From Actinomycetes bacterium (GTDB lineage Bacteria > Actinomycetota > Acidimicrobiia > Acidimicrobiales > RAAP-2): 64,000 nucleotides of DNA. How positions within the stretch are numbered: the stretch's first letter is position 1; every line of letters starts with the position of its first letter. A model generated the notes under the pieces. It worked only from the letters and a program-made list of their open reading frames with translations. It searched no databases and was not told the origin of the DNA. The stretch is from contig JAJZBK010000003.1 in NCBI GenBank assembly GCA_021798955.1, forward strand, positions 1 through 64,000, in the 5' to 3' direction. Shown here piece by piece: positions 1 through 64,000 of this stretch. Both the position numbers and the translations under genes were made by a program.

Positions 1-247
1 ACCCCGCGAAGAGGCCGCGCAAGGACGGCACGAACGCCGCGAAGCACACCGCCACGAGCAGGGCCAGGAACATGGCCACGCCTCCCGCTTCGGGCGTGAC
101 GCGCTGGTGCACCTTGCGGGCATCGGGCTGGGCCACGTAGCCGACGACGGTGGCCAGGCGCCGAGCCGGAAAGGTCAGCAGCCACGAGGCGACGGCGGCG
201 ACGGCGAAGACGACGGCGTACCAGTTGAGCGGAACGGAGCCGGTCAC
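1..247 (-). CDS. wecA: Undecaprenyl-phosphate N-acetylglucosamine-1-phosphate transferase, 5' part only
   Basis: This is the N-terminal part of an integral membrane glycosyl-1-phosphate transferase of the MraY/WecA family, which loads a sugar phosphate onto the lipid carrier undecaprenyl phosphate for cell-envelope glycan synthesis. About 82 residues are visible; the rest lies beyond base 1. They show a first membrane helix, then the family motif with PDARKVH followed by TPEAGGVAMF, typical of the first cytoplasmic loop and second helix. GTG at 245-247 is the only good start in this frame after the in-frame stop at 284-286. It lies 36 bases after glyA on the same strand and is probably co-transcribed. 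The order rpiB-glyA-wecA resembles actinobacterial loci that continue into the ATP synthase operon, but that part is not visible. WecA rather than MraY is inferred from context and the motif. Confidence 0.82.
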   Translation of the reverse strand, partial: MTGSVPLNWYAVVFAVAAVASWLLTFPARRLATVVGYVAQPDARKVHQRVTPEAGGVAMFLALLVAVCFAAFVPSLRGLFAG

Positions 248-283
248 CGCACCGGGCAGGTCCCGCTCACCGGAGCCGGCCGG

Positions 284-1591
284 TCAGGCCCCGGCCGTGC
301 CGAGGGTCGGGTAGGGGGCGAACCGGGCACACAGCTCGGCGACCTCGTGGCGGACGGCGGCGATGACCGCCTCGTCGCTCCGGGACCGCAGGGCACGGCC
401 GATCATCTCGCCGACCTGGCGCATCTCCATCGGGCCCATCCCCGCCGTCGTCTCGGCCGCCGTGCCGAGACGCAGCCCCGAGGTCACGAAGGGCGAACGC
501 GGGTCGTCGGGGATGGTGTTGCGGTTGCACGTGATACCGGCGCGGTCGAGGACCTCCTGGGCTTCCTTGCCGGTCAGTTCCTCGTCGAAGGTGCGCAGGT
601 CCACCAGTACCTGGTGGTTCTCGGTGCCCCCGGACACCAGCCGGAACCCGCCGTCAGCAAGCGACGCGGCCAGCGCGGCGGCGTTTGCCACCACGGCGGC
701 AGCGTAGGCTCGGAACTCGGGGCGGGCGGCCTCGGCGAAGGCGACCGCCTTGGCCGCGACGACGTGCTCGAGGGGGCCGCCCTGCAGGCCGGGAAAGACC
801 GCCGAGTCGATGGCCTTGGCCAGCTCGGCGCCGCACAGGATGGCCCCGCCGCGTGGGCCTCGCAGCGTCTTGTGCGTGGTGAAGGTGACCACATCGGCCA
901 CCCCAACGGGAGAGGGATGGACGCCACCGGCGATGAGCCCGGCCGGGTGGGCGGCGTCGAAGAGGAAGCGGGCGCCGACCGCGTCGGCGATCTCGCGGAA
1001 GGGGACCGGGTCGATGATGCGTGCGTACGCCGTCGATCCGGCCACGATGAGCTTGGGACGCTCGCGTCGGGCCAGGTCGGCCACCTGGTCGAAGTCGATC
1101 ACCTCGCCGGGCTTGTCGGGGTCGCCGGTGGCCGGGGAGACCCCGTAGGCCACGAAGCGCCAGATCTTCGACGTGATACTGGCCGGCGACCCGTGCGTCA
1201 GGTGCCCACCGTGGTCGAGGCGCATGGCCAAGATGGTGTCGCCGGGCTCGAGCAGGGCCTGGTAGACGGCAAGGTTGGCCGTTGCCCCAGCATGGGGCTG
1301 GACGTTGGCGTGCTCGGCTCCGAACAGCGCCGTCGCCCGGTCACGGGCCAGGTTCTCGACTTCGTCGATCACCTGGTTGCCCCCGTAGTACCGGCGACCG
1401 GGATAGCCCTCGGCGTACTTGTTGGTGAGGATCGACCCGGACGCCGCCAACACGGCAGGGGAGGTGAAGTTCTCCGAGGCGATGAGCTGGAGGGTGGAGG
1501 CCTGGCGCTCGGCCTCGTCACCGAGCAGCCGGGCGACCTCGGGATCAGCCGCCAACCAGGCGTCGAACGGCGATGCGGCAACGGGGGTCAT
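284..1591 (-). CDS. glyA: Serine hydroxymethyltransferase
   Basis: Cytosolic PLP enzyme that interconverts serine and glycine while moving a one-carbon unit to tetrahydrofolate. The 435-residue length is normal for the family. Near the N terminus it has LIASENFTS, the YPGRRYYGG substrate motif and [13 protein letters not shown]. The PLP lysine is in [12 protein letters not shown] around residue 233. Its ATG at 1589-1591 overlaps the stop of rpiB by four bases (ATGA), so the two genes should be translationally coupled. It feeds the same pathway as serA and serC (13.4-17.5 kb) and metF (63.6 kb). The identification rests on strong full-length motif agreement. Confidence 0.97.
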
Positions 1592-2172
1592 CGGGTGGGC
1601 GCCTGCCTTTCTCCCTGGTCGTCTCGGTGGTCTCCCTGGTCGTCTCGGTGGTCTCCCTGGTCGTCTCGGTGGCTTCCCTGGAGCACGGACCGACCGACAG
1701 CGTCAGGCCGGTCGGCCGCCTCCGAGGCCCGGCCCGTCTCGCTGCGAGTGATCTCGTCGATACGGCGCTGGTGGCGCCCCCCCTCGAACGCCGTGGACAG
1801 GAACGTCGCCATGGCGTCGGTGGCCTGGGCCAGCCCGGTCGTCCGCCCACCCAGGCACAGTACGTTCGCGTCGTTGTGCCGCCGGGCCAGTGACGCCGTC
1901 GTCACGTCGTAGGCAAGGGCGGCCCGGGCGCCGGTGACCTTGTTGGCGGCGATCGAGATGCCGATGCCCGTCCCGCACACGCACACGCCGTAGTCGGCAT
2001 CGCCCCCGACGACGAACTCCGCCACGGCGCGTCCGTACACGGGATAGTCGACCGGTACGTCCGCCGACTGGGTCCCGAAGTCGACGACGTCGTGGCCGGC
2101 GTCGGCGAGCTGGCGGGCCAGTTCAGTCTTCAGCTCGTAGCCGGCGTGGTCCGAGCCCACCGCGATGCGCAT
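1588..2172 (-). CDS. rpiB: Ribose 5-phosphate isomerase B with a repeat-derived C-terminal tail
   Basis: RpiB/LacAB-family sugar-phosphate isomerase that interconverts ribose 5-phosphate and ribulose 5-phosphate. The catalytic part starts with [14 protein letters not shown] and contains the conserved [15 protein letters not shown] and [14 protein letters not shown] segments. Those motifs span about 150 residues, the usual family length. The protein continues for about 45 more residues, is poor in hydrophobics, and ends in three copies of GDHRDDQ encoded by a 21-base tandem repeat. ATG at 2170-2172 is chosen because a -10 box lies six bases upstream (leaderless pattern) and the protein then starts exactly at the family N terminus. 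The tail overlaps the glyA start. Function of the tail is unknown. Confidence 0.94.
1610..1672. repeat. 21-bp tandem repeat, 3 copies, inside rpiB
   Basis: Three perfect 21-base units (1610-1630, 1631-1651, 1652-1672) with a fourth, partial and diverged copy after them. Each unit encodes GDHRDDQ on the minus strand, so copy-number change would keep the frame. Confidence 0.95.
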
Positions 2173-2178
2173 CCCCCG

Positions 2179-2184
2179 AGCGTA
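2179..2184 (-). promoter_or_regulatory. Leaderless -10 box of rpiB-glyA-wecA
   Basis: TACGCT on the minus strand ends six bases before the rpiB ATG. With the usual 6-7 base distance to the start site, transcription would begin at the start codon. No Shine-Dalgarno sequence is present. Confidence 0.6.
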
Positions 2185-2215
2185 GCGCCCGCCGAGGACC
2201 CGACGGCCTGCCGGG

Positions 2216-2221
2216 TACGCT
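2216..2221 (+). promoter_or_regulatory. -10 box of thiolase-like gene
   Basis: TACGCT, eleven bases before the ATG at 2233, predicts a 5' leader of only a few bases. It is arranged back-to-back with the rpiB promoter. Confidence 0.5.
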
Positions 2222-2232
2222 CGGCGCCAGCC

Positions 2233-3795
2233 ATGTCGATCGACCCGCGCGCGCCGGTGGTGGTCGGGATCGGACAGGTCACCGACCGCCCCGACGGCGG
2301 CGGCTCGGCCGACCTCTCGGCCCGCGACGAGCCGGTGTCGCTCATGGCCCGGGCGGTAGCCCAGGCGCGAGCGGACCTCGCCAGGAGCGGTCGGTCCCTG
2401 GTGCGGCAGACCGAGGCGCTCGTCGTGGTCGACCCCCGTTCGTGGCAGTACCGTGACGCCGCCGCCGCCCTCGCCGGCCTCCTCGGGATCGACCCGGCGC
2501 GGCGTCTGGTCACCGCGCCGGGCGGCCACGAGCCCCAGCGTCAGGTCAACCGGGCTGCACTGGCCATCGCCCGCGGTGAGCTCGACGTGGCGCTCGTGGT
2601 GGCTGGCGAGCGGGGTGAGACGGTCGCCGCCGCTCGGCGCCACCCGGACCGCCCGGTCCTGCCCTGGGATGTGCAGGACCCCTCGGTGCCACTCGCCCTG
2701 CGAACCGGCCCCGAACGCCGCTTCACCACCGAGGCCGAGGAGCGCCACGGGCTCGGCGACGTGACGGTGGCGTCCGCGCTCTACGAGCACGCCCTGCGGG
2801 CGACGGCCGGCCGGCCGCTCGACGAGCACCGGTGGCGGCTCGCCCGTCGGTGGGCGATGCTCGGAGCCGTGGCCGCCGCCAACCCGGCGGCATGGGACCG
2901 CCGGAGCCCCACCGCCGAGGAGATCGGCTCGGCGGGGACTGGCAATCCGATGGTCGCCGACCCCTACACCCAGCTCCTCTGTCCCAACGAAGAGGTCGAC
3001 CAGGCAGCCGCCCTTTTGGTGTGCTCGGTCGACGCAGCCCGGAGGGCCGGTGTGCCCACGGAGCGTTGGGTCTTCCTAGCGGCCGGTGCAGACGTCGACG
3101 ACCACTGGTACCTCTCCCACCGGACCACCTTCACCGAGTCCCCGGCGGCGCGCGCCGCCGCCAGTGCCACCTTGGGTACCGTCGGGATCGGGATCGACGA
3201 CGTCGCCCACCTCGACGTGCACGCCAGCTCACCCGCTGCCCTCGAGGTCGTCGCCAGCGAACTGGGCGTAGACGCCGACGACCCGGCCCGGCCACCGACG
3301 GTGACCGGCGGCCCGACCTTCGCCGGTTCGCCTGGCGACGGCTACGGCGTCCACGCCGTGGCCACCGTCGTCCGTCGCCTGCGCCAAGACCCGGCCGCGT
3401 GGGGGCTCGTCACCTCGGTGGGGTTCGCCCTGAGCGCCCATAGCTTCGGGCTGTACCGATCGGCGCCCCCGCCGCCGGGGGGCTCGGCACCGCCAGGGGG
3501 CACCCGGGTCGAGGAGCGGGCCGGCTTCCGGTGGGCGGACCCGCAGGCAGCCGTGGCCGCCCTCCCCCAGCGGGCCTCCGACGCCGACGCCTCCGGCGAG
3601 GTGACCGTCGAGACCTTCTCGGTTCCCTACGGGCCAGACGGGTCGCCGGCCCGCGCCGTGGTGGCCTGTCTCACGCCAGACGGAAGACGGTCGTGGGCGT
3701 CGGTCGCCGATCCCGACCAGCTCGCGCTCCTCGTGACCGAGGAGTGCTGCGGTCGCCTCGGGCGCCTGCGCGACGGCGTGGTCGACCTCCGCTGA
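2233..3795 (+). CDS. Thiolase-like acetyl-CoA acetyltransferase family protein
   Basis: A 520-residue protein of the thiolase superfamily, resembling the actinobacterial acetyl-CoA acetyltransferase/SCPx-like group that acts on acyl-CoA in lipid or sterol metabolism. It begins with PVVVGIGQVTDR, typical of this group. It contains NPMVADPYTQLLCPNEEVDQAAALL, a DDVAHLDVHASSPAALEV segment and a glycine-rich TGGPTFAGSPGDGYG stretch. The residue at the usual nucleophilic cysteine is not evident near residue 90, so catalysis of classical thiolysis is not assured. An extra C-terminal domain of about 110 residues follows. ATG 2233 is chosen because a promoter lies immediately upstream and homologous proteins start near the VVGIGQ strand. 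Divergent from rpiB; 15 bases of unique sequence and a tandem repeat separate it from the ABC transporter genes downstream. Confidence 0.78.
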   Translation: MSIDPRAPVVVGIGQVTDRPDGGGSADLSARDEPVSLMARAVAQARADLARSGRSLVRQTEALVVVDPRSWQYRDAAAALAGLLGIDPARRLVTAPGGHEPQRQVNRAALAIARGELDVALVVAGERGETVAAARRHPDRPVLPWDVQDPSVPLALRTGPERRFTTEAEERHGLGDVTVASALYEHALRATAGRPLDEHRWRLARRWAMLGAVAAANPAAWDRRSPTAEEIGSAGTGNPMVADPYTQLLCPNEEVDQAAALLVCSVDAARRAGVPTERWVFLAAGADVDDHWYLSHRTTFTESPAARAAASATLGTVGIGIDDVAHLDVHASSPAALEVVASELGVDADDPARPPTVTGGPTFAGSPGDGYGVHAVATVVRRLRQDPAAWGLVTSVGFALSAHSFGLYRSAPPPPGGSAPPGGTRVEERAGFRWADPQAAVAALPQRASDADASGEVTVETFSVPYGPDGSPARAVVACLTPDGRRSWASVADPDQLALLVTEECCGRLGRLRDGVVDLR

Positions 3796-3810
3796 GCGGC
3801 CTTCCGGGCG

Positions 3811-3873
3811 GTGGCGCCGGACCGGGTGGCGCCGGACCGGGTGGCGCCGGACCGGGCGGTGGCGCCGGACCGG
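3811..3873. repeat. 15-bp tandem repeat upstream of the ABC transporter
   Basis: Three contiguous copies of GTGGCGCCGGACCGG (3811-3855), a GCG spacer, a fourth copy at 3859-3873 and a partial fifth. It lies just upstream of the region expected to hold the -35 element of the ABC transporter promoter. Confidence 0.93.
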
Positions 3874-3908
3874 GCGGTGGCGCAGCAGGCCTCGCTGCCC
3901 GGTGGCCG

Positions 3909-3914
3909 TATGCT
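3909..3914 (+). promoter_or_regulatory. -10 box of the ABC transporter operon
   Basis: TATGCT, about 50 bases before the ATG at 3966. Here a real 5' leader with a purine-rich AGAGGGG site precedes the start, so this operon is not leaderless. Confidence 0.5.
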
Positions 3915-3965
3915 GACCGGGTGGCCGACCGTCAGGTCGGCTCGGCACGAGAGGGGCCGACGCCG

Positions 3966-4955
3966 ATGTCGACAGCGCAGGCGGCCGTGTCGGCCGTGGG
4001 ACTGGTCAAGACCTACGGGGACGTGCTGGCGGTGCGCGGGATCGACCTCGAGGTGGCCCCCGGGGAGACCTTCGGGTTCCTCGGGCCCAACGGGGCCGGC
4101 AAATCGACGACGATCGGCATGCTCTGCACCCTGGTCACGCCGTCGGGCGGGCAGGCGACGGTCGCCGGCTTCGACGTCGTGCATCAGCGCGACGACGTGC
4201 GCCGTCATATCGGGCTGGTCTTCCAAGATCCGACCCTCGACGGCTACCTGAGCGCCTGGAGGAACCTCCGGCTGCACGCCGAGCTCTACGGCGTCCCCCG
4301 TGCCGGTCTCGAAGACCGGATGCGCCAGGTGCTCGAGATGGTCGGCCTGTGGGACCGGCGCACGAGCAAGGTCGCCACCTTCTCCGGCGGGATGAAGCGG
4401 AGGCTCGAGATCGCCCGAGGGCTCCTGCACTCCCCCCGGGTCCTGTTCCTCGACGAGCCCACCGTCGGTCTCGACCCGCAGACCCGGGCCCTCATCTGGT
4501 CCTACATCGGCGAGCTGAAGCGGAGCGAGGACATCACCATCTTCATGACCACCCACTACATGGACGAAGCCGAGTACTGCGACCGGATCGCCATCATCGA
4601 CCACGGTCAGATCATCGCTCTCGACACGCCCGAGGCGCTCAAGGCCTCGATCGGCAAGGACCGGGTCCAGATCCGCACCGACGACGACGCTGCGGCCATC
4701 GCTGCCCTCCACGAACGCTTCGGCATCGAGGCGACGTTGGCCGAGGGCATGGTCACCTTCGCCGTCGAGTCGGGGGAGCGGTTCGTGCCCCGCCTGTTCG
4801 CCGAGCTTCCGGTGCCCATCCACTCGGTGAGCGTGGCCCGGCCCACCCTCGACGACGTGTTCATGTCCTATACCGGCACCACGATCCGCGATGCCGAGGT
4901 GTCGGGCAACCAACGGGGGCGCGAGGTGATGGCGCGCTTCGGTGCCCGGCGGTGA
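3966..4955 (+). CDS. DrrA-type ABC exporter, ATP-binding protein
   Basis: A 329-residue ATPase subunit of an ABC-2 exporter of the DrrA (daunorubicin-resistance) type. Walker A is GPNGAGKST at about residues 40-48, the Q-loop is in VFQDPTLD, the ABC signature is FSGGMKRRLEIARG, Walker B is VLFLDEPT, and the H-loop is TTHYMDEAE. A C-terminal extension of about 90 residues ending near PTLDDVFMSYTG is the usual DrrA accessory domain. The ATG sits after AGAGGGG; longer upstream open frame is rejected because it would cross the thiolase gene. Its stop codon overlaps the permease start (GTGA). The substrate cannot be inferred. Confidence 0.93.
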   Translation: MSTAQAAVSAVGLVKTYGDVLAVRGIDLEVAPGETFGFLGPNGAGKSTTIGMLCTLVTPSGGQATVAGFDVVHQRDDVRRHIGLVFQDPTLDGYLSAWRNLRLHAELYGVPRAGLEDRMRQVLEMVGLWDRRTSKVATFSGGMKRRLEIARGLLHSPRVLFLDEPTVGLDPQTRALIWSYIGELKRSEDITIFMTTHYMDEAEYCDRIAIIDHGQIIALDTPEALKASIGKDRVQIRTDDDAAAIAALHERFGIEATLAEGMVTFAVESGERFVPRLFAELPVPIHSVSVARPTLDDVFMSYTGTTIRDAEVSGNQRGREVMARFGARR

Positions 4956-5836
4956 AGTCCCTGTCCACCACCACCGCACCGAGCGCTCCCGCGCTCGCAG
5001 CAGTACGCGTGGCGCGCCGCACCCGCGGGTCCGAGGTGCGGGCCGTCAAGATCGTCTGGGAGCGGGAGGTCGTCCGCTTCTTCAGCGACCGGCTCCGGAT
5101 CGTGACCTCGCTCGTCCAGCCGCTGCTGTTCCTCTTCGTACTGGGCACCGGGCTCTCGCAGCTGACGTCGAACGTGTCGGGCGGGCTCTCCCTGCGCACC
5201 TTCCTCTACCCGGGCATCCTGGCCATGGCCGTCCTGTTCACGGCGCTGTTCGCCGCCGCTTCGATCGTGTGGGACCGCGAGTTCGGCTTCCTGCGCGAGA
5301 TGTTGGTCGCGCCGGTGCACCGCAGCTCGATCGTGATCGGCAAGTGCCTGGGGGGAGCGACGGTCGCCGGGTTCCAGGGGATCATCGTCATCGCCCTGGC
5401 CGGTCTGGTGGGCGTTCCCTACGCCCCGCTCTTGATGCTCGAAGTGTTCGGCATCCAGCTGCTGCTGGCCTTCACCATCACGGCCTTCGGGGTGATGGTC
5501 TCGGCCCGCATCACGCAGATCCAGTCGTTCATGGCGCTCACCCAGATGCTGGTGCTCCCCCTGTACTTCCTGTCCGGCGCCATGTTCCCCGCCTCGCACT
5601 TGCCTACCTGGTTGACCGTGCTCAACCGCATCGACCCGCTGACCTACGCAGTGGTCCCGATCCGGCACCTCGTGTTCGCCCACCTCGCCATGTCGCCGAT
5701 CGCCCGAGCCCGCCTCGATGCTGGCGTGAGCTGGGCTGGCTGGCAGGTCCCCACGCTGCTGGAGATCGCCATGGTGGCCGTCTTCGGTCTGGTGATGACG
5801 GCCGTGGCCGTGCTGTCCTTCAGTCGGAGCGAGTGA
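4952..5836 (+). CDS. ABC-2 type exporter permease (DrrB-like)
   Basis: A 294-residue membrane permease that pairs with the ATPase encoded immediately upstream. After a cytoplasmic N terminus of about 50 residues it shows six hydrophobic segments, beginning at LVQPLLFLFVLGTG and ending at VFGLVMTAVAVLSF. WDREFGFLREMLVAPV between segments 2 and 3 is characteristic of the ABC2_membrane family. GTG at 4952-4954 overlaps the ATPase stop by four bases, which supports this start and translational coupling. The likely complex is two ATPase and two permease subunits exporting a lipophilic compound or glycolipid; the substrate is unknown. Confidence 0.92.
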   Translation: MKSLSTTTAPSAPALAAVRVARRTRGSEVRAVKIVWEREVVRFFSDRLRIVTSLVQPLLFLFVLGTGLSQLTSNVSGGLSLRTFLYPGILAMAVLFTALFAAASIVWDREFGFLREMLVAPVHRSSIVIGKCLGGATVAGFQGIIVIALAGLVGVPYAPLLMLEVFGIQLLLAFTITAFGVMVSARITQIQSFMALTQMLVLPLYFLSGAMFPASHLPTWLTVLNRIDPLTYAVVPIRHLVFAHLAMSPIARARLDAGVSWAGWQVPTLLEIAMVAVFGLVMTAVAVLSFSRSE

Positions 5837-5879
5837 CCACGAGGCCGGCCGAGGCGGCCTCACCGGCGGCCTTGCCGGG

Positions 5880-7007
5880 TCAGCCGGTCAGCGAGCCGGC
5901 GGCAGCGAGGACGAGGCCCATCCCCCGCGGGTCGCCGACGAGCCCGCTCTCCATCCGGTTCATCACGTAGCAGACCGTCAGGCGAGCGTCGAGGTCCATG
6001 ACGACGACGGAGCCGCCGTAGCCCCCCCAGTAGCAGGCCCGTGGACCGATGGGCACGAGGTCGGTCCTCAGCCCATATCCCATGCCGAAGCGCAGCGGGA
6101 CACCGAGCACGAGGTCGGTGCCGTAGGACTGCTCCTCGAAGATGCGCTCCGAGGTGCGCTCCCCGAAGAGGCGGACCCCGCGGGCCTCCCCTCCTCCGGC
6201 GACCACCGACTGGACGAGGGCCACCGACCGGGCGTTCCCGTGGCCGTTGGCGGCGGGGATCTCGGCGCGACGCCACCAGGCGTGACGGGTCTGGGTGGCA
6301 TCGAGCGGCGGGTTGGAGAAGGTGCGTACGGCGACGTCGGAGGCTCGGACCGCTCGGAGGTCGATCGGCGGGGGCGGCACGAGCGACGCCACCCGATGGT
6401 CTTCGGACTCGGGCAAGCCGATGTGGAAGTCGGCGCCCAGCGGGCGGGCGACCTCTTGGGCGAAGAACGCACCGATCGACACCCCGGTGATACGCCGTAC
6501 GACCTCGCCCAACAGGAACCCCTGCGTCACGGCGTGGTAGCCGGAGGCCGAGCCCGGCTCCCACCACGGGGCCTGGGCCGCCAACGCCGCGGTCGCCCGG
6601 TCCCAGTCGGCGAGGTCCTCGGGACGCATCGGAGCATCCCAGCCCGACAGCCCGGCGGTGTGGGACAGGAGGTGGCGAACGGCGACCCGGTCCTTGCCCT
6701 CGGCGGCGAACTCAGGCCAGTAGGTGGCGACCGGAGCGTCGAGGTCGAGCTCGCCCCGGTCGGCGAGGATCAGGCAGCACACGAAGGTCATCGTCTTGGT
6801 CGTCGACCAGACGTTGGCGATGGTGTCACGCTGCCAGGGCCGGGTGCGGTCCTCGTCGGCCCAGCCGCCCCACAGGTCCACCACCAGCTCGCCATCGAGG
6901 GCGACGGCGACCGATGCCCCGACGTCGGCTCCCGACTCGAGGTTCCCCTCGAAGGTCTGTCGCACCGCCTCGAAGCGCTCGTCGCACGTCCCGCTGACCT
7001 CGGCCAC
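5880..7007 (-). CDS. Serine beta-lactamase-family hydrolase/esterase (EstB-like)
   Basis: A 375-residue protein of the class C beta-lactamase/penicillin-binding fold (Pfam Beta-lactamase), more like carboxylesterases than true resistance enzymes. The nucleophile motif SxxK appears as WSTTKTMT. The second motif YxxxT is in GYHAVTQGFLLGE, and LVVDLWGGW precedes the active-site region, as in EstB/LovD-type proteins. No signal peptide is seen, so it is probably cytoplasmic. GTG at 7005-7007 is chosen because GGGAGG lies seven bases upstream; an ATG at 7023-7025 is an in-frame alternative. Convergent with the permease gene, divergent from greA. Physiological substrate unknown. Confidence 0.85.
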   Translation of the reverse strand: MAEVSGTCDERFEAVRQTFEGNLESGADVGASVAVALDGELVVDLWGGWADEDRTRPWQRDTIANVWSTTKTMTFVCCLILADRGELDLDAPVATYWPEFAAEGKDRVAVRHLLSHTAGLSGWDAPMRPEDLADWDRATAALAAQAPWWEPGSASGYHAVTQGFLLGEVVRRITGVSIGAFFAQEVARPLGADFHIGLPESEDHRVASLVPPPPIDLRAVRASDVAVRTFSNPPLDATQTRHAWWRRAEIPAANGHGNARSVALVQSVVAGGGEARGVRLFGERTSERIFEEQSYGTDLVLGVPLRFGMGYGLRTDLVPIGPRACYWGGYGGSVVVMDLDARLTVCYVMNRMESGLVGDPRGMGLVLAAAGSLTG

Positions 7008-7121
7008 GTCTGGACCTCCCTCCATCGACGCACCTGTCGGGCTCGACGCCCGGTGTGCTCGGCCGAGATCTTCGCACGGGCCGGCCGTCACCGAGGTGCC
7101 GGGCCCAGCGACCCCAACCGG

Positions 7122-7127
7122 TAGCCT
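7122..7127 (+). promoter_or_regulatory. -10 box of greA-leuC-leuD
   Basis: TAGCCT, eight bases before the GTG start of greA. This predicts a leaderless or nearly leaderless transcript for the three-gene operon. Confidence 0.55.
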
Positions 7128-7135
7128 GGTGGGCT

Positions 7136-7624
7136 GTGAGCGACCCGTCCACCACCACCCTGACCAAGGACACCTACGAGCGGCTCCAGCGAGAGCTCGA
7201 GGACCTGACCACCCGCGGCCGGGTGGAGATCGCCGCCGCCATCGAGGCGGCCCGGGCGCTCGGCGACCTTTCCGAGAACGGCGACTACCACGCGGCCAAG
7301 GACGCCCAGGGCAAGATGGAAGCCCGCATCCGCCAGCTCCAGGCCCTGTTGAAGGACGCCCAGGTGGTCGACGGCGCTGATGCCCATGGCGACGGGACCG
7401 TCGCTGCCGGTTGCGTCGTCACGCTCCGCTACGAGGGCGACGACGAGGACGACACCCAGCAGTTCTTTGTGGGCTCCATCGAGGAACGCCAGGGCGACCT
7501 CACCGTGGTGTCGCCGGGCTCCCCGCTCGGGCAGGCTCTCCTCGGCCATCAGGCAGGCGAGACCGTCGAGTACGCAGCGCCGGGTGGCACCCTGCGCGTC
7601 GAGGTCGTGGCGGTGGGGGCGTGA
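7136..7624 (+). CDS. greA: Transcription elongation factor GreA
   Basis: A 162-residue elongation factor that enters the RNA polymerase secondary channel and stimulates cleavage of backtracked RNA. The N-terminal coiled coil is visible, with [17 protein letters not shown]; the acidic DLSEN tip is the catalytic part. The C-terminal FKBP-like domain has [20 protein letters not shown] at 7136 matches the family start and lies just after a -10 box. The stop overlaps the leuC start (GTGA), so a transcription factor heads a leucine-biosynthesis operon here. Confidence 0.95.
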
Positions 7625-9045
7625 CCCCGGCCGGCGGACAGCCTCGGACCCTGTCGGAGAAGGTCTGGGACCGACACGTCGTCCACCGCGGCGGAGACAG
7701 TGAGCCGGACCTGCTCTTCATCGACCTCCATCTGGTGCACGAGGTGACGTCCCCACAGGCCTTCGACGGGCTCCGGCTGGCCGGACGGCGGGTACGGCGT
7801 CCCGACCTCACCATCGCAACGGCCGACCACAACGTGCCGACGGTCGACATCGACAAGCCGGTGGCCGACCCCATCTCGGCCAAGCAGCTGGCGGTGCTGG
7901 CGGCCAACTGCGCCGAGTTCGGCATCACCTGCTACCCGATGGGCCACGCCGACCAGGGCATCGTCCACGTCATCGGCCCGGAGCAGGGCCTGACCCAGCC
8001 GGGGATGACCATCGTCTGCGGCGACAGCCACACCTCCACCCACGGCGCGTTTGGAGCGTTGGCCTTCGGCATCGGGACGAGCGAGGTCGAGCACGTCCTC
8101 GCCACCCAGACGCTCCCCCAACGCCGTCCGTCGACCATGGCGGTGACCGTCGACGGCGAGCTCCCGCCCGGCGTGTCGGCCAAGGACGTCGTGCTCGCCG
8201 TCATCGGGCGGATCGGCACGGGCGGAGGGATCGGCCACGTCATCGAGTACCGGGGATCGGCCATCACCTCGCTGTCGATGGAAGGTCGGATGACGGTGTG
8301 CAACATGTCCATCGAGGCGGGCGCACGCGCCGGCATGATCGCCCCGGACGACACCACCTTCGCCTACCTCGAAGGACGCGACCACGCTCCCAAGGGCCCG
8401 GCGTTCGCCGAGGCCGTCGCCGAGTGGTCCTCGCTGGCCACCGATCCGGGAGCCACCTTCGACCGCGAGGTGCGCCTCGACGCCACCACCCTCGTCCCCC
8501 ACGTGACCTGGGGGACCAACCCGGGCCAGGTCGTGCCCATCGACGGGGTCGTGCCCGACCCGACGTCCTTCGACGACACCACGGCCAGAGAGGCGGCGGC
8601 GAGAGCGCTCGAGTACATGGGGCTGACGGCAGGCACGGCGGTCCGCGACGTCACCGTCGACACCGTGTTCATCGGCTCGTGCACCAACAGCCGGATCGAG
8701 GACCTCCGGACGGCTGCAGCCGTGGTCGCCGGGCACCGGGTCAAGCCGGGCGTCCGCGCCCTGGTGGTGCCCGGCTCGCACCGGGTGCGTGCCCAGGCCG
8801 AGCGAGAAGGACTGGATGCCGTGTTCACAGCGGCCGGGTTCGAGTGGCGGCAACCCGGTTGCTCGATGTGCCTGGCCATGAACCCCGACAAGCTCGCCCC
8901 GGGGGAGCGGTGCGCGTCGACGTCCAACCGCAACTTCGAGGGCCGACAGGGCCGGGGCGGTCGGACCCACCTCGTCTCACCCGCCGTCGCCGCTGCCACG
9001 GCGGTGGCCGGCCACTTCGCCACCCCGGAGGACCTCGAGCGATGA
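7621..9045 (+). CDS. leuC: 3-isopropylmalate dehydratase large subunit
   Basis: A 474-residue 4Fe-4S hydro-lyase subunit that isomerises 2-isopropylmalate to 3-isopropylmalate with LeuD in leucine synthesis. The cluster cysteines are in [12 protein letters not shown] and [11 protein letters not shown]. The N-terminal [22 protein letters not shown] and [17 protein letters not shown] motifs are all intact. GTG 7621 overlaps the greA stop, and the protein then starts at a normal LeuC N terminus ([12 protein letters not shown]). The stop overlaps leuD by four bases. Leucine is made from the ketoisovalerate supplied by the ilv genes at 20.6-26.1 kb. Confidence 0.97.
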
Positions 9046-9635
9046 AGCCCGTGCACGTCATCACCGGACGGGCGGTCCCCCTCGACCGCTCGGACGTCGA
9101 TACCGACCAGATCATCCCGTCCGACTGGTTGAAGCGCGTCGAGCGGACCGGGTTCGGTGCCGGTCTGTTCGGGGAGTGGCGCGACGACCGCTCCTTCGTC
9201 CTCAACGACCAGCGCTTCGCCGGCGCCGTCGTGCTGGTGGCCGGCCCGAACTTCGGTACCGGCTCGTCCCGCGAGCACGCGGTGTGGGCGCTGCAGGACT
9301 ACGGCTTCGAGGCCGTGGTGTCCCCCCGGTTCGGTGACATCTTCCGCAACAACTGCACCAAGGCAGGCCTCGTGCCCGTGCAGGTGGACGCCGAGATCGG
9401 TCGCCGCCTCCTCGACGAGGTCGCCGCCGATCCGTCCCTCGAGGTGACCGTCGACGTGGCGCGTGGGACGCTCGAGGTGCCGGCGGCGGGCATCGTCACC
9501 ACCTTCCCCCTCGACGAGTTCACACGTCAGCGCCTGCTCAACGGTTGGGACGACATCGGGCTCACCCTCCGCTATGAGGACGAGATCACCCGGTTCGAAG
9601 CGGCGCGTCCACCGTGGCTGCCGACCACTGTCTGA
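9042..9635 (+). CDS. leuD: 3-isopropylmalate dehydratase small subunit
   Basis: A 197-residue swivelling-domain subunit of isopropylmalate isomerase, partner of LeuC. It has [15 protein letters not shown] near the start, the [13 protein letters not shown] substrate loop and the [14 protein letters not shown] segment. The ATG at 9042 overlaps the leuC stop. It is the last gene of the greA-leuC-leuD unit; about 345 bases without a convincing gene follow. Confidence 0.97.
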
Positions 9636-9980
9636 GCACCCCCAACCCACCTCGCACGTTGCCCCGGCCGACCGAGGTCGGGTCGATGCCACACACAGGT
9701 GGTAACGGTATGCCACCGTCGGCGGTGCTTCGGACACTGTCGGGGAACCTGGTTGGATGGCTCGCGCGCGGGAGACACTGCGACAGGTTCCCACCGGATG
9801 TGCACCCCGAAAAACCCCGGACCCCCGGCGCCGACCACCACGAGGGGCAGGGGGGCGGACGACGGCCCGGGGGTCCGGAGGATGAGGGGCCGCCGTAGAT
9901 GCGCACCCGCGATGTGCTGATCACTCTAGCTGCTCAAGTGCGCCGAGGGTGGGTTCACGGCGGTCGACCGGGGGCGTCAT
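9636..9980. other. Gene-free interval after leuD with a long-loop inverted repeat
   Basis: No gene with convincing coding character is seen here. A perfect 12-base inverted repeat has CCGGACCCCCGG at 9817-9828 and its complement at 9867-9878, separated by 38 bases. The gap is long and no T-tract follows, so it is not a standard terminator. Confidence 0.45.
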
Positions 9981-10823
9981 GTGAGCGCCAGCTTCCGCGG
10001 GCAGACTCGTTGTGCCATGCACGCAGGTACCGACCGCCCCGATGCCCCCTCGCACCAGGGACCGACCCGCCCCCGGACCGAGCAGGACCGGTCCGGCGCC
10101 GGGCTGCACGCCGCTCGCCGGCCCCCATCAGGCTCGGACGATCGCTCGAGCGAGGGCGAGCCCTCCCGCCCGGCCGTCCTCACCGTCCCCGCCTCGCCAG
10201 GCGCGAAGCTGCGACGGCGACCACGGCAGGACCCGGGCGTCGAGGCCAACGCTCGGCTGACCGGCGTGACCGCCGTGGTCCTCCTCGTGCTCTTCGCCGT
10301 CGAGGGTCTCACCGTGCTCCGGATCAGTACCCGCCCCATGCTCACCGCCCACATCGTGGTCGGCATGGTGCTGGTGCCGCCGGTGCTGCTGAAGCTGGGC
10401 AGCACGCTCTGGCGCTTCGTCCGGTACTACACCGGGAACCCCGCGTACCGCCGGAGAGGCGCCCCGCCACCTCTGCTGCGCGTCCTCGGACCGGTGCTCG
10501 TGCTCCTCACCGCGGTCCTTCTGGCCTCGGGGATCCTGCTCGTGCTGCTGAACGGCCAGGTGCGCACCACCCTCCTCGCCGTCCACAAGGTGAGCTTCGT
10601 CCTCTGGTTCGTCGTGCTGGCCGTCCACGTGGTCGGCCACCTCGCCGAGACGTCCCGCCTCGCCCCGCGAGACTTCGTCGCCCGCACCCGGCGCCGCGTC
10701 CGCGGTGCGTCGCTCCGCCTGTGGCTGGTGTCGACAAGCCTGGTGGCCGGCGTGGTCCTCGGGGCGGTGATCGAACCGAGGATCGGGCCGTGGCTGGCCT
10801 CTGGCGGCATCTACCCGCATTGA
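9981..10823 (+). CDS. Cytochrome b561/DUF4405-like four-helix membrane protein
   Basis: A membrane protein of about 280 residues with a polar, low-complexity N terminus of about 90 residues and four hydrophobic helices. The helices begin near LTGVTAVVLLVLFAVEG, AHIVVGMVLVPPVLLKLG, LGPVLVLLTAVLLASGILL and SFVLWFVVLAVHVVGHLAE. Histidines inside or beside helices (TAHIVVG, AVHKVSF, AVHVVGHLAE) are placed as in b-type heme proteins of the cytochrome b561/DUF4405 type. A fifth hydrophobic stretch lies near the C terminus. GTG 9981 is used; ATG 10017 would shorten only the polar region. It lies before a two-component pair on the same strand, so it may be a redox protein controlled by them. Heme binding is inferred. 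Confidence 0.65.
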   Translation: MSASFRGQTRCAMHAGTDRPDAPSHQGPTRPRTEQDRSGAGLHAARRPPSGSDDRSSEGEPSRPAVLTVPASPGAKLRRRPRQDPGVEANARLTGVTAVVLLVLFAVEGLTVLRISTRPMLTAHIVVGMVLVPPVLLKLGSTLWRFVRYYTGNPAYRRRGAPPPLLRVLGPVLVLLTAVLLASGILLVLLNGQVRTTLLAVHKVSFVLWFVVLAVHVVGHLAETSRLAPRDFVARTRRRVRGASLRLWLVSTSLVAGVVLGAVIEPRIGPWLASGGIYPH

Positions 10824-10836
10824 GCACCCTGTCGGA

Positions 10837-10891
10837 GCGACGCCCGTCGAAGATGCGCCCGTCGAGCAGCCCGCCAGAGCGGCGCCCGTCG
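10837..10891. repeat. Imperfect repeats of GCGCCCGTCG before the two-component operon
   Basis: Three copies of a GCGnCGCCCGTCG-like motif lie at 10837-10849, 10853-10864 and 10879-10891, between the membrane protein and the response regulator. They could be a direct-repeat operator or simply a decayed tandem repeat. Confidence 0.45.
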
Positions 10892-10956
10892 GGACATCGG
10901 GGCCGGCTCGTCGTGTTGGCGGACGGCTGGCCCCGCCGCCATCGGAGGTGGAGGCC

Positions 10957-11625
10957 GTGAGGGTCCTGGTGGCAGAGGACGATCCCGGCGTCCGCTCGGT
11001 CCTCGAACGGGGTCTGCGCGAGCACGGCTACGTCGTCGATGCCGTCGCCGACGGAGCGGCGGCGTTCACCCACTTCGCCGCCTACGAGTACGACGTCGCC
11101 GTCGTCGACTGGCGGATGCCGAAGGTGTCCGGGCTCGAGCTGGTCGAGCGCCTCCGCTCCGGTGGGAACCGGACGCCCATCCTCATGCTCACCGCCCGAG
11201 ACGCCACCGAGGACCGGGTCACGGGGCTCACGAAGGGAGCGGACGACTACCTGGTCAAGCCGTTCTCGTTCTCCGAGCTCGTCGCCCGGCTGGGTGCTCT
11301 CCAGCGCCGTCCAGCGCTCACCGTCGATCCGGTGGTGCGCTGCGGCGACCTCGCCTTCGACCCGGCGACCCGTCAGCTGCGCATCGGCGACGAACTGGTC
11401 GTGCTGACGGCGACCGAGTCGATGCTCGTCGAACTGCTCCTCAGGCGCTCGCCCGCGGTCGTCACCCGGCGGACCATCGCCCTCCATGTCTGGGAGGACG
11501 AGGCAGACGCCGTCGGCTCGAACACCATCGACGTCCACATCGCACGGCTGCGGGCCAAGCTGGCCCGGGCCACCGCCCGCATCGAGACCGTGCGCGGCAG
11601 CGGCTACCGCCTGGTGCCACCATGA
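10957..11625 (+). CDS. OmpR-family response regulator
   Basis: A 222-residue DNA-binding regulator. The receiver domain (about residues 1-115) has the acidic pair in VAEDD, the phosphoacceptor aspartate in VVDWRMPKVSG, the threonine in LMLTARD and the lysine in DDYLVKPFSF. The C-terminal winged helix ends in the typical ETVRGSGYRLVPP. GTG 10957 is preferred because two GGAGG sites precede it and the protein then starts at the receiver's first strand; a GTG three codons upstream is possible. Its stop overlaps the histidine kinase start (ATGA), its obvious partner. Confidence 0.93.
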   Translation: MRVLVAEDDPGVRSVLERGLREHGYVVDAVADGAAAFTHFAAYEYDVAVVDWRMPKVSGLELVERLRSGGNRTPILMLTARDATEDRVTGLTKGADDYLVKPFSFSELVARLGALQRRPALTVDPVVRCGDLAFDPATRQLRIGDELVVLTATESMLVELLLRRSPAVVTRRTIALHVWEDEADAVGSNTIDVHIARLRAKLARATARIETVRGSGYRLVPP

Positions 11626-13034
11626 GCGGCAGGCGGACCGACCCGGGTCCAGTCCTCGTCGGGGCACCCGGACGCGACGGGAGGCGGGCGCACGCTGCCA
11701 AGGTCGCCGGGGTCGCCACCGTGGTGGTCGCCCTGGTCGTGGCCGTGGTCGCCCTGGTGTTCAACACCGTCGTCATCGACCACCTGGACACGTCGGTCGA
11801 CCTCCGCCTTGCCGACCAGCTGGGTGACGCCAGCGCGCTCGAGCCCGGTGGGGGGCTGGTGGTTCCCTCCAGCGCCCCCGACCGTGACGTCGACACCGCA
11901 CCGGTGTTCCTCTGGCGCGTCAGCAGCTCGGGAGCTGCCCGCCCAGTGACCGTCGGCGCCCCGGCCCTCCCCCGCCGGGAGTGGAACCGCGGACCGACCG
12001 AGCTGACCGTGGCCGGGAGCACCTTTCGGTTCGTGAGCCAGTCGACGGCTTCGGGCTGGCTGGTCGCCGGCTCGAGCGTCCGCCAGGTCCAACGGGTCAG
12101 CACCGAGCTGACCGTGGCCGAGCTCCTCCTCGGTGGCGTGCTCCTCGTGTCGACCTTCGTCGGCGCGCTCGTCGTCGGCCTGCGGGCCTCGGCCCCCGTC
12201 GAGGCCATGCGGCGCGCACAGGCCGAGTTCACGGCCGACGCATCACATGAGCTGCGCACCCCGCTGAGCGTCATCCGGGCCGAGGTCGACCTGGCTCTGG
12301 GCCGACGGCGATCGGCCGACAGCTACCGCGCCACCCTCGAACGCGTGGGCGACGAAGGCCGGCGCCTGCAGTCGATCGTCGACGACCTCCTCTGGCTCGC
12401 CCGCGAGGAGGCTGCGCCGCCCGAGCGGACCCGGACCCACGAACGGGTCGACTTGGCCGCCGTGGCGGAGGCCACGGCCCAGCGGTTCGCTGCCGTCGCA
12501 GACGCCGCCGGGCAGCACCTGGTCGTCGAGCACGGGGCACGAGGGGCCGCTGTCGTGCAAGCCACCCCCGAGAGCCTCCAGCGCCTGGCAAGCGTCCTCG
12601 TCGACAACGCCTGCCGGTACGCCGGAGCCGGCGGGACGATCCGGGTGGCGACCGGGCTGACCGGTGGGCGAGCCACCTTGTCGGTGGAGGACTCCGGGCC
12701 TGGCATCCCCGAGGACGAACGGCACCGGATCTTCGACCGCTTCCACCGTGCCAGCGACGAACCGGGTGGGACCGGACTGGGGCTCGCCATCGCCGACGCC
12801 GTGGTCCGGCGGACGCACGGACGTTGGTCGGTCGGACGGTCCAACCTCGGGGGTGCACGGGTCGCCGTGGCCTGGCGGCGACCCCCGCTCCATCCGGCCG
12901 GGCTCGGCTCCTCGGAGCTCGAGGAGCACCCCGATCCCCTGGAGCCATCGTCGCCCGCTCGGCCAGCCGGCGACGGCGAACCGGGCGCGTCCTGGGTCCA
13001 CCCTGGGGGACACCCCATGCCCGGGGCAGAGTAG
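11622..13034 (+). CDS. Sensor histidine kinase, partner of the upstream regulator
   Basis: A 470-residue two-helix membrane kinase. The first membrane helix (about residues 27-47) and the second (about 167-187) enclose an extracytoplasmic sensor region of about 120 residues. The H-box is DASHELRTPLSVI around residue 210. The ATPase domain has the N-box VLVDNACRYA, G1 box VEDSGPGIPEDE, F-box IFDRFHRA and G2 box GGTGLGLAIA. A proline- and acid-rich tail of about 50 residues follows. No clear HAMP linker is seen. Coupled by a four-base overlap to the response regulator. The signal is unknown. Confidence 0.93.
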   Translation: MSGRRTDPGPVLVGAPGRDGRRAHAAKVAGVATVVVALVVAVVALVFNTVVIDHLDTSVDLRLADQLGDASALEPGGGLVVPSSAPDRDVDTAPVFLWRVSSSGAARPVTVGAPALPRREWNRGPTELTVAGSTFRFVSQSTASGWLVAGSSVRQVQRVSTELTVAELLLGGVLLVSTFVGALVVGLRASAPVEAMRRAQAEFTADASHELRTPLSVIRAEVDLALGRRRSADSYRATLERVGDEGRRLQSIVDDLLWLAREEAAPPERTRTHERVDLAAVAEATAQRFAAVADAAGQHLVVEHGARGAAVVQATPESLQRLASVLVDNACRYAGAGGTIRVATGLTGGRATLSVEDSGPGIPEDERHRIFDRFHRASDEPGGTGLGLAIADAVVRRTHGRWSVGRSNLGGARVAVAWRRPPLHPAGLGSSELEEHPDPLEPSSPARPAGDGEPGASWVHPGGHPMPGAE

Positions 13035-13073
13035 GGCTCCGAACGGCATCAGCCGGCGTCGGTGCCGTGCTGT

Positions 13074-13121
13074 GCAGTCCGGCAGTCCGGCAGTCCGGCA
13101 GTCCGGCAGTCCGGCAGTCCG
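13074..13121. repeat. 8-bp tandem repeat, 6 copies, overlapping a promoter
   Basis: Six perfect copies of GCAGTCCG followed by a diverged seventh (GCAGTGGG). The last copies occupy the place where the -35 element of the 13146 gene would be. Confidence 0.95.
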
Positions 13122-13133
13122 GCAGTGGGCGAC

Positions 13134-13139
13134 TACCCT
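13134..13139 (+). promoter_or_regulatory. Leaderless -10 box of the small membrane protein gene
   Basis: TACCCT followed by exactly six bases and the ATG at 13146. Confidence 0.55.
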
Positions 13140-13145
13140 GCGACC

Positions 13146-13316
13146 ATGCGTCGAGCCCTTGTCATCGTGGCGACGGTGGCCACCGTGCTGGTCGCCCTGG
13201 TCTTCACCCGTCGCCAAGGAGCAACCACCGCCTCGTCGCCCACCGACCTGTGGCCCCCGGTACCGAGGAACCCCGCTGGCTCGGCTCGGACGGCCGGGTC
13301 CCTCGAGCTGGGCTGA
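13146..13316 (+). CDS. Small single-helix membrane protein, 56 residues
   Basis: A short unrecognised protein. Residues 4-20 (ALVIVATVATVLVALVF) form one membrane helix, followed by a positive TRRQ stop-transfer patch and a polar C terminus containing DLWPPVPRNPAG. The start is supported by the leaderless -10 arrangement. It follows the sensor kinase by about 110 bases on the same strand and is convergent with serA. The proline-rich WPPVP segment hints at a conserved small-protein family, but no function can be assigned. Confidence 0.6.
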   Translation: MRRALVIVATVATVLVALVFTRRQGATTASSPTDLWPPVPRNPAGSARTAGSLELG

Positions 13317-13428
13317 CTGCCGAGCTGGTCGCCAGGTCCTCGTCGCGGGTGGCCGCCCGGCGGTCATCCGACCACCGGGCGGCCCGTCCCGGTCGACAGG
13401 GACCTGCCTCGGAGGAGGAAGTCGAAGG

Positions 13429-14994
13429 TCAGACCTCGATGGTGTGGACGTCGCTGATGCCGTCTTGCGACCGGAGCTGATCGAGCACGTCAGCCGGCAC
13501 CTGCCGGTCGGTCGAGAGGACCATGAGCGCGGTGTTGCCCGACGCCGAGGGCCCCACCGCCATCGACGAGATCGACACGCCGGCTTGGCCGATCACCGTT
13601 CCGACGACGCCGATCATCCCGGCCCGGTCGTCGTTGCGCACCACGACCATGTGCGGTGCGGGCGGGACCTCGACGGTGTGGTCGTCCACCATCACGAGCC
13701 GAGGCTCGGTCCGTGGGCCGGTCAAGGTGCCCGACACCGAGTGCCCACCTCCGCTCAGGGTGATCAGGTTGACGTAGTCGTGGGCGGTGACCGTCGACGT
13801 CTCCCGCACCTCGAGGCCGCGCTCCTGGGCGATCTGGGGGGCGTTGACGTAGGAGACGGGCTCCTCCGTGCCGGCGGCGAACACGCCCTTCAGTGCGGAC
13901 AGGGTGAGGATGCCGGTGCCGGCACCGGCCAGACCCCCTTGGTACTCGATCTCCAGCGAGGAGGGCAGCCCGTCGTTCAGGCAGGCCAGGATGCGACCGA
14001 GCTGCTCGGCAAGTCCCATGAAGGGGCGAACCGTCTCCGAGACGTCGGTGGCGGCCACGTTGACGGCGAAGGGGACGAAGTCGCCATTGAGGGCGAGGAT
14101 GACCTGCTCGGCAATGGTCACGCCGGCCTTGTCCTGAGCCTCGGCCGTCGACGCACCGAGATGGGGGGCGACGACGACGGACGGGAGCTCGAAGAGCGGC
14201 GACTCGGTGGCGGGCTCCTTGGCGAACACGTCGAGGCCTGCCCCCTGCACCCGTCCCGAACGGATGGCCTCGGCGAGAGCGTCCTCGTCGATGATGCCGC
14301 CACGCGCCGTGTTGACGATGCGGATCCCCGGCTTGACCTTGGCCAGCAGGTCGGCGCCGAAGAGGCCGATCGTGTCGGGCGTCTTGGGGAGGTGGATGGT
14401 CACGAAGTCCGCCGTGGCCACCAGGTCCTCGAGGCTCATCAGCTCGACGCTCATGTGCCGGGCCCGGTCGGCTGACACGTAGGGGTCGTACGCGACCAAG
14501 TGCATGCCGAAGGCCAGGGCACGCTGTGCCACCAGCGCACCGACCCGACCGAGCCCCACGATGCCGAGCGTCTTGCCGTAGAGCTCGACGCCCTCCCACT
14601 TGGACCGCTCCCACTTGCCCGCCACCAGGGCGGCGTGAGCCTGGGGCACGTTGCGTGCCTGGGCGAGCATGAGCGCCATGGCCTGCTCGGCCGCCGAGAG
14701 GATGTTCGACTGCGGGGCGTTGACGACCATGACGCCCCGCTCGGTTGCCGTCGTCACGTCGACGTTGTCGAGGCCGATGCCGGCCCGACCGACCACGACG
14801 AGGTCGTTGCCGGCGGCCAGCACCTCGGCGGTGACCGTGGTGGCCGACCGGATGATCAGCGCCTCGGCGCCGACCACCGCCTCGAGGAGCTCGTCGGGCG
14901 AGAGCCCCAGCCGGACGTCCACGTCGTGACCGGCCTCGGCCAGCAGGTCGAGGCCGCGCTGGGCCAACTTCTCGGTGACGAGCACCCTAGCCAT
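13429..14994 (-). CDS. serA: D-3-phosphoglycerate dehydrogenase
   Basis: A 521-residue NAD-dependent dehydrogenase that makes 3-phosphohydroxypyruvate, the first step of serine synthesis. The catalytic domain starts VLVTEKLAQRGLDLL. The Rossmann domain has the dinucleotide loop GIVGLGRVGALVAQRA. Catalytic Arg, Glu and His lie in NTARGGIIDEDAL, GLDVFAKEPA and PHLGASTAEAQ. An intervening domain (about residues 320-450) and a C-terminal ACT domain from about 450 make this the long type, in which serine inhibits through ACT. A strong AGGAAGGAA site precedes the ATG. The upstream same-strand neighbour is the aminotransferase at 15152. Confidence 0.97.
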   Translation of the reverse strand: MARVLVTEKLAQRGLDLLAEAGHDVDVRLGLSPDELLEAVVGAEALIIRSATTVTAEVLAAGNDLVVVGRAGIGLDNVDVTTATERGVMVVNAPQSNILSAAEQAMALMLAQARNVPQAHAALVAGKWERSKWEGVELYGKTLGIVGLGRVGALVAQRALAFGMHLVAYDPYVSADRARHMSVELMSLEDLVATADFVTIHLPKTPDTIGLFGADLLAKVKPGIRIVNTARGGIIDEDALAEAIRSGRVQGAGLDVFAKEPATESPLFELPSVVVAPHLGASTAEAQDKAGVTIAEQVILALNGDFVPFAVNVAATDVSETVRPFMGLAEQLGRILACLNDGLPSSLEIEYQGGLAGAGTGILTLSALKGVFAAGTEEPVSYVNAPQIAQERGLEVRETSTVTAHDYVNLITLSGGGHSVSGTLTGPRTEPRLVMVDDHTVEVPPAPHMVVVRNDDRAGMIGVVGTVIGQAGVSISSMAVGPSASGNTALMVLSTDRQVPADVLDQLRSQDGISDVHTIEV

Positions 14995-15151
14995 GGTGTT
15001 CCTTCCTCTCGGGGGTCGGGCCCCGAAGGGCCGCTTGGATGCGGCGAAGCCGCTCGTAGCACGATGTCACGACCGCGGCCGCCACGGCAGGCGCCCCTGG
15101 CCGACGCGTTGCCGGCTCCGTCGCCCCGAGGGCGACCTCATCCGGTGCGCC

Positions 15152-17528
<2,377 letters not shown>

Positions 17529-17571
17529 GGGGCGGGCTGGCCACCGGGAGCGCCGGACGGTGGTCTCCTGG

Positions 17572-17577
17572 TACCGT
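17572..17577 (+). promoter_or_regulatory. -10 box of orphan histidine kinase
   Basis: TACCGT, 60 bases upstream of the GTG at 17638, whose own ribosome site is GGCGAGG. A short leader is therefore predicted for this gene. Confidence 0.4.
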
Positions 17578-17637
17578 GTCAGCAGAGGCGACCACGAGGT
17601 CGAGGGGCCACGTCCGTCGACATGGCGAGGTAGTGGG

Positions 17638-19089
17638 GTGCTGGCACTCGTCAGGGCTGACCGAGGCACGATCCGGGACCGGTTCACCGTGGCCCTCGCT
17701 CTCCTCGCCGTGCTTCTCGTCGTGCTGGCGGGCTTCACGGTTGTCGTACGGATCCGGGTCAGCCACGCCCAGAACCGCATCGACACGGTGCTCATCCCCG
17801 CCGTCCGCAACGTGTCGGCGCTCGGCCAGGCGTACGCCGAGCAGCAGTCGGCCGAGCGGGGCTACCTGCTGACTGGGAGCCCGGCGTCGCTCACCAGCTA
17901 CACGCTGGCGAAAGACACGGCGGCGCGGCTCGAGGCCACCGTCGCCGTCCAGTTGCGCGAGGATGCCGCCGCGACGCGCCTGCTCGCCGCCGTGTCGGCA
18001 GCCGGCCAGGCCTGGCAGGCCCGAGGGGCGGCACCCGAGATCACCGCCAAGCAGGACGGGACCTTGCCGGTCGGAGCTGCCCTCGTGCTGGCCATGGCAG
18101 CCTCGCACGCGCTCTTCGGCCAGTTGAGCAACGCCACCACCACGCTCCAGCACCACCTCGGCGACGTCATCGCCGCCGAGGTCAACACGGCCGCCGATGC
18201 CCAGTCGGCGGCCAACATCGCCGCGGCGGCAACCGTGGGGTCGACGGTGCTGGTCGGCGTGGCGGCGATCGCCGTCTACCGGCGCTCGGTGGCCCGGCCG
18301 CTTGCCCACCTGCTCGACCAGGTTGGCACGGTGGCGGCCGGCCACCTCGACCAACCCGTCGAGGTGAGCGGCCCCGAAGAGCTCGCCACCATCGCCCGGA
18401 GCGTGGAGTCGATGCGCAGCCGCATCCTGGCCGACACCGCCGAGGCGGCAGCACGCGACGAGCAGCTCGCCGTCCGAGCCGAGAGCGACCGGATCGCCCG
18501 CGACCTCCACGACGTGGTCATCCAGCGTCTCTTCGCCTCCGGCCTGCGCCTCCTGTCACTGAGCAACCACCACCCCGAGGTGGCCGTCGAGAGCCGCGAG
18601 CTGGTCGACGAGCTCGACGCCAGCATCCGCGAGCTCCGCGCCGTCATCTTCGGCCTGACGGTCCACCAGGTCACCGGCGGGCTGTCCGACCGGGTCCAGT
18701 CGCTCGTCCACCACAGCGAGCGGAGCCTTGGCTTCCTGCCCGCCTTGTCGGTGAACGGTCCGGTCGACGAGGTCGTCGACCGGGCGACGGCCGACCAGGT
18801 GGTCCCCGTCGTCGGCGAGCTTTTGACCAACGTGGCCCGCCACGCTCGGGCGAGCAGCGTCTCGGTGCTCCTCGACGCCGGCTCCGACCGGCTCCGTCTG
18901 GTCGTGGCCGACGACGGGGTGGGCATGCCGGTCGTCTCCGGGACGTCCGGCTTGGGCGGCGGCCGGGGACTGGCCAACCTGCACGCCCGGGCCGAGGCGC
19001 TGGGCGGAACGTGCCACGTCCGGCGGAGCGAGGACGGGGGCACCGTCGTCGAGTGGTCGGTCCCGCTCGCGACCAGCCCGGTCACCTGA
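17638..19089 (+). CDS. DevS/NarX-type sensor histidine kinase, orphan
   Basis: A 483-residue membrane sensor kinase. Helix 1 lies near residues 17-40. A helical extracytoplasmic region with AYAEQQSAERGYLLTGSP, characteristic of CHASE3 sensors, follows. Helix 2 is near residue 185-205, with a HAMP linker (RSVARPLAHLLDQV). The HisKA_3 H-box is ARDLHDVVIQRLFASGLRL around residue 288, like DevS/DosT kinases, and the HATPase domain shows GELLTNVARHA, VADDGVGMP and GGGRGLANLHARA. No NarL/LuxR-type response regulator lies next to it, so its partner must be elsewhere. Confidence 0.92.
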   Translation: MLALVRADRGTIRDRFTVALALLAVLLVVLAGFTVVVRIRVSHAQNRIDTVLIPAVRNVSALGQAYAEQQSAERGYLLTGSPASLTSYTLAKDTAARLEATVAVQLREDAAATRLLAAVSAAGQAWQARGAAPEITAKQDGTLPVGAALVLAMAASHALFGQLSNATTTLQHHLGDVIAAEVNTAADAQSAANIAAAATVGSTVLVGVAAIAVYRRSVARPLAHLLDQVGTVAAGHLDQPVEVSGPEELATIARSVESMRSRILADTAEAAARDEQLAVRAESDRIARDLHDVVIQRLFASGLRLLSLSNHHPEVAVESRELVDELDASIRELRAVIFGLTVHQVTGGLSDRVQSLVHHSERSLGFLPALSVNGPVDEVVDRATADQVVPVVGELLTNVARHARASSVSVLLDAGSDRLRLVVADDGVGMPVVSGTSGLGGGRGLANLHARAEALGGTCHVRRSEDGGTVVEWSVPLATSPVT

Positions 19090-19145
19090 CCTGGAGCGAC
19101 GTCACGCCGTGGTGCGCGCACCGGTCCCGACGAGCAATGCGCCGC

Positions 19146-20411
19146 TCAGTGGCGGCCCACGTAGGCACGACCCTGGTCGCCGACCAGCGCGACCAGGTTG
19201 CCGAGGGCGAGGTTGACGTCGACCAGGTGCAGTCCCCAGGTCGGACCGAGTGTCTCGTGCACGACCGGACGCGTGTCGCCCGGTATGCCAGTGGTGTCGA
19301 CCTGTAGCCAGCTGGCACCGTCCTCGCGCTCGCAACGCGCTCGGTAGCGGTCAGGGTAGGTCACCCACGGAGTGGCGACGTGGGCGGAGACGCCCACGCC
19401 AGCAAACACGCCGGCGGACCCATCGGTCCCGACCGGGAAGTACGGGTCGAGCAACCCGGAGCGTCCGGGGTGGGCGAGCGACGCCGGGTTGACGCAGAGC
19501 ACCTCGAGCGGCGACGAGGTGGTCGACGCCGGGCCGCTCAGGGCGCTGACGCCAGACCCGGCTCGCCCGAACAGGCTGTTGGCAGGCGGCGTTCGGTCGA
19601 AGCTCGAGTAGGCGACCACGCACCCGGTCTCGGTCGTAGCCGTGCACGCCGGGATGTGGGCGAAGTCGCCACCCACCAGCTTGCCTGCCGGCACCTCGAC
19701 GTTGCCTCCGAGCAGGATGGCCGACACCAGGAGCTTCCGCTCGGCGGGGTTGGGGTCGACCTCGGCGCGCAAGAGGCGGATGAGCATCGACGCCCCCTGC
19801 GAGTGACCGATGACGACGACCCCCCGTCCGTGGTCGTCGTGAGCGAGGAAGTACCTCCAGGCCGCCACCACGTCGCCATAGGCGAGAGCGATCGACGGCG
19901 GTGTCGTGGCCTTGCCCAGCAGCGAAGCGACGGTGAGCTGTCGGTACATCGGCGCCCACACGCGGCACACCGTCGAGAAGCGCGCCGCCTGGTCGGCGGC
20001 CACCGCCAGCTCGGCGGGCTGGACGGCGAGGTTGGCGTTGCCGGTCGACTGGAGGCTCACGGTCGGGTACACGTAGAAGCAGTTGACCGGGGGGTTGGCT
20101 GCCGGCCGCGCCTGCTGGAGGGACGTCGTGCCGTCTGCCCGCACCACGGTCGCCGTCAGGTCGCCGGAGCACGGGTCGTGGGCCATGCCGGGACGGCACA
20201 GCCAGACCGGTGCACCGGGGGCGGGGGCGGTCGGAGCGGAGGCCCGCGTCGTCGCTGGCGCGGCCGCGGGTGTCGACGAGCAGGCGGTCAAGGCGAGGGC
20301 GCCGACGGCCACCAGGGTGACGACGACGCCTCGGCGCGTCACCCCGGCGTGCCCGGCGAGCCGCCCGCCGTCCCTACCTCGACGGCTGCTCCACCATCCC
20401 ATCGGGCCCAT
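19146..20411 (-). CDS. DUF3089 alpha/beta-hydrolase lipoprotein
   Basis: A 421-residue exported protein of the DUF3089 alpha/beta-hydrolase family. A twin-positive N region and a hydrophobic stretch VVVTLVAVGALALTA end in a lipobox-like LTAC, so it should be a surface lipoprotein. An alanine/proline/threonine-rich linker follows. The body contains NCFYVYPTVSLQ, FSTVCRVWAPMYRQ and the nucleophile elbow VVVIGHSQGASML (serine within GHSQG), all typical of this family. Six or more cysteines suggest disulfides. GGAAGGAG precedes the ATG at 20411. Substrate unknown; lipase or esterase activity is inferred from the fold. Confidence 0.88.
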   Translation of the reverse strand: MGPMGWWSSRRGRDGGRLAGHAGVTRRGVVVTLVAVGALALTACSSTPAAAPATTRASAPTAPAPGAPVWLCRPGMAHDPCSGDLTATVVRADGTTSLQQARPAANPPVNCFYVYPTVSLQSTGNANLAVQPAELAVAADQAARFSTVCRVWAPMYRQLTVASLLGKATTPPSIALAYGDVVAAWRYFLAHDDHGRGVVVIGHSQGASMLIRLLRAEVDPNPAERKLLVSAILLGGNVEVPAGKLVGGDFAHIPACTATTETGCVVAYSSFDRTPPANSLFGRAGSGVSALSGPASTTSSPLEVLCVNPASLAHPGRSGLLDPYFPVGTDGSAGVFAGVGVSAHVATPWVTYPDRYRARCEREDGASWLQVDTTGIPGDTRPVVHETLGPTWGLHLVDVNLALGNLVALVGDQGRAYVGRH

Positions 20412-20484
20412 CGGGCTCCTTCCGTCGCCACGTTCCCTCCACGGCGGGGCAAGCCGACGGCGTGCCCCCGGCCCCGGGTCGTCC

Positions 20485-20553
20485 TGCGGGCCGGCCGAGC
20501 CTGCTGGGCCGGCCGGGCCTGCTGGGCCGGCCGTCGTGCCGGGCCGGCCGGCC
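20485..20553. repeat. GGCCGGCC-rich repeats downstream of ilvC
   Basis: Two direct copies of CCTGCTGGGCCGGCC plus further GGCCGGCC palindromes. They sit between the DUF3089 gene start and the ilvC stop, where an ilvBNC terminator would be expected; the palindromes could fold, but no T-tract is present. Confidence 0.6.
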
Positions 20554-20562
20554 CTGACCCCG

Positions 20563-21588
20563 TCAGCCTCCCGAGACGTCCTCGATGCGCTGGCGGCCGG
20601 CCGTGATGAAGGGCATCATGGCCCGCAGCTCTGCTCCCACCTTCTCGATCGGGTGCTGGCGGCCGGCCTCCCGCAGGGCGGTGTACGTCGGTCGGCCGTT
20701 CCGGTTCTCTTCGACCCACTCGGCGGCGAAGGAGCCGTCGCGGATCTCGCCGAGGATGCGGGCCATCTCGTCACGGACGGTCTGGCTGATGACGCGCGGA
20801 CCGCGGGTGAGGTCGCCGTACTCGGCGGTGTCGGAGATCGAGAAGCGCATGCCGCTGATGCCCTGCTCGTACATGAGGTCGACGATGAGCTTGAGCTCGT
20901 GGAGGCACTCGAAGTAGGCGGACTCGGGCTGGTAGCCGGCTCCGACCAAGGTGTCGAACCCGGCTTGGACCAGGGCGGTCAGCCCCCCGCACAGCACGAC
21001 CTGCTCGCCGAAGAGGTCCGTCTCGGTCTCCTCGGCAAAGGTCGTGTCGAGGACGCCGGCGCGGGTGGCCCCGATGGCATGCGCGTAGGAGAGGGCGAGG
21101 TCGTGTGCCTTGCCCGACGGATCGGCAGCCACGGCGATGAGCGAGGGAACCCCGCCTCCCTCGGTGTAGGTGCGTCGCACCAGGTGCCCGGGCCCCTTGG
21201 GGGCGACCATGGCGACGTCCACCCCCTCGGGTGGGGTGATGAGCCCGAAGCGGATGTTGAAGCCGTGGGCGAAGAACAGCGCGTCCCCGGGCACCAGATG
21301 AGGCGCGATCTCGGCCTCGTAGACCGCCGCCTGCTCGGTGTCGGGGAGGAGCAGCATCACCACGTTCGCCTCTGCCGCCGCCTCCGCGGGCGAGGTCACT
21401 CGCAGGCCGGCCTCCTCGGCCTTCCGTCGGGACGACGACCCGTCCCGCAGCCCGACCCGCACGTCGACCCCGGACTCGGCCAGGTTGAGGGCGTGGGCGT
21501 GGCCCTGGGAGCCGTAGCCGATCACCGCCACCTTGCGCCCCTGGATGAGCCCGGGGTCGGCATCTCGTTCGTAGTAGAGGGTGGCCAT
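20563..21588 (-). CDS. ilvC: Ketol-acid reductoisomerase
   Basis: A 341-residue class I NADPH-dependent enzyme that isomerises and reduces acetolactate or acetohydroxybutyrate in valine and isoleucine synthesis. The nucleotide loop is [19 protein letters not shown]. Other conserved parts are [12 protein letters not shown], the metal ligands in [16 protein letters not shown] and [20 protein letters not shown], and ISDTAEYGD. The ATG at 21588 lies four bases after the ilvN stop. Third gene of the ilvBNC operon. Confidence 0.97.
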
Positions 21589-21592
21589 GTCG

Positions 21593-22180
21593 TCAACCTG
21601 CCTTTTCGCTCTGAGTGGGGTCGTGGTCGTCGAGGACACGTGGCCTCCCACCGGGGGAGGCCGGCATCCGGGCGGCCGACCGGTCGAGTTTAGGCAGGGC
21701 GACGCGTCCGGTCCGCTGGAGCTCCACGATGCCGTAGCCGCGCACCAGGTCCTCGAAGTCGTCGAGCTTGGCGGGCGCACCGGCCACCATCACCGTGAGC
21801 CGGTCAGCCCCGACGTCGACGATCTTGCCTTCGAAGACGCCGACGAGCTGGATGACCTGGCCCCGTTCGGCCTCGCCGGCCTCGATGGTGGCGAGCAGCA
21901 GCTCGCGCTCACGGGCGTTGACCGGGTCGAGCTCGGTGATCGAGACGACCGGGACGAGCTTGTCGAGCTGCTTGACGACCTGCTCGAGGGGCGCCGACTC
22001 GACGTCGACCACGATGGTGATGCGGCTGAAGCGGGCGTCGTCGGAGGGGGCTACGGCCAAGCTGTAGATGTTGTAGCCACGTCTTGAGAAGAGCCCGGCC
22101 ACGCGGGCCAGCACGCCGGCTTTGTTCTCGACCAGGACGGTCAAGGTGTGGTGGCGCTTGTCGGTCCCGAAGGCGGGCAT
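21593..22180 (-). CDS. ilvN: Acetolactate synthase small (regulatory) subunit
   Basis: A 195-residue regulatory subunit that binds and activates IlvB and confers feedback inhibition by branched-chain amino acids. The N-terminal ACT domain reads [28 protein letters not shown], followed by the [12 protein letters not shown] strand. The second half ([26 protein letters not shown]) is the standard IlvN_C domain. The C-terminal 25 residues are polar and unconserved. Its ATG overlaps the ilvB stop by four bases. Confidence 0.96.
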
Positions 22181-24006
22181 CACCGGCTCCCCTCGCGCTG
22201 GCTGGGATCGACGACGATGTCGTCGTTCGACGCCCCCGCCGGGACCATCGGGAACACCTTCTCGAAGGCGTCGGTCCGGAAGTCGATGACCACCGGGCGG
22301 TCGTCGATGTCGTTCGCCTTGTCGATGGCCGGCCCGACTTCGTCGGGCGACTCGACCCTCAGGCCGACGCAGCCCATCGCCTCCGCCCACCGGACGTAGT
22401 CGGGCAGGTCGGGCGAGAGGTAGACCTCCGAGTAGCGCTCTTCGTAGAACATCTCCTGCCACTGGCGGACCATGCCGAGGTAGGCGTTGTTGAGGATGGC
22501 CACCTTCACCGGAATGCGCTCGGCGCTCGCTGTCACCAGCTCCTGGGCCGTCATCTGGAAGCAGCCGTCACCGTCGACCGCCCACACCATCCGGTCGGGT
22601 CGCCCGACCTTGGCGCCGATGGACGCCGGGACGGCGAACCCCATGGTGCCGAGGCCCCCCGAGTTGACCCAGGTATAGGGGTGGTCGAACCGCCACCACT
22701 GCGACGCGAACATCTGGTGCTGGCCGACCCCGGACACGACGATGGTGTCCTCGGGCGTGGCGTCCCGCAGCGACTCCAGCACGAACTGCGGCTTGAGCCC
22801 GTTCGCCGATGCCTCCGGCGACCGGTCGTAGACGAGGGGGTAGCGCTCCTGCCACTCCGAGAGCTGGGCGTGCCAGGCGGCAAGTCGGCTCCGGGGCAGG
22901 GAGGCAGCCGGCGTGCCGGCCACTGCCTCGGCGCCCAGCGGGGCGTCGACGGGCCTGCCGCCTCCGGTGGCCCGGCTCGACGGTGACCCTGGCAGCCCGA
23001 GCGACCCGAGGGCGTCGAGCAGCGCCTCGGTGACGACCCGGCAGTCCCCGGCGATGGCCACGTCGGCTCTGCGGATCTTGTTGAGCTCGGCCGGGTCGAT
23101 GTCGACGTGGACCACCGTCGCCTCCGGGGCGAAGGCGTCGACCTTCCCTGTCACCCGGTCGTCGAAGCGGCTCCCGAGAGCCAGGAGCAGATCAGCACGC
23201 TGCATGGCCATGACGGCCGTGTAGTTGCCGTGCATGCCCGGCATGCCCAGGCACAGCGGGTGTGAGTCGGGGAAGGCGCCACGGGCCATGAGCGTCGTGA
23301 CGACGGGGGCGCCGGTGCGCTCGGCCAGCTCGCGCAAGGCGTCTGCGCCACGCGCCTTGAGCACGCCGCCGCCGGCGTAGATGACCGGGCGCTCGGCGGC
23401 GAGCAGGAGCTCGGCCGCCTTCTTGACCGCGGCGGGATCTCCCTCGAGCACCGGGTGGTACCCGGGAAGGTCGAGCTCGTCAGGGCCGGGCCAGTACCAC
23501 TCCATCTCGGCGTTGGAGACGTCCTTGGGCAGGTCGATGAGGACGGGGCCCGGTCGGCCGGTGGTGGCCACGTGGAAGGCCTCGGCGACCACGCGGGGAA
23601 TGTCGGCGGCGTCGGTGACCAGCCAGTTGTGCTTGGTGATCCCCATGGTGATACCGGTGGTGTCGCTCTCTTGGAAGCCGTCGGTGCCAATCAGCGACGT
23701 GGCCACCTGGCCGGTGACCACCACCAGCGGGATGGAGTCCATGTAGGCGTCGGCGAGCGGCGTCACGATGTTGGTGGCAGCGGGCCCGCTCGTCACCATG
23801 GCCACCCCAGGGCGACCGGTGACGTGGGCGTAGCCCTCCGCCATGTGCCCAGCGCCCTGCTCGTGGCGCACCAGGACGTGACGGATCGACGAGTCGATGA
23901 TCGGGTCGTAGACCGGCAGGATGGCCCCGCCGGGCAGGCCGAACATCACCTCGACCTCCTGCATCTCCAAGCTCTTGATCAAGGCCTGTGCTCCGGTCAG
24001 TTTCAT
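22180..24006 (-). CDS. ilvB: Acetolactate synthase large (catalytic) subunit
   Basis: A 608-residue ThDP- and FAD-dependent enzyme that condenses pyruvate with pyruvate or 2-oxobutyrate, the committed step to valine, leucine and isoleucine. It has the catalytic glutamate in [16 protein letters not shown], then [16 protein letters not shown], the [16 protein letters not shown] segment and the ThDP motif from [15 protein letters not shown] to [14 protein letters not shown]. An insertion with low-complexity residues lies near residue 345 ([13 protein letters not shown]). First structural gene behind the attenuator-like leader at 24141-24283. Confidence 0.97.
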
Positions 24007-24140
24007 CGGTGCTCCCTGGTGGTGTGTGCGGTGTGGTGGTGGTCGGTTCGCCCCTGGCCTGGCGACGGACAGTGCCGTCGGTGACGAGATGGCGGTGTGG
24101 GCTCGGGGCGGTCTCCGGGTGGGCAGCAGTGCCCGAACAC

Positions 24141-24167
24141 GAAAACGACCTCCCGTGAGGGAGGTCG
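24141..24167 (-). terminator. Intrinsic terminator in the ilvB leader (attenuator)
   Basis: On the minus strand a perfect nine-pair stem (24167-24159 with 24154-24146, arm CGACCTCCC, four-base loop) is followed at once by four T (24145-24142). It lies about 135 bases before ilvB, downstream of the leader peptide, which is the position of a transcription attenuator. Confidence 0.75.
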
Positions 24168-24171
24168 GACG

Positions 24172-24200
24172 GCGCGCACAGGAGACAGCGTCGTGCGCGC
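24172..24200 (-). promoter_or_regulatory. Leader hairpin preceding the attenuator
   Basis: Perfect eight-base inverted repeat GCGCGCAC (24200-24193) and GTGCGCGC (24179-24172). The first arm begins at the last base of the leader-peptide stop codon, so a ribosome at the stop would block it. The arms do not overlap the terminator stem, so the exact antitermination pairing is not resolved. Confidence 0.5.
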
Positions 24201-24247
24201 TAGGTACGGCGTACCAGAGTGGTCAGCAAGGAAGGCTCGGTCGACAT
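24200..24247 (-). CDS. ilvB leader peptide, 15 residues
   Basis: A short open frame reading [15 protein letters not shown] then TAG. Four of the six residues at positions 7-12 are leucine, leucine, leucine and valine (LLTTLV), the end-product amino acids of the operon. Its ATG lies exactly six bases after a -10-like AAGATT, the leaderless arrangement used by many genes here. Placed directly before the hairpin and terminator, it should act as the ribosome sensor of an attenuator. Too short to prove by coding statistics. Confidence 0.6.
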
Positions 24248-24253
24248 CGCACC

Positions 24254-24283
24254 AATCTTGCCACGAGGACGAGCCCCCCACAA
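24254..24283 (-). promoter_or_regulatory. Promoter of the ilvB leader
   Basis: Candidate -35 TTGTGG (24283-24278) and -10 AAGATT (24259-24254) with an 18-base spacer. The -10 ends six bases before the leader-peptide ATG. Confidence 0.5.
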
Positions 24284-24294
24284 GCCCCCGGCCC

Positions 24295-24343
24295 CCGGCC
24301 ACCGGCCACCGGCCACCGGCCACTGGCCACTGGCCACCGGCCT
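24295..24343. repeat. 7-bp tandem repeat between ilvD and the ilvB promoter
   Basis: Seven units of CCGGCCA (two with CTGGCCA, the last ending CCGGCCT). It fills the space between the ilvD stop and the -35 region of the ilvB leader promoter. Confidence 0.93.
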
Positions 24344-24345
24344 TC

Positions 24346-26061
24346 CTACGCCTCGGTGACCGCTCCCCGGTCGGCACCCGTCACCAAGCGGGCGTACTTG
24401 GCCAGCACGCCCGTGGTGTATCGGGGGGCGGGGTGGGCAAGGTCGGCGCGCCGGCGGGCAAGCTCGTCCTCGTCGACGAGCAGGTCGATCGAGTGCTGCT
24501 CGACGTCCACCACGATCCGATCGCCGTCGGCGACGAGGGCGATGGGGCCTCCGTCGACCGCTTCGGGGGCGACGTGCCCGATGCAGAAGCCGTGGGTCCC
24601 CCCCGAGAACCTTCCGTCCGTCACCAGCGCGCAGTCGCCGCCACGGCCCACGCCCTTCATCGCCCCGGTGACGGCGAGCATCTCCCGCATTCCCGGACCG
24701 CCCTTGGGACCTTCGTAGCGGATCACGACGACCGTCCCCGGCTCGATCGACCCGGCCAGGATGGCCTCCATCGCCGCGTCCTCGCCGTCGAACACCCGGG
24801 CGGTGCCGTCGAAGTGAAGCTGGTCGATGCCGGCCACCTTGACCACCGAGCCGGCCGGAGCCAGGGAACCGGTCAGGACGGCGATCCCTCCCTGGGCGTG
24901 GATCGGGTCGTCGATACGGTGGACGACGTCGCCGTCCGGCGCCGGCGGAGCCAACGCAGCCAGGTTGTCGGCGACACTGCGTCCGGTCACCGTGAGGCAG
25001 TCGCCGTCGATGAGCCCGGCGTCGAGCAGCTCCTGCATGACCACAGGGACACCGCCGATGCGGTCGATGTCGCTCATGTGGTACTTGCCGTGCGGCTTGG
25101 TGTCGGCGAGATGCGGGACCCGGGCGGCGACGGCGTTGAAGTCGTCGAGCGACAGGTCCACCCGAGCCTCGTTGGCCAGCGCCAACAGGTGCAGGACGGC
25201 GTTCGTCGAACCGCCGAGGGCCATGACCACGGCGATCGCATTGCGGAACGCCTCGATGGTCAGGATGTCACGCGGCCGGATGCCCCGACGCAGGAGCTCG
25301 ACGACCGCCTGGCCCGAGGCGAAGGCGAAGTCCTCCCGACGACGGTCGACGGCGGGGGCGGCCGAGCTGCCCGGCAGGGACATGCCGAGGGCCTCGGCAA
25401 CCGAGGCCATGGTGTTGGCAGTGAACATGCCGGCACACGAGCCCTCGGTCGGGCAGGCATTGTGCTCGATGAGGGAGAGCTCCTCGTCGCTCAGCGCGTC
25501 GACGGCATGGGCACCGACGGCTTCGAAGACCGAGGTGATGTCGAGTGCCCGGTCGCGCAGTCGGCCGGGGAGGATCGTTCCCCCGTAGAGGAACACGGTG
25601 GGCAGGTTGAGACGGGCTGCCGCCATCAGCATGCCGGGCAGCGACTTGTCGCAACCGGCCAGGGTGACCATGGCGTCGAACCGCTCGGCGTGCATCACCG
25701 TCTCGACGGAGTCGGCGATCACCTCGCGGCTGACCAGCGATGCCCGCATCCCCTCGTGGCCCATCGAGATGCCGTCCGACACGGCGATCGTCACGAACTC
25801 GAAGGGAAAGCCGCCAGCAGCGGCCGCGCCGGCCTTGGCCCGGTCGGCCAAGCGGGCAAGCGGCACGTTGCACGGCGTGACCTCGTTCCACGACGACGCC
25901 ACGCCGATCTGAGGCTTGTCCCAGTCGGCATCCGTCATCCCGACGGCTCGCAGCATCGCTCGGGCCGGAGCACGGGTCGGACCGTCGGTCACCTCGCTGC
26001 TCCGGGGCTTGATCCCTCGGAGTGGCTGTGCCGACGGGTCGTGGGCGGGGGCGTCAGTCAT
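24346..26061 (-). CDS. ilvD: Dihydroxy-acid dehydratase
   Basis: A 571-residue iron-sulfur dehydratase that forms the 2-keto acids for valine and isoleucine after IlvC. Cluster cysteines are in [29 protein letters not shown] and [31 protein letters not shown] and the C-terminal [14 protein letters not shown] are also intact. ATG 26061 is chosen over the ATG three codons upstream because a TACCAT box ends seven bases before it. The 7-bp repeat and a separate promoter lie between it and ilvB, so ilvD may be both read through and independently controlled. Confidence 0.96.
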
Positions 26062-26068
26062 CGGGTGC

Positions 26069-26074
26069 ATGGTA
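26069..26074 (-). promoter_or_regulatory. Leaderless -10 box of ilvD
   Basis: TACCAT on the minus strand, seven bases before the ATG at 26061. Confidence 0.55.
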
Positions 26075-26095
26075 CGGCCCCGGCGAGACGCGGCG

Positions 26096-26147
26096 CACCA
26101 CGGCCGGGAGATCGACGCCAGGACAGCTCACCACGGCCGAGAGATCG
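26096..26147. promoter_or_regulatory. Direct repeat at the ilvD -35 region, possible operator
   Basis: Two 19-base copies of CACCACGGCCGRGAGATCG (26096-26114 and 26129-26147) differ at one base and are spaced 33 bases apart, about three helical turns. The first overlaps the expected ilvD -35 position; the second lies just before the TAACAT box of the divergent kinase gene. Confidence 0.5.
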
Positions 26148-26155
26148 GTGCCCGG

Positions 26156-26161
26156 TAACAT
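26156..26161 (+). promoter_or_regulatory. -10 box upstream of the hybrid kinase
   Basis: TAACAT, about 90 bases before the kinase GTG at 26251. A GTG five bases downstream opens a 26-codon frame that ends three bases before the kinase start, possibly a leaderless upstream peptide, but its coding nature is unproven. Confidence 0.4.
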
Positions 26162-26250
26162 CGCCTGTGGTCCGGAGCGTCCGCGCCTGCCGGGACGCGA
26201 CCCCCAGGGCCGCGGAGGGCCATGGGGGCGGTGGCGCTGGAGCCTGAGGG

Positions 26251-29121
26251 GTGAACGTGGGCAGACCCGGGGACTGGAAGGCCCGCTATCGAGACGACTG
26301 GACGTTGCGCCAGAAGGGGCTGGCGGCGCTCGCCCTCCCGATCGTCATCCTGCTCGGCGTTGCCTTGGGCCTCTCAGTGCTGTCGGCAGCGCGGAGCCAC
26401 GACCTCTCCGCCGAAGGGAACGCGCTGGTCGTCGAGCGGGACGCCACCGTCGTCGAGGAGCAGAGCGTGGTGGCCGTCAGCGCCGAGCACGGGGTCCCCA
26501 CGGCTCCGGCTCGAAGTGGGACGACCGCGGCTCCGTCCTCCCGGGCGACGGCGACGGCATCGGCGCTTCGGCACAGCCTCTCCACGTTGGCGGGGGCGGT
26601 CGCCGTGCTCGGCCAGGACGCCGCTGTCCGGACCGCCCTCGGGCAGGTGCGCGCCGCTGTCGGCGACGAGCTCACGCTCCTCGCCGCCCACGAAACGAGC
26701 GGCCCGTCGCCACCCGCCACCTCCGGGCAGGTCGTCGGGTCCGGGCAGGTCGTCGGAGCACGGACCACCCAGGCCCTTTCCCGTGTCCAAACCGCCGTCG
26801 GCGCCCTGTTGGCCGCCGCCCTCACGCGCCGGGACGCCGCCGCCGCCGCCGGGGCGAGGGCCGGCATGTGGCTGGTCCTCGTGCTCTCAGTGGGTGGCTC
26901 GCTCGGACTGGCCGGCACCGTTGCCGCGGTCAGCGCCACCAATCGCTCGATTGCCCGCCGGGTCGACCGCCTGCGCCGGGCAGTGGACCGGATCGAACGG
27001 GGTGAACCGCTCGGAGACCTCCCGGCCGGCTCCGACGAGCTCGGCTGGGTCGCCGCCGGCCTGACCCGTGCCGCCTTCCTCGTCGAGGACCAACGCCAGG
27101 TCCTCCACCAGCAACGGTCGTTCATGGAAGCCCTGCTCGAGCACTCGCCGGTGGTGGCCTGGCGGGTCGACCTCGACGCTGGCGCCGTCGCCTACGTGAG
27201 CCCCAACTGCGCCGACCTGATGGGCCTCACCGTCGAGGACGCCTCCCGCTCCTACCAGGCCGTCACCGACCGCCTCGACGAGGAAGACCTGACGGTGGTG
27301 CGGGCCACCGTCGAACGCATCCGGCAGACGGGCGGTCGAGCGACCTTCGGGGTCCGCTACCACCACCCCGACGGCCGGCCCCGCTCCTTTCGGATCGACC
27401 TCCTGCCGGTCGGCCCCCAGCCAGACGGCTCGAACGCCCTGTGCTTCTGCACGGACGTGACCGAGGTGCGCGCCGCCCGCGAACGGCTGCTCGAGCAGAA
27501 GAACCTCCTCGAAGCCGTCCTCGAGGCCTCGCCGGACATCTACGTGGTGCGCGACCTCGACCTGCACGTGATCGACGTGCACGGTGCCGTCCGTCGACTG
27601 CTCGGCTGGGAACGCCACGAGTACGCCCAACACGCCGAGCACGTCGACGTGCTCGGCGTGGAGGACCACGCCCGCTTCGTCGACACCCTGACCAGCGTGG
27701 GAGCGGGGCGGTCGGGAGTGACCGAGCTGCGCTTCGACGTCGCCGACAGCGGGGGCATCCGGCACGTCTTCGACATGCTGGTGAGCCCGGTGCGAGACCA
27801 CGAGGGAAGGATCATCGGGACCCTCGCGGCCAGCCGCGACATCACCGCTCGCCTCGTCCTCGAAGCCGAGCTCGACCGGGCCCGGGTCGACGCCGAACGG
27901 GCCAACCAGGCCAAGAGCGAGTTCCTCTCCCGGATGAGCCACGAGCTGCGTACCCCGCTCAACGCCATCCTCGGCTTCACCCAGCTCCTCGAGCTCGACG
28001 AGCTCCCCGACGAGCAGGCCGACCAGCTCGCCCACATCCGGCGGGCCGGTGCGCACCTGCTGGCACTGATCAACGAGGTGCTGGACGTCACCCGCATCGA
28101 AGCAGGCCGGCTCGAGCTCGCGCCCGAGCCCATCGACCTCCGCTCGGCCGTCGCCGAGGTCGTCGACCTGTTGGCGCCGTTGTCGTCCGCTCGCCACCTG
28201 GGCGTCTCCGTGGCGATCGCCGACGGCCTGCCCCCCGTCCTCGCCGATCGGACTCGTCTCGCCCAGGTCCTCGTGAACCTGGTGACGAACGCCGTCAAGT
28301 ACAACCGCGACGGAGGCACCGTCACCATCGAGGCGACGCCGACGGAGACCGGCCCGACCGGAAGAGCCGTGCGCATCGCCGTCACCGACACCGGTGCCGG
28401 TATCGCCCCGCAGCTGATCGACCGGTTGTTCGTCCCGTTCGACCGGCTCGGGGCCGAGCAGACCGGCATCGAGGGGACCGGCATGGGCCTCGCCCTCACC
28501 CGGGCGCTCACCGGGGCCATGGGGGGGACGATCGAGGTGTCGAGCGAGCCTGGAGCAGGCTCGACGTTCGCGGTGACCTTCCCGGCGGCCACCCCGGTGC
28601 CAGCGACCACCCAGCCAGCCCCAGGCGACGACGGCCCGGCTGGCGCCCCGCCGTCCCCGTCCGACCGAGAGCGGGTGACCCCGGCTGGCGCCCCGCTGTC
28701 CCCGTCCGACCGAGAGCGGGTGACCGGCACCGACGAGACCCGGCCGGTCACCGTGCTCTACATCGAGGACAACGCCTCGAACGTGGAGCTGATGGCCGAG
28801 GTCCTCCGCCGCCACGGGGGTGCGCACCTCCTCGTGGCCACCGACGGCCAGTCCGGGCTCGCCCTCGCCGCCCGCCACCGGCCCGACCTCGTCCTGCTCG
28901 ACCTCCACCTCCCCGACCTGACCGGGGAAGAGGTCCTCCACCGCCTGCAGCCATCGGCGGCGACCGTGGTGGCGGTCAGCGCCGACGCGACCCGTGCCCA
29001 GATCGACCGGGTCCTCGCTCTGGGCGCGGCGACCTACGTGACCAAGCCGTTCGACGTCTCGGTCATCGGCCGGCTCGTCGACGGCTGTCGGACGGACGAC
29101 CAGGGCGCTGCTGCCGGCTAA
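26251..29121 (+). CDS. Hybrid sensor histidine kinase with PAS domains and a C-terminal receiver
   Basis: A 956-residue multidomain signalling protein. A first helix near residues 28-50 and a second near 205-228 bracket an extracytoplasmic region, followed by a HAMP-like linker (NRSIARRVDRLRRAVDRIE). Two PAS domains follow at about 290-405 and 415-535. The H-box SRMSHELRTPLNAILGF is near residue 562, and the ATPase domain has VLVNLVTNAVKYN, VTDTGAGI and GTGMGLAL. A receiver domain from about 830 has YIEDN, the aspartate in VLLDLHLPDLTG and the lysine in TYVTKPFDV. A linker of about 45 residues at 788-833 carries a duplicated 15-residue segment. Its output partner is probably the response regulator at 29892. 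Confidence 0.93.
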   Translation: MNVGRPGDWKARYRDDWTLRQKGLAALALPIVILLGVALGLSVLSAARSHDLSAEGNALVVERDATVVEEQSVVAVSAEHGVPTAPARSGTTAAPSSRATATASALRHSLSTLAGAVAVLGQDAAVRTALGQVRAAVGDELTLLAAHETSGPSPPATSGQVVGSGQVVGARTTQALSRVQTAVGALLAAALTRRDAAAAAGARAGMWLVLVLSVGGSLGLAGTVAAVSATNRSIARRVDRLRRAVDRIERGEPLGDLPAGSDELGWVAAGLTRAAFLVEDQRQVLHQQRSFMEALLEHSPVVAWRVDLDAGAVAYVSPNCADLMGLTVEDASRSYQAVTDRLDEEDLTVVRATVERIRQTGGRATFGVRYHHPDGRPRSFRIDLLPVGPQPDGSNALCFCTDVTEVRAARERLLEQKNLLEAVLEASPDIYVVRDLDLHVIDVHGAVRRLLGWERHEYAQHAEHVDVLGVEDHARFVDTLTSVGAGRSGVTELRFDVADSGGIRHVFDMLVSPVRDHEGRIIGTLAASRDITARLVLEAELDRARVDAERANQAKSEFLSRMSHELRTPLNAILGFTQLLELDELPDEQADQLAHIRRAGAHLLALINEVLDVTRIEAGRLELAPEPIDLRSAVAEVVDLLAPLSSARHLGVSVAIADGLPPVLADRTRLAQVLVNLVTNAVKYNRDGGTVTIEATPTETGPTGRAVRIAVTDTGAGIAPQLIDRLFVPFDRLGAEQTGIEGTGMGLALTRALTGAMGGTIEVSSEPGAGSTFAVTFPAATPVPATTQPAPGDDGPAGAPPSPSDRERVTPAGAPLSPSDRERVTGTDETRPVTVLYIEDNASNVELMAEVLRRHGGAHLLVATDGQSGLALAARHRPDLVLLDLHLPDLTGEEVLHRLQPSAATVVAVSADATRAQIDRVLALGAATYVTKPFDVSVIGRLVDGCRTDDQGAAAG
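28636..28725. repeat. 45-bp tandem duplication in the hybrid kinase linker
   Basis: Two adjacent 45-base units (28636-28680, 28681-28725) differ at a single base. They encode PAGAPPSPSDRERVT and PAGAPLSPSDRERVT between the ATPase and receiver domains, so they lengthen the inter-domain linker in frame. Confidence 0.93.
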
Positions 29122-29139
29122 GGGGCGGGTCGAGTTCGA

Positions 29140-29772
29140 TCAAGCCTCGCGGGTCCGGGTGACGAAGGCGAGGTGGACCGAAGACGGCCGTGCGCTGCCG
29201 GGAACGCCGGGCGGCACCTCGAGGCTGACCTGGAGGTGGGCGGTCGTGCCCTGGCCGGAACCGACCAAGCCCGGCAGCGGCAGCTCGCCGCCGACACGCC
29301 CCACGACGGCGCTGGCCAACTGGCGGATGCTCCCCTGACAGACGGACACACCCGACGAGGCAACCGATGTCCAGGTGCCCGAACAGGCGCGCACCGTGAC
29401 GGTCAACGCCGGGGAGCCAGACGCCGACGGCTGGGACGACCAGCCACTCGGCGTCACCTCGAGGACGACGCCGTCGAGCGCACCCGTCGACGTCGCCATC
29501 AGGTCGACTTCCGAGGTCACCGGCGTGCCCGGCACCAGTGCCGGGTGGGCACCGTCGATCCCGGTGAGCCCGGCCGGGGTGCGGGCGCTCAGCGCGCTCG
29601 GGGCGACGGGGACCACCATGGTCCGGCCGTCCAGCGAGACCACGGCAGCGACGGCCATGCCCACACAAGCGACGGACACCGCCCACGTCTCCCACCGACC
29701 ACCGCTCCCTCGACGTCCTGCCCGTCCTCGACGGCGGTCCAACTGTTCGGTTGCTAACCTCGTCGTACCCAC
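29140..29772 (-). CDS. Small exported protein of unknown function
   Basis: An unrecognised protein of about 210 residues. After an arginine-rich N terminus it has one hydrophobic segment (WAVSVACVGMAVAAVVSLDG), either a signal peptide or an anchor. The remainder is rich in serine, threonine, glycine and valine, alternates polar and hydrophobic residues as in a beta-sandwich, and has two cysteines about 20 residues apart (VRACSGTW and VSVCQGS) that could form a disulfide. GTG 29772 is the only clear start. It lies between a hybrid kinase and a response regulator on the other strand, so it may be a target or sensor partner of that system; this is inference. Confidence 0.6.
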   Translation of the reverse strand: MGTTRLATEQLDRRRGRAGRRGSGGRWETWAVSVACVGMAVAAVVSLDGRTMVVPVAPSALSARTPAGLTGIDGAHPALVPGTPVTSEVDLMATSTGALDGVVLEVTPSGWSSQPSASGSPALTVTVRACSGTWTSVASSGVSVCQGSIRQLASAVVGRVGGELPLPGLVGSGQGTTAHLQVSLEVPPGVPGSARPSSVHLAFVTRTREA

Positions 29773-29891
29773 CCCTTGTGGTCACTGGAGACGGCGGACA
29801 TGGTGTGGCATTCGTCGTCGCTGGGTGTCAGACTCGTACTTCATGGAGTTTCTCGACCACCCAACGTGGTCCGCCGAGCAACGACATCACA

Positions 29892-30638
29892 ATGAGTGAC
29901 AATGCAATGACAACCTGTGAAGACGAGGCGGCGTCGGTGGCGCACGGTACGGCGGTGCGGTTGTTGGTGGCCGAAGACGACGCGTCCAGTCGACTGGCCA
30001 CCCGCCGCTTCTTCGAGCGGATGGGCTACCTGGTCGACGAGGCGACCGACGGGCCCGCCACCCTGCAGGTGCTGGCCCGAGGGGAGACCGACCTCGTCCT
30101 GCTCGACCTCGGGCTGCCCGGCATCGACGGCGACGAGGTGCTCGTCAAGACCCGCCGGGACAGCGGCGTGCCGGTGATCGTCTGCACCGGTCGCGACTCC
30201 GAGGAGGAGCGCATCCGGGTCCTCGACCTCGGCGCCGACGACTACCTGGTCAAACCACTGTCCTTCCCCGAGCTCGAGGCTCGCATCCGAGCGGTCCTCC
30301 GCCGGGGCCAGTCGGCTGCGCCAGGGGCGGTGCTCGACCACGGCGACTTGCGCATCGACCGCGGCACCCGGACCGTCACGCTGCACGGTGCCCCCGTCGA
30401 GCTCACCCGGCGCGAGTTCGACCTGCTGGCTTTCCTCGCTGCCGCACCCGGGCAGGTGTTCACCCGGGAGGACCTCCTCGAGCACGTGTGGGGGTCCACC
30501 GAGTCGTGGCAGGTGCCGGCCACGGTCACCGAGCACATCCGGCGCATCCGGGCCAAGGTCGAGGCCGATCCCGACCGGCCGGGTTGGATCGAGACCGTCC
30601 GGGGCGTCGGCTACCGCTTCGTCGCCAGCCACCCCTGA
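29892..30638 (+). CDS. OmpR-family response regulator
   Basis: A 248-residue regulator. The receiver has the acidic pair in VAEDD, the phosphoacceptor aspartate in VLLDLGLPGIDG, IVCTGRD and the lysine in DDYLVKPLSF. A winged-helix domain follows (LTRREFDLLAFLAA, ETVRGVGYRFVASHP). ATG 29892 is the first plausible start after a lower-GC promoter stretch; ATG 29907 is possible. A 20-residue N-terminal extension precedes the receiver. It is the nearest regulator to the hybrid kinase at 26251. Confidence 0.92.
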   Translation: MSDNAMTTCEDEAASVAHGTAVRLLVAEDDASSRLATRRFFERMGYLVDEATDGPATLQVLARGETDLVLLDLGLPGIDGDEVLVKTRRDSGVPVIVCTGRDSEEERIRVLDLGADDYLVKPLSFPELEARIRAVLRRGQSAAPGAVLDHGDLRIDRGTRTVTLHGAPVELTRREFDLLAFLAAAPGQVFTREDLLEHVWGSTESWQVPATVTEHIRRIRAKVEADPDRPGWIETVRGVGYRFVASHP

Positions 30639-30700
30639 CCGACCAGCCAGGGGTCAGGCCGGTCAGGCCGACGGCTGCGCCGGTGCCACCGTCTGGCGGC

Positions 30701-31525
30701 TCACCGGCTCTGAGAGCGGCCCCGGGCCGCGACCGCCTGGCGACGCCGCTCGACCTCCTCGGGTCGGGCGTTGCCGGCAGCCAGCCACTGACGGGACGCT
30801 TCGGCTTCGACCAACCGGGCCTCGCCGGCCGTCACCTCCGACCCCTCGGCGTAGGTGCGCAGGATCCGGCGGACGCCGGCGCGATCGTTCGAGACGATGT
30901 CGGCGGCCAGCGCCCGACAGAACGGCAGCAGGTCGGCGTGAGCCACCACGTGGTTGACCAGTCCCCACGACAACGCCGTCGACGCGTCGAGGAAGTTCCC
31001 GGTGGCGCTCAGCTCGCGCGCACGCCGCACGCCGACGGCCTGTGGCAGCAGGACGGTCAGCCCCCACCCCGGCTGGATGCCCACGCGGGCGTGCGTGTCG
31101 GCGAACCGGGCTCGTTCCGAGGCGACGAGGAAGTCGCAGTGGAGGGCGAGCTCGAAGCCTCCGGTGATGGCCACGCCGTTGACCGCACCGATCAGTGGCT
31201 TCGTGATCGCAGGGATCGGACCGCGGGTGCCGGTGGCGACGACGGTCGAAGTGAGGTCGTGGTCGCCCCGGGCCAGCTCCTTCAGGTCGAGACCGGCACA
31301 GAAGGCGGGATCGGCCCCGGTGAGGACCACCACGTCGACCTCGTCGTCCGCCTCGAGCTGCTCGAAGGTGGCAACGAGGGCGCGACGCAGCTCGGCACTG
31401 AGCGCGTTGCGCGCCTCGGGACGGTTGAGGGTCACGGTGGCGACGCCCTCGGACACGTGCACGACCACGACGTCGGAGGAGGCGCCTTCGGGCCCGGTAG
31501 ACGGGGTGTCGACGGGAGCGCTCAC
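30701..31525 (-). CDS. Enoyl-CoA hydratase/isomerase
   Basis: A 274-residue crotonase-fold enzyme acting on acyl-CoA in fatty-acid or related degradation. It has VATVTLNRPEARNALS at the first strand and the CoA-binding/oxyanion sequence LTGADPAFCAGLDLKEL. AVNGVAITGGFELALHCDF forms the second oxyanion strand, followed by FADTHARVGIQPGWG. The glutamate usually in the GXXG-E catalytic position is not obvious in ARVGIQPGWG, so hydratase versus isomerase or other crotonase activity is open. GTG 31525 fits a -10 box six bases upstream. No acyl-CoA partner gene is adjacent. Confidence 0.92.
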   Translation of the reverse strand: MSAPVDTPSTGPEGASSDVVVVHVSEGVATVTLNRPEARNALSAELRRALVATFEQLEADDEVDVVVLTGADPAFCAGLDLKELARGDHDLTSTVVATGTRGPIPAITKPLIGAVNGVAITGGFELALHCDFLVASERARFADTHARVGIQPGWGLTVLLPQAVGVRRARELSATGNFLDASTALSWGLVNHVVAHADLLPFCRALAADIVSNDRAGVRRILRTYAEGSEVTAGEARLVEAEASRQWLAAGNARPEEVERRRQAVAARGRSQSR

Positions 31526-31531
31526 GGTCCG

Positions 31532-31537
31532 ATCCTG
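31532..31537 (-). promoter_or_regulatory. Leaderless -10 box of the enoyl-CoA hydratase gene
   Basis: CAGGAT on the minus strand, exactly six bases before the GTG at 31525. It lies in the 19-base gap behind the YfhO-like gene. Confidence 0.45.
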
Positions 31538-31544
31538 CCACGCC

Positions 31545-34421
31545 TCAGCCGGGACGGGGCGGGGACTGGGCGGTCGCTGCTCGTCGCCGACGCGTGACAA
31601 GGAGCCACGCCGCCCCGAAGTCGACGACCAGCACCACGGCTGCCCCGAGGGTGAGGGCGAGGCCGGTACGCACGCCGGCGGGCTGGTAGGTGAAGACGAG
31701 GACACCGCGTCCGGCTGGCACGTCGACCGCCTGGACCACCCCGACGTGGTGGATCGCCACCTGCTCCGGCCGGCCGTCGCCACTCGGCGTCCACGTGGCC
31801 TTCCAGCCGGTGATGGCGGCGGCGGAGCGGACGACTTCGACGCCAGCGGACGAGCTGACGAGGAGGCGGGACGGGGCAACCGGCGGGCCGGCCAGCACCC
31901 GTAGCGTGCCCGGTGACCCGCTCGGCGAGGTGCCCCCCGACCGCCGACGCAGCACGACGGCGGGACTGGCCCGGTGGTCGTGGAAGACGGCGAAGGGGCC
32001 GTCGTTGCCGACGAACGTCCAGTGTGGCGAGGTGAGCGCTGCCTGCATCGGGCCGTCGGCCACCACCACCTGGCCGTGGCGTTCGGTCACCCGAGGCGGC
32101 TGGACGGCGAGGGCGCCGGTGGAGCCCCCGACAGCGACCACCACGCCCACCGCTGAGCCCGTCGTCGAGCCTGGCCCGTGGGCTGGTACGGCGACGTACT
32201 CGTTGCCCGGGAGCTGCGCCCGGGCGAGCCAGGTGACCGACCCCTGCGTGCCCACCAGCCCGACCCGGACCGACGGGGTGGCACCCCTCGCCCCGGCCAG
32301 GGGCGTGACGTGGACGGCCACCTCCCCGACGTCGAGCGGCTCGCCGAAGTACCAGGTCCGTCGCGACCCAGCACGCACCGGTTCGGCACCGATGTCAGTG
32401 CCCGAACCGGCGGCTTGGGGCTCGCCCCAAGCGGGGAGCCGGACGAGGTAGCGGGGCAGGGTGAAGAGCGTCGACGTCCCGAGTTGGTCGAGGGTGCTGC
32501 CGGCGACGGCAGCCACCGACAGGACGTCCTGCCCGGCGCCCGAGGCCTGATGGGAACCGGTCGCCACGGCGTAGGGTCCGTTCACGATCGAGCTGTAGCC
32601 CTGCACCGAGTAGGTCCGGTCCAGCACGTTGAGGTCGGGGACCCCGAGCTCGTTGAGGGCTGTCCCGTGGTGCAGGTCCGGGTCGAAGACGGCGAAGCGG
32701 CCCGACAGGTGGAGCGAGGCGATCGAGTGCGTCGGGCCCGGGGCAACCGGGAGCGCGTTGTTCGAGCTCGCCGGGGCGGGGGGGGCACCGAGGCGGCCGG
32801 CCACCTCGACCACCGACGTGACGGCGAGCGCCACCAGGTCCACCGTGACCAGTACGACGGCGAGCGTCGCCCGGCGACGCGGCGCCAGCCGACGACCACC
32901 CGTCACGACAGCGATGGCGGCGAGCGCCAGGACGAGGAAGGGGACCACCACCGGGCCCAGGTCGCGGGCACGGCTTGCAGGGGCGCTCGACACCCCCAGC
33001 CAGCGGAGGAACCCCGGACCCCACGCCAGCACCGCTGCGGCCGTCGCGGCGGCTGTCACCAGCGGGAGGAGCGCCGGGGCCGTGCGTCGCAGGACGGAGC
33101 GCACTCGTTCGACGACGCGCCGCTCGGCGACCAGCCAGTCGTCGAGCCAGTAGGCGAGCAGGACGGCCAGGGCGAAGTCGGCGACCAAGATGTTGCGGCT
33201 CTGGAGCCGCTGGCCGCCGTAGAGGGGGAGGTGGATGAGGAGATGCCACGCCGGGGTGTTGCCGCCAAGGGCGAGGACGACACCGGTCACGGCGACGACC
33301 AGCCAGATCGTCCACTCGGCCAGCGGCCGCCGCCACCGGATCCGGGCGGCGAGGGCGAAGGCTGCCGCGAGCGGGAGGAGGCCCACGTAGCCGGTGACCT
33401 CGGTCAGGTTGTAGGAGGCGAGGAACGGCGGCGTGCCGAACGAGCCGCTGCCCCCGAGCACGCTCGGCACCAGCAGGAGGAGAAGCCGGCGAGGCGTGAA
33501 CGACCCGGCGTTGAACAGGTTGAAGGTCACCGCAGAGCGCTGCGAGGCGTGCACGGTGACCAGGCCCGGCAACCACTGCAGGGCGCCCAACGCGACGCCG
33601 ACGACAGCGGCGGCTCCGACCCAGGCAAGGAACGGCCCGGCGTGCCGGCCCAGACGGAAGGCCCGCCAGAGCACGTACCAGGCGACCACCACGAGCGCCG
33701 TGTCGATGGCCCGCGGCTCCCCGGCCAGCACGCAGAGGCCCGCCCCTCCGGCAAGCACGGCCGTCCAGCCGAGGCGCGCCGGCAACGACGCCGGTCGGGA
33801 CAGGTGCAGGAGGGCGAGGAGCATGAGAGGGGTCCAGCTCATGCCGGCGACCAGCCCGAAGTGCGGGATCTGGCCGACCATTGCCCCGCCGAAGGAGAAG
33901 GTGAGGGCACCGAGCAGAGCAGGGGTGGTGCGGAGCCCGGATCGACGGAGGAAGGCGTGGGTGCCGAGGCCCGCCACCCATCCCACCAGCATCTGGTTGA
34001 GCGCCCAGGCCAGGGTGACAGGCAAGAAGGCGAAGAGCAGGGTCGGCGGGTAGGCGGCGCCGGCGTTCCACCCACCGAGCAGGGGTGCTCCGCTCCAGAT
34101 GTAGGGGTCGAGCACCGGAAGGTGGCCGTGGCGCACCTGCCGCCCGACCAGCGCGCGCAGCGGCTCGTTCTGGATGAGGTCGTCGCCGGGCACGACCGGG
34201 TGCCCGAGGGCGGCAGGGAGGCCGAAGACGACGACGGGGACCACGACGAGGACGGCCAGGGCGACGCGCTCACCCGTGCTCAGCCCGGCACGTCGGCGCA
34301 CCAGCGGGCCTGCTCGGCCCACACGGCGCGGCCGGCTCACCGCCGCTGCCGAAGCGGCGGCACCGGAGCCGCTACCGGCCGCTGGCGGGTCGAGGGCAGT
34401 CACGGGGTCAGACTCTCTCAC
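31545..34421 (-). CDS. YfhO-like large integral membrane protein
   Basis: A protein of about 958 residues with a dozen or more membrane helices in its N-terminal two thirds, an extracytoplasmic beta-rich domain of about 330 residues, and a final C-terminal helix followed by a basic tail. The topology and DLIQNEPLRALVGRQVRHGHLPVLDPYIWSGAPLLGG segment (first-loop acidic and aromatic residues) are typical of the YfhO/GT-C membrane glycosyltransferase-like family. These are linked to glycosylation of envelope polymers. GTG 34421 is chosen; GTG 34403 is an alternative with a weak GAGAGAG site. No lipid-sugar partner gene is adjacent. Role inferred from topology and family. Confidence 0.78.
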   Translation of the reverse strand: MRESDPVTALDPPAAGSGSGAAASAAAVSRPRRVGRAGPLVRRRAGLSTGERVALAVLVVVPVVVFGLPAALGHPVVPGDDLIQNEPLRALVGRQVRHGHLPVLDPYIWSGAPLLGGWNAGAAYPPTLLFAFLPVTLAWALNQMLVGWVAGLGTHAFLRRSGLRTTPALLGALTFSFGGAMVGQIPHFGLVAGMSWTPLMLLALLHLSRPASLPARLGWTAVLAGGAGLCVLAGEPRAIDTALVVVAWYVLWRAFRLGRHAGPFLAWVGAAAVVGVALGALQWLPGLVTVHASQRSAVTFNLFNAGSFTPRRLLLLLVPSVLGGSGSFGTPPFLASYNLTEVTGYVGLLPLAAAFALAARIRWRRPLAEWTIWLVVAVTGVVLALGGNTPAWHLLIHLPLYGGQRLQSRNILVADFALAVLLAYWLDDWLVAERRVVERVRSVLRRTAPALLPLVTAAATAAAVLAWGPGFLRWLGVSSAPASRARDLGPVVVPFLVLALAAIAVVTGGRRLAPRRRATLAVVLVTVDLVALAVTSVVEVAGRLGAPPAPASSNNALPVAPGPTHSIASLHLSGRFAVFDPDLHHGTALNELGVPDLNVLDRTYSVQGYSSIVNGPYAVATGSHQASGAGQDVLSVAAVAGSTLDQLGTSTLFTLPRYLVRLPAWGEPQAAGSGTDIGAEPVRAGSRRTWYFGEPLDVGEVAVHVTPLAGARGATPSVRVGLVGTQGSVTWLARAQLPGNEYVAVPAHGPGSTTGSAVGVVVAVGGSTGALAVQPPRVTERHGQVVVADGPMQAALTSPHWTFVGNDGPFAVFHDHRASPAVVLRRRSGGTSPSGSPGTLRVLAGPPVAPSRLLVSSSAGVEVVRSAAAITGWKATWTPSGDGRPEQVAIHHVGVVQAVDVPAGRGVLVFTYQPAGVRTGLALTLGAAVVLVVDFGAAWLLVTRRRRAATAQSPPRPG

Positions 34422-34470
34422 GCGGCAACGGGTCGTGGCGTGCCGGGGAGCGAACGCTCCCGGTGCACGC

Positions 34471-34526
34471 CGTAGGGGGCGGGCCGTAGGGGGCGAGACG
34501 TAGGGGGCGGGCCGTAGGGGACGAGA
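34471..34526. repeat. 14-bp tandem repeat upstream of the HAD hydrolase gene
   Basis: Four 14-base units alternate CGTAGGGGGCGGGC and CGTAGGGGGCGAGA (28-base higher order). The last copy covers the expected -35 site of the promoter whose -10 is TAGCGT at 34538. Confidence 0.93.
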
Positions 34527-34537
34527 CGGAGCCGCGG

Positions 34538-34543
34538 TAGCGT
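34538..34543 (+). promoter_or_regulatory. -10 box of the HAD hydrolase gene
   Basis: TAGCGT, 58 bases before the GTG at 34602, which has an AAGAAAGGA ribosome site. Confidence 0.45.
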
Positions 34544-34601
34544 CGCTGGCCGACGAGCCCGGCTGGAGCGCGACTGGTGCCCGGCAAGAAAGGACCGCCC
34601 G

Positions 34602-35234
34602 GTGATCCGTAGCGTGATGTTCGACTTCGGTGGTGTGATCACGGCCAGCCCGTTCGAGTGGTTCGACCGCTACGAGCGCGAGCACGGTCTCCCGCCGGGC
34701 AGCATCCGCCGGCTGAACGCCACCGACCCCGAAGCCAACGCGTGGGCGCGCCTCGAACGCAGCGAGGTCACTTTCGACGAGTTCTGTGACGCCTTCGAAG
34801 CAGATGCGGCAGTCGCCGGGCTGCGGGTGGACGCGCGCGAGCTGATGTCCGGCCTCGAGGGGGCTGTCCGCCCCGCCATGGTGGAGGTCGTACGCGACTG
34901 CTCCCGGCGCTTCAGGACCGCCTGCCTCACCAACAACTTCGCCGCCGTCGAGCTGCCGGCTCGAGCGGAGACCGCCGACGTGCTCGCGCTCTTCGACGTG
35001 GTGCTCGAGTCACGCGAGCTGGGGATCCGCAAGCCCGACCCACGCTTCTACGAACTGGCTTGCCAACGCTTGGCAGTCGCTCCCGACGAGGTCGTCTACC
35101 TCGACGATCTGGGCGTGAACCTGAAGCCGGCCCGTGCCCTCGGCATGACGACCATCAAGGTCGTCGACCCTGGCCAGGCCATCGCCGAGCTCTACGCTGC
35201 CATCGGCGACCAGCCGCCACCCCCGGCCCGCTGA
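34602..35234 (+). CDS. HAD-superfamily hydrolase, epoxide-hydrolase N-terminal phosphatase type
   Basis: A 210-residue HAD subfamily IA phosphatase-like protein. Motif I is MFDFGGVITAS, in which the second aspartate of the usual DxD is replaced by glycine (DFGGV), as in the soluble epoxide hydrolase N-terminal branch and haloacid-dehalogenase relatives. Motif II is in CLTNNF, motif III lysine in GIRKPDPRFYE and motif IV in VYLDDLGVNLKPA. The lack of the second aspartate makes classical phosphatase activity uncertain. AAGAAAGGA precedes the GTG. The stop codon lies inside a 26-base direct repeat. Confidence 0.88.
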   Translation: MIRSVMFDFGGVITASPFEWFDRYEREHGLPPGSIRRLNATDPEANAWARLERSEVTFDEFCDAFEADAAVAGLRVDARELMSGLEGAVRPAMVEVVRDCSRRFRTACLTNNFAAVELPARAETADVLALFDVVLESRELGIRKPDPRFYELACQRLAVAPDEVVYLDDLGVNLKPARALGMTTIKVVDPGQAIAELYAAIGDQPPPPAR

Positions 35235-35265
35235 GCGCTCCGCCACCCCCGGCCCGCTGAGCGCT
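35214..35265. repeat. 26-bp direct repeat spanning the HAD gene stop codon
   Basis: Two perfect adjacent 26-base copies (35214-35239, 35240-35265). The first holds the last codons and TGA of the HAD gene; the second lies after it, close to the end of the GH65 gene. Confidence 0.93.
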
Positions 35266-35273
35266 GCCGGCCT

Positions 35274-37628
35274 TCAGCCCGGAGGCCTCGAGTGCAACGG
35301 CTCCCGACCGGTGGGCTGCCGGGGTCGGAGTCGGGGGGCGGGCGGGGGGACCGTCAGGGTCAGCACCTCGCCTTGGGAGACAACGGCAGGCGCCCCATGG
35401 TGAGTGATGTCGAGGGGCTCGCCTCGCAGCAGCACGTACGACGCCTCCTCGCTTCGCACCTCGACGACGAGCACACGGTCGCGGAAGACGATCCGGAAGG
35501 AGATCCGGACGAGGGCACCGGGCAGTTGGGGAGCGAAGTGCAGGGAACCGTCGTGGTCACGCAGGCCTCCGAAGCCGGCGACGACGGCCGTCCACGTCCC
35601 GGCCAGCGAAGCGATGTGGAGGCCGTCACGCGTGTTGTGCTGGAGGTCCTCGAGGTCCATGAGCGCCGACTCACGCAGGTAGTCGTAGGCGAGGTCGGGA
35701 TGACCTGTCTCGGCCGCTACGACCGCCTGGGTGCTGGCGGACAAGGACGAGTCACGCACGGTCAGCTGCTCGTAGTAGGCGAAGTCGCGAGCCTTCTCCT
35801 CGTCGGTGAAGGCGTCCCCGCGCAGGTGGAGGGCAAGCACCAGGTCCGCCTGCTTCACCACCTGCTTGCGGTAGAGGTCGAAGTACGGGACGTGGAGGAA
35901 GAGCGGGTACCCCTCGGCCGGCGTCGAGTCGAAGTCCCAGACCTGGTGCTCGGTGAACGCCTCGTGTTGGGGATGCACCCCGAGCGCTTCGTCGTAGGGA
36001 ACGGTCATCGCCGAGGCGGCTCGGCGCCAGGCGGCGACCTCCTCTGCTCCGACGCCGAGGGCGTCGGCCTGCTCGGGGAACCTCTCGGACTGGTCGGCGG
36101 CGGCAGCGAGGTTCCGTTGCGCCATGAGGTTGGTGAAGACGTTGTTGTCGGCGACGGCGCTGTACTCGTCGGGCCCTGTCACCCCGTCGATGCGGAAACG
36201 TCCCGTCCCGTCGTGGTAGCCGAGCGAGCACCACAGCCTCGCCGTCTCGACCAGGAGCTCGAGGCCACTGGTGGCGGCAAAAGCCTCGTCGCCCGTCGCA
36301 GCCTGGTAGCGGACCACTGCGTCGGCGATGTCGGCGTTGACGTGGAAGGCCGCCGTCCCGGCCGGCCAGTACCCCGAGCACTCCTGGCCTCCGATGGTGC
36401 GCCAGGGGAACGCCGCCCCGGTGAACCCGAGGACGCCCGCTCGTTGGCGGGCGAGCTCGAGCGTTCGCCACCGCCACCGCAGGGCGTCGGCGGCCGCCGT
36501 GGGCGCGGTGCAGGTGAGCACCGGAAGGACGAACGTCTCGGTGTCCCAGAACGTATGACCGTCGTAGCCGGGTCCAGTCAGCCCCTTGGCGGCGATGGCC
36601 CGCTCCTCCCCGCGGGCACCCGCCTGGAGCGTATGAAAGAGGGCGAAGCGCACCGCCTGTTGGAGCTCGTCGTCACCGTCGATCTCGACGTCGGCCCGCT
36701 CCCAGAAGCCGTCGAGGTAGGAACGTTGGGCGGCGACGAGGCCATCCCAGCCGGCGTGCAGCGCCTCGGCCAGGGCCGCGTTGACCTGGTCGCGCACCGC
36801 CGGCAGCGACCGCTCGTCGGACCAGCCGTACGCCAGCAGCTTGACGACCCGCAGCGGCCGTCCCGGTGCGGCAACGGCGCTGAAGGTCACTCGGGCCAGG
36901 TCCTCGAAGGCCTCGACGTCGGCGTGGGTCCCCGGCGGACCGTCGACCACGTGGTCCATGGCCGCCCCGATGCGCATCCTGCTCGTCGCCGTCGACTGGA
37001 CGAGCACGGCTCTCGTGCCGTGGCCCACGTGGAGCTCGTGGCGCAGTGGGGCGGAGGGGACGCTCTCGGCTCGTGGATCGCCGGCACGGGCGGGCAGCGG
37101 CTCGTTGGCCACCAGCTCCGACTGGACGACCACGGGCAGTTCGACGTCGAGCGGCTCGACGTCGTAGGCGATGGCGGCGACGGCACGCTGGACGAACGAC
37201 ACGAGCCGGGTGGAGGTGACCCGTACGCCCTGGCCGGTCGGAGAGCGCCACGTGGCGCGTCTGCGCAGCACGCCAGCACGCAGGTCGAGCACTCGGTGGT
37301 GGTCTACCAGCACGCCGGTGCGGACGTCGAAGAGCTCGTCGTCGACCAGCAAACGGATGAGCTTGCCGTTGGTGACGTTCACGACGCTCTGGCTCGACTC
37401 GGGGTTCCCGTAGCCGGCCTCGGCAGTTGGAAGCGGGCGCAGCTCGTAGCAACCGGCCAGGTAGGTCCCAGGCAGGCCAGACGGCTCCCCTTCGTCGAGG
37501 TTCCCGCGGAGCCCGATATGGCCGTTGGACAGGGCGAAGAGCGACTCGGTCTGGGCCAGTGCCGCGAGGTCGAGCGAGACCTCCGAGAGCGCCCACGGCT
37601 CGGTCGGGAAGGCGGGGTGCCGGATCAC
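35274..37628 (-). CDS. Glycoside hydrolase family 65 disaccharide phosphorylase
   Basis: A 784-residue family GH65 enzyme, the group of maltose, trehalose and kojibiose phosphorylases, which split an alpha-linked glucobiose with phosphate to glucose and beta-glucose 1-phosphate. The N-terminal beta-sandwich begins with [20 protein letters not shown]. The (alpha/alpha)6 barrel has the catalytic acid in [16 protein letters not shown] and the substrate motif [24 protein letters not shown] in the phosphate-binding region and a short C-terminal beta domain follow. The beta-phosphoglucomutase gene upstream (same operon, overlap ATGA) identifies the phosphorylase type and the fate of the product. 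Exact disaccharide unknown. The last 25 residues are arginine/proline-rich. Confidence 0.92.
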
Positions 37629-38479
37629 GGTGCGCTCAGCAGCTCGGCGAGGTCGTCGACAACGATGTCGGCTCCGTTCGCCCGCAGCTCGTCCGCCTGC
37701 CTGGCTCGGTCCACCCCGACCACCCAGCCGAAGTGGCCGGCTCGACCGGCTGCCACGCCAGCCAGGGCGTCCTCGAACACCGCGGCGTCGGCAGGGGGAA
37801 CGCCGACCAGACGGGCGGCGGCGAGGTAGGTGTCGGGCTCGGGCTTGCCCGCCAGATGCTCACGGGCAGCGACCACCCCGTCGACCACCACGTCGAAGAG
37901 CCCGTCGATCCGGGCAGCGGCGAGCACCGCCCGACAGTTGGCGCTCGCCGACACCACGGCGCAACGCAGGCCGGCGCGACGTGCTGCCTGCACGAAGCGG
38001 ACCGAGCCCTCGTAGGCTTCGACCCCGCCCGTAGCGAGCAAGCTTACGAGGGCGGCGTTCTTCCGGTTCCCGATCCCGCAGACGGTCTCCGCGTCCGGAG
38101 GATCCCCGGGATCGCCGTCGGGCAGGGTGATCCCCCTCGAGGCGAGAAAGGTACGCACGCCGTCGTAGCGCGGTCGACCGTCGACGTACTCGTCGTAGTC
38201 GGCATGCTCGTCGAAGGGGACGAACGGCTCACCTCGTTCCTCGGCGCGGCGGCGCAGGTAGTCGTCGAAGGTCGTCTTCCAGGCTGCCGCGTGCACGCTG
38301 GCCGTCTGGGTGAGGACGCCGTCGAGGTCGAAGAGGCACGCACGTGTCGAGGCCGGTAGGCCCAGCTCGCCGACGACGACCGATCGGGGGCGACGAGGCT
38401 TCTGGGCTCGCGCCGGCACCTTCGCACCACCGGCGTTCGCCGCCCGGTCAGGCCGTAGCGTCGCCCGCGATCCAGTCAT
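37625..38479 (-). CDS. pgmB: Beta-phosphoglucomutase (HAD superfamily)
   Basis: A 284-residue HAD phosphatase/mutase that would convert beta-glucose 1-phosphate from the GH65 phosphorylase to glucose 6-phosphate. It has the nucleophile DFDGV-type motif [21 protein letters not shown], the long cap domain typical of GH65-associated mutases, [23 protein letters not shown] and [15 protein letters not shown]. About 50 polar residues precede the HAD core. ATG 38479 is supported by a CACCCT box six bases upstream. First gene of the operon with the GH65 gene. Confidence 0.92.
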
Positions 38480-38485
38480 GGTCAG

Positions 38486-38491
38486 AGGGTG
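38486..38491 (-). promoter_or_regulatory. Leaderless -10 box of pgmB-GH65 operon
   Basis: CACCCT on the minus strand, six bases before the ATG at 38479. Confidence 0.45.
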
Positions 38492-38639
38492 CGACACACC
38501 AGGCCCTGTCGGCCAGGGTCCAAGGTCACCTCGGTCCCGTCTCGGCCGAGCTCGCCGAGGGCAACCCGCCCGACGCGGCACAGGCCCGCCCGACACCCCA
38601 CGGCCGAGACCTGCCGTTCGGCCCTGGGCATCGTGTCCC

Positions 38640-38645
38640 TATGCT
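38640..38645 (+). promoter_or_regulatory. -10 box of phosphoketolase-ackA operon
   Basis: TATGCT, about 90 bases before the GTG at 38737. This divergent promoter faces away from the pgmB promoter across a 257-base gap. Confidence 0.5.
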
Positions 38646-38736
38646 CCTAAGGTGGCGAGGCGATGGCACGAGCAACGGGAACCAGGCACCGCTCCGGCTG
38701 GGCTGGACGCTCTGTCGTCGGAGGAACGGTGAGCCG

Positions 38737-41091
38737 GTGAGCACGGGCCCACTCGACACGAACGGGCTCGAGCTGCTCGACGCCTACTGGCGAGCAGCGA
38801 ACTACCTCTCGGTCGGGCAGATCTACCTGCTCGACAACCCGTTGCTCGACGAGGAGCTCCGCCCCGAGCACATCAAGCCGCGCCGGCTCGGCCACTGGGG
38901 CACGACACCCGGGCTCAACTTCGTCTACGCCCACCTCAACCGGGTGATCCGAAACTGGGACCTCGACGCCTTCATGGTCTTCGGACCGGGACACGGTGGA
39001 CCCGCTGCCGTGGCCAACGCCTACCTCGAGGGGACCTACTCCGAGGTCTACCCGCACGTCAGCCGCGACAAGGACGGCATGCGAGCCCTGTTCCGACAGT
39101 TCTCGTTCCCCGGCGGCGTGCCGTCGCACGTGGCTCCCGAGACACCCGGCTCCATCCACGAAGGCGGCGAGCTCGGCTACTCGCTGTCCCACGCCTACGG
39201 GGCCGCCTTCGACAACCCGGACCTCTTCGTCTGCTGCGTCGTCGGAGATGGCGAAGCAGAGACCGGACCGCTCGCCACCTCGTGGCACTCCAACAAGTTC
39301 CTCAACCCTGTGACCGACGGCGCCGTCCTGCCCGTCCTCCACCTGAACGGGTACAAGATCGCCAATCCCACCGTGCTCGCCCGCATCCCCGACGACGAGC
39401 TCACCTCCCTCCTCGAGGGCTACGGGCACACCGTGCACTGGGTCTCCGGCGACGACCCGGCGACCATGCACCAGCTGATGGCCGAGACCCTCGACCAGGT
39501 CGTCGCCGAAGTCCTCGAGATCCAGCGCCGAGCCCGTCAGGGCGGCGACACCGGACGGCCGCGGTGGCCGATGATCGTGCTCGAGACCCCGAAGGGCTGG
39601 ACGGGGCCGAAGACCCTCGACGGCGTCCCGGTGGAGGGGACGTGGCGCGCCCACCAGGTACCCATTCCCGACGTCGCGACCAATCCGGAGCACCTCGCCG
39701 CGTTGCGATCGTGGCTCGAGAGCTACCGCGCCGACGAGCTCTTCGACGAGCACGGCTCGCTCCGCGCCGAACTGGCCGAGCTCCCTCCCCGGGGCCCGCG
39801 GCGCATGAGCGCAAACCCGCACACGAACGGTGGGCTCCTGCTCTCCGACCTAGAGCTCCCGGAGTTCCGCGACTACGCGGTCGAGGTCGGCGCTCCGGGT
39901 GCAGCGACCAGCGAGGCGACCCGCGTCCTCGGCACCTTCCTGCGCGACGTGGTGCGGGCCAACCCGCACACCTTTCGCGTCTTCGGACCGGACGAGACGG
40001 CGTCCAACCGCCTCGACGCCCTCTTCGAGGCGACCGACCGCCAGTGGGAGGCCGAGCGCCTCGACACAGACGACCACCTCGCTCCCGAGGGCCGGGTGAT
40101 GGAGATGCTCTCGGAGCACCAGTGCCAGGGGTGGCTGGAGGGGTACCTGCTCACCGGGCGCCACGGCCTCTTCAACTCGTACGAGGCGTTCGTGCACATC
40201 GTCGACTCGATGTTCAACCAGCATGCCAAGTGGCTGAAGGTGACCCGGCAGCTCCCGTGGCGCAGGCCGTTGGCCTCGCTCAACTACCTGCTCTCCTCGC
40301 ACGTCTGGCGCCAAGACCACAACGGCTTCAGCCACCAGGACCCGGGGTTTCTCGACCACGTCGTCAACAAGAAGGCCGAGATCGTCCGGGTCTACCTACC
40401 GCCCGACGCCAACTGCCTCTTGTCGGTGATGGACCACTGCCTGCGGAGCCGCCACTACGTGAACGTCGTGGTGGCGGGCAAGCAGCCCTCGCTCGACTAC
40501 CTGGCCATAGACGACGCCGTCCTCCACTGCGCCCGGGGTGTGGGCATCTGGGAGTTCGCCTCCAACGACGAGGGCGACCCCGACGTGGTGATGGCCTGCT
40601 GCGGAGACGTGCCCACCCTCGAGACGTTGGCCGCCGTCGACCTCCTCCGCCGAGGGCTGCCCGACCTCAAGGTCCGCGTGGTGAACGTCGTCGACCTGAT
40701 GCGCCTCGAACCCGACACCGAGCATCCCCACGGCCTCCCCGACCGCGAGTTCGACACCCTGTTCACCGAGGACAAGCCCGTCGTCTTCGCCTTCCACGGC
40801 TATCCCTGGCTCGTCCACCGCCTCACCTACCGGCGGACCAATCACGCCAACATCCACGTCCGCGGCTACAAGGAGGAGGGCACGACCACCACGCCCTTCG
40901 ACATGGTGATGCTCAACGACCTCGACCGCTTCCACCTCGTCATGGACGTCGTGGACCGGGTGCCGGGCCTCGGCTCGCACGCCGCCGAGCTGCGCCAGCG
41001 GATGGTGGACGAACGGGCACGGTGCCGTGCGTACGCGCGCTCGGTCGGCGAGGACCCTCCCGACATCGCCGAGTGGACCTGGCCGGCGTGA
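38737..41091 (+). CDS. xfp: Phosphoketolase (xylulose 5-phosphate/fructose 6-phosphate)
   Basis: A 784-residue ThDP enzyme that cleaves xylulose 5-phosphate (or fructose 6-phosphate) with phosphate to acetyl phosphate and glyceraldehyde 3-phosphate (or erythrose 4-phosphate). Motifs include the N-terminal [44 protein letters not shown] and the ThDP motif [37 protein letters not shown] and [19 protein letters not shown] are phosphoketolase-specific. The GTG start is preceded by GGAGGA; length is normal. The stop overlaps the acetate kinase start, giving a complete acetyl-phosphate bypass. Confidence 0.96.
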
Positions 41092-42386
41092 GCCCACCGG
41101 GCCCGCCCCCGACCGGCGGCCCACGGGGCGAGGACGGTCCGGGGCATCCGACCGGGAACATCCTGACGGTCAACGCCGGCTCGTCCAGCCTGAAGCTGTC
41201 GGTCCTCGACGGTGCCGACCGGCTCCTCGCCGAGGCGTCGGTGCCGGCCAAACGGGGTTCGCCGGTGTCGCAGGTGCTCGACGACGAGCTCGGCCGCCTG
41301 CTCGACGCTGCCGGCGCTGCCGGCGCTGCCGGCGCTGCCGGCGCTGCCGACGCTGCCGGCGCTGCCGACGCTGCCGACGCTGCCGACGCTGCCGACGCTG
41401 GCGCCACCTACCGCCTGGCTGCCGTCGGGCACCGTATCGTCCACGGAGGCAGCGACCTGGTCGCTCCAGTCGTGGTCGACGAGGACGTCCGTCTCCAGCT
41501 CGAGGAGCTCTGCGACCTCGCCCCGCTGCACCAGCCGACCTCGCTCGCCGCCCTCGACGCCGTCGGCCGGCACCTCCCAGGGGTGCCGGCGGTGGCCTGC
41601 TTCGACACCGCCTTCCACGCCCACATTCCGGCGGTGGCGGCCACCTACGCCCTGCCCCGCGAGTGGCGGCGGCGCTGGCCCCTCCGTCGGTTCGGCTTCC
41701 ACGGCCTCTCCCACGCCTACGCCTCGCGGCGCGCCGCGGTGCTGCTCGACCAGCCGCTCGAGTCGCTCCGGCTGGTGACCTGTCACCTCGGCGCCGGCGC
41801 CTCGTTGGCTGCGGTAGCCGGCGGCCTCTCGGTCGACACCACCATGGGCTTCACCCCGCTCGACGGGCTGGTGATGGCCACGCGCTCGGGCAGTCTCGAC
41901 CCGGGGCTCGTCCTCTGGCTCGAGGAGCATGTCGGCATGCCGAGCGCCGAGCTGGCGTCGGCGCTCGAGCACCGATCGGGCCTCTTCGGGCTGGGCGGGA
42001 GCGCCGACCTGCGGGTCGTGCTCGCGGCCGAGGAGCGCGGCGACGCGGAGGCCGCTCTCGCCGTAGGCGTCTACCTCCACCGCTTGCGGGCCGGCGTCGC
42101 CTCCATGGTCGCGGCGCTGGGTGGGCTCGACGCGCTGGTCTTCACGGGCGGGGTGGGCGAGGCCTCGGCGGTGGTCCGGTCAAGGACGGCGAGCGGGCTC
42201 GGCTTCCTCGGGGTGACCGTCGACCCGGCACCCAACGAGGCAGGTCGCGGCGACCGCGACATCGGCGAACCAGGGGCACCGGTCCGGGTCCTCGTGGTCA
42301 CCGCTCGCGAGGACCTCGAGATCGCCCGTGGCGTGCGCAGCGCGTTCGGTGCCGCCCCGTCGACTGCGGGGACGGCAGGCGGCTGA
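41088..42386 (+). CDS. ackA: Acetate kinase with an Ala-rich repeat insertion
   Basis: A 432-residue acetate kinase that makes ATP and acetate from the acetyl phosphate supplied by the overlapping phosphoketolase gene (GTGA). It has [62 protein letters not shown] and [15 protein letters not shown] with [10 protein letters not shown] near the end. Between residues 73 and 103 there is an inserted run of ten AAG/AAD tripeptides encoded by a 9-bp repeat, in the N-terminal domain before the VGHRIVHGG strand. Most acetate kinases lack this. The last 20 residues are unconserved. Confidence 0.95.
41307..41396. repeat. 9-bp tandem repeat, 10 copies, inside ackA
   Basis: Ten units GCTGCCGGC or GCTGCCGAC, in the order AAG x4, AAD, AAG, AAD x4 when translated. 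The unit length keeps the reading frame. Confidence 0.96.
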
Positions 42387-42551
42387 CTACCGGCTCGAAC
42401 GAGCCCCCGGCTGCGACCATGCAGCGGTTGGCGACGACGTCGGCGGCGTCCCGAGGACACCAGCCACGGCGGGCGGGCAACCGCCCCGGGGCAGGATGCC
42501 TCTCCGGTGGTCCCGGCCAGCACGCCCGTACGACAGCGAGGTCGCAGCCGA

Positions 42552-42557
42552 TAGGTT
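42552..42557 (+). promoter_or_regulatory. Leaderless -10 box of the NTase-2H gene
   Basis: TAGGTT followed by exactly six bases and the ATG at 42564. It shows this gene has its own promoter, separate from ackA. Confidence 0.55.
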
Positions 42558-42563
42558 GCCTGC

Positions 42564-43925
42564 ATGTTGGGGCTCCGGGGGGCACGTTCGACGTGGTTGG
42601 AGGCGCCGTCGGAGCGCTCCGTCGAGCAGGTGCTCACGACCCTCCATCTCACCGGTCACGCTCGCAGTGCGCTGGTCTCGCTCGAGCAGCTGCTCGTCCG
42701 GTGCCGGCGTCTCCCCGTGGTCGGCCGCTTCGCCGACGCGCAGCTCGCCGCCATCCACCGCCGGCTCCGTCACGTCTTCGGACCAGACGAGCTCCTTCGC
42801 GTGTGTGCCGCGCTGGACGAGGAAGAGGTCCGCTACTTCGTCGGGGGCGGGTGGGGGCTCGACCTGCTGGCGGGCTGCCAGACCAGGCTCCATGGCGACC
42901 TCGACCTCTGCCTCGAGGACTTCGATCGGGACCTCCCAGCCGTCGAGCGGGTGCTGGCCCGCCTCGGCTACCACGTGCTCCCGGCGTTCCCGGGCGGCGT
43001 CTGGTTTCCCGACGTCGCCGTGCACGAGGACGGTCGGGGCCACCACATCGAGGTCCTCAGCGTCAACTGGCCCGTGCTCGACGCGGCCCGTCGCCTCTTC
43101 GCTACCGACGCCGACTCGACGGCCGAACCGTCGGCGACCGCCGCCAACGGCAGCTCGCCGTCGGTCCCAAGGTGCACCGCGCTGGGGTCGATCGCCGGCA
43201 CGACGCTGCGGACCTTTTCGATCCCCGCGCAGCGCCTCTTCCACCTCGGCTACGGGCACCTCGATGACAGGCCCGAGGACGTGCTGGCCGAAGACGTGCT
43301 GGCTGCGTTGTCGGCCCGGCCGGGAGCACCGGTCGTCGTCCCTGGCCGCCTCGACGAGCAAGCGGGCGATCCGCCACTCGTACCGGCGACGCTCCTGCTC
43401 GTCCCGATCTTCTCCCTCCCCTACGGTCTGTGGAGGTTGTGCAAGCAGTTCGGGAACGACTTCGACGCCATCCCGCCGCACGTGACGGTGGCCTACCCCT
43501 TCCTGCCGGCGCACCGGGTCGACGCCACCGTGCTCGACGAGCTGGCGAGGATCTTCGCCGGCCACGAGCCGTTCGACTTCGACCTCGCCAGCCTCGGTTG
43601 GTTCGGCGACGACGTCGTCTACCTCGAACCGCCGCGTCCCGAGAGGTTCACGACGATGACCGCTGCGCTCCAGCAGTCCTTCCCGGACTTCCGCCCCTAC
43701 GACGGCGCGTTCGACGCGGTCGTCCCCCACGTGACCCTGTCAGCCCACGAGACGGCGACCGGAGAGCAACGGCGGGTGCTCGCCACGTTGGGCCGCCGGT
43801 ACCTACCGGTCGCCGCACGAGCAACGCACGTCTGGCTGATGAGCAACAAGCGCCATCCCGACCACTGGTCGATCGAGCGCTTCTTTCCGCTCGGAGCGGC
43901 CGCCACTGGGCGGGCCACCACCTGA
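42564..43925 (+). CDS. Fusion of a nucleotidyltransferase and a 2H phosphoesterase
   Basis: A 453-residue two-domain protein. Residues about 75-240 resemble aminoglycoside/lincosamide nucleotidyltransferases: GGGWGLDLLAG (94-104), RLHGDLDLCLE (108-118) with the metal-binding DxD, a further carboxylate in HIEVLSV (161-167) and GSIAG...PAQRLFHLGYGHL. Residues about 275-445 resemble the 2H (2'-5' RNA ligase/cyclic phosphodiesterase) superfamily: the two His motifs are HVTVAYPF at 306 and HVTLSA at 389. The first 70 residues are unassigned. A nucleotide-adding domain joined to a phosphodiester-cleaving domain suggests one protein that makes and removes, or makes and processes, a nucleotide modification on RNA or a small molecule. 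Function is inferred; no neighbour explains it. Confidence 0.8.
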   Translation: MLGLRGARSTWLEAPSERSVEQVLTTLHLTGHARSALVSLEQLLVRCRRLPVVGRFADAQLAAIHRRLRHVFGPDELLRVCAALDEEEVRYFVGGGWGLDLLAGCQTRLHGDLDLCLEDFDRDLPAVERVLARLGYHVLPAFPGGVWFPDVAVHEDGRGHHIEVLSVNWPVLDAARRLFATDADSTAEPSATAANGSSPSVPRCTALGSIAGTTLRTFSIPAQRLFHLGYGHLDDRPEDVLAEDVLAALSARPGAPVVVPGRLDEQAGDPPLVPATLLLVPIFSLPYGLWRLCKQFGNDFDAIPPHVTVAYPFLPAHRVDATVLDELARIFAGHEPFDFDLASLGWFGDDVVYLEPPRPERFTTMTAALQQSFPDFRPYDGAFDAVVPHVTLSAHETATGEQRRVLATLGRRYLPVAARATHVWLMSNKRHPDHWSIERFFPLGAAATGRATT

Positions 43926-44013
43926 CCGGGCGCACTGGCGAGGTTCCCTCGCCCGGCCCGGTGGCACTCCATCGCGGCGGCCGATCTCCGTCGTCAGCCG
44001 GCCACCGGTGCCG

Positions 44014-44778
44014 TCACCCCGATCGTGCCAGCGAGCGCACCCGACCGGACATCGCATGGAGCAGGTTCGTCCGCTCGGGGAACGCCAGGGCTGGCGTGGA
44101 CCTGAGGTCGTCGACGGCCACGAAGCGGGCCCCGCGCCCGACGAGCACCTCGCAGAACGCCTCGAGCGCCAGCGGCGTGACCTGTGGCCACGAGTGCAGG
44201 AGCACCACCGCATCGCGCCCCTCGTCACCGCTGACGCAGGTGTCGATGCCTTCGAGCGCCGCGGCTGCGACCGTCTCGGCCTGACCTCCCTCGTAGTCCT
44301 TCGGGTCGACGTCCCAACCGATGTGCCGGTAGCCCAGTCTGCGTAGCTGTCGCCGGAGGCCCAGGTCGTCGCTCCCCGCGCCGTAGGGCAGCCGGAAGTA
44401 CGGGAAGGGGTCGACCCCGGTGACGTTGGCGATCCGCTCGCGTGCCCGGCTGAGGTCGGCAGCCACGCCCTCGCTGGAGAGCTGACGGAAGTCGACGTGT
44501 GAGTAGGAGTGGCTGGCGACGGCGTGGCCGGCGTCGGCGACCGCCCGGGCGATGTCCGGGTTGGCGTCGACCCACCGCCCCTGCAGGAAGAACGTCGCTC
44601 GGACGCCGACGCGGCCGAGCACGTCGAGGATCGTCGTCACCGAGCTCGGCGCGTTGTGCCAGGGGAGGTCGGGGTCCTCGACGTCGAAGGTGACCGCCAC
44701 CCTCGCACTCCGGGTACGCCCCGTCTGTCCGGAAGGGCCCGTCCGACCCGAAGGATCGGTCTGTTCGGCAAGCTTCAT
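44014..44778 (-). CDS. Polysaccharide deacetylase (NodB family)
   Basis: A 254-residue carbohydrate esterase family 4 protein. The NodB domain shows the catalytic aspartates in VAVTFDVEDPD, the metal histidines in AVASHSYSHVDF, the substrate arginine/tyrosine in FRLPYGAGSDD, the WDVDPKDYEGG strand and VVLLHSW near the end. No signal peptide is evident: the start is MKLAEQ followed by a short arginine-, glycine- and serine-rich segment with a repeated PSGRTG/PSGQTG unit. It may act on a glycan precursor in the cytoplasm or at the membrane, or the start may be misplaced. It is isolated, with 400 bases of gene-poor sequence upstream. Confidence 0.9.
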   Translation of the reverse strand: MKLAEQTDPSGRTGPSGQTGRTRSARVAVTFDVEDPDLPWHNAPSSVTTILDVLGRVGVRATFFLQGRWVDANPDIARAVADAGHAVASHSYSHVDFRQLSSEGVAADLSRARERIANVTGVDPFPYFRLPYGAGSDDLGLRRQLRRLGYRHIGWDVDPKDYEGGQAETVAAAALEGIDTCVSGDEGRDAVVLLHSWPQVTPLALEAFCEVLVGRGARFVAVDDLRSTPALAFPERTNLLHAMSGRVRSLARSG

Positions 44779-45185
44779 CGATGATCAGGGGTGCCCTGGC
44801 GTCCTGGCCCAGGCCCCCGTCCCCCTTTCCGTCATCACATCCCTGCCTGCGGTGTCGCGACGACTACCTGTCCTTCTTCTCGGCACGATCGCGCCGCACC
44901 TTCAGTTCCGTCGCGATGTCGACGGGACCGAACGGGCGTTCGCAGCCGGACCCGCTCGTGAGAACGCGATCGTACCCGGTGACAAAACACACGTGAAGTG
45001 GTCAGTGCACCACGTGATGAAGCGAGTCCGTGGTCGTCTCACGTCGACGACCAGCGCGGGTGGGCCTGCCGAACTGCAACCCCCGCCGGTCGGGGCGGGA
45101 CGGCGCGCTCCCTCTCCGTCGTCCTCGACCGGACGCCGACGGTCCGACTGCCGCCCGGAAGGCCGGCGGTCAGGAGCTTGCGTGG
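44779..45185. other. Gene-poor interval upstream of the deacetylase
   Basis: About 400 bases between the deacetylase start and the PDZ-Lon stop. A TTTTGTCA...TACGAT promoter-like run on the minus strand lies at 44973-44990. Apart from the short frame at 44864-44992, nothing convincing is visible. Confidence 0.4.
44864..44992 (-). CDS. Possible small protein of 42 residues
   Basis: A short frame starting at GTG 44992 and reading CFVTGYDRVLTSGSGCERPF, then GPVDIATELKVRRDRAEKKDR and TAG. The amphipathic, lysine/arginine-rich end looks protein-like rather than random. No ribosome site or leaderless -10 fits exactly, and it overlaps the putative deacetylase promoter. Tentative. Confidence 0.3.
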   Translation of the reverse strand: MCFVTGYDRVLTSGSGCERPFGPVDIATELKVRRDRAEKKDR

Positions 45186-46481
45186 TCAGGACGCCGACGC
45201 GGCGGTAGCCGGGAGCGGCGACGAGACCGGTGGCACCCTACCCCCGTGGGCCGCCAGGACCGCCAGAGCCTGGTCGAGGCTGGTCACGGCGTAGACGTGC
45301 AGGGAACGGGTCGCCTTCGACAGGGCAACCTTGTACTCCTGCTTCGGCACCAAGAAGATCGTCGCTCCGGCGCGCTCGACGGCGATGGTCTTCTGGGCCA
45401 CACCGCCGACGTCGCCGACGGCTCCGTCCGGCGACATCGTCCCGGTGGCGGCGACCGTCTTCCCGCCGGTGAGGTCGCCTCCACCCAGCGCGTCGATCAC
45501 CCCCAGGGTCATCGCCAGGCCGGCCGACGGCCCGCCGATGTTGGCCACGTCGATGGACACGTTGATCGGCAGCGTGAAGTCGACCTGGTCCTCGACTTGG
45601 ACACCGAGCTCCTCGCGATGGTGGACCCCGAAGCCCAAGTTGACCAGCGTGTCGTGCAGCGTGACGGCGACCGGTCGCGCCGGACCGGTACCACCCCTCT
45701 GGACGGAGAACACGACCCGTTGGCCCGAGTGGTACCGGCTAAGCACGTCGACGAGGGCAGTGGCCGACGTCGTCGGCACACCGTCGACAGCAGTGATGAC
45801 GTCGCCCACGTGGAGGACGCCCCAGGCTGGCGTACCGGGGTAGGTGGCGAACACGACGGCACCGGCCGGTCGGGCCGGCACCGGGTACCCGAGACGGCGC
45901 AGGGCGGCGACCTCGGCCGCCTGCTCGGCTTGGGACATCTCGAGCACGCCCTGAGCTCCGAATTCGGAGGCCGGGGTACCGCCGGTCACCGTGTCGACCT
46001 GGTCGAGCGACGTGTTGCCCTGGAGCTTGAAGTAGAGGTACGAGAGCGCTGTGACCCGGGCGATCTCGACGTCGGTGAGGAGCACGGGGTGGGCGACTGG
46101 ATGGGCCCTGTCGGCCGGAACGGAGATGAACTGCTGGACGGACTGAGCGGTCCCCGGTTGGAGCGCGTAGTAGTCGAGGTTCACCCGCGACGCCACGGCG
46201 ACAGCGATAGCGAGGACGACGAAGGCGACCCAGCCCCAGCGGTGTCGTCGCCGACCTCGCTGGCGGCCACCGTCACGCCTGTCCGGGCCAGCACCGGGTT
46301 CCCTCACCGCGTCGGGCCCGAGCAGGTACGCGCTCGCTGGACGGTCCGCGCCGGCGTCAGCCGGGCTGCCCGCCAAAGGGAGCGTCCCTCCGTCGCCCTG
46401 CGGGGTAGCCCCGTCCGGCCCGGCCGCCTGCGGGCCCTGGCCCGGAGGGCTCGTCGTACCGTCGTCGTCGCCAGCAGTCAT
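45186..46481 (-). CDS. YlbL-type membrane PDZ-Lon protease
   Basis: A 431-residue protein of the YlbL/SdrC group: a long polar, proline/glycine-rich cytoplasmic N terminus of about 80 residues, one membrane helix (83-99), a PDZ domain (about 208-275) and a C-terminal Lon-type serine protease domain. The catalytic dyad is visible: Ser319 in NIGGPSAGLAMTLG and Lys364 in GGVAQKTIAVERAGA. It should act outside the membrane as a quality-control or regulated-intramembrane-type protease. The ATG is only nine bases from the divergent HEAT gene start. Confidence 0.93.
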   Translation of the reverse strand: MTAGDDDGTTSPPGQGPQAAGPDGATPQGDGGTLPLAGSPADAGADRPASAYLLGPDAVREPGAGPDRRDGGRQRGRRRHRWGWVAFVVLAIAVAVASRVNLDYYALQPGTAQSVQQFISVPADRAHPVAHPVLLTDVEIARVTALSYLYFKLQGNTSLDQVDTVTGGTPASEFGAQGVLEMSQAEQAAEVAALRRLGYPVPARPAGAVVFATYPGTPAWGVLHVGDVITAVDGVPTTSATALVDVLSRYHSGQRVVFSVQRGGTGPARPVAVTLHDTLVNLGFGVHHREELGVQVEDQVDFTLPINVSIDVANIGGPSAGLAMTLGVIDALGGGDLTGGKTVAATGTMSPDGAVGDVGGVAQKTIAVERAGATIFLVPKQEYKVALSKATRSLHVYAVTSLDQALAVLAAHGGRVPPVSSPLPATAASAS

Positions 46482-46484
46482 AGT
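46479..46484 (+). promoter_or_regulatory. Leaderless -10 box of the HEAT-repeat gene
   Basis: CATAGT followed by six bases and the GTG at 46491. It overlaps the start codon of the PDZ-Lon gene on the other strand. Confidence 0.45.
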
Positions 46485-46490
46485 GGTGGG

Positions 46491-47219
46491 GTGCGTGCTC
46501 CTCGTCCGTCAGGTGCCACCGGCCCGTCCCGCCCCGAGGACGGACCGCCGGTCAGCCAGCCTGGCACGGAACGACCGCCTGGCGGGGTCACCGGCACCAC
46601 CGACGCGGTTCGACCACGGCTCGGTGACCCCGAGCTTCGAGCGCGTCGGCTGGCCGTGGTGCTCGCCGGCCACCTCGGCGACGAACCAGCGGCCCGGGCG
46701 GGACTCGGCGAGGAGTCCGCGGTGGTCCGCGCCAGCGCACTGGGAGCACTGGAGCGACTGGGGGCCCTCGACGACACCACGCTCGGACGCTCCTGCGGCG
46801 ACCCAGACCCGGTGGTACGGCGCCGGGCGTGCGAGCTGGCCGCTACCCGTCCGACGGTCGACCTCCGAGGAGCCCTCGACGACACCGACCCGCTCGTGGC
46901 AGAGATGGCGGCCTGGGCGCTCGGCGAGCAAGGCGCCACGACCGCCATCGACGCCTTGGCACAGATGGCCACCGGGCACGACGACCCCCTCTGTCGCGAG
47001 GCGGCGGTCGCCGCCCTCGGAGCGATCGGGGACCGTCGTGGGCTCCCCGTCGTGCTGGCCGCGCTCGACGACCGACCAGCCATCCGGCGAAGGGCGGCGG
47101 TCGCCCTCGCCGCGTTCGACCACCCGTCCGCCGACGACGGGCTCCGGCGCTGCCTGACCGACCGGGACTGGCAAGTGCGCCAGGTCGCCGAAGACCTCCT
47201 CGGCGTCGACCCCGCCTAG
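46491..47219 (+). CDS. HEAT-repeat protein
   Basis: A 242-residue helical-repeat protein of the PBS-lyase/HEAT class. After a 40-residue disordered-looking N terminus, repeats of 30-35 residues with the pattern ...DPLVAEMAAWALGEQG..., DPLCREAAVAALGAIGD and RPAIRRRAAVALAAFDHP run to the end. Such proteins are usually protein-interaction scaffolds; no enzymatic motif is present. GTG 46491 fits the leaderless promoter. It starts nine bases from the divergent PDZ-Lon protease gene, so the two may be related in function. Convergent with mreB. Confidence 0.8.
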   Translation: MRAPRPSGATGPSRPEDGPPVSQPGTERPPGGVTGTTDAVRPRLGDPELRARRLAVVLAGHLGDEPAARAGLGEESAVVRASALGALERLGALDDTTLGRSCGDPDPVVRRRACELAATRPTVDLRGALDDTDPLVAEMAAWALGEQGATTAIDALAQMATGHDDPLCREAAVAALGAIGDRRGLPVVLAALDDRPAIRRRAAVALAAFDHPSADDGLRRCLTDRDWQVRQVAEDLLGVDPA

Positions 47220-47229
47220 CCGGACGGCT

Positions 47230-47277
47230 CTCCCCGCCTCCCCGCCTCCCCGCCTCCCCGCCTCCCCGCCTCCCCGC
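47230..47277. repeat. 8-bp tandem repeat between convergent genes
   Basis: Six perfect units of CTCCCCGC plus three bases, located between the HEAT gene stop and the mreB stop. Confidence 0.95.
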
Positions 47278-47278
47278 C

Positions 47279-48283
47279 TCAGGCGTCCGAAGCGGCGAAG
47301 GCGGGGCGGTGACGGTCGAGGCTCGGAAGGCACAGTCCGGCCCCGTTCACGACGCACTCGAGCGGCGTCGGGACCAAATGGACCGCCACCTCGGTCTCGT
47401 CAGCCAGCCGGTTGGCCAGTCCCCGCAACATGGCGCCGCCCCCGACCAGATGGATCCCCTGGGTGATGATGTCGTGGGCGAGCTCAGGTGGGGCGCTGGC
47501 CAGGCAGTCGACGGTGGTGGCGACGATGAGGTCGACCTGCTCTTTGATGGCCGAGCGCACCTCGGCAGGAGCGAGGACGACCGTCTTGGGCATGCCGGTG
47601 GCCACCAGCCGTCCGCGCACCTCGGCCTTGACCTCGTTGGCGTAGGGCAGCGCCGACCCGATGGCCAGCTTGAGCTCCTCGCCCGTCCGCTCGCCGATGG
47701 CAATGCCGTGCTCGGCGCGCACGTAGGCCTGGATGGCCGCGTCCATGTCGAACCCACCACAACGCACTGCACGAGAGGCAACCAGTCCGCCCAACGAGAT
47801 GACGGCTGTCTCGGTGGTGCCACCGCCCACGTCGACGACCATGCTTCCCACCGGTTCTTGCACGGGCAGGCCGGCGCCGATGGCCGCGGCCATGGGCTGC
47901 TCGATGAGGTGCGCCGAGGCGGCACCGGCCCGCCGTGCCGCGTCGCGAACGGCGCGGCGTTCGACCGAGGTGATCGCCGAGGGCACGCAGATGAGGACAC
48001 GGGTCCGTCCCAGCCGGGAGACACCAGCCCTCCGCAGGAGGAGGCGGATCATCCGTTCGGTGATGTCGAAGTCGGTGATGGCGCCCTCACGGAGTGGACG
48101 CACGGCCACGATGTACCCGGGTGTGCGCCCGATCATCTGCCACGCCTCGTCACCGACGGCCAAGACCTCCCGCGTGCGCGTGTTGAGCGCGATGACGGTC
48201 GGCTGGTTCAGCACGATCCCTCGACCCCGGGCATAGACGAGCGTGTTGGCTGTCCCGAGATCGATGGCAAGGTCCCGAGCCAC
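47279..48283 (-). CDS. mreB: MreB/Mbl-type actin-like shape protein
   Basis: A 334-residue bacterial actin homologue that forms membrane-associated filaments guiding cell-wall synthesis. Phosphate-1 is DLAIDLGTANTLVY, the connector is in VCVPSAITSVERRAV (reading ICVPSAIT), phosphate-2 is VVDVGGGTTETAVISLGG and the adenosine motif is LVGGGAMLRGLANRL. The length is normal. mreC, mreD, pbp2 and rodA are not adjacent, unlike in many rods. GTG 48283 is preceded by a TACGAT box six bases away. Divergent from the HtrA-like gene. Confidence 0.93.
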   Translation of the reverse strand: MARDLAIDLGTANTLVYARGRGIVLNQPTVIALNTRTREVLAVGDEAWQMIGRTPGYIVAVRPLREGAITDFDITERMIRLLLRRAGVSRLGRTRVLICVPSAITSVERRAVRDAARRAGAASAHLIEQPMAAAIGAGLPVQEPVGSMVVDVGGGTTETAVISLGGLVASRAVRCGGFDMDAAIQAYVRAEHGIAIGERTGEELKLAIGSALPYANEVKAEVRGRLVATGMPKTVVLAPAEVRSAIKEQVDLIVATTVDCLASAPPELAHDIITQGIHLVGGGAMLRGLANRLADETEVAVHLVPTPLECVVNGAGLCLPSLDRHRPAFAASDA

Positions 48284-48289
48284 GGCGAC

Positions 48290-48295
48290 ATCGTA
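48290..48295 (-). promoter_or_regulatory. Leaderless -10 box of mreB
   Basis: TACGAT on the minus strand, exactly six bases before the GTG at 48283. Confidence 0.55.
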
Positions 48296-48365
48296 GGACG
48301 CAGGGCGTCCCGCGTCGGTCCGGCCCGCCCTGCCCCGGCGACCGCGCAGGCGCCGTCCGCGTCAG

Positions 48366-48371
48366 TAGCCT
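48366..48371 (+). promoter_or_regulatory. Leaderless -10 box of the HtrA-like gene
   Basis: TAGCCT, seven bases before the GTG at 48379. Confidence 0.55.
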
Positions 48372-48378
48372 TCGCCGG

Positions 48379-49857
48379 GTGGACGGTCACGAGGGAGCGC
48401 GCCGTGGGCACGACCCCGGCGACGAGGGGAACGACGGGCCCGTCGGTGACGGTGGCTCGCGAGGAGACGACTCGATCGACGACCTCGACGACCACCTCGA
48501 CCTCGACGACCACCTCGACCTCGACGACCACCTCGACCTCGACGACCACCTCGACCTCGACGACCACCTCGACCTCGACGACCACCTCGACCTCGGTGGC
48601 TTTCGGGGCTGGGTCGCCCCCGAGGACCGCTTGTGGCGTCACCCCTCTGAGCTCGGTGCGGCCTCCTGGGCAGGTCGTAGCGGGAACCTCGGAAGAGGTC
48701 GGCTCCGGCCGGCCGGCCGTGGCGGCGTCCAGCGCCGGCCCGCCCCCCCGTGGATCGTCGGGACGGTTGCCGTCGCTGCCGGCGTGCTGCTCGCCACCGG
48801 CTTGGTGCTCGCCTCCTCGGGCGCCGACCCGGGCCTCGTCGCTCGGCGGGTGGTCGCCACCGCGTCGACCTCGACACCTTCGCCGGTGACGGCCACCACC
48901 ATGGCGGGCACCCCCGGTCCAGGCGCCGCGGTGGTGGGCAGGGTCGAGCGCCAGGTGCGTCCGTCCCTCGTCGCACTGGTGGTCCATCGGGCCACCGGGG
49001 CGGTCCTTGGAACGGGGGTGGTGGTCGAGCCGGGCGGGATCATCGCCACCACCGCCAGCCTGCTCCGCGGGGCGGTGTCCATCGTCGCCGAGGAAGCGGG
49101 AGGGACACGCGAGCCTGCCCGGCTGGTAGGAGTCGACCGGACATCGGGGGTCGCCGTGGTACAGGTTGCCGACCAGCTGCCAGCCGTCACCGTCGACTCC
49201 ACCGATCCCAGCCCCGGTTCGGTGGACCTGGCGATCGCCTTTCCTGCCTCGAGGGGAACCATGCCTCAGCCTGCTGTGTACGCGGGAGCCGTCGTCGCAT
49301 CTGGCGTTCCCGCCGGCGTCGATGGCCCGACCACCGAGTTCGCGTCGACCGTCGTCCGGGCACCGCTCTCCGGCTCCGAACAAGGCGGCGCGTTGGTAGA
49401 CGCCAGCGGTCGGCTCGTCGGCATCCTCGACGCCGTCAGCTCCACGCCGAACGGCTCCGTCGGCGTCTTCCTCCCCTCCACACTGGTCTCGGGCGTCGCC
49501 GAGCAGCTGGTCACCTCGGGAACCGTCGGGCGCGGTCGGCTGGGTGTCGACGGCAGCGACCTCGCGCCACCGGCCGGCAGTCCGACCAGCGCACCGGTCG
49601 GCGTGCTCGTCGATGCAGTCGACCCGGGTGGTGCGGCCGCCCAGGCCGGGGTGCAGCAAGGCGACGTGATCGTCGCCGTCGACGGCAGCACCGTCCACTC
49701 GATGGCCGAGCTCCGGGCCTTGCTCTACCCCGATCCACCGGGCACGTCCCTCGAGGTCACGATCAAACGAGGCTCCTCCACGTTCGTGACCACGGCCGTG
49801 CTCGGAACCTCGACGGCGGCCGGTGCTCCGGCGCCGGTCTCCAGCCACGCGCCGTAG
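48379..49857 (+). CDS. Protease-dead HtrA-like membrane protein with PDZ domain
   Basis: A 492-residue single-helix membrane protein. The cytoplasmic N terminus has six LDDHLD repeats (36-71) and a WRHPSE motif (86-91), followed by a helix at 125-146, a trypsin-like domain (about 185-375) and a PDZ domain (about 390-475). By alignment to the HtrA pattern, the catalytic triad appears lost: the TNNHVV histidine site reads TTASLL (Ser227), the DLAVL aspartate site reads SGVAV (Gly257) and the GNSGGP serine site reads SEQGGA (Gln335). It may work as an extracellular binding or scaffold protein, perhaps with the PDZ-Lon protease or MreB. GTG 48379 is supported by a -10 box. Confidence 0.85.
   Translation: MDGHEGARRGHDPGDEGNDGPVGDGGSRGDDSIDDLDDHLDLDDHLDLDDHLDLDDHLDLDDHLDLDDHLDLGGFRGWVAPEDRLWRHPSELGAASWAGRSGNLGRGRLRPAGRGGVQRRPAPPWIVGTVAVAAGVLLATGLVLASSGADPGLVARRVVATASTSTPSPVTATTMAGTPGPGAAVVGRVERQVRPSLVALVVHRATGAVLGTGVVVEPGGIIATTASLLRGAVSIVAEEAGGTREPARLVGVDRTSGVAVVQVADQLPAVTVDSTDPSPGSVDLAIAFPASRGTMPQPAVYAGAVVASGVPAGVDGPTTEFASTVVRAPLSGSEQGGALVDASGRLVGILDAVSSTPNGSVGVFLPSTLVSGVAEQLVTSGTVGRGRLGVDGSDLAPPAGSPTSAPVGVLVDAVDPGGAAAQAGVQQGDVIVAVDGSTVHSMAELRALLYPDPPGTSLEVTIKRGSSTFVTTAVLGTSTAAGAPAPVSSHAP
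48484..48591. repeat. 18-bp tandem repeat, 6 copies, in the HtrA-like gene
   Basis: Six units of CTCGACGACCACCTCGAC with almost no divergence, encoding (LDDHLD)6. The unit is a multiple of three, so copy-number change keeps the frame. Confidence 0.97.
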
Positions 49858-49860
49858 CAT
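49855..49860 (+). promoter_or_regulatory. Leaderless -10 box of the metalloprotease-like gene
   Basis: TAGCAT, exactly six bases before the ATG at 49867. It overlaps the stop codon of the HtrA-like gene. Confidence 0.55.
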
Positions 49861-49866
49861 GCTGGT

Positions 49867-51135
49867 ATGACACCTCCGCCCTCCGGTGAAGGGCAGAACC
49901 CGTTCGAACTGCTCTTCGGCGACCTGATGAAGCTCCTCGGGTCGCAGGGATCACATCAGTGGGAGACGACCCGGGCCTTCGCCGTCCAGGTCGCCACCGG
50001 TGGCGAGCCCGAGGGCAACGTCGATCCCGTCCAACGCATCCAGGTCGAAGAGCTGGCCCGCGTGGCCGAGCTGCACGTCAGCGAGGCGACGGGCATGCCG
50101 ATCGCTCCTGACGGGCGCCGTCTGTCCTGCGTCCCCGTCGGGCGGGCCGACTGGGCCCTGCGCGCCCTCGACGCGTGGCAGCCGGTCTTGACGGCGATGA
50201 CGCCCGCTGCCACAGCACCAGGCGCGATGCCCGACACGTCCGCCCTCGAGCCGTCCGGCGAGCCGGGCGACGCTCTCGTCAACCTGCTCGGCCAGTGGGC
50301 GGGGATGATGGGGCCGATGTTCTTCGGCCTCCAGGTCGGCTCGGTGGTCGGCCATCTCTCCCAGCGGGCACTGGGTCAGTACGTGTTGCCCGTCCCGTGG
50401 CCCGTCAACGACGAACTGCTCGTCGTGCCCGCCAACATCGCCTCGTTCGCCTCCGACTGGAGCCTGCCCGAGGAAGAAGCGCTCGTGTGGGTATGCGCGC
50501 GCGAGCTGGCGTCGCACTCGGTGCTGGCCCGTCCGTCCGTCCGGGCCCACCTCGATCGCCTCCTGAAGGCGTTCGCCGCGTCCGCCAGTACGGCGCAGCA
50601 GGGCCTCATGGACCGCCTGTCGTCGATGGGCGACGAGCTCGACCTGCCCGGTGTCGGCGGTGAACCAATGGACATCGCCGCCCTACAGGGGATGCTCGGC
50701 AACCCCGAAGCGCTGCTGGGCAGCCTCCTCACCCCAGACGTGCGGCGCACATCAGACCAGTTGACTGCCATCGCTATCGTGGTCGACGCCTACGCCGACC
50801 ACGTGGCCGACCTCGTGGGTCGCCACCTCGTCGGCGCTCATGCTGCCCTGGCCGAGGCCTGGTACCGACGGAGGATCGAACGAGGCAAGGGCGAGGAGGC
50901 AGCCGGCGCCCTCTTCGGCCTCGACCTCGACCAGGTGCAGGTGGACCGGGGACGGGCGTTCGTCGCCGGTGTCATCGAACGAGCCGGCGAGGAACAGCTC
51001 GGACGCCTGTGGACGTCAGAGCGCACCCTGCCCACTCCCGCCGAAGTCGACGCGCCGGGCCTCTGGCTGGAGCGCATCGACCTGCCAGAGCTCGATCCAC
51101 CGTCAGCCGCCAGTGGCGACGCCCCGGAGGCCTAA
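49867..51135 (+). CDS. TIGR03624/DUF2342-like protein with a degenerate zinc motif
   Basis: A 422-residue protein of the actinobacterial putative-hydrolase/zinc metalloprotease family (DUF2342). Conserved landmarks are an N-terminal NPFELLFGDLMKLL, the glycine/methionine-rich WAGMMGPMFFGLQVGSVVG, QYVLPVPWP and VVPANIASFASDW. At the position of the HExxHH zinc motif it reads RELASH (212-217): the first histidine is arginine and the second is serine. It is therefore probably inactive as a zinc peptidase, although a bound metal through other residues cannot be excluded. Seven bases after the HtrA-like gene, with its own leaderless promoter. Confidence 0.8.
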   Translation: MTPPPSGEGQNPFELLFGDLMKLLGSQGSHQWETTRAFAVQVATGGEPEGNVDPVQRIQVEELARVAELHVSEATGMPIAPDGRRLSCVPVGRADWALRALDAWQPVLTAMTPAATAPGAMPDTSALEPSGEPGDALVNLLGQWAGMMGPMFFGLQVGSVVGHLSQRALGQYVLPVPWPVNDELLVVPANIASFASDWSLPEEEALVWVCARELASHSVLARPSVRAHLDRLLKAFAASASTAQQGLMDRLSSMGDELDLPGVGGEPMDIAALQGMLGNPEALLGSLLTPDVRRTSDQLTAIAIVVDAYADHVADLVGRHLVGAHAALAEAWYRRRIERGKGEEAAGALFGLDLDQVQVDRGRAFVAGVIERAGEEQLGRLWTSERTLPTPAEVDAPGLWLERIDLPELDPPSAASGDAPEA

Positions 51136-51188
51136 GCGCCCTGCAGGGGACCGTCCCCCTGCGCACCACGGCGTGTCCGGGCTCCTCA

Positions 51189-51235
51189 CTACCTGCGGAG
51201 GACGAGCTGGGCCTACCTGCGGAGGACGAGTTGGG
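51189..51235. repeat. 24-bp direct repeat, 2 copies
   Basis: CTACCTGCGGAGGACGAG and following bases occur at 51189-51211 and 51213-51235 with one mismatch, ending at the stop side of the small gene at 51236. Confidence 0.85.
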
Positions 51236-51586
51236 TCAGGCCTCTGCCGTGTGGTCGCCGCCTCCGGCACCCTCGGCGCCTTCCGCGGCAGGGGATGAGT
51301 CGACCGGCTCGCCGAGGTCCCAGTCGAGCTCGATGTTCTCGCGCTCAGCGTCACGCACCACGCGTTCACGGTTGCGACGAAACTGCGGGTCGTGCGGCGG
51401 CAGGAGCACGAGGCGGGCGAGCGTACGCTGACGGAACTCCTCGATGAGCGCGGCGTCGCCATAGTCGGATTGGACGTCCCAGTGCGGAGCCACCGGGCCC
51501 AGGTACACCACGCGGACGTGGCCAACAGGAGGCTGGGGCTCCTCGGGCTCGTCGGTTGCGCTCGCTTCCTCGCCTACGGGGGTCAT
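51236..51586 (-). CDS. Hypothetical protein, 116 residues
   Basis: A small acidic unrecognised protein. The middle (VRVVYLGPVAPHWDVQSDYGD, then ALIEEFRQRTLARLVLLPPHDPQFRRNRERV) looks like a small folded domain; both ends are low in complexity and glutamate- and glycine-rich. GGAGGA lies eight bases before the ATG at 51586, and a TAGGCT box is about 30 bases further upstream. Convergent with the metalloprotease-like gene. No function assigned. Confidence 0.6.
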   Translation of the reverse strand: MTPVGEEASATDEPEEPQPPVGHVRVVYLGPVAPHWDVQSDYGDAALIEEFRQRTLARLVLLPPHDPQFRRNRERVVRDAERENIELDWDLGEPVDSSPAAEGAEGAGGGDHTAEA

Positions 51587-51891
51587 CGCCTAGGTCCTCC
51601 TGGATCGTGGCCGGAGATGAGCCTACCTGTCCGCCGTGCCCATACCGAGCGCTCCCCGGCCACCATCCAACCGAACCGCGCCGTCGGCCAAGCTCCCCGA
51701 GCACGGCGCTTTCTAAGAAGGACCGGGATGCTCATAAGAATTCGATGAGGATTCCATCAAAGCTGGCCCATTTCGTACCCCTCGAGCCCGCAGAATGCGA
51801 CACTAACTGACGTAGCGGACAGGCCCGCACAGTTCGCACGGCGGCGAGCTCGGGCCGAGAGGGCCGCCCCGACATCTCACGAGGAGGACCG
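51587..51891. promoter_or_regulatory. Regulatory interval upstream of whiB, with a lower-GC patch
   Basis: About 300 bases with no gene. The stretch 51715-51815 is clearly poorer in G+C than the surroundings (AAGAATTCGATGAGGATTCC and similar), which fits a regulated promoter region for the whiB gene downstream. The exact -35/-10 pair is not clear. Confidence 0.5.
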
Positions 51892-52137
51892 ATGGACACC
51901 GATTGGATGGCAGAAGGCAAGTGCCGCGAGCTCGACCCTGCGATCTTCTTTCCGAGCGACGGCATCGGCGTCCAGGTTGCCCAGCGGATCTGCGCCGAGT
52001 GCGCCGTCGCCGAGCAGTGCCTGCAGTACGCCCTCGACGAGCGGGTCGACCACGGCGTCTGGGGTGGCAAGTCCGAGCGCGAACGGCGTCGCATCCTCCG
52101 TCGGCGGCGCCTCTCCCACGTCTCGGTGCGGGCCTGA
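51892..52137 (+). CDS. WhiB-family iron-sulfur transcriptional regulator
   Basis: An 81-residue actinobacterial WhiB protein. Four cysteines (about residues 11, 34, 37 and 43, spaced C-x22-C-x2-C-x5-C) ligate a 4Fe-4S cluster. A GVWGG turn and a basic C-terminal RRRILRRRRL segment for DNA contact follow. GAGGAGG precedes the ATG. It belongs to the group that binds the primary sigma factor and senses redox or nitric oxide. Separated by 27 bases from the glutamate formimidoyltransferase gene. Confidence 0.95.
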   Translation: MDTDWMAEGKCRELDPAIFFPSDGIGVQVAQRICAECAVAEQCLQYALDERVDHGVWGGKSERERRRILRRRRLSHVSVRA

Positions 52138-52164
52138 GCCGCCCGAAGGGGCCGTGGCGGCTGC

Positions 52165-53058
52165 GTGGTCGCCGTGGTCCCGCCTCGTGACCTCGAGTGC
52201 GTCGTCAACGTCAGCGAGGGACGTGACCTCGCCGTCGTCGACCGGATCGCCACGGCCGGAGGAGCGTGCCTCCTCGACGTGCACTCCGACCCGGACCACA
52301 ACCGCTCGGTCCTCACGTTGGCCGGTACGGACACGGACCTCTGGGACGCCGTCCAGGCCGTCGTCGCCGAGGCGGTCGAGCATATCGACCTCACCTCGCA
52401 CCGCGGCGTCCATCCTCGGCTCGGCGCCGCCGACGTAGTCCCGTTCGTCCCGTTGCTCCCGGCAGGGCAGCCCACGGCGGCGGGCGGGGCCTCGCTCGAC
52501 GTCGCGCTCGGCCTGCGCGACCGGTTCGCTCGCTGGGCAGGCACGGCGCTCGCCCTCCCCTGCTTCCTCTACGGGCCCGAGCGGTCGTTGCCCGAGGTGC
52601 GCGCCGGTGCGTTCAGCAGCCTCTCCCCGGACACCGGTCCGGCCACTCCCCACCCGACGGCCGGCGCGTCAGCCGTCGGTGCCCGACACGCCCTCGTTGC
52701 CTACAACCTCTGGCTCGCCCCGGCAGTCGATGACCCACGACACGCCGACGACCTCGTCGCCGCCGCCCGACGCATCGCAGCCCAGCTGCGGGGGCCCGGA
52801 GTCCGAGCGCTCGGACTGGCCGTGGCGGGGACGGCCCAGGTCAGCTGCAACCTCATCGACCCGGTCCACGTCGGGCCGGAGCTGGTCCACGACCGGGTGG
52901 TCGCCGCCGCCGAGGCCGACGGGCTGAGGGTTGCCCGAGCCGAGCTGGTCGGGCTGGTGACCGACGCCGTCCTCGAGCGCGTCCCGGCTCGGCGATGGGC
53001 CGAGCTGGGCTTGTCAGCGGAACGGACCGTCGAGGCGCGCCTCGCCGAGAGCAGGTGA
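52165..53058 (+). CDS. Glutamate formimidoyltransferase
   Basis: A 297-residue protein of the FTCD N-terminal family that moves a formimino (or formyl) group from formiminoglutamate to tetrahydrofolate. The conserved ECVVNVSEGRD start, LLDVHSDPDHNRSVLTL, HRGVHPRLGAADVVPFVP, AVGARHALVAYNLWL and the closing ligand segment VSCNLIDPVHVGP are visible. The C-terminal cyclodeaminase domain is absent, as in bacterial monofunctional forms. No histidine-degradation genes are adjacent; a one-carbon link to glyA and metF is plausible. GTG 52165 is used; a GTG two codons downstream is equally possible. Confidence 0.93.
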   Translation: MVAVVPPRDLECVVNVSEGRDLAVVDRIATAGGACLLDVHSDPDHNRSVLTLAGTDTDLWDAVQAVVAEAVEHIDLTSHRGVHPRLGAADVVPFVPLLPAGQPTAAGGASLDVALGLRDRFARWAGTALALPCFLYGPERSLPEVRAGAFSSLSPDTGPATPHPTAGASAVGARHALVAYNLWLAPAVDDPRHADDLVAAARRIAAQLRGPGVRALGLAVAGTAQVSCNLIDPVHVGPELVHDRVVAAAEADGLRVARAELVGLVTDAVLERVPARRWAELGLSAERTVEARLAESR

Positions 53059-53110
53059 CAGCACGTCGAGCCCCGGAGGGCTCGCCACGAAGTCGAGGCC
53101 GACTTGAAGG

Positions 53111-53413
53111 CTAGGAGGCGTTCGCCGGCACGCGACGCTGCAGCGTCCGCTGCCGACGCAGACGCCGCCGTTCCCGCTCCGAGAGCCCGCCCCAGATGCC
53201 GAACTTCTCACCGTTGGCCAGGGCGTACTCGAGGCAGTCCTCGAGCACCACGCACCCGCGGCAGACCTCCTTCGCCTCACGCGTCGAAGAGCCTCGCTCG
53301 GGAAAGAACAGGTCAGGGTCGACACCCATGCAATTCGCCCGCTCCTGCCAACTGCGCTCTTGGTGGCCGTACATCAGCGACACGATGTCCACCGGTACGC
53401 CTCCCCTCGCCAT
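53111..53413 (-). CDS. WhiB-family iron-sulfur transcriptional regulator (second copy)
   Basis: A 100-residue WhiB protein resembling the WhiB2/WhmD group. Cysteines in ANCMGVD, EVCRGCVVLEDCLEYAL (about 28, 51, 54 and 60) bind the cluster; FGIWGGLSERERRRLRRQR is the family turn and DNA-binding tail. The ATG at 53413 gives a 27-residue lead before the first cysteine; ATG 53374 would shorten it. A lower-GC stretch at 53452-53480 upstream probably holds the promoter. Convergent with the formimidoyltransferase gene, so two whiB genes face it from both sides. Confidence 0.93.
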   Translation of the reverse strand: MARGGVPVDIVSLMYGHQERSWQERANCMGVDPDLFFPERGSSTREAKEVCRGCVVLEDCLEYALANGEKFGIWGGLSERERRRLRRQRTLQRRVPANAS

Positions 53414-53651
53414 TGAGCAACGCCGACCGCCGGGCCACGCGTCGCACGGATGTAACTACAACCCTGTTATCTTTTCGCATCTCGCCACTGGGCGCAAGGT
53501 GCTTTCCACGGAACGCGGCAGGAAGACGGCCGGGGCCAGGGCAACAGCAACAGGGTGTACAGCAACAGGGTGTGGGGCGAGCAGCGCCGGTCACGACACC
53601 GACCACCACACCGACCGCCACACCGGCATGCCCGGGCGGGCGGATCGGCGC

Positions 53652-55679
53652 TCAGCCAGCTCGACGCGAGCGGCGGGTGGTGCGATGCCGCAGGAAGTCG
53701 ACGAGCACGTAGTCCCCCAGCTCGCCAGGCGTGGTGGCAAAGGCGCGGCCCTTGTTGATCCGGGTCAGTTGCTCGATGAAGCCCTGAAGCCCGTGGTCGG
53801 GCTCCAGCAGGAACGTGTTGATGGTGATCCGGGCACGCGTGCACCGGAGCACCTCGGCGAGGGTGGCTTCGAGGGTTTCGGGGACTGGTGGGTAGTTGAA
53901 GAAGACGTCGACGTCGGTGCCCGAGTGGTCGGTGACGATATGGGCCGTCGGCTCGCCGTCGGTGACCAGGATGATCTGCTTGGTACCCGGCTGGTGGGCG
54001 AGCATCCGCCGGGCGAGGATGAGGCCGTGCTGCAGGTTGGTGCCGTAGACGTAGTCCCAGCTGACCGTGGGCAGGTCGTCGGGTTCGATGACGCGTGCGA
54101 CTTCGGAGAACCCGACGATGCCGAGGTAGTCGCGGGGGAACCGGGTCGTGATCAGCGAGTGCAGGGCGAGCGCCATCTTCTTCGCCGGAACGAAGTTGTC
54201 GCGCATCGGCATCGACAGCGACAAGTCGAGCAGGAGCACGGTGGCCGTCCGAGTGAGGGCCTCCGTCTCGACCACCTCGAAGTCCTCCGGTGTGAGCCGG
54301 ACGGGCACGCCGCTCCCCGACCGCCGCAGGGCGTTGTGGACCGTCCGTGACAGGTCGAGGTTGAACGGGTCGCCGAACTCGTAGGGCTTGGTGGTCTCCT
54401 CGCGGTCGTGGCCGGCACCCGACCACGTCGTGCGATGACCGCCAAGCCGGTCCTTGCCGAGCTGGTCGAAGAGGTCGGCGAGCGCCTGGTGGCCGATCCG
54501 CCGGATCCCCTTGGGCGTGAGCTCGAAGCGACCCTCGCGCTGGTCGATCAGCCCGGCATCGGTGAGCTGACGGGCAAGGCGGGCGAGCCGGTCGAGGGAG
54601 CGGGCGGCGTCCTCGCCGAGGTGGCGGGCAACCTTGTCGAGGTCGACCTCTAAGAGCGCGGCCGGCGAGCTAGCCGACCGCAGGTAGGCCTCGAGCTCGT
54701 CGAGATCACGCAGCCGGGCGGCAGCATCCGCCGCGTCCCCCAAGCCGAGCGGCTGGTCACCGCTGAAGCGGTACCGCTGGTCCCAGCCGGCGGCGGGGAA
54801 CGCCTGCCGCAAGTTGCCGGCGAGCCGGTCGACCTGCCAGCGCAGGTCGAGGTCCTCGAGGAGCGACTCGGCGAGCCCTTGCAGCTGGGCCCGCTGCTCG
54901 GGGGACATCGAGTTCCACATCGCTTGGGCGGCGGCCATCGAGGCAGCAAGCTGCTCGAGGAGCTCGTCGAGGGTGGTCGGATCGCCGGGGAACAGGTCGC
55001 CGAAGCGCTCCATGAACGACTCGAAGCCGGGGTCGAGCTCCTCGCCCGCCTGACGTTGCTCGAGCATCCGGTTGAGGGCGTCGAAGGCGTCTCGCATCCG
55101 GGCCAGCTGCTCGGGGTCGGGGTTGGCCAGGGCCTCGGACACCTGCTCGAAGTAGCTCCGAGTCACCTCCCGACGGAGCCGGTCGACGAGCTCCTCGAAG
55201 TGCTGGCGAGCCTCCGACGACACGAACTCGTACTGCTGGAGCCCCCGGACCATCCCCGACAGGTCGGGGGGCAAGAGGTCGAGCTGCAGCCGGCGCTCGT
55301 CGGCGACCGCGTCGGTCACCTCGCGCCGACGCTCGTCTCCTGATGCCTGCGCCTCCGCCTGCAGGGCGTCGATACCGGCACGCTCCTCGCCGAGGACCTC
55401 GGCCAGCTCGTCGGCGATCTCGCTGAAGGCGCCGCCGAGGTCGCCCCGCTCGAGCTGCTCCTGGCGCTCCTGGCGCACCCGGTCGAGCAGCTCGCGCAGA
55501 CCTTGGACGTCGTGGCCGTCGGAGGTGCGCCACCCCCGGTTGAGCATCCGACGGAGCGCTTCGTGGAGATCGCCGTTGGCCAGCAGGTCGTCGGTCAGCT
55601 GGGCCAGGACGGCATCGGTGTCGTCGACCAGCTCCTGTTGAGAGCCGTCCCATCGCCGGTACTCGAACTGCCAGGGCAC
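53652..55679 (-). CDS. VWA-domain protein, partner of the AAA ATPase
   Basis: A 675-residue protein with a long helical, glutamate/leucine/arginine-rich N-terminal part (about residues 50-420) and a C-terminal von Willebrand A domain (about 465-640). The MIDAS metal site is DLSLSMPM, with TDGEPTAH as a later ligand strand. The pairing with a ChlI-type ATPase mirrors magnesium chelatase BchI/BchD and other MoxR-VWA chaperone pairs that insert metals or remodel proteins. GTG 55679 starts ten bases after the ATPase stop. No tetrapyrrole genes are near, so it is probably not a true magnesium chelatase. Confidence 0.88.
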   Translation of the reverse strand: MPWQFEYRRWDGSQQELVDDTDAVLAQLTDDLLANGDLHEALRRMLNRGWRTSDGHDVQGLRELLDRVRQERQEQLERGDLGGAFSEIADELAEVLGEERAGIDALQAEAQASGDERRREVTDAVADERRLQLDLLPPDLSGMVRGLQQYEFVSSEARQHFEELVDRLRREVTRSYFEQVSEALANPDPEQLARMRDAFDALNRMLEQRQAGEELDPGFESFMERFGDLFPGDPTTLDELLEQLAASMAAAQAMWNSMSPEQRAQLQGLAESLLEDLDLRWQVDRLAGNLRQAFPAAGWDQRYRFSGDQPLGLGDAADAAARLRDLDELEAYLRSASSPAALLEVDLDKVARHLGEDAARSLDRLARLARQLTDAGLIDQREGRFELTPKGIRRIGHQALADLFDQLGKDRLGGHRTTWSGAGHDREETTKPYEFGDPFNLDLSRTVHNALRRSGSGVPVRLTPEDFEVVETEALTRTATVLLLDLSLSMPMRDNFVPAKKMALALHSLITTRFPRDYLGIVGFSEVARVIEPDDLPTVSWDYVYGTNLQHGLILARRMLAHQPGTKQIILVTDGEPTAHIVTDHSGTDVDVFFNYPPVPETLEATLAEVLRCTRARITINTFLLEPDHGLQGFIEQLTRINKGRAFATTPGELGDYVLVDFLRHRTTRRSRRAG

Positions 55680-55689
55680 GGCCGAGCCC

Positions 55690-57165
55690 TCAGCCCCGTC
55701 CCCGGTACGTCGCCCGGAGCCCGACCGCTTCCTTGTTGAGCCGCTTGGTCAGGTGGAGCCCCTCGAGCACGAGCTCGCAGGCACTGGCCACCACACCGGG
55801 CTCCTCGGTACCTCCGGCGAGCGCGAGTACGGGCTCGGCGAGCGCCGGGAGCCGCTCGAGGGTGTCGAGGTAGGCGCCCGAGGGCAGGTCGTCGCCGGCG
55901 TGGACGACGGTGCCCTCGGTGAACGCCCCCACCACCTCCTGGGGATTGCCGAGGCGCACCCGCCGCCGGAACACCGTCACCACGGCGGCGGACACCAGTT
56001 GACCGATGAGGAGGTCCTCGCGTCCCTCCTCGAGGGTCTCGACCTCGACCTTGCCCTGGGTAGAGGCGACGAGCGCCTGCAGGTCCGAGACCCGTGGCAC
56101 GGCGTCGGACTCGCCCGTGCGCAGGGAGCGGCGCACGGCGCTCGCCACCATCGTCTCGTAGTTGGCCACCGTGAGGCGGACCGACACCCCCGAGCGTTGG
56201 TTGAGGTGCGGGCTCTCGCGGGCAAGCTGGCTGAGCTCGGCCACGACCTCGGCCATGAAGTCGGGGACGACCACCCGAGGCAACCCGTCGTCGGCCGAGG
56301 TGCCCGTCTCGTCGAAGGCCCCCGGCAGCTCGGCCTCCTGGCGGGCGATCGCCAGCTCCGTCGCCGCGTCCGGCGGGTAGTGCGTGCGGATCTGGGCGCC
56401 GAAACGGTCCTTGAGGGGCGTGATGATCCGCCCACGGTTGGTGTAGTCCTCGGGGTTGGCCGTGGCCACCAGCACGATGTCGAGCGGAAGCCGGACCCGG
56501 TGCCCGCGGATCTGCACGTCGCGCTCTTCGAGCACGTTGAGCAGGCCTACCTGGATGCGCTCGGCCAGGTCTGGAAGCTCGTTGACGGCGAAGATGCCCC
56601 GGTTGAGCCGAGGGACCAGGCCGTAGTGGATGGTGAGCTCGTCGGAGAGGTAGCGCCCCTCGGCCACCCGGATCGGGTCGACCTCGCCGATCAGGTCGGC
56701 GATGGAGGTGTCCGGGGTGGCCAGCTTCTCGCCGTAACGGTCGCTGCGGTGGACCCAGGCGATCGGGGTGTCGTCGCCCTGCTCGGCCACCAGGTCCTTG
56801 GCGTAGCGGGAGACCGGGTTGGTCGGGTCGTCGTGGATCTCCGAACCGGCCACGACAGGGAGCCACTCGTCGAGCAGGTCGACGAGCGAGCGCACGAGGC
56901 GCGTCTTGGCTTGGCCGCGCTCGCCCAGCAGGATGATGTCGTGCCCGGCGAGCACCGCGTTCTCGAGCTGAGGAAGGACGGTCTCCTCGAAGCCCAGCAC
57001 GCCGCTCACCAGCGGCTGTCCGGCAGCGATCCGAGCCGCCGCGTTGCGCCGGAGCTCGACGGCGACCGGCACCGACCGCCAGCCCGAAGCCCGTAGCTCC
57101 CCCAGGGTGGAGGCCGCCGGAGGAGAGGTGGAAGCGGTCGGGGTGGCAGGCTCCGGGGCGCTCAT
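55690..57165 (-). CDS. MoxR/ChlI-type AAA+ ATPase
   Basis: A 491-residue ring-forming AAA+ ATPase. Walker A is the variant GERGQAKT, Walker B with sensor lies in GIFAVNELPDLAERIQVGLLNVLEE, and sensor 1 is LVATANPEDYTNRG. A helical lid and an additional C-terminal region of about 130 residues follow. The sequence resembles the ChlI/BchI-like branch of the MoxR family. ATG 57165 is supported by a TAGGCT box seven bases upstream. Its VWA partner follows in the same operon. The client is unknown. Confidence 0.9.
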   Translation of the reverse strand: MSAPEPATPTASTSPPAASTLGELRASGWRSVPVAVELRRNAAARIAAGQPLVSGVLGFEETVLPQLENAVLAGHDIILLGERGQAKTRLVRSLVDLLDEWLPVVAGSEIHDDPTNPVSRYAKDLVAEQGDDTPIAWVHRSDRYGEKLATPDTSIADLIGEVDPIRVAEGRYLSDELTIHYGLVPRLNRGIFAVNELPDLAERIQVGLLNVLEERDVQIRGHRVRLPLDIVLVATANPEDYTNRGRIITPLKDRFGAQIRTHYPPDAATELAIARQEAELPGAFDETGTSADDGLPRVVVPDFMAEVVAELSQLARESPHLNQRSGVSVRLTVANYETMVASAVRRSLRTGESDAVPRVSDLQALVASTQGKVEVETLEEGREDLLIGQLVSAAVVTVFRRRVRLGNPQEVVGAFTEGTVVHAGDDLPSGAYLDTLERLPALAEPVLALAGGTEEPGVVASACELVLEGLHLTKRLNKEAVGLRATYRGRG

Positions 57166-57172
57166 GGAAGCG

Positions 57173-57178
57173 AGCCTA
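57173..57178 (-). promoter_or_regulatory. Leaderless -10 box of the MoxR-VWA operon
   Basis: TAGGCT on the minus strand, seven bases before the ATG at 57165. Confidence 0.5.
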
Positions 57179-57209
57179 GGCGTGTCCCCCACCCCGCCGT
57201 TCGCCACCC

Positions 57210-57253
57210 GGAGCACGGTCGGAGCACGGTCGGAGCGAGCTCGGAGCGGGGTC
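57210..57253. repeat. 11-bp tandem repeat between MoxR and sdh operons
   Basis: Four 11-base units: two perfect GGAGCACGGTC, then GGAGCGAGCTC and GGAGCGGGGTC. They lie in the divergent intergenic region, about 30 bases behind the MoxR -10 box. Confidence 0.85.
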
Positions 57254-57417
57254 CCGGCGCCTTGGACGAGCAGCGCTCCGGGCCCGGTTTTCACCTCGTG
57301 GCCGTTCGGGTGGAAAGATGGCCGCGACACGCGGCTCGAGCCTTTCGGCTCGCGCGGCAACGCGGGACCGCCCGGCCGAGCCGGGCACGCCCCGCCCAGC
57401 AGCCAGGGAGGAGTGCA

Positions 57418-58242
57418 GTGACAACCTTGGAGGACGTCTCGACGACCCCGGTCGTGCTCGGCGGTGTCCGCGGTGGGCCGCCGGTCCCGACCCTGCGCAA
57501 GGACCGATGGTGGGTCCAGCCGATCGTGACCGTCGTCGTGCTGACCGCGTTCGTCGCCTACGCCACGTGGGCGGCGTTCGTGAACAAGGACTACTACGCC
57601 GGCGCCACCATGCACCGCGACCTGATCTCGCCCTTCTACTCACCCTGCCTCACCGAGAGCTGCGTGCCCGGTAGCCACCCCGGCACCATCATCACCTGGT
57701 GGCAGATCTCGCCGGCGCTGCTCATCCTCATCTTCCCGCTCGGGTTCCGGCTCACCTGCTACTACTACCGCAAGGCCTACTACCGGGCGTTCTGGTGGGC
57801 CCCGCCCGCGTGTGCCGTGGCCGACGCCCACGGGAGCTACAAGGGCGAGTCGCGCTTCCCGCTCATCCTGCAGAACATTCACCGGTACTTCTTCTTCGCC
57901 GGCCTGATCTTCAACGTGCTGCTGACCATCGACGCCGTCATGGCCTTCCGCCAGCCGGGCGTGGGCATCGGCTTCAGCGTGGGAACCGCGGTCCTCTGCG
58001 TCAACGCCTGCCTGCTCTGGCTCTACTCGCTGAGCTGCCACGCCTGCCGCCACCTGTGCGGCGGCGGCTTGAAGAAGTTCTCCGAGCACCCCATCCGCCA
58101 CCGCATCTGGAAGGCGCTGACCCCGCTCAACGCCCACCACATGGTCTTCGCCTGGATGAGCCTCGTCTTCGTGGCGCTGACCGACGTCTACGTGCGGCTG
58201 GTGGCGAGCGGCGCCATCCACGACTACGGCTTCCACTTCTGA
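57418..58242 (+). CDS. sdhC: Succinate dehydrogenase membrane cytochrome b subunit
   Basis: A 274-residue membrane anchor with five or more helices. It follows the enlarged actinobacterial type, in which one protein carries the heme and quinone-binding functions. Membrane-embedded histidines are in ILQNIHRYFFFAGL and PLNAHHMVFAWMSL. An extracytoplasmic loop with two cysteines (SPCLTESCVPGSHPG) and cysteine/histidine-rich SLSCHACRHLCGG are unusual extra features. GTG 57418 has GGAGGAG six bases upstream. It heads the sdhCAB operon, 21 bases before sdhA. Confidence 0.88.
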   Translation: MTTLEDVSTTPVVLGGVRGGPPVPTLRKDRWWVQPIVTVVVLTAFVAYATWAAFVNKDYYAGATMHRDLISPFYSPCLTESCVPGSHPGTIITWWQISPALLILIFPLGFRLTCYYYRKAYYRAFWWAPPACAVADAHGSYKGESRFPLILQNIHRYFFFAGLIFNVLLTIDAVMAFRQPGVGIGFSVGTAVLCVNACLLWLYSLSCHACRHLCGGGLKKFSEHPIRHRIWKALTPLNAHHMVFAWMSLVFVALTDVYVRLVASGAIHDYGFHF

Positions 58243-58263
58243 TCGCGAGGGACCCCGCCCACC

Positions 58264-60108
58264 ATGCCTGAGATCGAATCCCACGACGTCGACGTCGTCA
58301 TCATCGGGGCCGGCGGCGCCGGCCTGCGAGCAGCCATCGAGGCCAAGGCCCGCGGGCTGCGCGTCGCCCTCGTCTGCAAGTCACTGCTGGGCAAAGCCCA
58401 CACCGTCATGGCCGAAGGAGGTGCCGCTGCGGCCCTCGGCAACGTCTATCCCGAGGACAACTGGCAGGTCCACTTCCGTGACACCATGCGGGGCGGCAAG
58501 ATGCTCAACAACTGGAGGATGGCCCAGCTCCACGCCCAGGAGGCGCCTGACCGCATCCGCGAGCTGGAGGAGTGGGGCGCCCTCTTCGACCGCACCAAGG
58601 ACGGGCTGATCCTCCAGCGCGACTTCGGCGGCCATCGCTACGCCCGCCTCGCCCACATCGGCGACCGTACCGGCCTCGAGCTCATCCGCACCCTCCAGCA
58701 GAAGGCCGTGGCCGACGGGGTCGAGGTGTTCATGGAGCTCAAGGTCCTCCGTCTCCTCCACGACGACAGCGGTGCGGTGGCTGGCCTCGTCGGCTACTGG
58801 CGCCCGTCGGGAGCGTTCGTCTCCTTCACCACCAAGGCCGTCGTGCTGGCGACCGGCGGGATCGGCAAGTCGTGGAAGTACACGTCGAACTCGTGGGAGT
58901 CGACCGGCGACGGTCACGCCATGGCGGTGTGGGCCGGCGCCGACATGATCGACATGGAGGCCGTCCAGTTCCACCCGACCGGCATGGTCTGGCCCCTGTC
59001 GGTCCGCGGGATCCTCGTCACCGAGGGCGTCCGGGGTGACGGCGGCGTGCTGCGGAACTCCGAGGGGCGGCGGTTCATGTTCGACTACATCCCCCCGATG
59101 TTCGCCGCCGAGACGGCCGACTCGGAGGAGGAGGCGGACAGGTGGTACACGGACCACTCGGCCGGCCGGCGTCCGCCCGAGCTGTTGCCGCGTGACGAAG
59201 TGGCCCGCTCGATCAACAGCGAGGTGAAGGCCGGACGCGGCAGCCCCCACGGCGGAGTCTTCCTCGACATCGCCTCCCGCCGGACGGCCGAGGACATCCG
59301 CCGCCGTCTGCCGTCGATGTACCACCAGTTCAAGGAGCTCGCCGGCGTCGACATCACCGCCGAGGCGATGGAGGTGGGCCCCACGTGCCACTACGTGATG
59401 GGTGGCGTGCGGGTCGACGCCGACACGGCAGCCACCACCGTCCCGGGGCTCTTCGCCGCTGGTGAGGTCGCCGGCGGCATGCACGGCTCCAACCGGCTCG
59501 GAGGAAACTCCCTCTCCGACCTGCTCGTCTTCGGGCGCCGGGCCGGGATGGGCGCGGCCGACTACGTCGAGGGCCGCTCGGGGACGGTCTCGGTCGACCC
59601 GGGAGCGGCAGAGGAGGTCGTGCGCGCTGCGACCGCCCTCTTCGAGCGCGAGTCGGGTGAGAACCCCTACGACATCCAGCACGATCTGCAGGAGACCATG
59701 CAGAGCCTGGTCGGGATCATCCGCACCGGCTCGGAGCTGGAGGAGGCGATGGGCAAGCTGGAGGAGCTCGAGGAGCGTGCCGCCAACATCGCCGTCACCG
59801 GGGGGCCGCAGTACAACCCAGGGTGGAACCTGGCGACCGACCTCCCCTCGATGCTGACCGTGTCGCGGTGCACGACCCAGGGAGCCATCCACCGGACCGA
59901 GAGCCGGGGCGGCCACACCCGCGACGACTACCCCGCTCCCGACGCCGAACTGGGCAAGGTCAACTTCGTCCAGCGCGTCCCGGCGGGCGGCGCCCAGCCC
60001 GGCGGCGCGGTGGGCACACCGTCGATCCGCTCCATCACCATCACCCCCGAGCCGCTTCCGGTCATGCCGGACGAGCTCCAGGCCCTGTTCAACGAGGAGG
60101 CGCACTGA
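58264..60108 (+). CDS. sdhA: Succinate dehydrogenase/fumarate reductase flavoprotein subunit
   Basis: A 614-residue FAD subunit that oxidises succinate to fumarate. FAD fold: VDVVIIGAGGAGLRAAIEA. The covalent-FAD region and dicarboxylate site are in KAHTVMAEGGAAAALGN and VQFHPTGM; the catalytic arginine lies in RRFMFDYIPP or the HGSNRLGGNSLSDLLVFGRRAG region. The C-terminal domain has PSMLTVSRCTTQGAIHRTESRGGHTRDDYP. In the HTVMAEGG stretch the histidine that binds FAD covalently is visible. The stop overlaps the sdhB start (TGATG). Confidence 0.96.
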   Translation: MPEIESHDVDVVIIGAGGAGLRAAIEAKARGLRVALVCKSLLGKAHTVMAEGGAAAALGNVYPEDNWQVHFRDTMRGGKMLNNWRMAQLHAQEAPDRIRELEEWGALFDRTKDGLILQRDFGGHRYARLAHIGDRTGLELIRTLQQKAVADGVEVFMELKVLRLLHDDSGAVAGLVGYWRPSGAFVSFTTKAVVLATGGIGKSWKYTSNSWESTGDGHAMAVWAGADMIDMEAVQFHPTGMVWPLSVRGILVTEGVRGDGGVLRNSEGRRFMFDYIPPMFAAETADSEEEADRWYTDHSAGRRPPELLPRDEVARSINSEVKAGRGSPHGGVFLDIASRRTAEDIRRRLPSMYHQFKELAGVDITAEAMEVGPTCHYVMGGVRVDADTAATTVPGLFAAGEVAGGMHGSNRLGGNSLSDLLVFGRRAGMGAADYVEGRSGTVSVDPGAAEEVVRAATALFERESGENPYDIQHDLQETMQSLVGIIRTGSELEEAMGKLEELEERAANIAVTGGPQYNPGWNLATDLPSMLTVSRCTTQGAIHRTESRGGHTRDDYPAPDAELGKVNFVQRVPAGGAQPGGAVGTPSIRSITITPEPLPVMPDELQALFNEEAH

Positions 60109-61022
60109 TGGCCGACGACACCACCACCCCCCGCACCGACGGAGGCGCTGGCGCCGCCGGCGAGCGGACGGTGACCATGCGGCTGTGGCGAGGCGACGCC
60201 TCCGGTGGCGAGTTCGTCGACTACGTGCTTCCGGCCGTCGAGGGCGAGGTCGTCCTCGACGTCGTCCACCGCGTCCAGGCGACCTTGGCACCCGACCTGG
60301 CGTGCCGGTGGAACTGCAAGGCAGGCAAGTGCGGCTCGTGCTCGACCGAGATCAACGGCAAGCCAAGCCTGATGTGCATGACTCGCATGGACACGCTCCC
60401 GACCGACGAAGCCATCACCGTCGCGCCGATGAAGACCTTCCCGGTGCTGCGAGACCTGGTGACAGACGTGTCGTACAACTACGAGGTCGCCAAGCGCATC
60501 CCGCCCTTCAACCCGCGGCCCAAGACCGACGACGAGGTGGCCGCTGGGGGCTACCGCATGCAGCAGATCGACGTCGAGCGGAGCCAGGAGTTCCGCAAGT
60601 GCATCGAGTGCTACCTGTGCCAGGACGTCTGCCACGTCATCCGTGACCATGAGGAGAACAAGACCGCCTACGCCGGCCCCCGGTTCTTCGCCCGGTCGGC
60701 CGAGCTCGAGATGCACCCGTTGGACGCCACCGACCGCCGCGAGCTCCTCCAGGAGGAGCAGGGCCTCAACAAGTGCAATATCACCAAGTGCTGCACCGAG
60801 GTCTGCCCCGAGCACATCAAGATCACCGACAACGCCATCATCCCGCTCAAGGAGCGGGTGGTGGACGCTCGCTACGACCCGGTGGCCTGGCTTGGCCGCA
60901 AGATCCTCCGCCGGACCAAGGGAACGGCCGCGGCGGCCGCGGCCACCGCTCCGGCGCACGGTCCGGCAGCCGTCCAGCCCGCTGTCGAGGTGACAGGGAT
61001 CCCCGGCCCGCAGCGCCGCTGA
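60108..61022 (+). CDS. sdhB: Succinate dehydrogenase iron-sulfur subunit
   Basis: A 304-residue electron-transfer subunit. The 2Fe-2S domain has CRWNCKAGKCGSCSTEI with a fourth cysteine in SLMCMT. The 4Fe-4S and 3Fe-4S clusters are in CIECYLCQDVCHV and NKCNITKCCTEVCPEHIKI. An alanine-rich C-terminal tail of about 40 residues (TKGTAAAAAATAPAH) follows. It passes electrons from SdhA to the membrane subunit. The SCP2 gene starts eight bases after its stop. Confidence 0.96.
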   Translation: MADDTTTPRTDGGAGAAGERTVTMRLWRGDASGGEFVDYVLPAVEGEVVLDVVHRVQATLAPDLACRWNCKAGKCGSCSTEINGKPSLMCMTRMDTLPTDEAITVAPMKTFPVLRDLVTDVSYNYEVAKRIPPFNPRPKTDDEVAAGGYRMQQIDVERSQEFRKCIECYLCQDVCHVIRDHEENKTAYAGPRFFARSAELEMHPLDATDRRELLQEEQGLNKCNITKCCTEVCPEHIKITDNAIIPLKERVVDARYDPVAWLGRKILRRTKGTAAAAAATAPAHGPAAVQPAVEVTGIPGPQRR

Positions 61023-61030
61023 GCCACGGG

Positions 61031-61459
61031 GTGCCCCGCTTCCTCACGCCCGAGTGGGTGGCGGCGTTCGACGCCGCCCTGGCCGGCGCCACCCTGCCCC
61101 GTCTCGGTGCCGAGGCGGGGCTCGCCGCGGCCGGTGGGCACTTCGCCGTGCGCCAAGAGGTCCGAGGGGGTCCCGACGGGGACGTCGCCGTCACCCTGCG
61201 GGCCGAGGACGGAGCGCTGCGAGCATCCTGGTCGCGCCTCGACGAGCCTGCCGGTGACGCGCCGGGTCCCGACGTGACCGTGATGCTCTCGTACCAGGAC
61301 GCCCGCGACCTGGTCGCCGGCACGCTCACCCCCGCGGCCGCGCTCGCCGAGGGACGGATCAAGGTACGCGGCGACCTCTCGGTCCTGGTGGCCAGCCAGA
61401 CCCTGCTGGCCGCCGCGCAGCCTGCCATCGAGCCCGTCGCCGCCGCTACGACGTACTGA
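61031..61459 (+). CDS. SCP2 sterol-transfer-type protein
   Basis: A 142-residue protein of the SCP2/YhbT lipid-binding fold: FLTPEWVAAFDAALAG at the start, then a strand-rich part and the typical helical end VMLSYQDARDLVAGTLTPAAALAEGRIKVRGDLSVLVA. Such proteins bind lipid-like molecules in a tunnel. The link to sdhB (eight bases) suggests co-transcription; a quinone- or lipid-related role is inferred. GTG 61031 is the only start that fits. Confidence 0.8.
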   Translation: MPRFLTPEWVAAFDAALAGATLPRLGAEAGLAAAGGHFAVRQEVRGGPDGDVAVTLRAEDGALRASWSRLDEPAGDAPGPDVTVMLSYQDARDLVAGTLTPAAALAEGRIKVRGDLSVLVASQTLLAAAQPAIEPVAAATTY

Positions 61460-61565
61460 GCCACCGCTCCCCCTCGGCGGCGGGAGGGACCCACCCCCGC
61501 GCTGCTCAGGGCCGGTTCCGGAGGGAGCGCACGGCCTCCGCGTGGCGGCACACGGACAGACGTGG

Positions 61566-61571
61566 CACGCT
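61566..61571 (+). promoter_or_regulatory. Leaderless -10 box of the VOC gene
   Basis: CACGCT, exactly six bases before the ATG at 61578. Confidence 0.45.
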
Positions 61572-61577
61572 GCCGAC

Positions 61578-61979
61578 ATGGAGGTCCTGAGCAGCCGCAC
61601 CATCATCCACCCCCGCGACCTCGAACGCTCGACCGCGTTCTACCGCGACAGTCTCGGCCTCGCCGTCGCCCGCGAGTTCGGCTCGGGGCGCTTTCGGGGC
61701 ACGGTCTTCTTCGCCGGCGGCGGGCTGCTCGAAGTCGTCGGGGGACGGGGGGACGACGGTGCCCGGCCCCAAGGGGCGGTTGCCCTGTGGCTGCAGGTGC
61801 GCGACGCGTCGGCCGCGGTCACCGAGCTCGAGAGCAGGGGCGTCGCGATCGCCCGCCCGCCGGTCAGCGAGCCATGGGGGCTCGTCGAGGCCTGGGTGGA
61901 GGACCCCGACGGCATCCGGGTCCACGTGGTCGAAGTGCCCGAGGACCACCCGCTCCGTCGGGACACCCGCTCCCTGTGA
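61578..61979 (+). CDS. VOC/glyoxalase-bleomycin resistance family protein
   Basis: A 133-residue vicinal-oxygen-chelate protein with the two-repeat beta-alpha-beta fold. Repeat one: IIHPRDLERSTAFYRDSLGL; repeat two: WLQVRDASAAVTELESRGV with the metal glutamate in AWVEDPDGIRVHVVEV. The first putative metal residue is His in IIHPRD. Probably a metal-dependent lyase, isomerase or binding protein; substrate unknown. The start is taken from the leaderless promoter; an earlier ATG (61542) would add residues without family support. Confidence 0.87.
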   Translation: MEVLSSRTIIHPRDLERSTAFYRDSLGLAVAREFGSGRFRGTVFFAGGGLLEVVGGRGDDGARPQGAVALWLQVRDASAAVTELESRGVAIARPPVSEPWGLVEAWVEDPDGIRVHVVEVPEDHPLRRDTRSL

Positions 61980-62086
61980 CGCCCTGGCCTGGCAGTTCCC
62001 GACGCCCGAGCGGCGCCTGACCCGTTCGTCGTGCTCGAGGCACGAAGTGCGCCAGAGCCGGGGGCGCGGCTACCAACGCCAGGCAG

Positions 62087-62092
62087 TAAGGT
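62087..62092 (+). promoter_or_regulatory. -10 box of the 70-residue protein gene
   Basis: TAAGGT, 33 bases before the GTG at 62126. A strong AAAGGGGA ribosome site lies between them, so this gene has a short leader. Confidence 0.5.
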
Positions 62093-62125
62093 CGGACCGG
62101 AGCACCGACACGAAAGGGGACCCAC

Positions 62126-62338
62126 GTGGACCTGACCGGAGTCTGTGACGACCACGTGCTCACGCGCTACCGCGAGCTCCTCGACGCCGAGGACGCTGCG
62201 TTCGACGCGCTGGAGCACGACTGCGAGGACGGCGACCGGGCCCGGTGGGAAGTGGACGTGGCGGCCTGGCAGCAGGCGCTCACGAAGAAGATCGCCTTCC
62301 TCCAGGGTCTCGGGTTCGAGGTGTCCATTCCTGCCTGA
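62126..62338 (+). CDS. Small acidic helical protein, 70 residues
   Basis: An unrecognised acidic protein, predicted mostly helical: YRELLDAEDAAFDALEHDCE and WEVDVAAWQQALTKKIAFLQ. AAAGGGGA lies five bases before the GTG, the best ribosome site in this part of the window. It has one TAAGGT promoter box. It is convergent with mdh, separated by a strong hairpin. No function assigned; the translation signals and codon use argue that it is real. Confidence 0.7.
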   Translation: MDLTGVCDDHVLTRYRELLDAEDAAFDALEHDCEDGDRARWEVDVAAWQQALTKKIAFLQGLGFEVSIPA

Positions 62339-62369
62339 ACGCCCGCCGGCTACGGCCATAGCGGCTTCG

Positions 62370-62401
62370 CTCGGCAGCTCGACAGCTCGGCAGCTCGACA
62401 C
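62370..62401. repeat. 8-bp tandem repeat, 4 copies
   Basis: Alternating CTCGGCAG and CTCGACAG units (16-base higher order) between the 70-residue gene and the terminator hairpin. Confidence 0.85.
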
Positions 62402-62413
62402 AACGTGACGGCC

Positions 62414-62456
62414 GCCCACGACGGCGCCCTCCACGTCGGAGGGCGCCGTCGTGGGC
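62414..62456. terminator. Bidirectional terminator hairpin between convergent genes
   Basis: A perfect 19-base inverted repeat (62414-62432 with 62438-62456) and a five-base loop. It lies between the convergent 70-residue gene and mdh, and has no T-tract on either side, as is common for GC-rich actinobacterial terminators. Confidence 0.8.
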
Positions 62457-62487
62457 ACGTCCTTCAGGACATCGGAGAGCGTCTCGC

Positions 62488-63492
62488 TCAGGGAAGCAGC
62501 GAGGCCACCTCGGACCGCTCCCCCTCCAGCTCCTCGACGGTCAGGCGCACCCGCTCGGCGGCGAACGCGTCGTGCTCGAGGCCCTCGACCACCGACCACG
62601 AACCGTCGGCTGCCACCCGCACGGGGAAGCCGAACTGCAGGCCCTCGGGGACCCCGTACTCGCCGCGTGACACCACGGCCAGGGAGGTCCAGTCGTCCCC
62701 TTCCGTCGGCGTGCGGATGCTGACCACCGAGTCGATGGCCGCGTTGGCGGCCGACGCGGCCGACGAGGCACCTCTGGCGTCGATGATGGCGGCACCCCGC
62801 TTCTGCACCGTGGTGAGGAACTCGCCCTGCAACCACGCCTCGTCGGCGATCACGTCGGGTGCCGGTCGTCCGCCGATGCGAGCGTGGGCGAAGTCGGGGA
62901 ACTGCGTCGAGGAGTGGTTGCCCCAGATGGCCAGGTTGGTGACGTCCGCCACCGGGACGCCGGCCCGCTTGGCCAGCTGGGTCTTCGCCCGGTTCTCGTC
63001 GAGCCGGGTCATGGAGAAGAAGCGGTCCGCCGGCACCTCGGGGGCGTTGGCCCGGGCGATCAGGCAGTTGGTGTTGCAGGGGTTCCCCACCACCAGCACC
63101 CGGACGTCGGAGGCGGCGTTGGCGGCGATCGCCTTGCCCTGGGGGCCGAAGATCCCGCCGTTGATCGAGAGCAGGTCGCCCCGCTCCATGCCCGCCTTGC
63201 GCGGCACCGATCCCACCAGGAGGGCCCAGGACGTCCCGTCGAACCCGGTCTTCAGGTCGGAGGTGGCGACGATATCGGCGAGCAGCGGGAACGCGCAGTC
63301 GTCGAGCTCCATCACCACACCTTCGAGCGCCTTCATCGCCGGCTCGATCTCGAGGAGGCGAAGGACGACGGGCTGGTCGGGTCCGAGGAGGTGCCCGGAG
63401 GCGATCCGGAAGAGGAGCGAGTACCCGATCTGACCGGCCGCTCCGGTCACGGTGACCTGGACGGGGGGCTTGGTGGAGGAGTTAGCAGCCAT
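62488..63492 (-). CDS. mdh: Malate dehydrogenase
   Basis: A 334-residue NAD-dependent TCA-cycle enzyme. The nucleotide loop is [40 protein letters not shown] contains the substrate arginines; [30 protein letters not shown] and the catalytic histidine in [16 protein letters not shown] follow. This is the long MDH type shared by actinobacteria and eukaryotic cytosol. ATG 63492 is backed by a TAGCCT box seven bases upstream. With sdhCAB it supplies two TCA steps in one region. Confidence 0.97.
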
Positions 63493-63499
63493 GCAGCCG

Positions 63500-63505
63500 A
63501 GGCTA
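63500..63505 (-). promoter_or_regulatory. Leaderless -10 box of mdh
   Basis: TAGCCT on the minus strand, seven bases before the ATG at 63492. Confidence 0.5.
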
Positions 63506-63564
63506 CTCGGCCGCCCTGTGGACAGGCGAACCGGCAGCGCCGCCCGGGGCGGTCGAGGCCCTGG

Positions 63565-64000
63565 TCAGGCGCCCAGGCCGAGGGCGGCGTAGATCTCCCT
63601 GGTGGCGCTCGACCGGTTGAGCGTATAGAAGTGCAGCCCCGGGGCGCCGCCCTCGAGGAGCTCGCGGCACAGGTCGATGGCCAGGGCCACACCTTGGTGG
63701 CGGACGGCTTCCGCCCCCCCGGTCCGAAAGGCAGCCTCGAGCCGTTCGACCATCCACGTCGGCACGGCCGCCCCCATGGCACCCATGCGCGAGATGGAGG
63801 CGATGCTGGTGACCGGCATGATCCCCGGGAGCACCGGCGCTCGGACGTCGCGTTCGGCCAGGTCGGCAACCAGCCTCCAGTACTCCCCCGCTTCGAAGAA
63901 GAACTGGGTCACGGCGAAGTCGGCCAGCCGCAACTTGGCGGCCAGGTGGTCACGATCGCTGGTCAGGTCCGGGGAGTCGGGGTGCCCCGCCGGCTGCGCC
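63565..64000 (-). CDS. metF: Methylenetetrahydrofolate reductase, 3' part
   Basis: The C-terminal part of a MetF-type reductase that makes 5-methyltetrahydrofolate; the 5' end lies past base 64000. Visible sequence includes the family stretch AAKLRLADFAVTQFFFEAGEYWRLVADL, APVLPGIMPVTSIASISRM, the arm ALAIDLCRELLEGGAPGLHFYTLN and the end RSSATREIYAALGLGA. TQFFF and PGIMPVTS are diagnostic. It completes a one-carbon theme with glyA and formimidoyltransferase. Upstream of mdh on the same strand with a 72-base gap. Confidence 0.95.
   Translation of the reverse strand, partial: AQPAGHPDSPDLTSDRDHLAAKLRLADFAVTQFFFEAGEYWRLVADLAERDVRAPVLPGIMPVTSIASISRMGAMGAAVPTWMVERLEAAFRTGGAEAVRHQGVALAIDLCRELLEGGAPGLHFYTLNRSSATREIYAALGLGA

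Follow-up and report, generated by a model that had tools for sequence, protein, structure and literature searches.

A nucleotidyltransferase-2H phosphoesterase fusion of Acidimicrobiales associated with surface-polysaccharide genes

The gene described here lies in a stretch of 64,000 nucleotides (the window) of contig JAJZBK010000003.1 from an Actinomycetes bacterium (Acidimicrobiales; RAAP-2; assembly GCA_021798955.1). The first-pass annotation of this DNA had placed two activities in one frame, and the gene is indeed a single ATG open reading frame on the forward strand, in which a nucleotidyltransferase (NTase) domain is followed by a 2H phosphoesterase domain (Table 1). Upstream are genes for phosphoketolase and acetate kinase. 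A convergent neighbor encodes a polysaccharide deacetylase, which is the only polysaccharide gene adjoining the fusion in the window.

The region 35274-42386 encodes a GH65 phosphorylase with a HAD hydrolase, followed by the phosphoketolase and acetate kinase, which overlap by 19 bp. Next to the fusion of genome G297 (L062), homologues of the HAD, phosphoketolase and acetate kinase genes are arranged in this order too. The acetate kinase gene contains an Ala/Asp-rich 9-bp tandem repeat (11 copies, 41298-41400), and a similar insertion, a Gly/Ala/Val repeat, is found inside the NTase domain at L121, a locus treated below. An 18-bp tandem repeat of 6.4 identical copies (48480-48595), which reads (DDHLDL)n, is located near the start of a gene for a predicted trypsin-like PDZ protease (48379-49857).

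Table 1. Positions of the fusion gene, its parts, its convergent neighbor and the related NTase-flippase fusions. Positions refer to the window unless a locus is named.
Feature	Position	Strand	Basis
TAGGTT, -10-like hexamer 6 nt before ATG (candidate leaderless promoter)	42552..42557	+	same spacing in homologues
NTase-2H fusion gene, 453 aa	42564..43925 (stop codon included)	+	ATG frame without interruption, full-length relatives, purifying selection
N-terminal helical, basic amphipathic extension, residues 1-75	42564..42788	+	helices in model
Lnu/ANT(2'')-type nucleotidyltransferase domain, residues 77-234	42792..43265	+	PF10706, LnuA fold match
GGWGLD ... TRLHGDLDL, nucleotide/metal binding motif, residues 95-115 (D112, D114)	42846..42908	+	kept across all fused and paired copies
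E163, third acid, candidate catalytic base	43050..43052	+	Asp or Glu in each fused or paired copy except G368
Linker, residues 236-274	43269..43385	+	variable, weakly constrained
2H phosphoesterase domain, residues 296-431	43449..43856	+	PF13563; YjcG, CPDase, LigT fold matches
First HxT motif, H306-V-T308	43479..43487	+	alignment of copies
Second HxT motif, H389-V-T391	43728..43736	+	alignment of copies
Polysaccharide deacetylase, convergent neighbor of the fusion	44014..44778	-	PF01522, E 3.8e-29
NTase-Wzx fusions	L072:10361-14236, L122:10394-14431, L121:2717-6934	all -	L072 also with Wzy/O-antigen ligase domain

Pfam profiles PF10706 and PF13563 each matched the protein above their curated cut-offs, one in each half. 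The genome from which the window is taken (2.5 Mb, 54 contigs, 92% complete) holds one match to each profile, both in the fusion gene. A relative of the same genus has the entire fusion protein at 66% identity, and three more relatives in the family share 43-48% identity with it. The NTase and 2H halves, with dN/dS ratios of 0.11-0.37, are both under purifying selection, and the linker is less constrained (0.28-1.1). An assembly error or a stop-less read-through of two genes was ruled out by this selection and by eight closely related fusions in which the frame is conserved. An AlphaFold2 model of the fusion had moderate confidence (mean pLDDT 62.5, pTM 0.51).

The gene had also been proposed to have its own leaderless promoter. 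In four homologous loci (L112-L115) a -10-like hexamer (TATGAT, TATAAT or TAACAT) is found 6 nt ahead of the chosen start codon, and TATGAT occurs at the matching place in L117. Since the homologue start codons were picked by eye, partly using the hexamer spacing, this agreement is supportive of the promoter and not independent proof. The N-terminal extension that follows the start has counterparts in the linked NTases, in which the segment ahead of the core is net positive and amphipathic; comparison with unlinked NTases was rough, since some of the sequence ahead of their cores may not be translated. Such a basic amphipathic segment fits membrane contact.

The NTase half belongs to the PF10706 Lnu/ANT(2'') family (E 8.6e-14; 52.3 bits, with the cut-off at 21) and is predicted to transfer a nucleoside monophosphate (NMP). 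A Foldseek search with the model returned LnuA and ANT(2'')-Ia for the first half, and alignment with VIA-align gave Z scores of 15.3 for LnuA and 9.2 for FKRP. The tRNA-extending NTase-fold toxin MenT1 was also a structural neighbor. A profile of the NTase group matched LnuA over most of the chain (E 4e-37) and ANT(2'')-Ia with an E-value of 1.4e-13. In spite of this relationship, the cut-offs of the NCBIfam models for named Lnu/ANT resistance enzymes were not reached (29.6 bits versus 340 at best). No LicD family was among the Pfam matches listed at E up to 10, the superfamily fold alone being common to both, and Pfam gave no match of the fusion protein to CD-NTase families. Another Foldseek match was the adenylyl-2''-tobramycin complex 5cfu, illustrating that Lnu/ANT-type enzymes place AMP on hydroxyls of sugar-containing drugs.

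The NTase motifs reported earlier are at residues 95-100 (GGWGLD) and 107-115 (TRLHGDLDL), and the GGWG-D and TRxHxDxD patterns were kept throughout the alignment of the collected fused and paired copies. The third acid, a position whose role in LinB and AadA is treated in the passages of PMC4631478 on catalytic residues, is Gln in G368. The same genome has an additional, truncated NTase copy (L065:8267-8761, + strand), located some 3 kb upstream of the fusion, from which the C-terminal part of the domain is missing.

The second half scores well above the cut-off for PF13563 (E 7.4e-21; 75.2 versus 27 bits). Foldseek matched this part of the model to the Arabidopsis Appr>p phosphodiesterase, YjcG and LigT. 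VIA-align Z scores for the moderate-confidence model were 11.9 with YjcG and 9.8 with LigT, and a 2H profile matched YjcG with E 1.1e-11. By score, motifs and fold this half is a 2H phosphoesterase, for which phosphodiester cleavage is predicted. Known 2H enzymes act on phosphodiesters of nucleotides and on cyclic phosphates that have a neighboring hydroxyl. Of the two HVT motifs seen in the original reading, both histidines are found in every fused or paired copy, the first threonine is Thr or Ser throughout, and the second is Thr in all copies except G418 (Cys) and G608 (Ala). With these replacements and the Gln in G368, some copies may not be fully active. In the window protein both folds were recovered in the model and all known catalytic residues are present in both domains.

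Fusions of this kind recur among Acidimicrobiales metagenome-assembled genomes (MAGs). The window protein alone as query gave no match in the first scans of genome contigs and viral contigs. A scan of the genome collection revealed seven closely related fusions in MAGs labeled Acidimicrobiales, Acidimicrobiaceae or, in the case of G297, 'Actinomycetes', most of them 'palsa' isolates. A divergent fusion of 401 amino acids is present in another family of the order (G608). Elsewhere the two proteins are encoded separately: as neighboring genes in three genomes of one genus (G302, G326, G333), as convergent genes with tails overlapping or nearly touching in G360, G329 and G640, and on one strand with a 4 bp overlap in G433. 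An order-wide search, in which the query was a profile of the family-f1 fusions alone, gave six further genomes matching both halves, the window's own genome not being counted, and in all six the halves were fused or within about 4 kb.

In a tree of NTases all linked sequences fell in one group of 21 rows with support 91/89. Linkage to a 2H gene was seen for at least 19 of the 21, which is a lower bound, like the other linkage counts, because few candidates were scored per genome and samples were drawn. Of the two members with no visible 2H gene, G600 is cut short by the end of its contig, and G351 counts as a real exception within the limits of its contig. All 11 rows outside the group were unlinked. 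The relation between group and linkage was evaluated with Fisher tests, also with close relatives collapsed. The 2H tree, which was used to ask whether the linked 2H domains have a single origin, had an unresolved backbone. In eight genomes outside the order that have both genes (G711, G837, G036, G038, G255, G1010, G1076, G1096), these are on different contigs or far apart, so as far as sampled the linkage is a feature of Acidimicrobiales.

Mobile and defense origins were also considered. There was no full-length match among plasmids or phages. Viral contigs had no related fusion, and none of 18 viral loci carried both genes, though viral NTases and viral 2H genes exist. The PADLOC-DB collection (CBASS and others) gave no matching family at E up to 10.

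Pfam analysis of the neighbors of linked genes identified glycosyltransferases, Wzx/MOP flippases, polysaccharide deacetylases, PIG-L deacetylases and an O-antigen ligase domain. Of 18 linked loci, 17 had polysaccharide genes nearby, versus none of 21 control NTases from outside the group and one of nine loci with a lone 2H gene; the profiles were seeded from the linked loci, which favors these, though those for glycosyltransferases and flippases are broad. The single linked locus lacking such genes, G433, is on a contig of 6 kb. A PIG-L gene adjoins four fusions (L063, L064, L113, L114) and is further off in L065. A deacetylase of the same family as that in the window also adjoins NTase/2H genes in G297, G360, G329 and G450. 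The locus of G302 additionally encodes an amino acid-[acyl-carrier-protein] ligase, an acyl carrier protein (ACP) and a protein like exosortase-A hydrolases. At L067 (5984-9373, + strand), within a polysaccharide locus, the NTase gene is preceded by genes for a phosphopantetheinyl transferase, an ACP, an amino acid-[acyl-carrier-protein] ligase and a double hydrolase that resembles both exosortase-A-associated hydrolases.

A physical connection to glycan export was found in three genomes of two families (G059, G476, G450), in which one reading frame joins the NTase domain to a Wzx-type flippase, with a 2H gene within about 3 kb. The junction is common to the three, being well conserved between G059 and G476 and recognizable in G450. 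In G059 an O-antigen ligase domain precedes the NTase-Wzx fusion. These observations make it well supported that the NTase-2H pair belongs to a surface-polysaccharide context. For the window gene itself the context consists of the deacetylase, and its own genome, 92% complete, gave no flippase above the Pfam cut-off; this is the weakest point of the glycan proposal for this gene.

The fusion protein probably acts in the synthesis of a surface glycan. Since the closest solved relatives, LnuA and ANT(2'')-Ia, modify sugar-containing antibiotics, we propose that the NTase would transfer NMP to a sugar. At the cytoplasmic face of the membrane, NMP from an NTP would be placed on a sugar hydroxyl of a lipid-linked glycan unit. 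The 2H domain would next take as its substrate the sugar-phosphate-nucleoside diester or a cyclic phosphate formed from this diester, and would either mature it, leaving a sugar phosphate or a cyclic phosphate, or remove it; the glycan unit may then be flipped and polymerized. In view of the polysaccharide loci and of the flippase fusion, which places the NTase at the membrane, nucleotidylylation followed by 2H processing is the most economical model. Domain content, intact motifs, linkage and context are direct observations; what the enzyme acts on, which step comes first and what is produced are our inference. We consider a two-step tailoring enzyme of surface-polysaccharide biosynthesis, taken as a whole, a plausible description that falls somewhat short of probable. 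The specific chemistry, NMP attached to a glycan sugar with the 2H domain processing the diester, is more tentative. Equally tentative is a wider Acidimicrobiales pathway of glycan decoration in which a Lnu-like enzyme would nucleotidylate a lipid-linked sugar and the 2H enzyme would leave a phosphate or cyclic-phosphate decoration, coupled to Wzx and in some genomes fused to it.

The same loci can be read differently. In a reversible switch, the NTase would nucleotidylylate a component of the polysaccharide machinery, either a sugar or a protein such as the flippase, and the 2H domain would remove the mark, so that export is controlled and the product is not tailored. The first-pass annotation had included the writing and erasing of a nucleotide mark among its suggestions, and this part may still hold, with a glycan as the likelier target in view of the polysaccharide loci and Wzx fusions. 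Those fusions in three genomes, and the opposing activities within one chain, would suit a switch, and there are NTases that modify proteins, as in HEPN-MNT. However, the closest relatives act on sugar-containing small molecules, and a protein-NMP bond has no neighboring hydroxyl of the kind that known 2H substrates have, which makes this explanation unlikely. Less likely still is a reaction like that of LicD or FKRP, with the NTase moving a phospho-alcohol from a CDP-alcohol to a sugar and the 2H domain trimming cyclic phosphate by-products. The fold is shared with FKRP, and pneumococcal LicD works ahead of a MOP flippase according to the passages of PMC13385700, but the sequence is Lnu-type across the whole domain, and no LicD family was among its listed Pfam matches.

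The remaining explanations take the enzyme away from glycans. If the NTase synthesized a nucleotide signal that the 2H domain broke down, this would agree with the predicted action of 2H enzymes on nucleotide signals (PMC5512222), and one polysaccharide locus has a weak GGDEF match below the cut-off; against this, the domain is Lnu-type and neither PADLOC nor the CD-NTase families in Pfam gave a match, and we regard signaling as very unlikely. RNA-end repair or ligation, with nucleotides added by the NTase and 2',3'-cyclic phosphate ends opened by the 2H domain, draws on known 2H activities and on the structural similarity to MenT1. It is highly improbable given that the linked loci are polysaccharide loci and that the sequence is nearest to Lnu/ANT enzymes. 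Both roles had been offered in the initial reading, before the gene context of relatives was considered; the fusion of two complete domains is borne out, whereas these roles become less likely because the NTase group travels with 2H genes in polysaccharide loci and is in some cases fused to Wzx. Least probable is an antibiotic-modifying enzyme with an accessory 2H domain. Sequence and fold do place it in the Lnu/ANT family, yet the scores far below the models of the named resistance enzymes and the recurrent polysaccharide context speak against it. Many genomic Lnu/ANT-like NTases and 2H phosphoesterases have no assigned natural substrate, and the linkage described here offers both a testable physiological role.

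Both domains are of known families. A combination of nucleotidyl-transferring and 2H-type phosphodiesterase domains in one chain does occur in the fungal tRNA ligase Trl1, a covalent ligase-type NTase that also has a kinase and acts in an RNA context; it is unrelated to the Pol-beta-type NTase of the fusion. The earlier statement that no described system matches held for the open-licence literature searched, judged largely by titles, abstracts and keyword passages, in which the NTase-2H fusion, operonic or convergent pairs, the NTase-flippase fusion, and the association of the combination with glycans were not found. A functional analogy is offered by the teichoic acid system of pneumococcus, where according to the passages of PMC13385700 LicD adds phosphocholine in the cytoplasm and the flippase TacF checks for it, so that a phosphate-bearing group is likewise placed on a lipid-linked glycan before export by a MOP flippase. 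In contrast to the proposed system, LicD is of another family and uses CDP-choline, works without a 2H enzyme, and is described in those passages without a flippase fusion. The 2H fold and the two HxT motifs are shared with the YjcG/PRK13679-type protein (2d4g), LigT (5ldi) and the Arabidopsis Appr>p cyclic phosphodiesterase (1jh6), whereas these solved proteins are single-domain and had no tie to an NTase in our results. With LnuA (4fo1, 4wh5) and ANT(2'')-Ia (4xje, 4wqk) the fusion has in common the fold, the GGWG...TRxHxDxD motif, the third acid and a C-terminal motif. Those are stand-alone resistance enzymes, whereas the fusion has a basic N-terminal extension, a 2H domain and polysaccharide neighbors. 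The ties of one NTase group both to 2H enzymes and to the export of glycans hint at an ancestry common to sugar-modifying resistance enzymes and glycan-tailoring enzymes.

Follow-up and report, generated by a model that had tools for sequence, protein, structure and literature searches.

An HtrA-derived pseudoprotease in the order Acidimicrobiales with a conserved cytoplasmic motif: a probable transmembrane adaptor

The closest described systems to the protein analyzed here are members and derivatives of the HtrA family. DegQ and DegP (HtrA, Do family; TIGR02037) share with it a trypsin-like barrel and PDZ, DegS combines an N-terminal membrane anchor with a protease domain and one PDZ, and the mycobacterial proteins Rv0983 (PepD) and Rv1223 are actinobacterial proteins with the HtrA fold. 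Bacterial HtrA pseudoproteases are a kind already known: passages of one study (PMC4794232) describe MamO and degenerate copies of MamE in magnetotactic bacteria as HtrA-derived pseudoproteases that evolved repeatedly and serve non-catalytic roles. MamO as portrayed there keeps the catalytic His and Asp, has T225 in place of Ser, binds metal at a di-histidine site and carries a transporter domain.

The gene studied here lies in a stretch of 64,000 nucleotides (the window) from contig JAJZBK010000003.1 of an Actinomycetes bacterium of the order Acidimicrobiales (GenBank assembly GCA_021798955.1), whose relevant features are collected in Table 1. The open reading frame at 48379-49857(+) is real and runs exactly between the ends originally predicted, with its GTG as the only usual start codon upstream of the motif described below. 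A wrong reading frame was ruled out by the in-frame Pfam matches to Trypsin_2 (residues 211-349; E 5.9e-14) and, C-terminal to it, PDZ_6 (E 2.7e-14), as well as by the end-to-end alignment of relatives and by the codons of the local repeat, all of which end in C. The protein consists, in order, of an acidic cytoplasmic tail, a WRHPSE motif, a basic stretch, one membrane helix (residues 130-144 in the AlphaFold2 model), a trypsin-like domain and one PDZ domain; we place the N-terminal tail on the cytoplasmic side because the basic stretch and single hydrophobic helix imply this orientation under the positive-inside rule. In a contig search the closest relatives were a single record from a congener (L034) and, in other groups, six distant loci resembling HtrA, and a plasmid search gave partial matches of less than 60% identity in 33 records, none of which covered 80% of the query.

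Table 1 Features of the pseudoprotease locus, in window coordinates.
Feature	Position	Strand	Remarks
PDZ-Lon (SepM/YlbL-like) protease	45186..46481	-	Syntenic in relatives
HEAT-repeat protein	46500..47219	+	Syntenic in relatives; start chosen by hand, not predicted
Second (orphan) MreB paralogue	47279..48283	-	Divergent from pseudoprotease gene
HtrA-like pseudoprotease gene	48379..49857	+	492 aa; GTG start
18-bp tandem repeat	48480..48595	+	6.4 copies, 100% identity; encodes (LDDHLD)6
PEDRLWRHPSE, codons P81-E91	48619..48651	+	Best-conserved stretch of the family
Membrane helix	48751..48813	+	About residues 125-145; limits judged by eye
Trypsin-like (pseudo)protease domain	48925..49533	+	About residues 183-385; Pfam, phmmer, AlphaFold2
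S227, at catalytic His position	49057..49059	+	phmmer alignment to DegQ/DegP
G257, at catalytic Asp position	49147..49149	+	phmmer alignment to DegQ/DegP
Q335, at catalytic Ser position	49381..49383	+	SEQGG vs GNSGG; phmmer alignment to DegQ/DegP
PDZ domain	49534..49803	+	About residues 386-475; Pfam, AlphaFold2
DUF2342 zincin-like protein	49867..51135	+	Pfam; co-directional with pseudoprotease gene
116-aa protein	51236..51586	-	Family without Pfam/NCBIfam match; syntenic in relatives

The original prediction held that the whole catalytic triad had been lost while the fold and PDZ domain were kept, and both parts stand. The three replacements (S227, G257 and Q335) were re-read directly from the DNA, and their assignment by phmmer is borne out by the orthologue survey below. 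An AlphaFold2 model of the protein, built with 80 sequences and having a pLDDT of about 90 or more across nearly all of residues 180-475, superposes on DegQ (3stj; Z 33.3, 285 residues, 2.6 Å) and on DegP (3otp; Z 33.3) at an identity of 27-29%. Unlike DegQ and DegP, the protein lacks His-Asp-Ser, reads SEQGG instead of GNSGG, and has a membrane anchor, a single PDZ domain and a cytoplasmic motif. DegS has the same overall architecture (Z up to 27.1), from which our protein departs by the absence of the triad and by its long cytoplasmic tail with the motif; Rv0983 and Rv1223 (Z 29.8 and 27.7 to solved structures) differ from it in that one of the structures listed for them, 2z9i, is of a form with proteolytic activity. 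Scores against the corresponding family models fall below the curated cut-offs, at 118.1 bits for TIGR02037 (cut-off 416.2), 96.2 bits for TIGR02038 (DegS; 422.95) and 27 bits for the MamO model NF040961 (800). Measured against what is portrayed of MamO in the passages cited above, all three triad residues are gone here instead of one, and Pfam finds the PDZ domain alone after the protease-like domain, with no C-terminal transporter domain; MamO is thus the nearest published case in those passages, differing in residues lost and in domain make-up. With the trypsin-like double barrel and C-terminal PDZ domain of HtrA/DegP present and the defining His-Asp-Ser triad absent, the protein is not an HtrA protease, and we class it as an HtrA-derived pseudoprotease.

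A residual enzymatic function through a relocated or unusual active site seems scarcely credible to us, although orthologues found by homology retain the fold and some elements of the substrate-binding frame (G336 and G220 each in 39/40, T224 in 38/40). In their extracytoplasmic part, not one Ser, His, Lys or Cys position is shared by 36 or more of these 40 sequences, and for that reason the family as aligned appears to be without a common replacement triad, which would have been the sign of an intact site elsewhere; the residues at the three catalytic columns, moreover, vary freely.

The homology search matched 60 of 61 relatives. From it we used 30 loci and a further 40 fetched regions, and from a search with the motif 30 loci and a further 80, in both cases among the matches listed; the counts exclude the duplicates L034, L059, L060, L092 and L081. 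Four of the 40 non-redundant, homology-found orthologues keep His-Asp-Ser (L017, L025, L031 and L064), and no orthologue with the same residues as the window's protein is known to be active. When 130 full-length orthologues were aligned (motif loci among the matches listed), 26 had His-Asp-Ser and 64 had none of the three. The addition of 25 orthologues from motif-variant and mreB-first loci brought the survey to 155 full-length, motif-bearing orthologues of the order, again with motif loci among the matches listed, of which 26 retain the triad and 73 retain none of it (His in 29, Asp in 70, Ser in 36). Since the 115 orthologues beyond the 40 were mostly fetched by motif, the constancy of the motif was judged on the 40. 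Unlinked HtrA homologues have His-Asp-Ser in all 33 counted, a set from which L039, which is HtrA-like, comes from Burkholderiales and reads Y/G/S at the catalytic columns, was left out beforehand, which L038, a PDZ-only match, never entered, and from which L023 was moved to the orthologues, having the motif on a contig that ends before mreB.

Where the catalytic His has been lost, its replacements vary (S, D, A, R, Q, T, P, G and others), a pattern that resembles relaxed constraint more than the emergence of a single new site. Mapped on an MreB tree of 122 loci, the triad requires at least 8 changes, against a mean of 22.4 in shuffles, and 11 when gains are disallowed; this is a quick tree, in which some MreB rows are very long-branched and the strongly supported branches alone force 2 changes. 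Because regain of all three residues is improbable, the active HtrA form is most likely ancestral. Judged by their residues, the 26 orthologues with a full triad look active, so that catalysis once mattered and may still do so in part of the order.

Erosion extends beyond the catalytic site. Among 19 short open reading frames with the motif, 4 are cut by the end of the sequence, 10 look like chance matches and 5 are complete truncated proteins beside mreB that have lost the PDZ domain, the protease domain or both and have kept the motif and helix. In addition to these two elements, L146 retains PDZ without a protease domain and L151 a weak trypsin match, while L152, L153 and L154 match no Pfam family; a further protein, L246, combines the motif with a weak match to trypsin and lacks PDZ. 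Because all five short proteins keep both elements after domain loss, the motif and helix appear to outlive the remaining domains. These five were found via the motif; the opposite event, in which the domains stay and the motif goes, is visible only in the two motif-independent sets (the homology search and 20 mreB-first loci), which contain variants of the motif and no clear case of this kind.

We then compared the gene with that of a congener (locus L005), to which the pseudoprotease is 78% identical. The values are dN 0.1415 and dS 0.638 for the whole gene over 412 codons (dN/dS 0.22), 0.101 and 0.596 for the protease-like domain (dN/dS 0.17), and 0.134 and 0.621 for PDZ; the corresponding pairs are 0.030/0.530 for the neighboring MreB and 0.054/0.553 for the zincin. 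Because dN/dS is low, the catalytically dead domain is kept by selection, more loosely than MreB or the zincin. These estimates bear on the idea that the gene is a decaying relic whose apparent conservation is merely slow loss. Catalytic columns near randomness, the loss of domains in several lineages and a dN/dS above that of MreB and the zincin are what such a relic would show, but the idea is strained by the selection estimate itself (0.22 overall, 0.17 in the protease domain) and runs against the open frame, the order-wide synteny and the near-invariant motif; we regard it as very unlikely.

As far as the alignments indicate, the most conserved part of the family is the cytoplasmic R-x-W-x-H-P-[SA]-E motif and not the protease fold. 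Residues R84, W86, H88, P89, S90 and E91 are invariant in all 40 homology-found orthologues and R87 is found in 39. The WRHPSE codons (48634-48651) are the sole match to their degenerate pattern in the 2.5-Mb genome, with a reversed control of 0, and a loose motif expression finds none in the unlinked HtrA homologues. Across the order, the WRHPSE pattern occurs in 193 of 298 genomes and a longer, looser pattern in 156 of 298 (reversed control in 13 rows, counted by reading). The strict long form was found in 8 of 296 genomes of a phylum sample, that is, in 8 of 22 from the same order and 0 of 274 outside it, so that within this sample no cytoplasmic W-x-H-P-[SA]-E was found beyond the order. 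At the same place in the same protein we also find WRHPAE, WMHPSE, WIHPSE, WLHPSE, WVHPSE and WMHPAE; in 20 mreB regions from genomes without exact WRHPSE, 6 have WRHPAE and 3 have WVHPSE or WIHPSE, and in the remainder the motif is absent or the sequence ends too soon. Our literature search found no mention of WRHPSE, and within the reach of our searches there is no description of a family that has decayed repeatedly across an order around a cytoplasmic motif that stays. Both the (LDDHLD)6 run and WRHPSE are present on the cytoplasmic side as predicted, but the equal weight first given to them does not hold: the repeat is absent from the congener, in which WRHPSE is present. The repeat was therefore rejected as the functional core, the congener having a different, GGDPY-like run at that place.

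These data directly support that the triad is lost and the fold retained, that the gene is under purifying selection, that the motif extends across the order, and that the catalytic site and, in some lineages, whole extracytoplasmic domains have eroded repeatedly with motif and helix kept. We think that the protein is probably a catalytically dead, membrane-anchored HtrA working as a transmembrane adaptor. Its extracytoplasmic PDZ and protease-like domains would bind peptides or proteins without cutting them, and R-x-W-x-H-P-[SA]-E would dock on a cytosolic partner, for which the divergent MreB paralogue would be the first candidate, followed by the zincin-like, HEAT-repeat and PDZ-Lon proteins. 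Of the earlier proposal of a pseudoprotease that might serve as a chaperone or scaffold, the first half is supported by the survey, the selection estimates and the fold, which agree on a gene kept after its triad was lost, whereas a non-catalytic scaffold role is a probable reading, and the best one, of them.

The mreB gene is indeed divergent from the pseudoprotease gene, as predicted, with 95 bp between them. It encodes the genome's second MreB, 54% identical to the copy beside mreC, and mreB lies divergently upstream in 126 of 130 full-length orthologues (motif loci among the matches listed), a linkage that favors a functional link or shared regulation. MreB is found at E<=1e-40 in 293 of 298 genomes, mostly in two copies; exact WRHPSE is weakly associated with a strong MreB match across the 298 (odds ratio 2.6, p 0.0004, ignoring phylogeny), and in family f32 a relaxed motif was read from our table in 3 of 4 genomes with two MreB copies and in 0 of 7 with one. 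Set against the divergent linkage, four f18 genomes (L228-L231) still encode the motif protein between HEAT and zincin, but their fetched loci show no MreB; one of the four, G224 (96% complete), lacks an MreB match at E<=1e-40 genome-wide. These loci rule out MreB as sole, obligate partner, and because of them we rank the adjacent MreB as a candidate and not as a conclusion, its partnership being possible but rather doubtful. We found no literature joining Acidimicrobiia and MreB. A replacement of RodZ by the motif protein was also discarded: the genome encodes an HTH_25 protein that includes a membrane segment, and the canonical system therefore needs no such substitute. In other families of the order, as at L064 (3352-3843), a gene that looks MoaE-like by eye lies between mreB and the motif gene. 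In several lineages (L115-L122 and L237-L245) the adjacent MreB has diverged strongly, with long branches and 30-50% identity, which gives the impression of fast evolution.

The surrounding genes form a conserved block of PDZ-Lon, HEAT repeats, mreB, divergently the HtrA-like gene, the zincin, the 116-aa protein, WhiB, FTCD, WhiB and VWA. Its composition lends some weight to a regulatory role, in which the pseudoprotease would use its PDZ or protease-like domain to pair with an active protease (PDZ-Lon or HtrA), presenting substrates to it or activating it. The PDZ-Lon gene accompanies the motif protein in the window, in relatives and in the mreB-less L228 and L229; the same genome has an intact-looking HtrA on contig C21 (HVI, DVAVL and GDSGG, read by eye); several relatives have a second, triad-intact HtrA in the same block; and MamO, according to passages of its description, promotes MamE-dependent proteolysis without a triad of its own (PMC4794232). 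Such pairing does not account for the persistence of the cytoplasmic motif after the PDZ and protease domains are lost, and we consider it a minority possibility. The second HtrA lies near the 116-aa gene in L060, L074, L050, L055, L056 and L057, a position at which the window has only about 300 bp; the 116-aa protein itself is strongly conserved across the order (about 57-87% identity in segments). For the PDZ-Lon protein a comparison is offered by B. subtilis YlbL, which we take to be a protease of the PDZ-Lon type. YlbL promotes recovery from a cell-division checkpoint, according to one report (PMC6051672), and it is a guess by analogy that the window's PDZ-Lon might act as YlbL does there.

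The zincin next to the pseudoprotease has RELAS (residues 212-216; window 50500-50514) at its HExxH site, where a solved relative, 3cmn, has HEMTH, and this difference makes both products of the gene pair look enzymatically dead. Of 54 neighbor zincins sampled, 8 have an intact HExxH, with none intact among those from f1, the window's family.

Returning to the adaptor, we entertain a broader scenario with some reserve: R-x-W-x-H-P-[SA]-E may mark an undescribed, order-confined class of transmembrane adaptors that arose from an active HtrA, lost catalysis on many occasions and here and there the entire protease and PDZ domains too, and would connect a ligand in the envelope with a cytoplasmic system, in many cases the adjacent orphan MreB, next to a zincin that would also be a pseudoenzyme. 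Within the order, a single gene at a constant location presents a natural series that begins with active HtrA, continues with dead HtrA and ends with motif and helix devoid of protease. The series makes the function of an HtrA after the loss of cutting testable and indicates that the part under selection is a small motif in the cytoplasm. Were the MreB paralogue the partner, a second actin-like system would have a new link to the envelope, in an actinobacterial lineage that has been little studied. In one genome (G133) the motif occurs in four copies (L233, L234, L235 and L236), of which one lies beside mreB and two are not full-length in frame.
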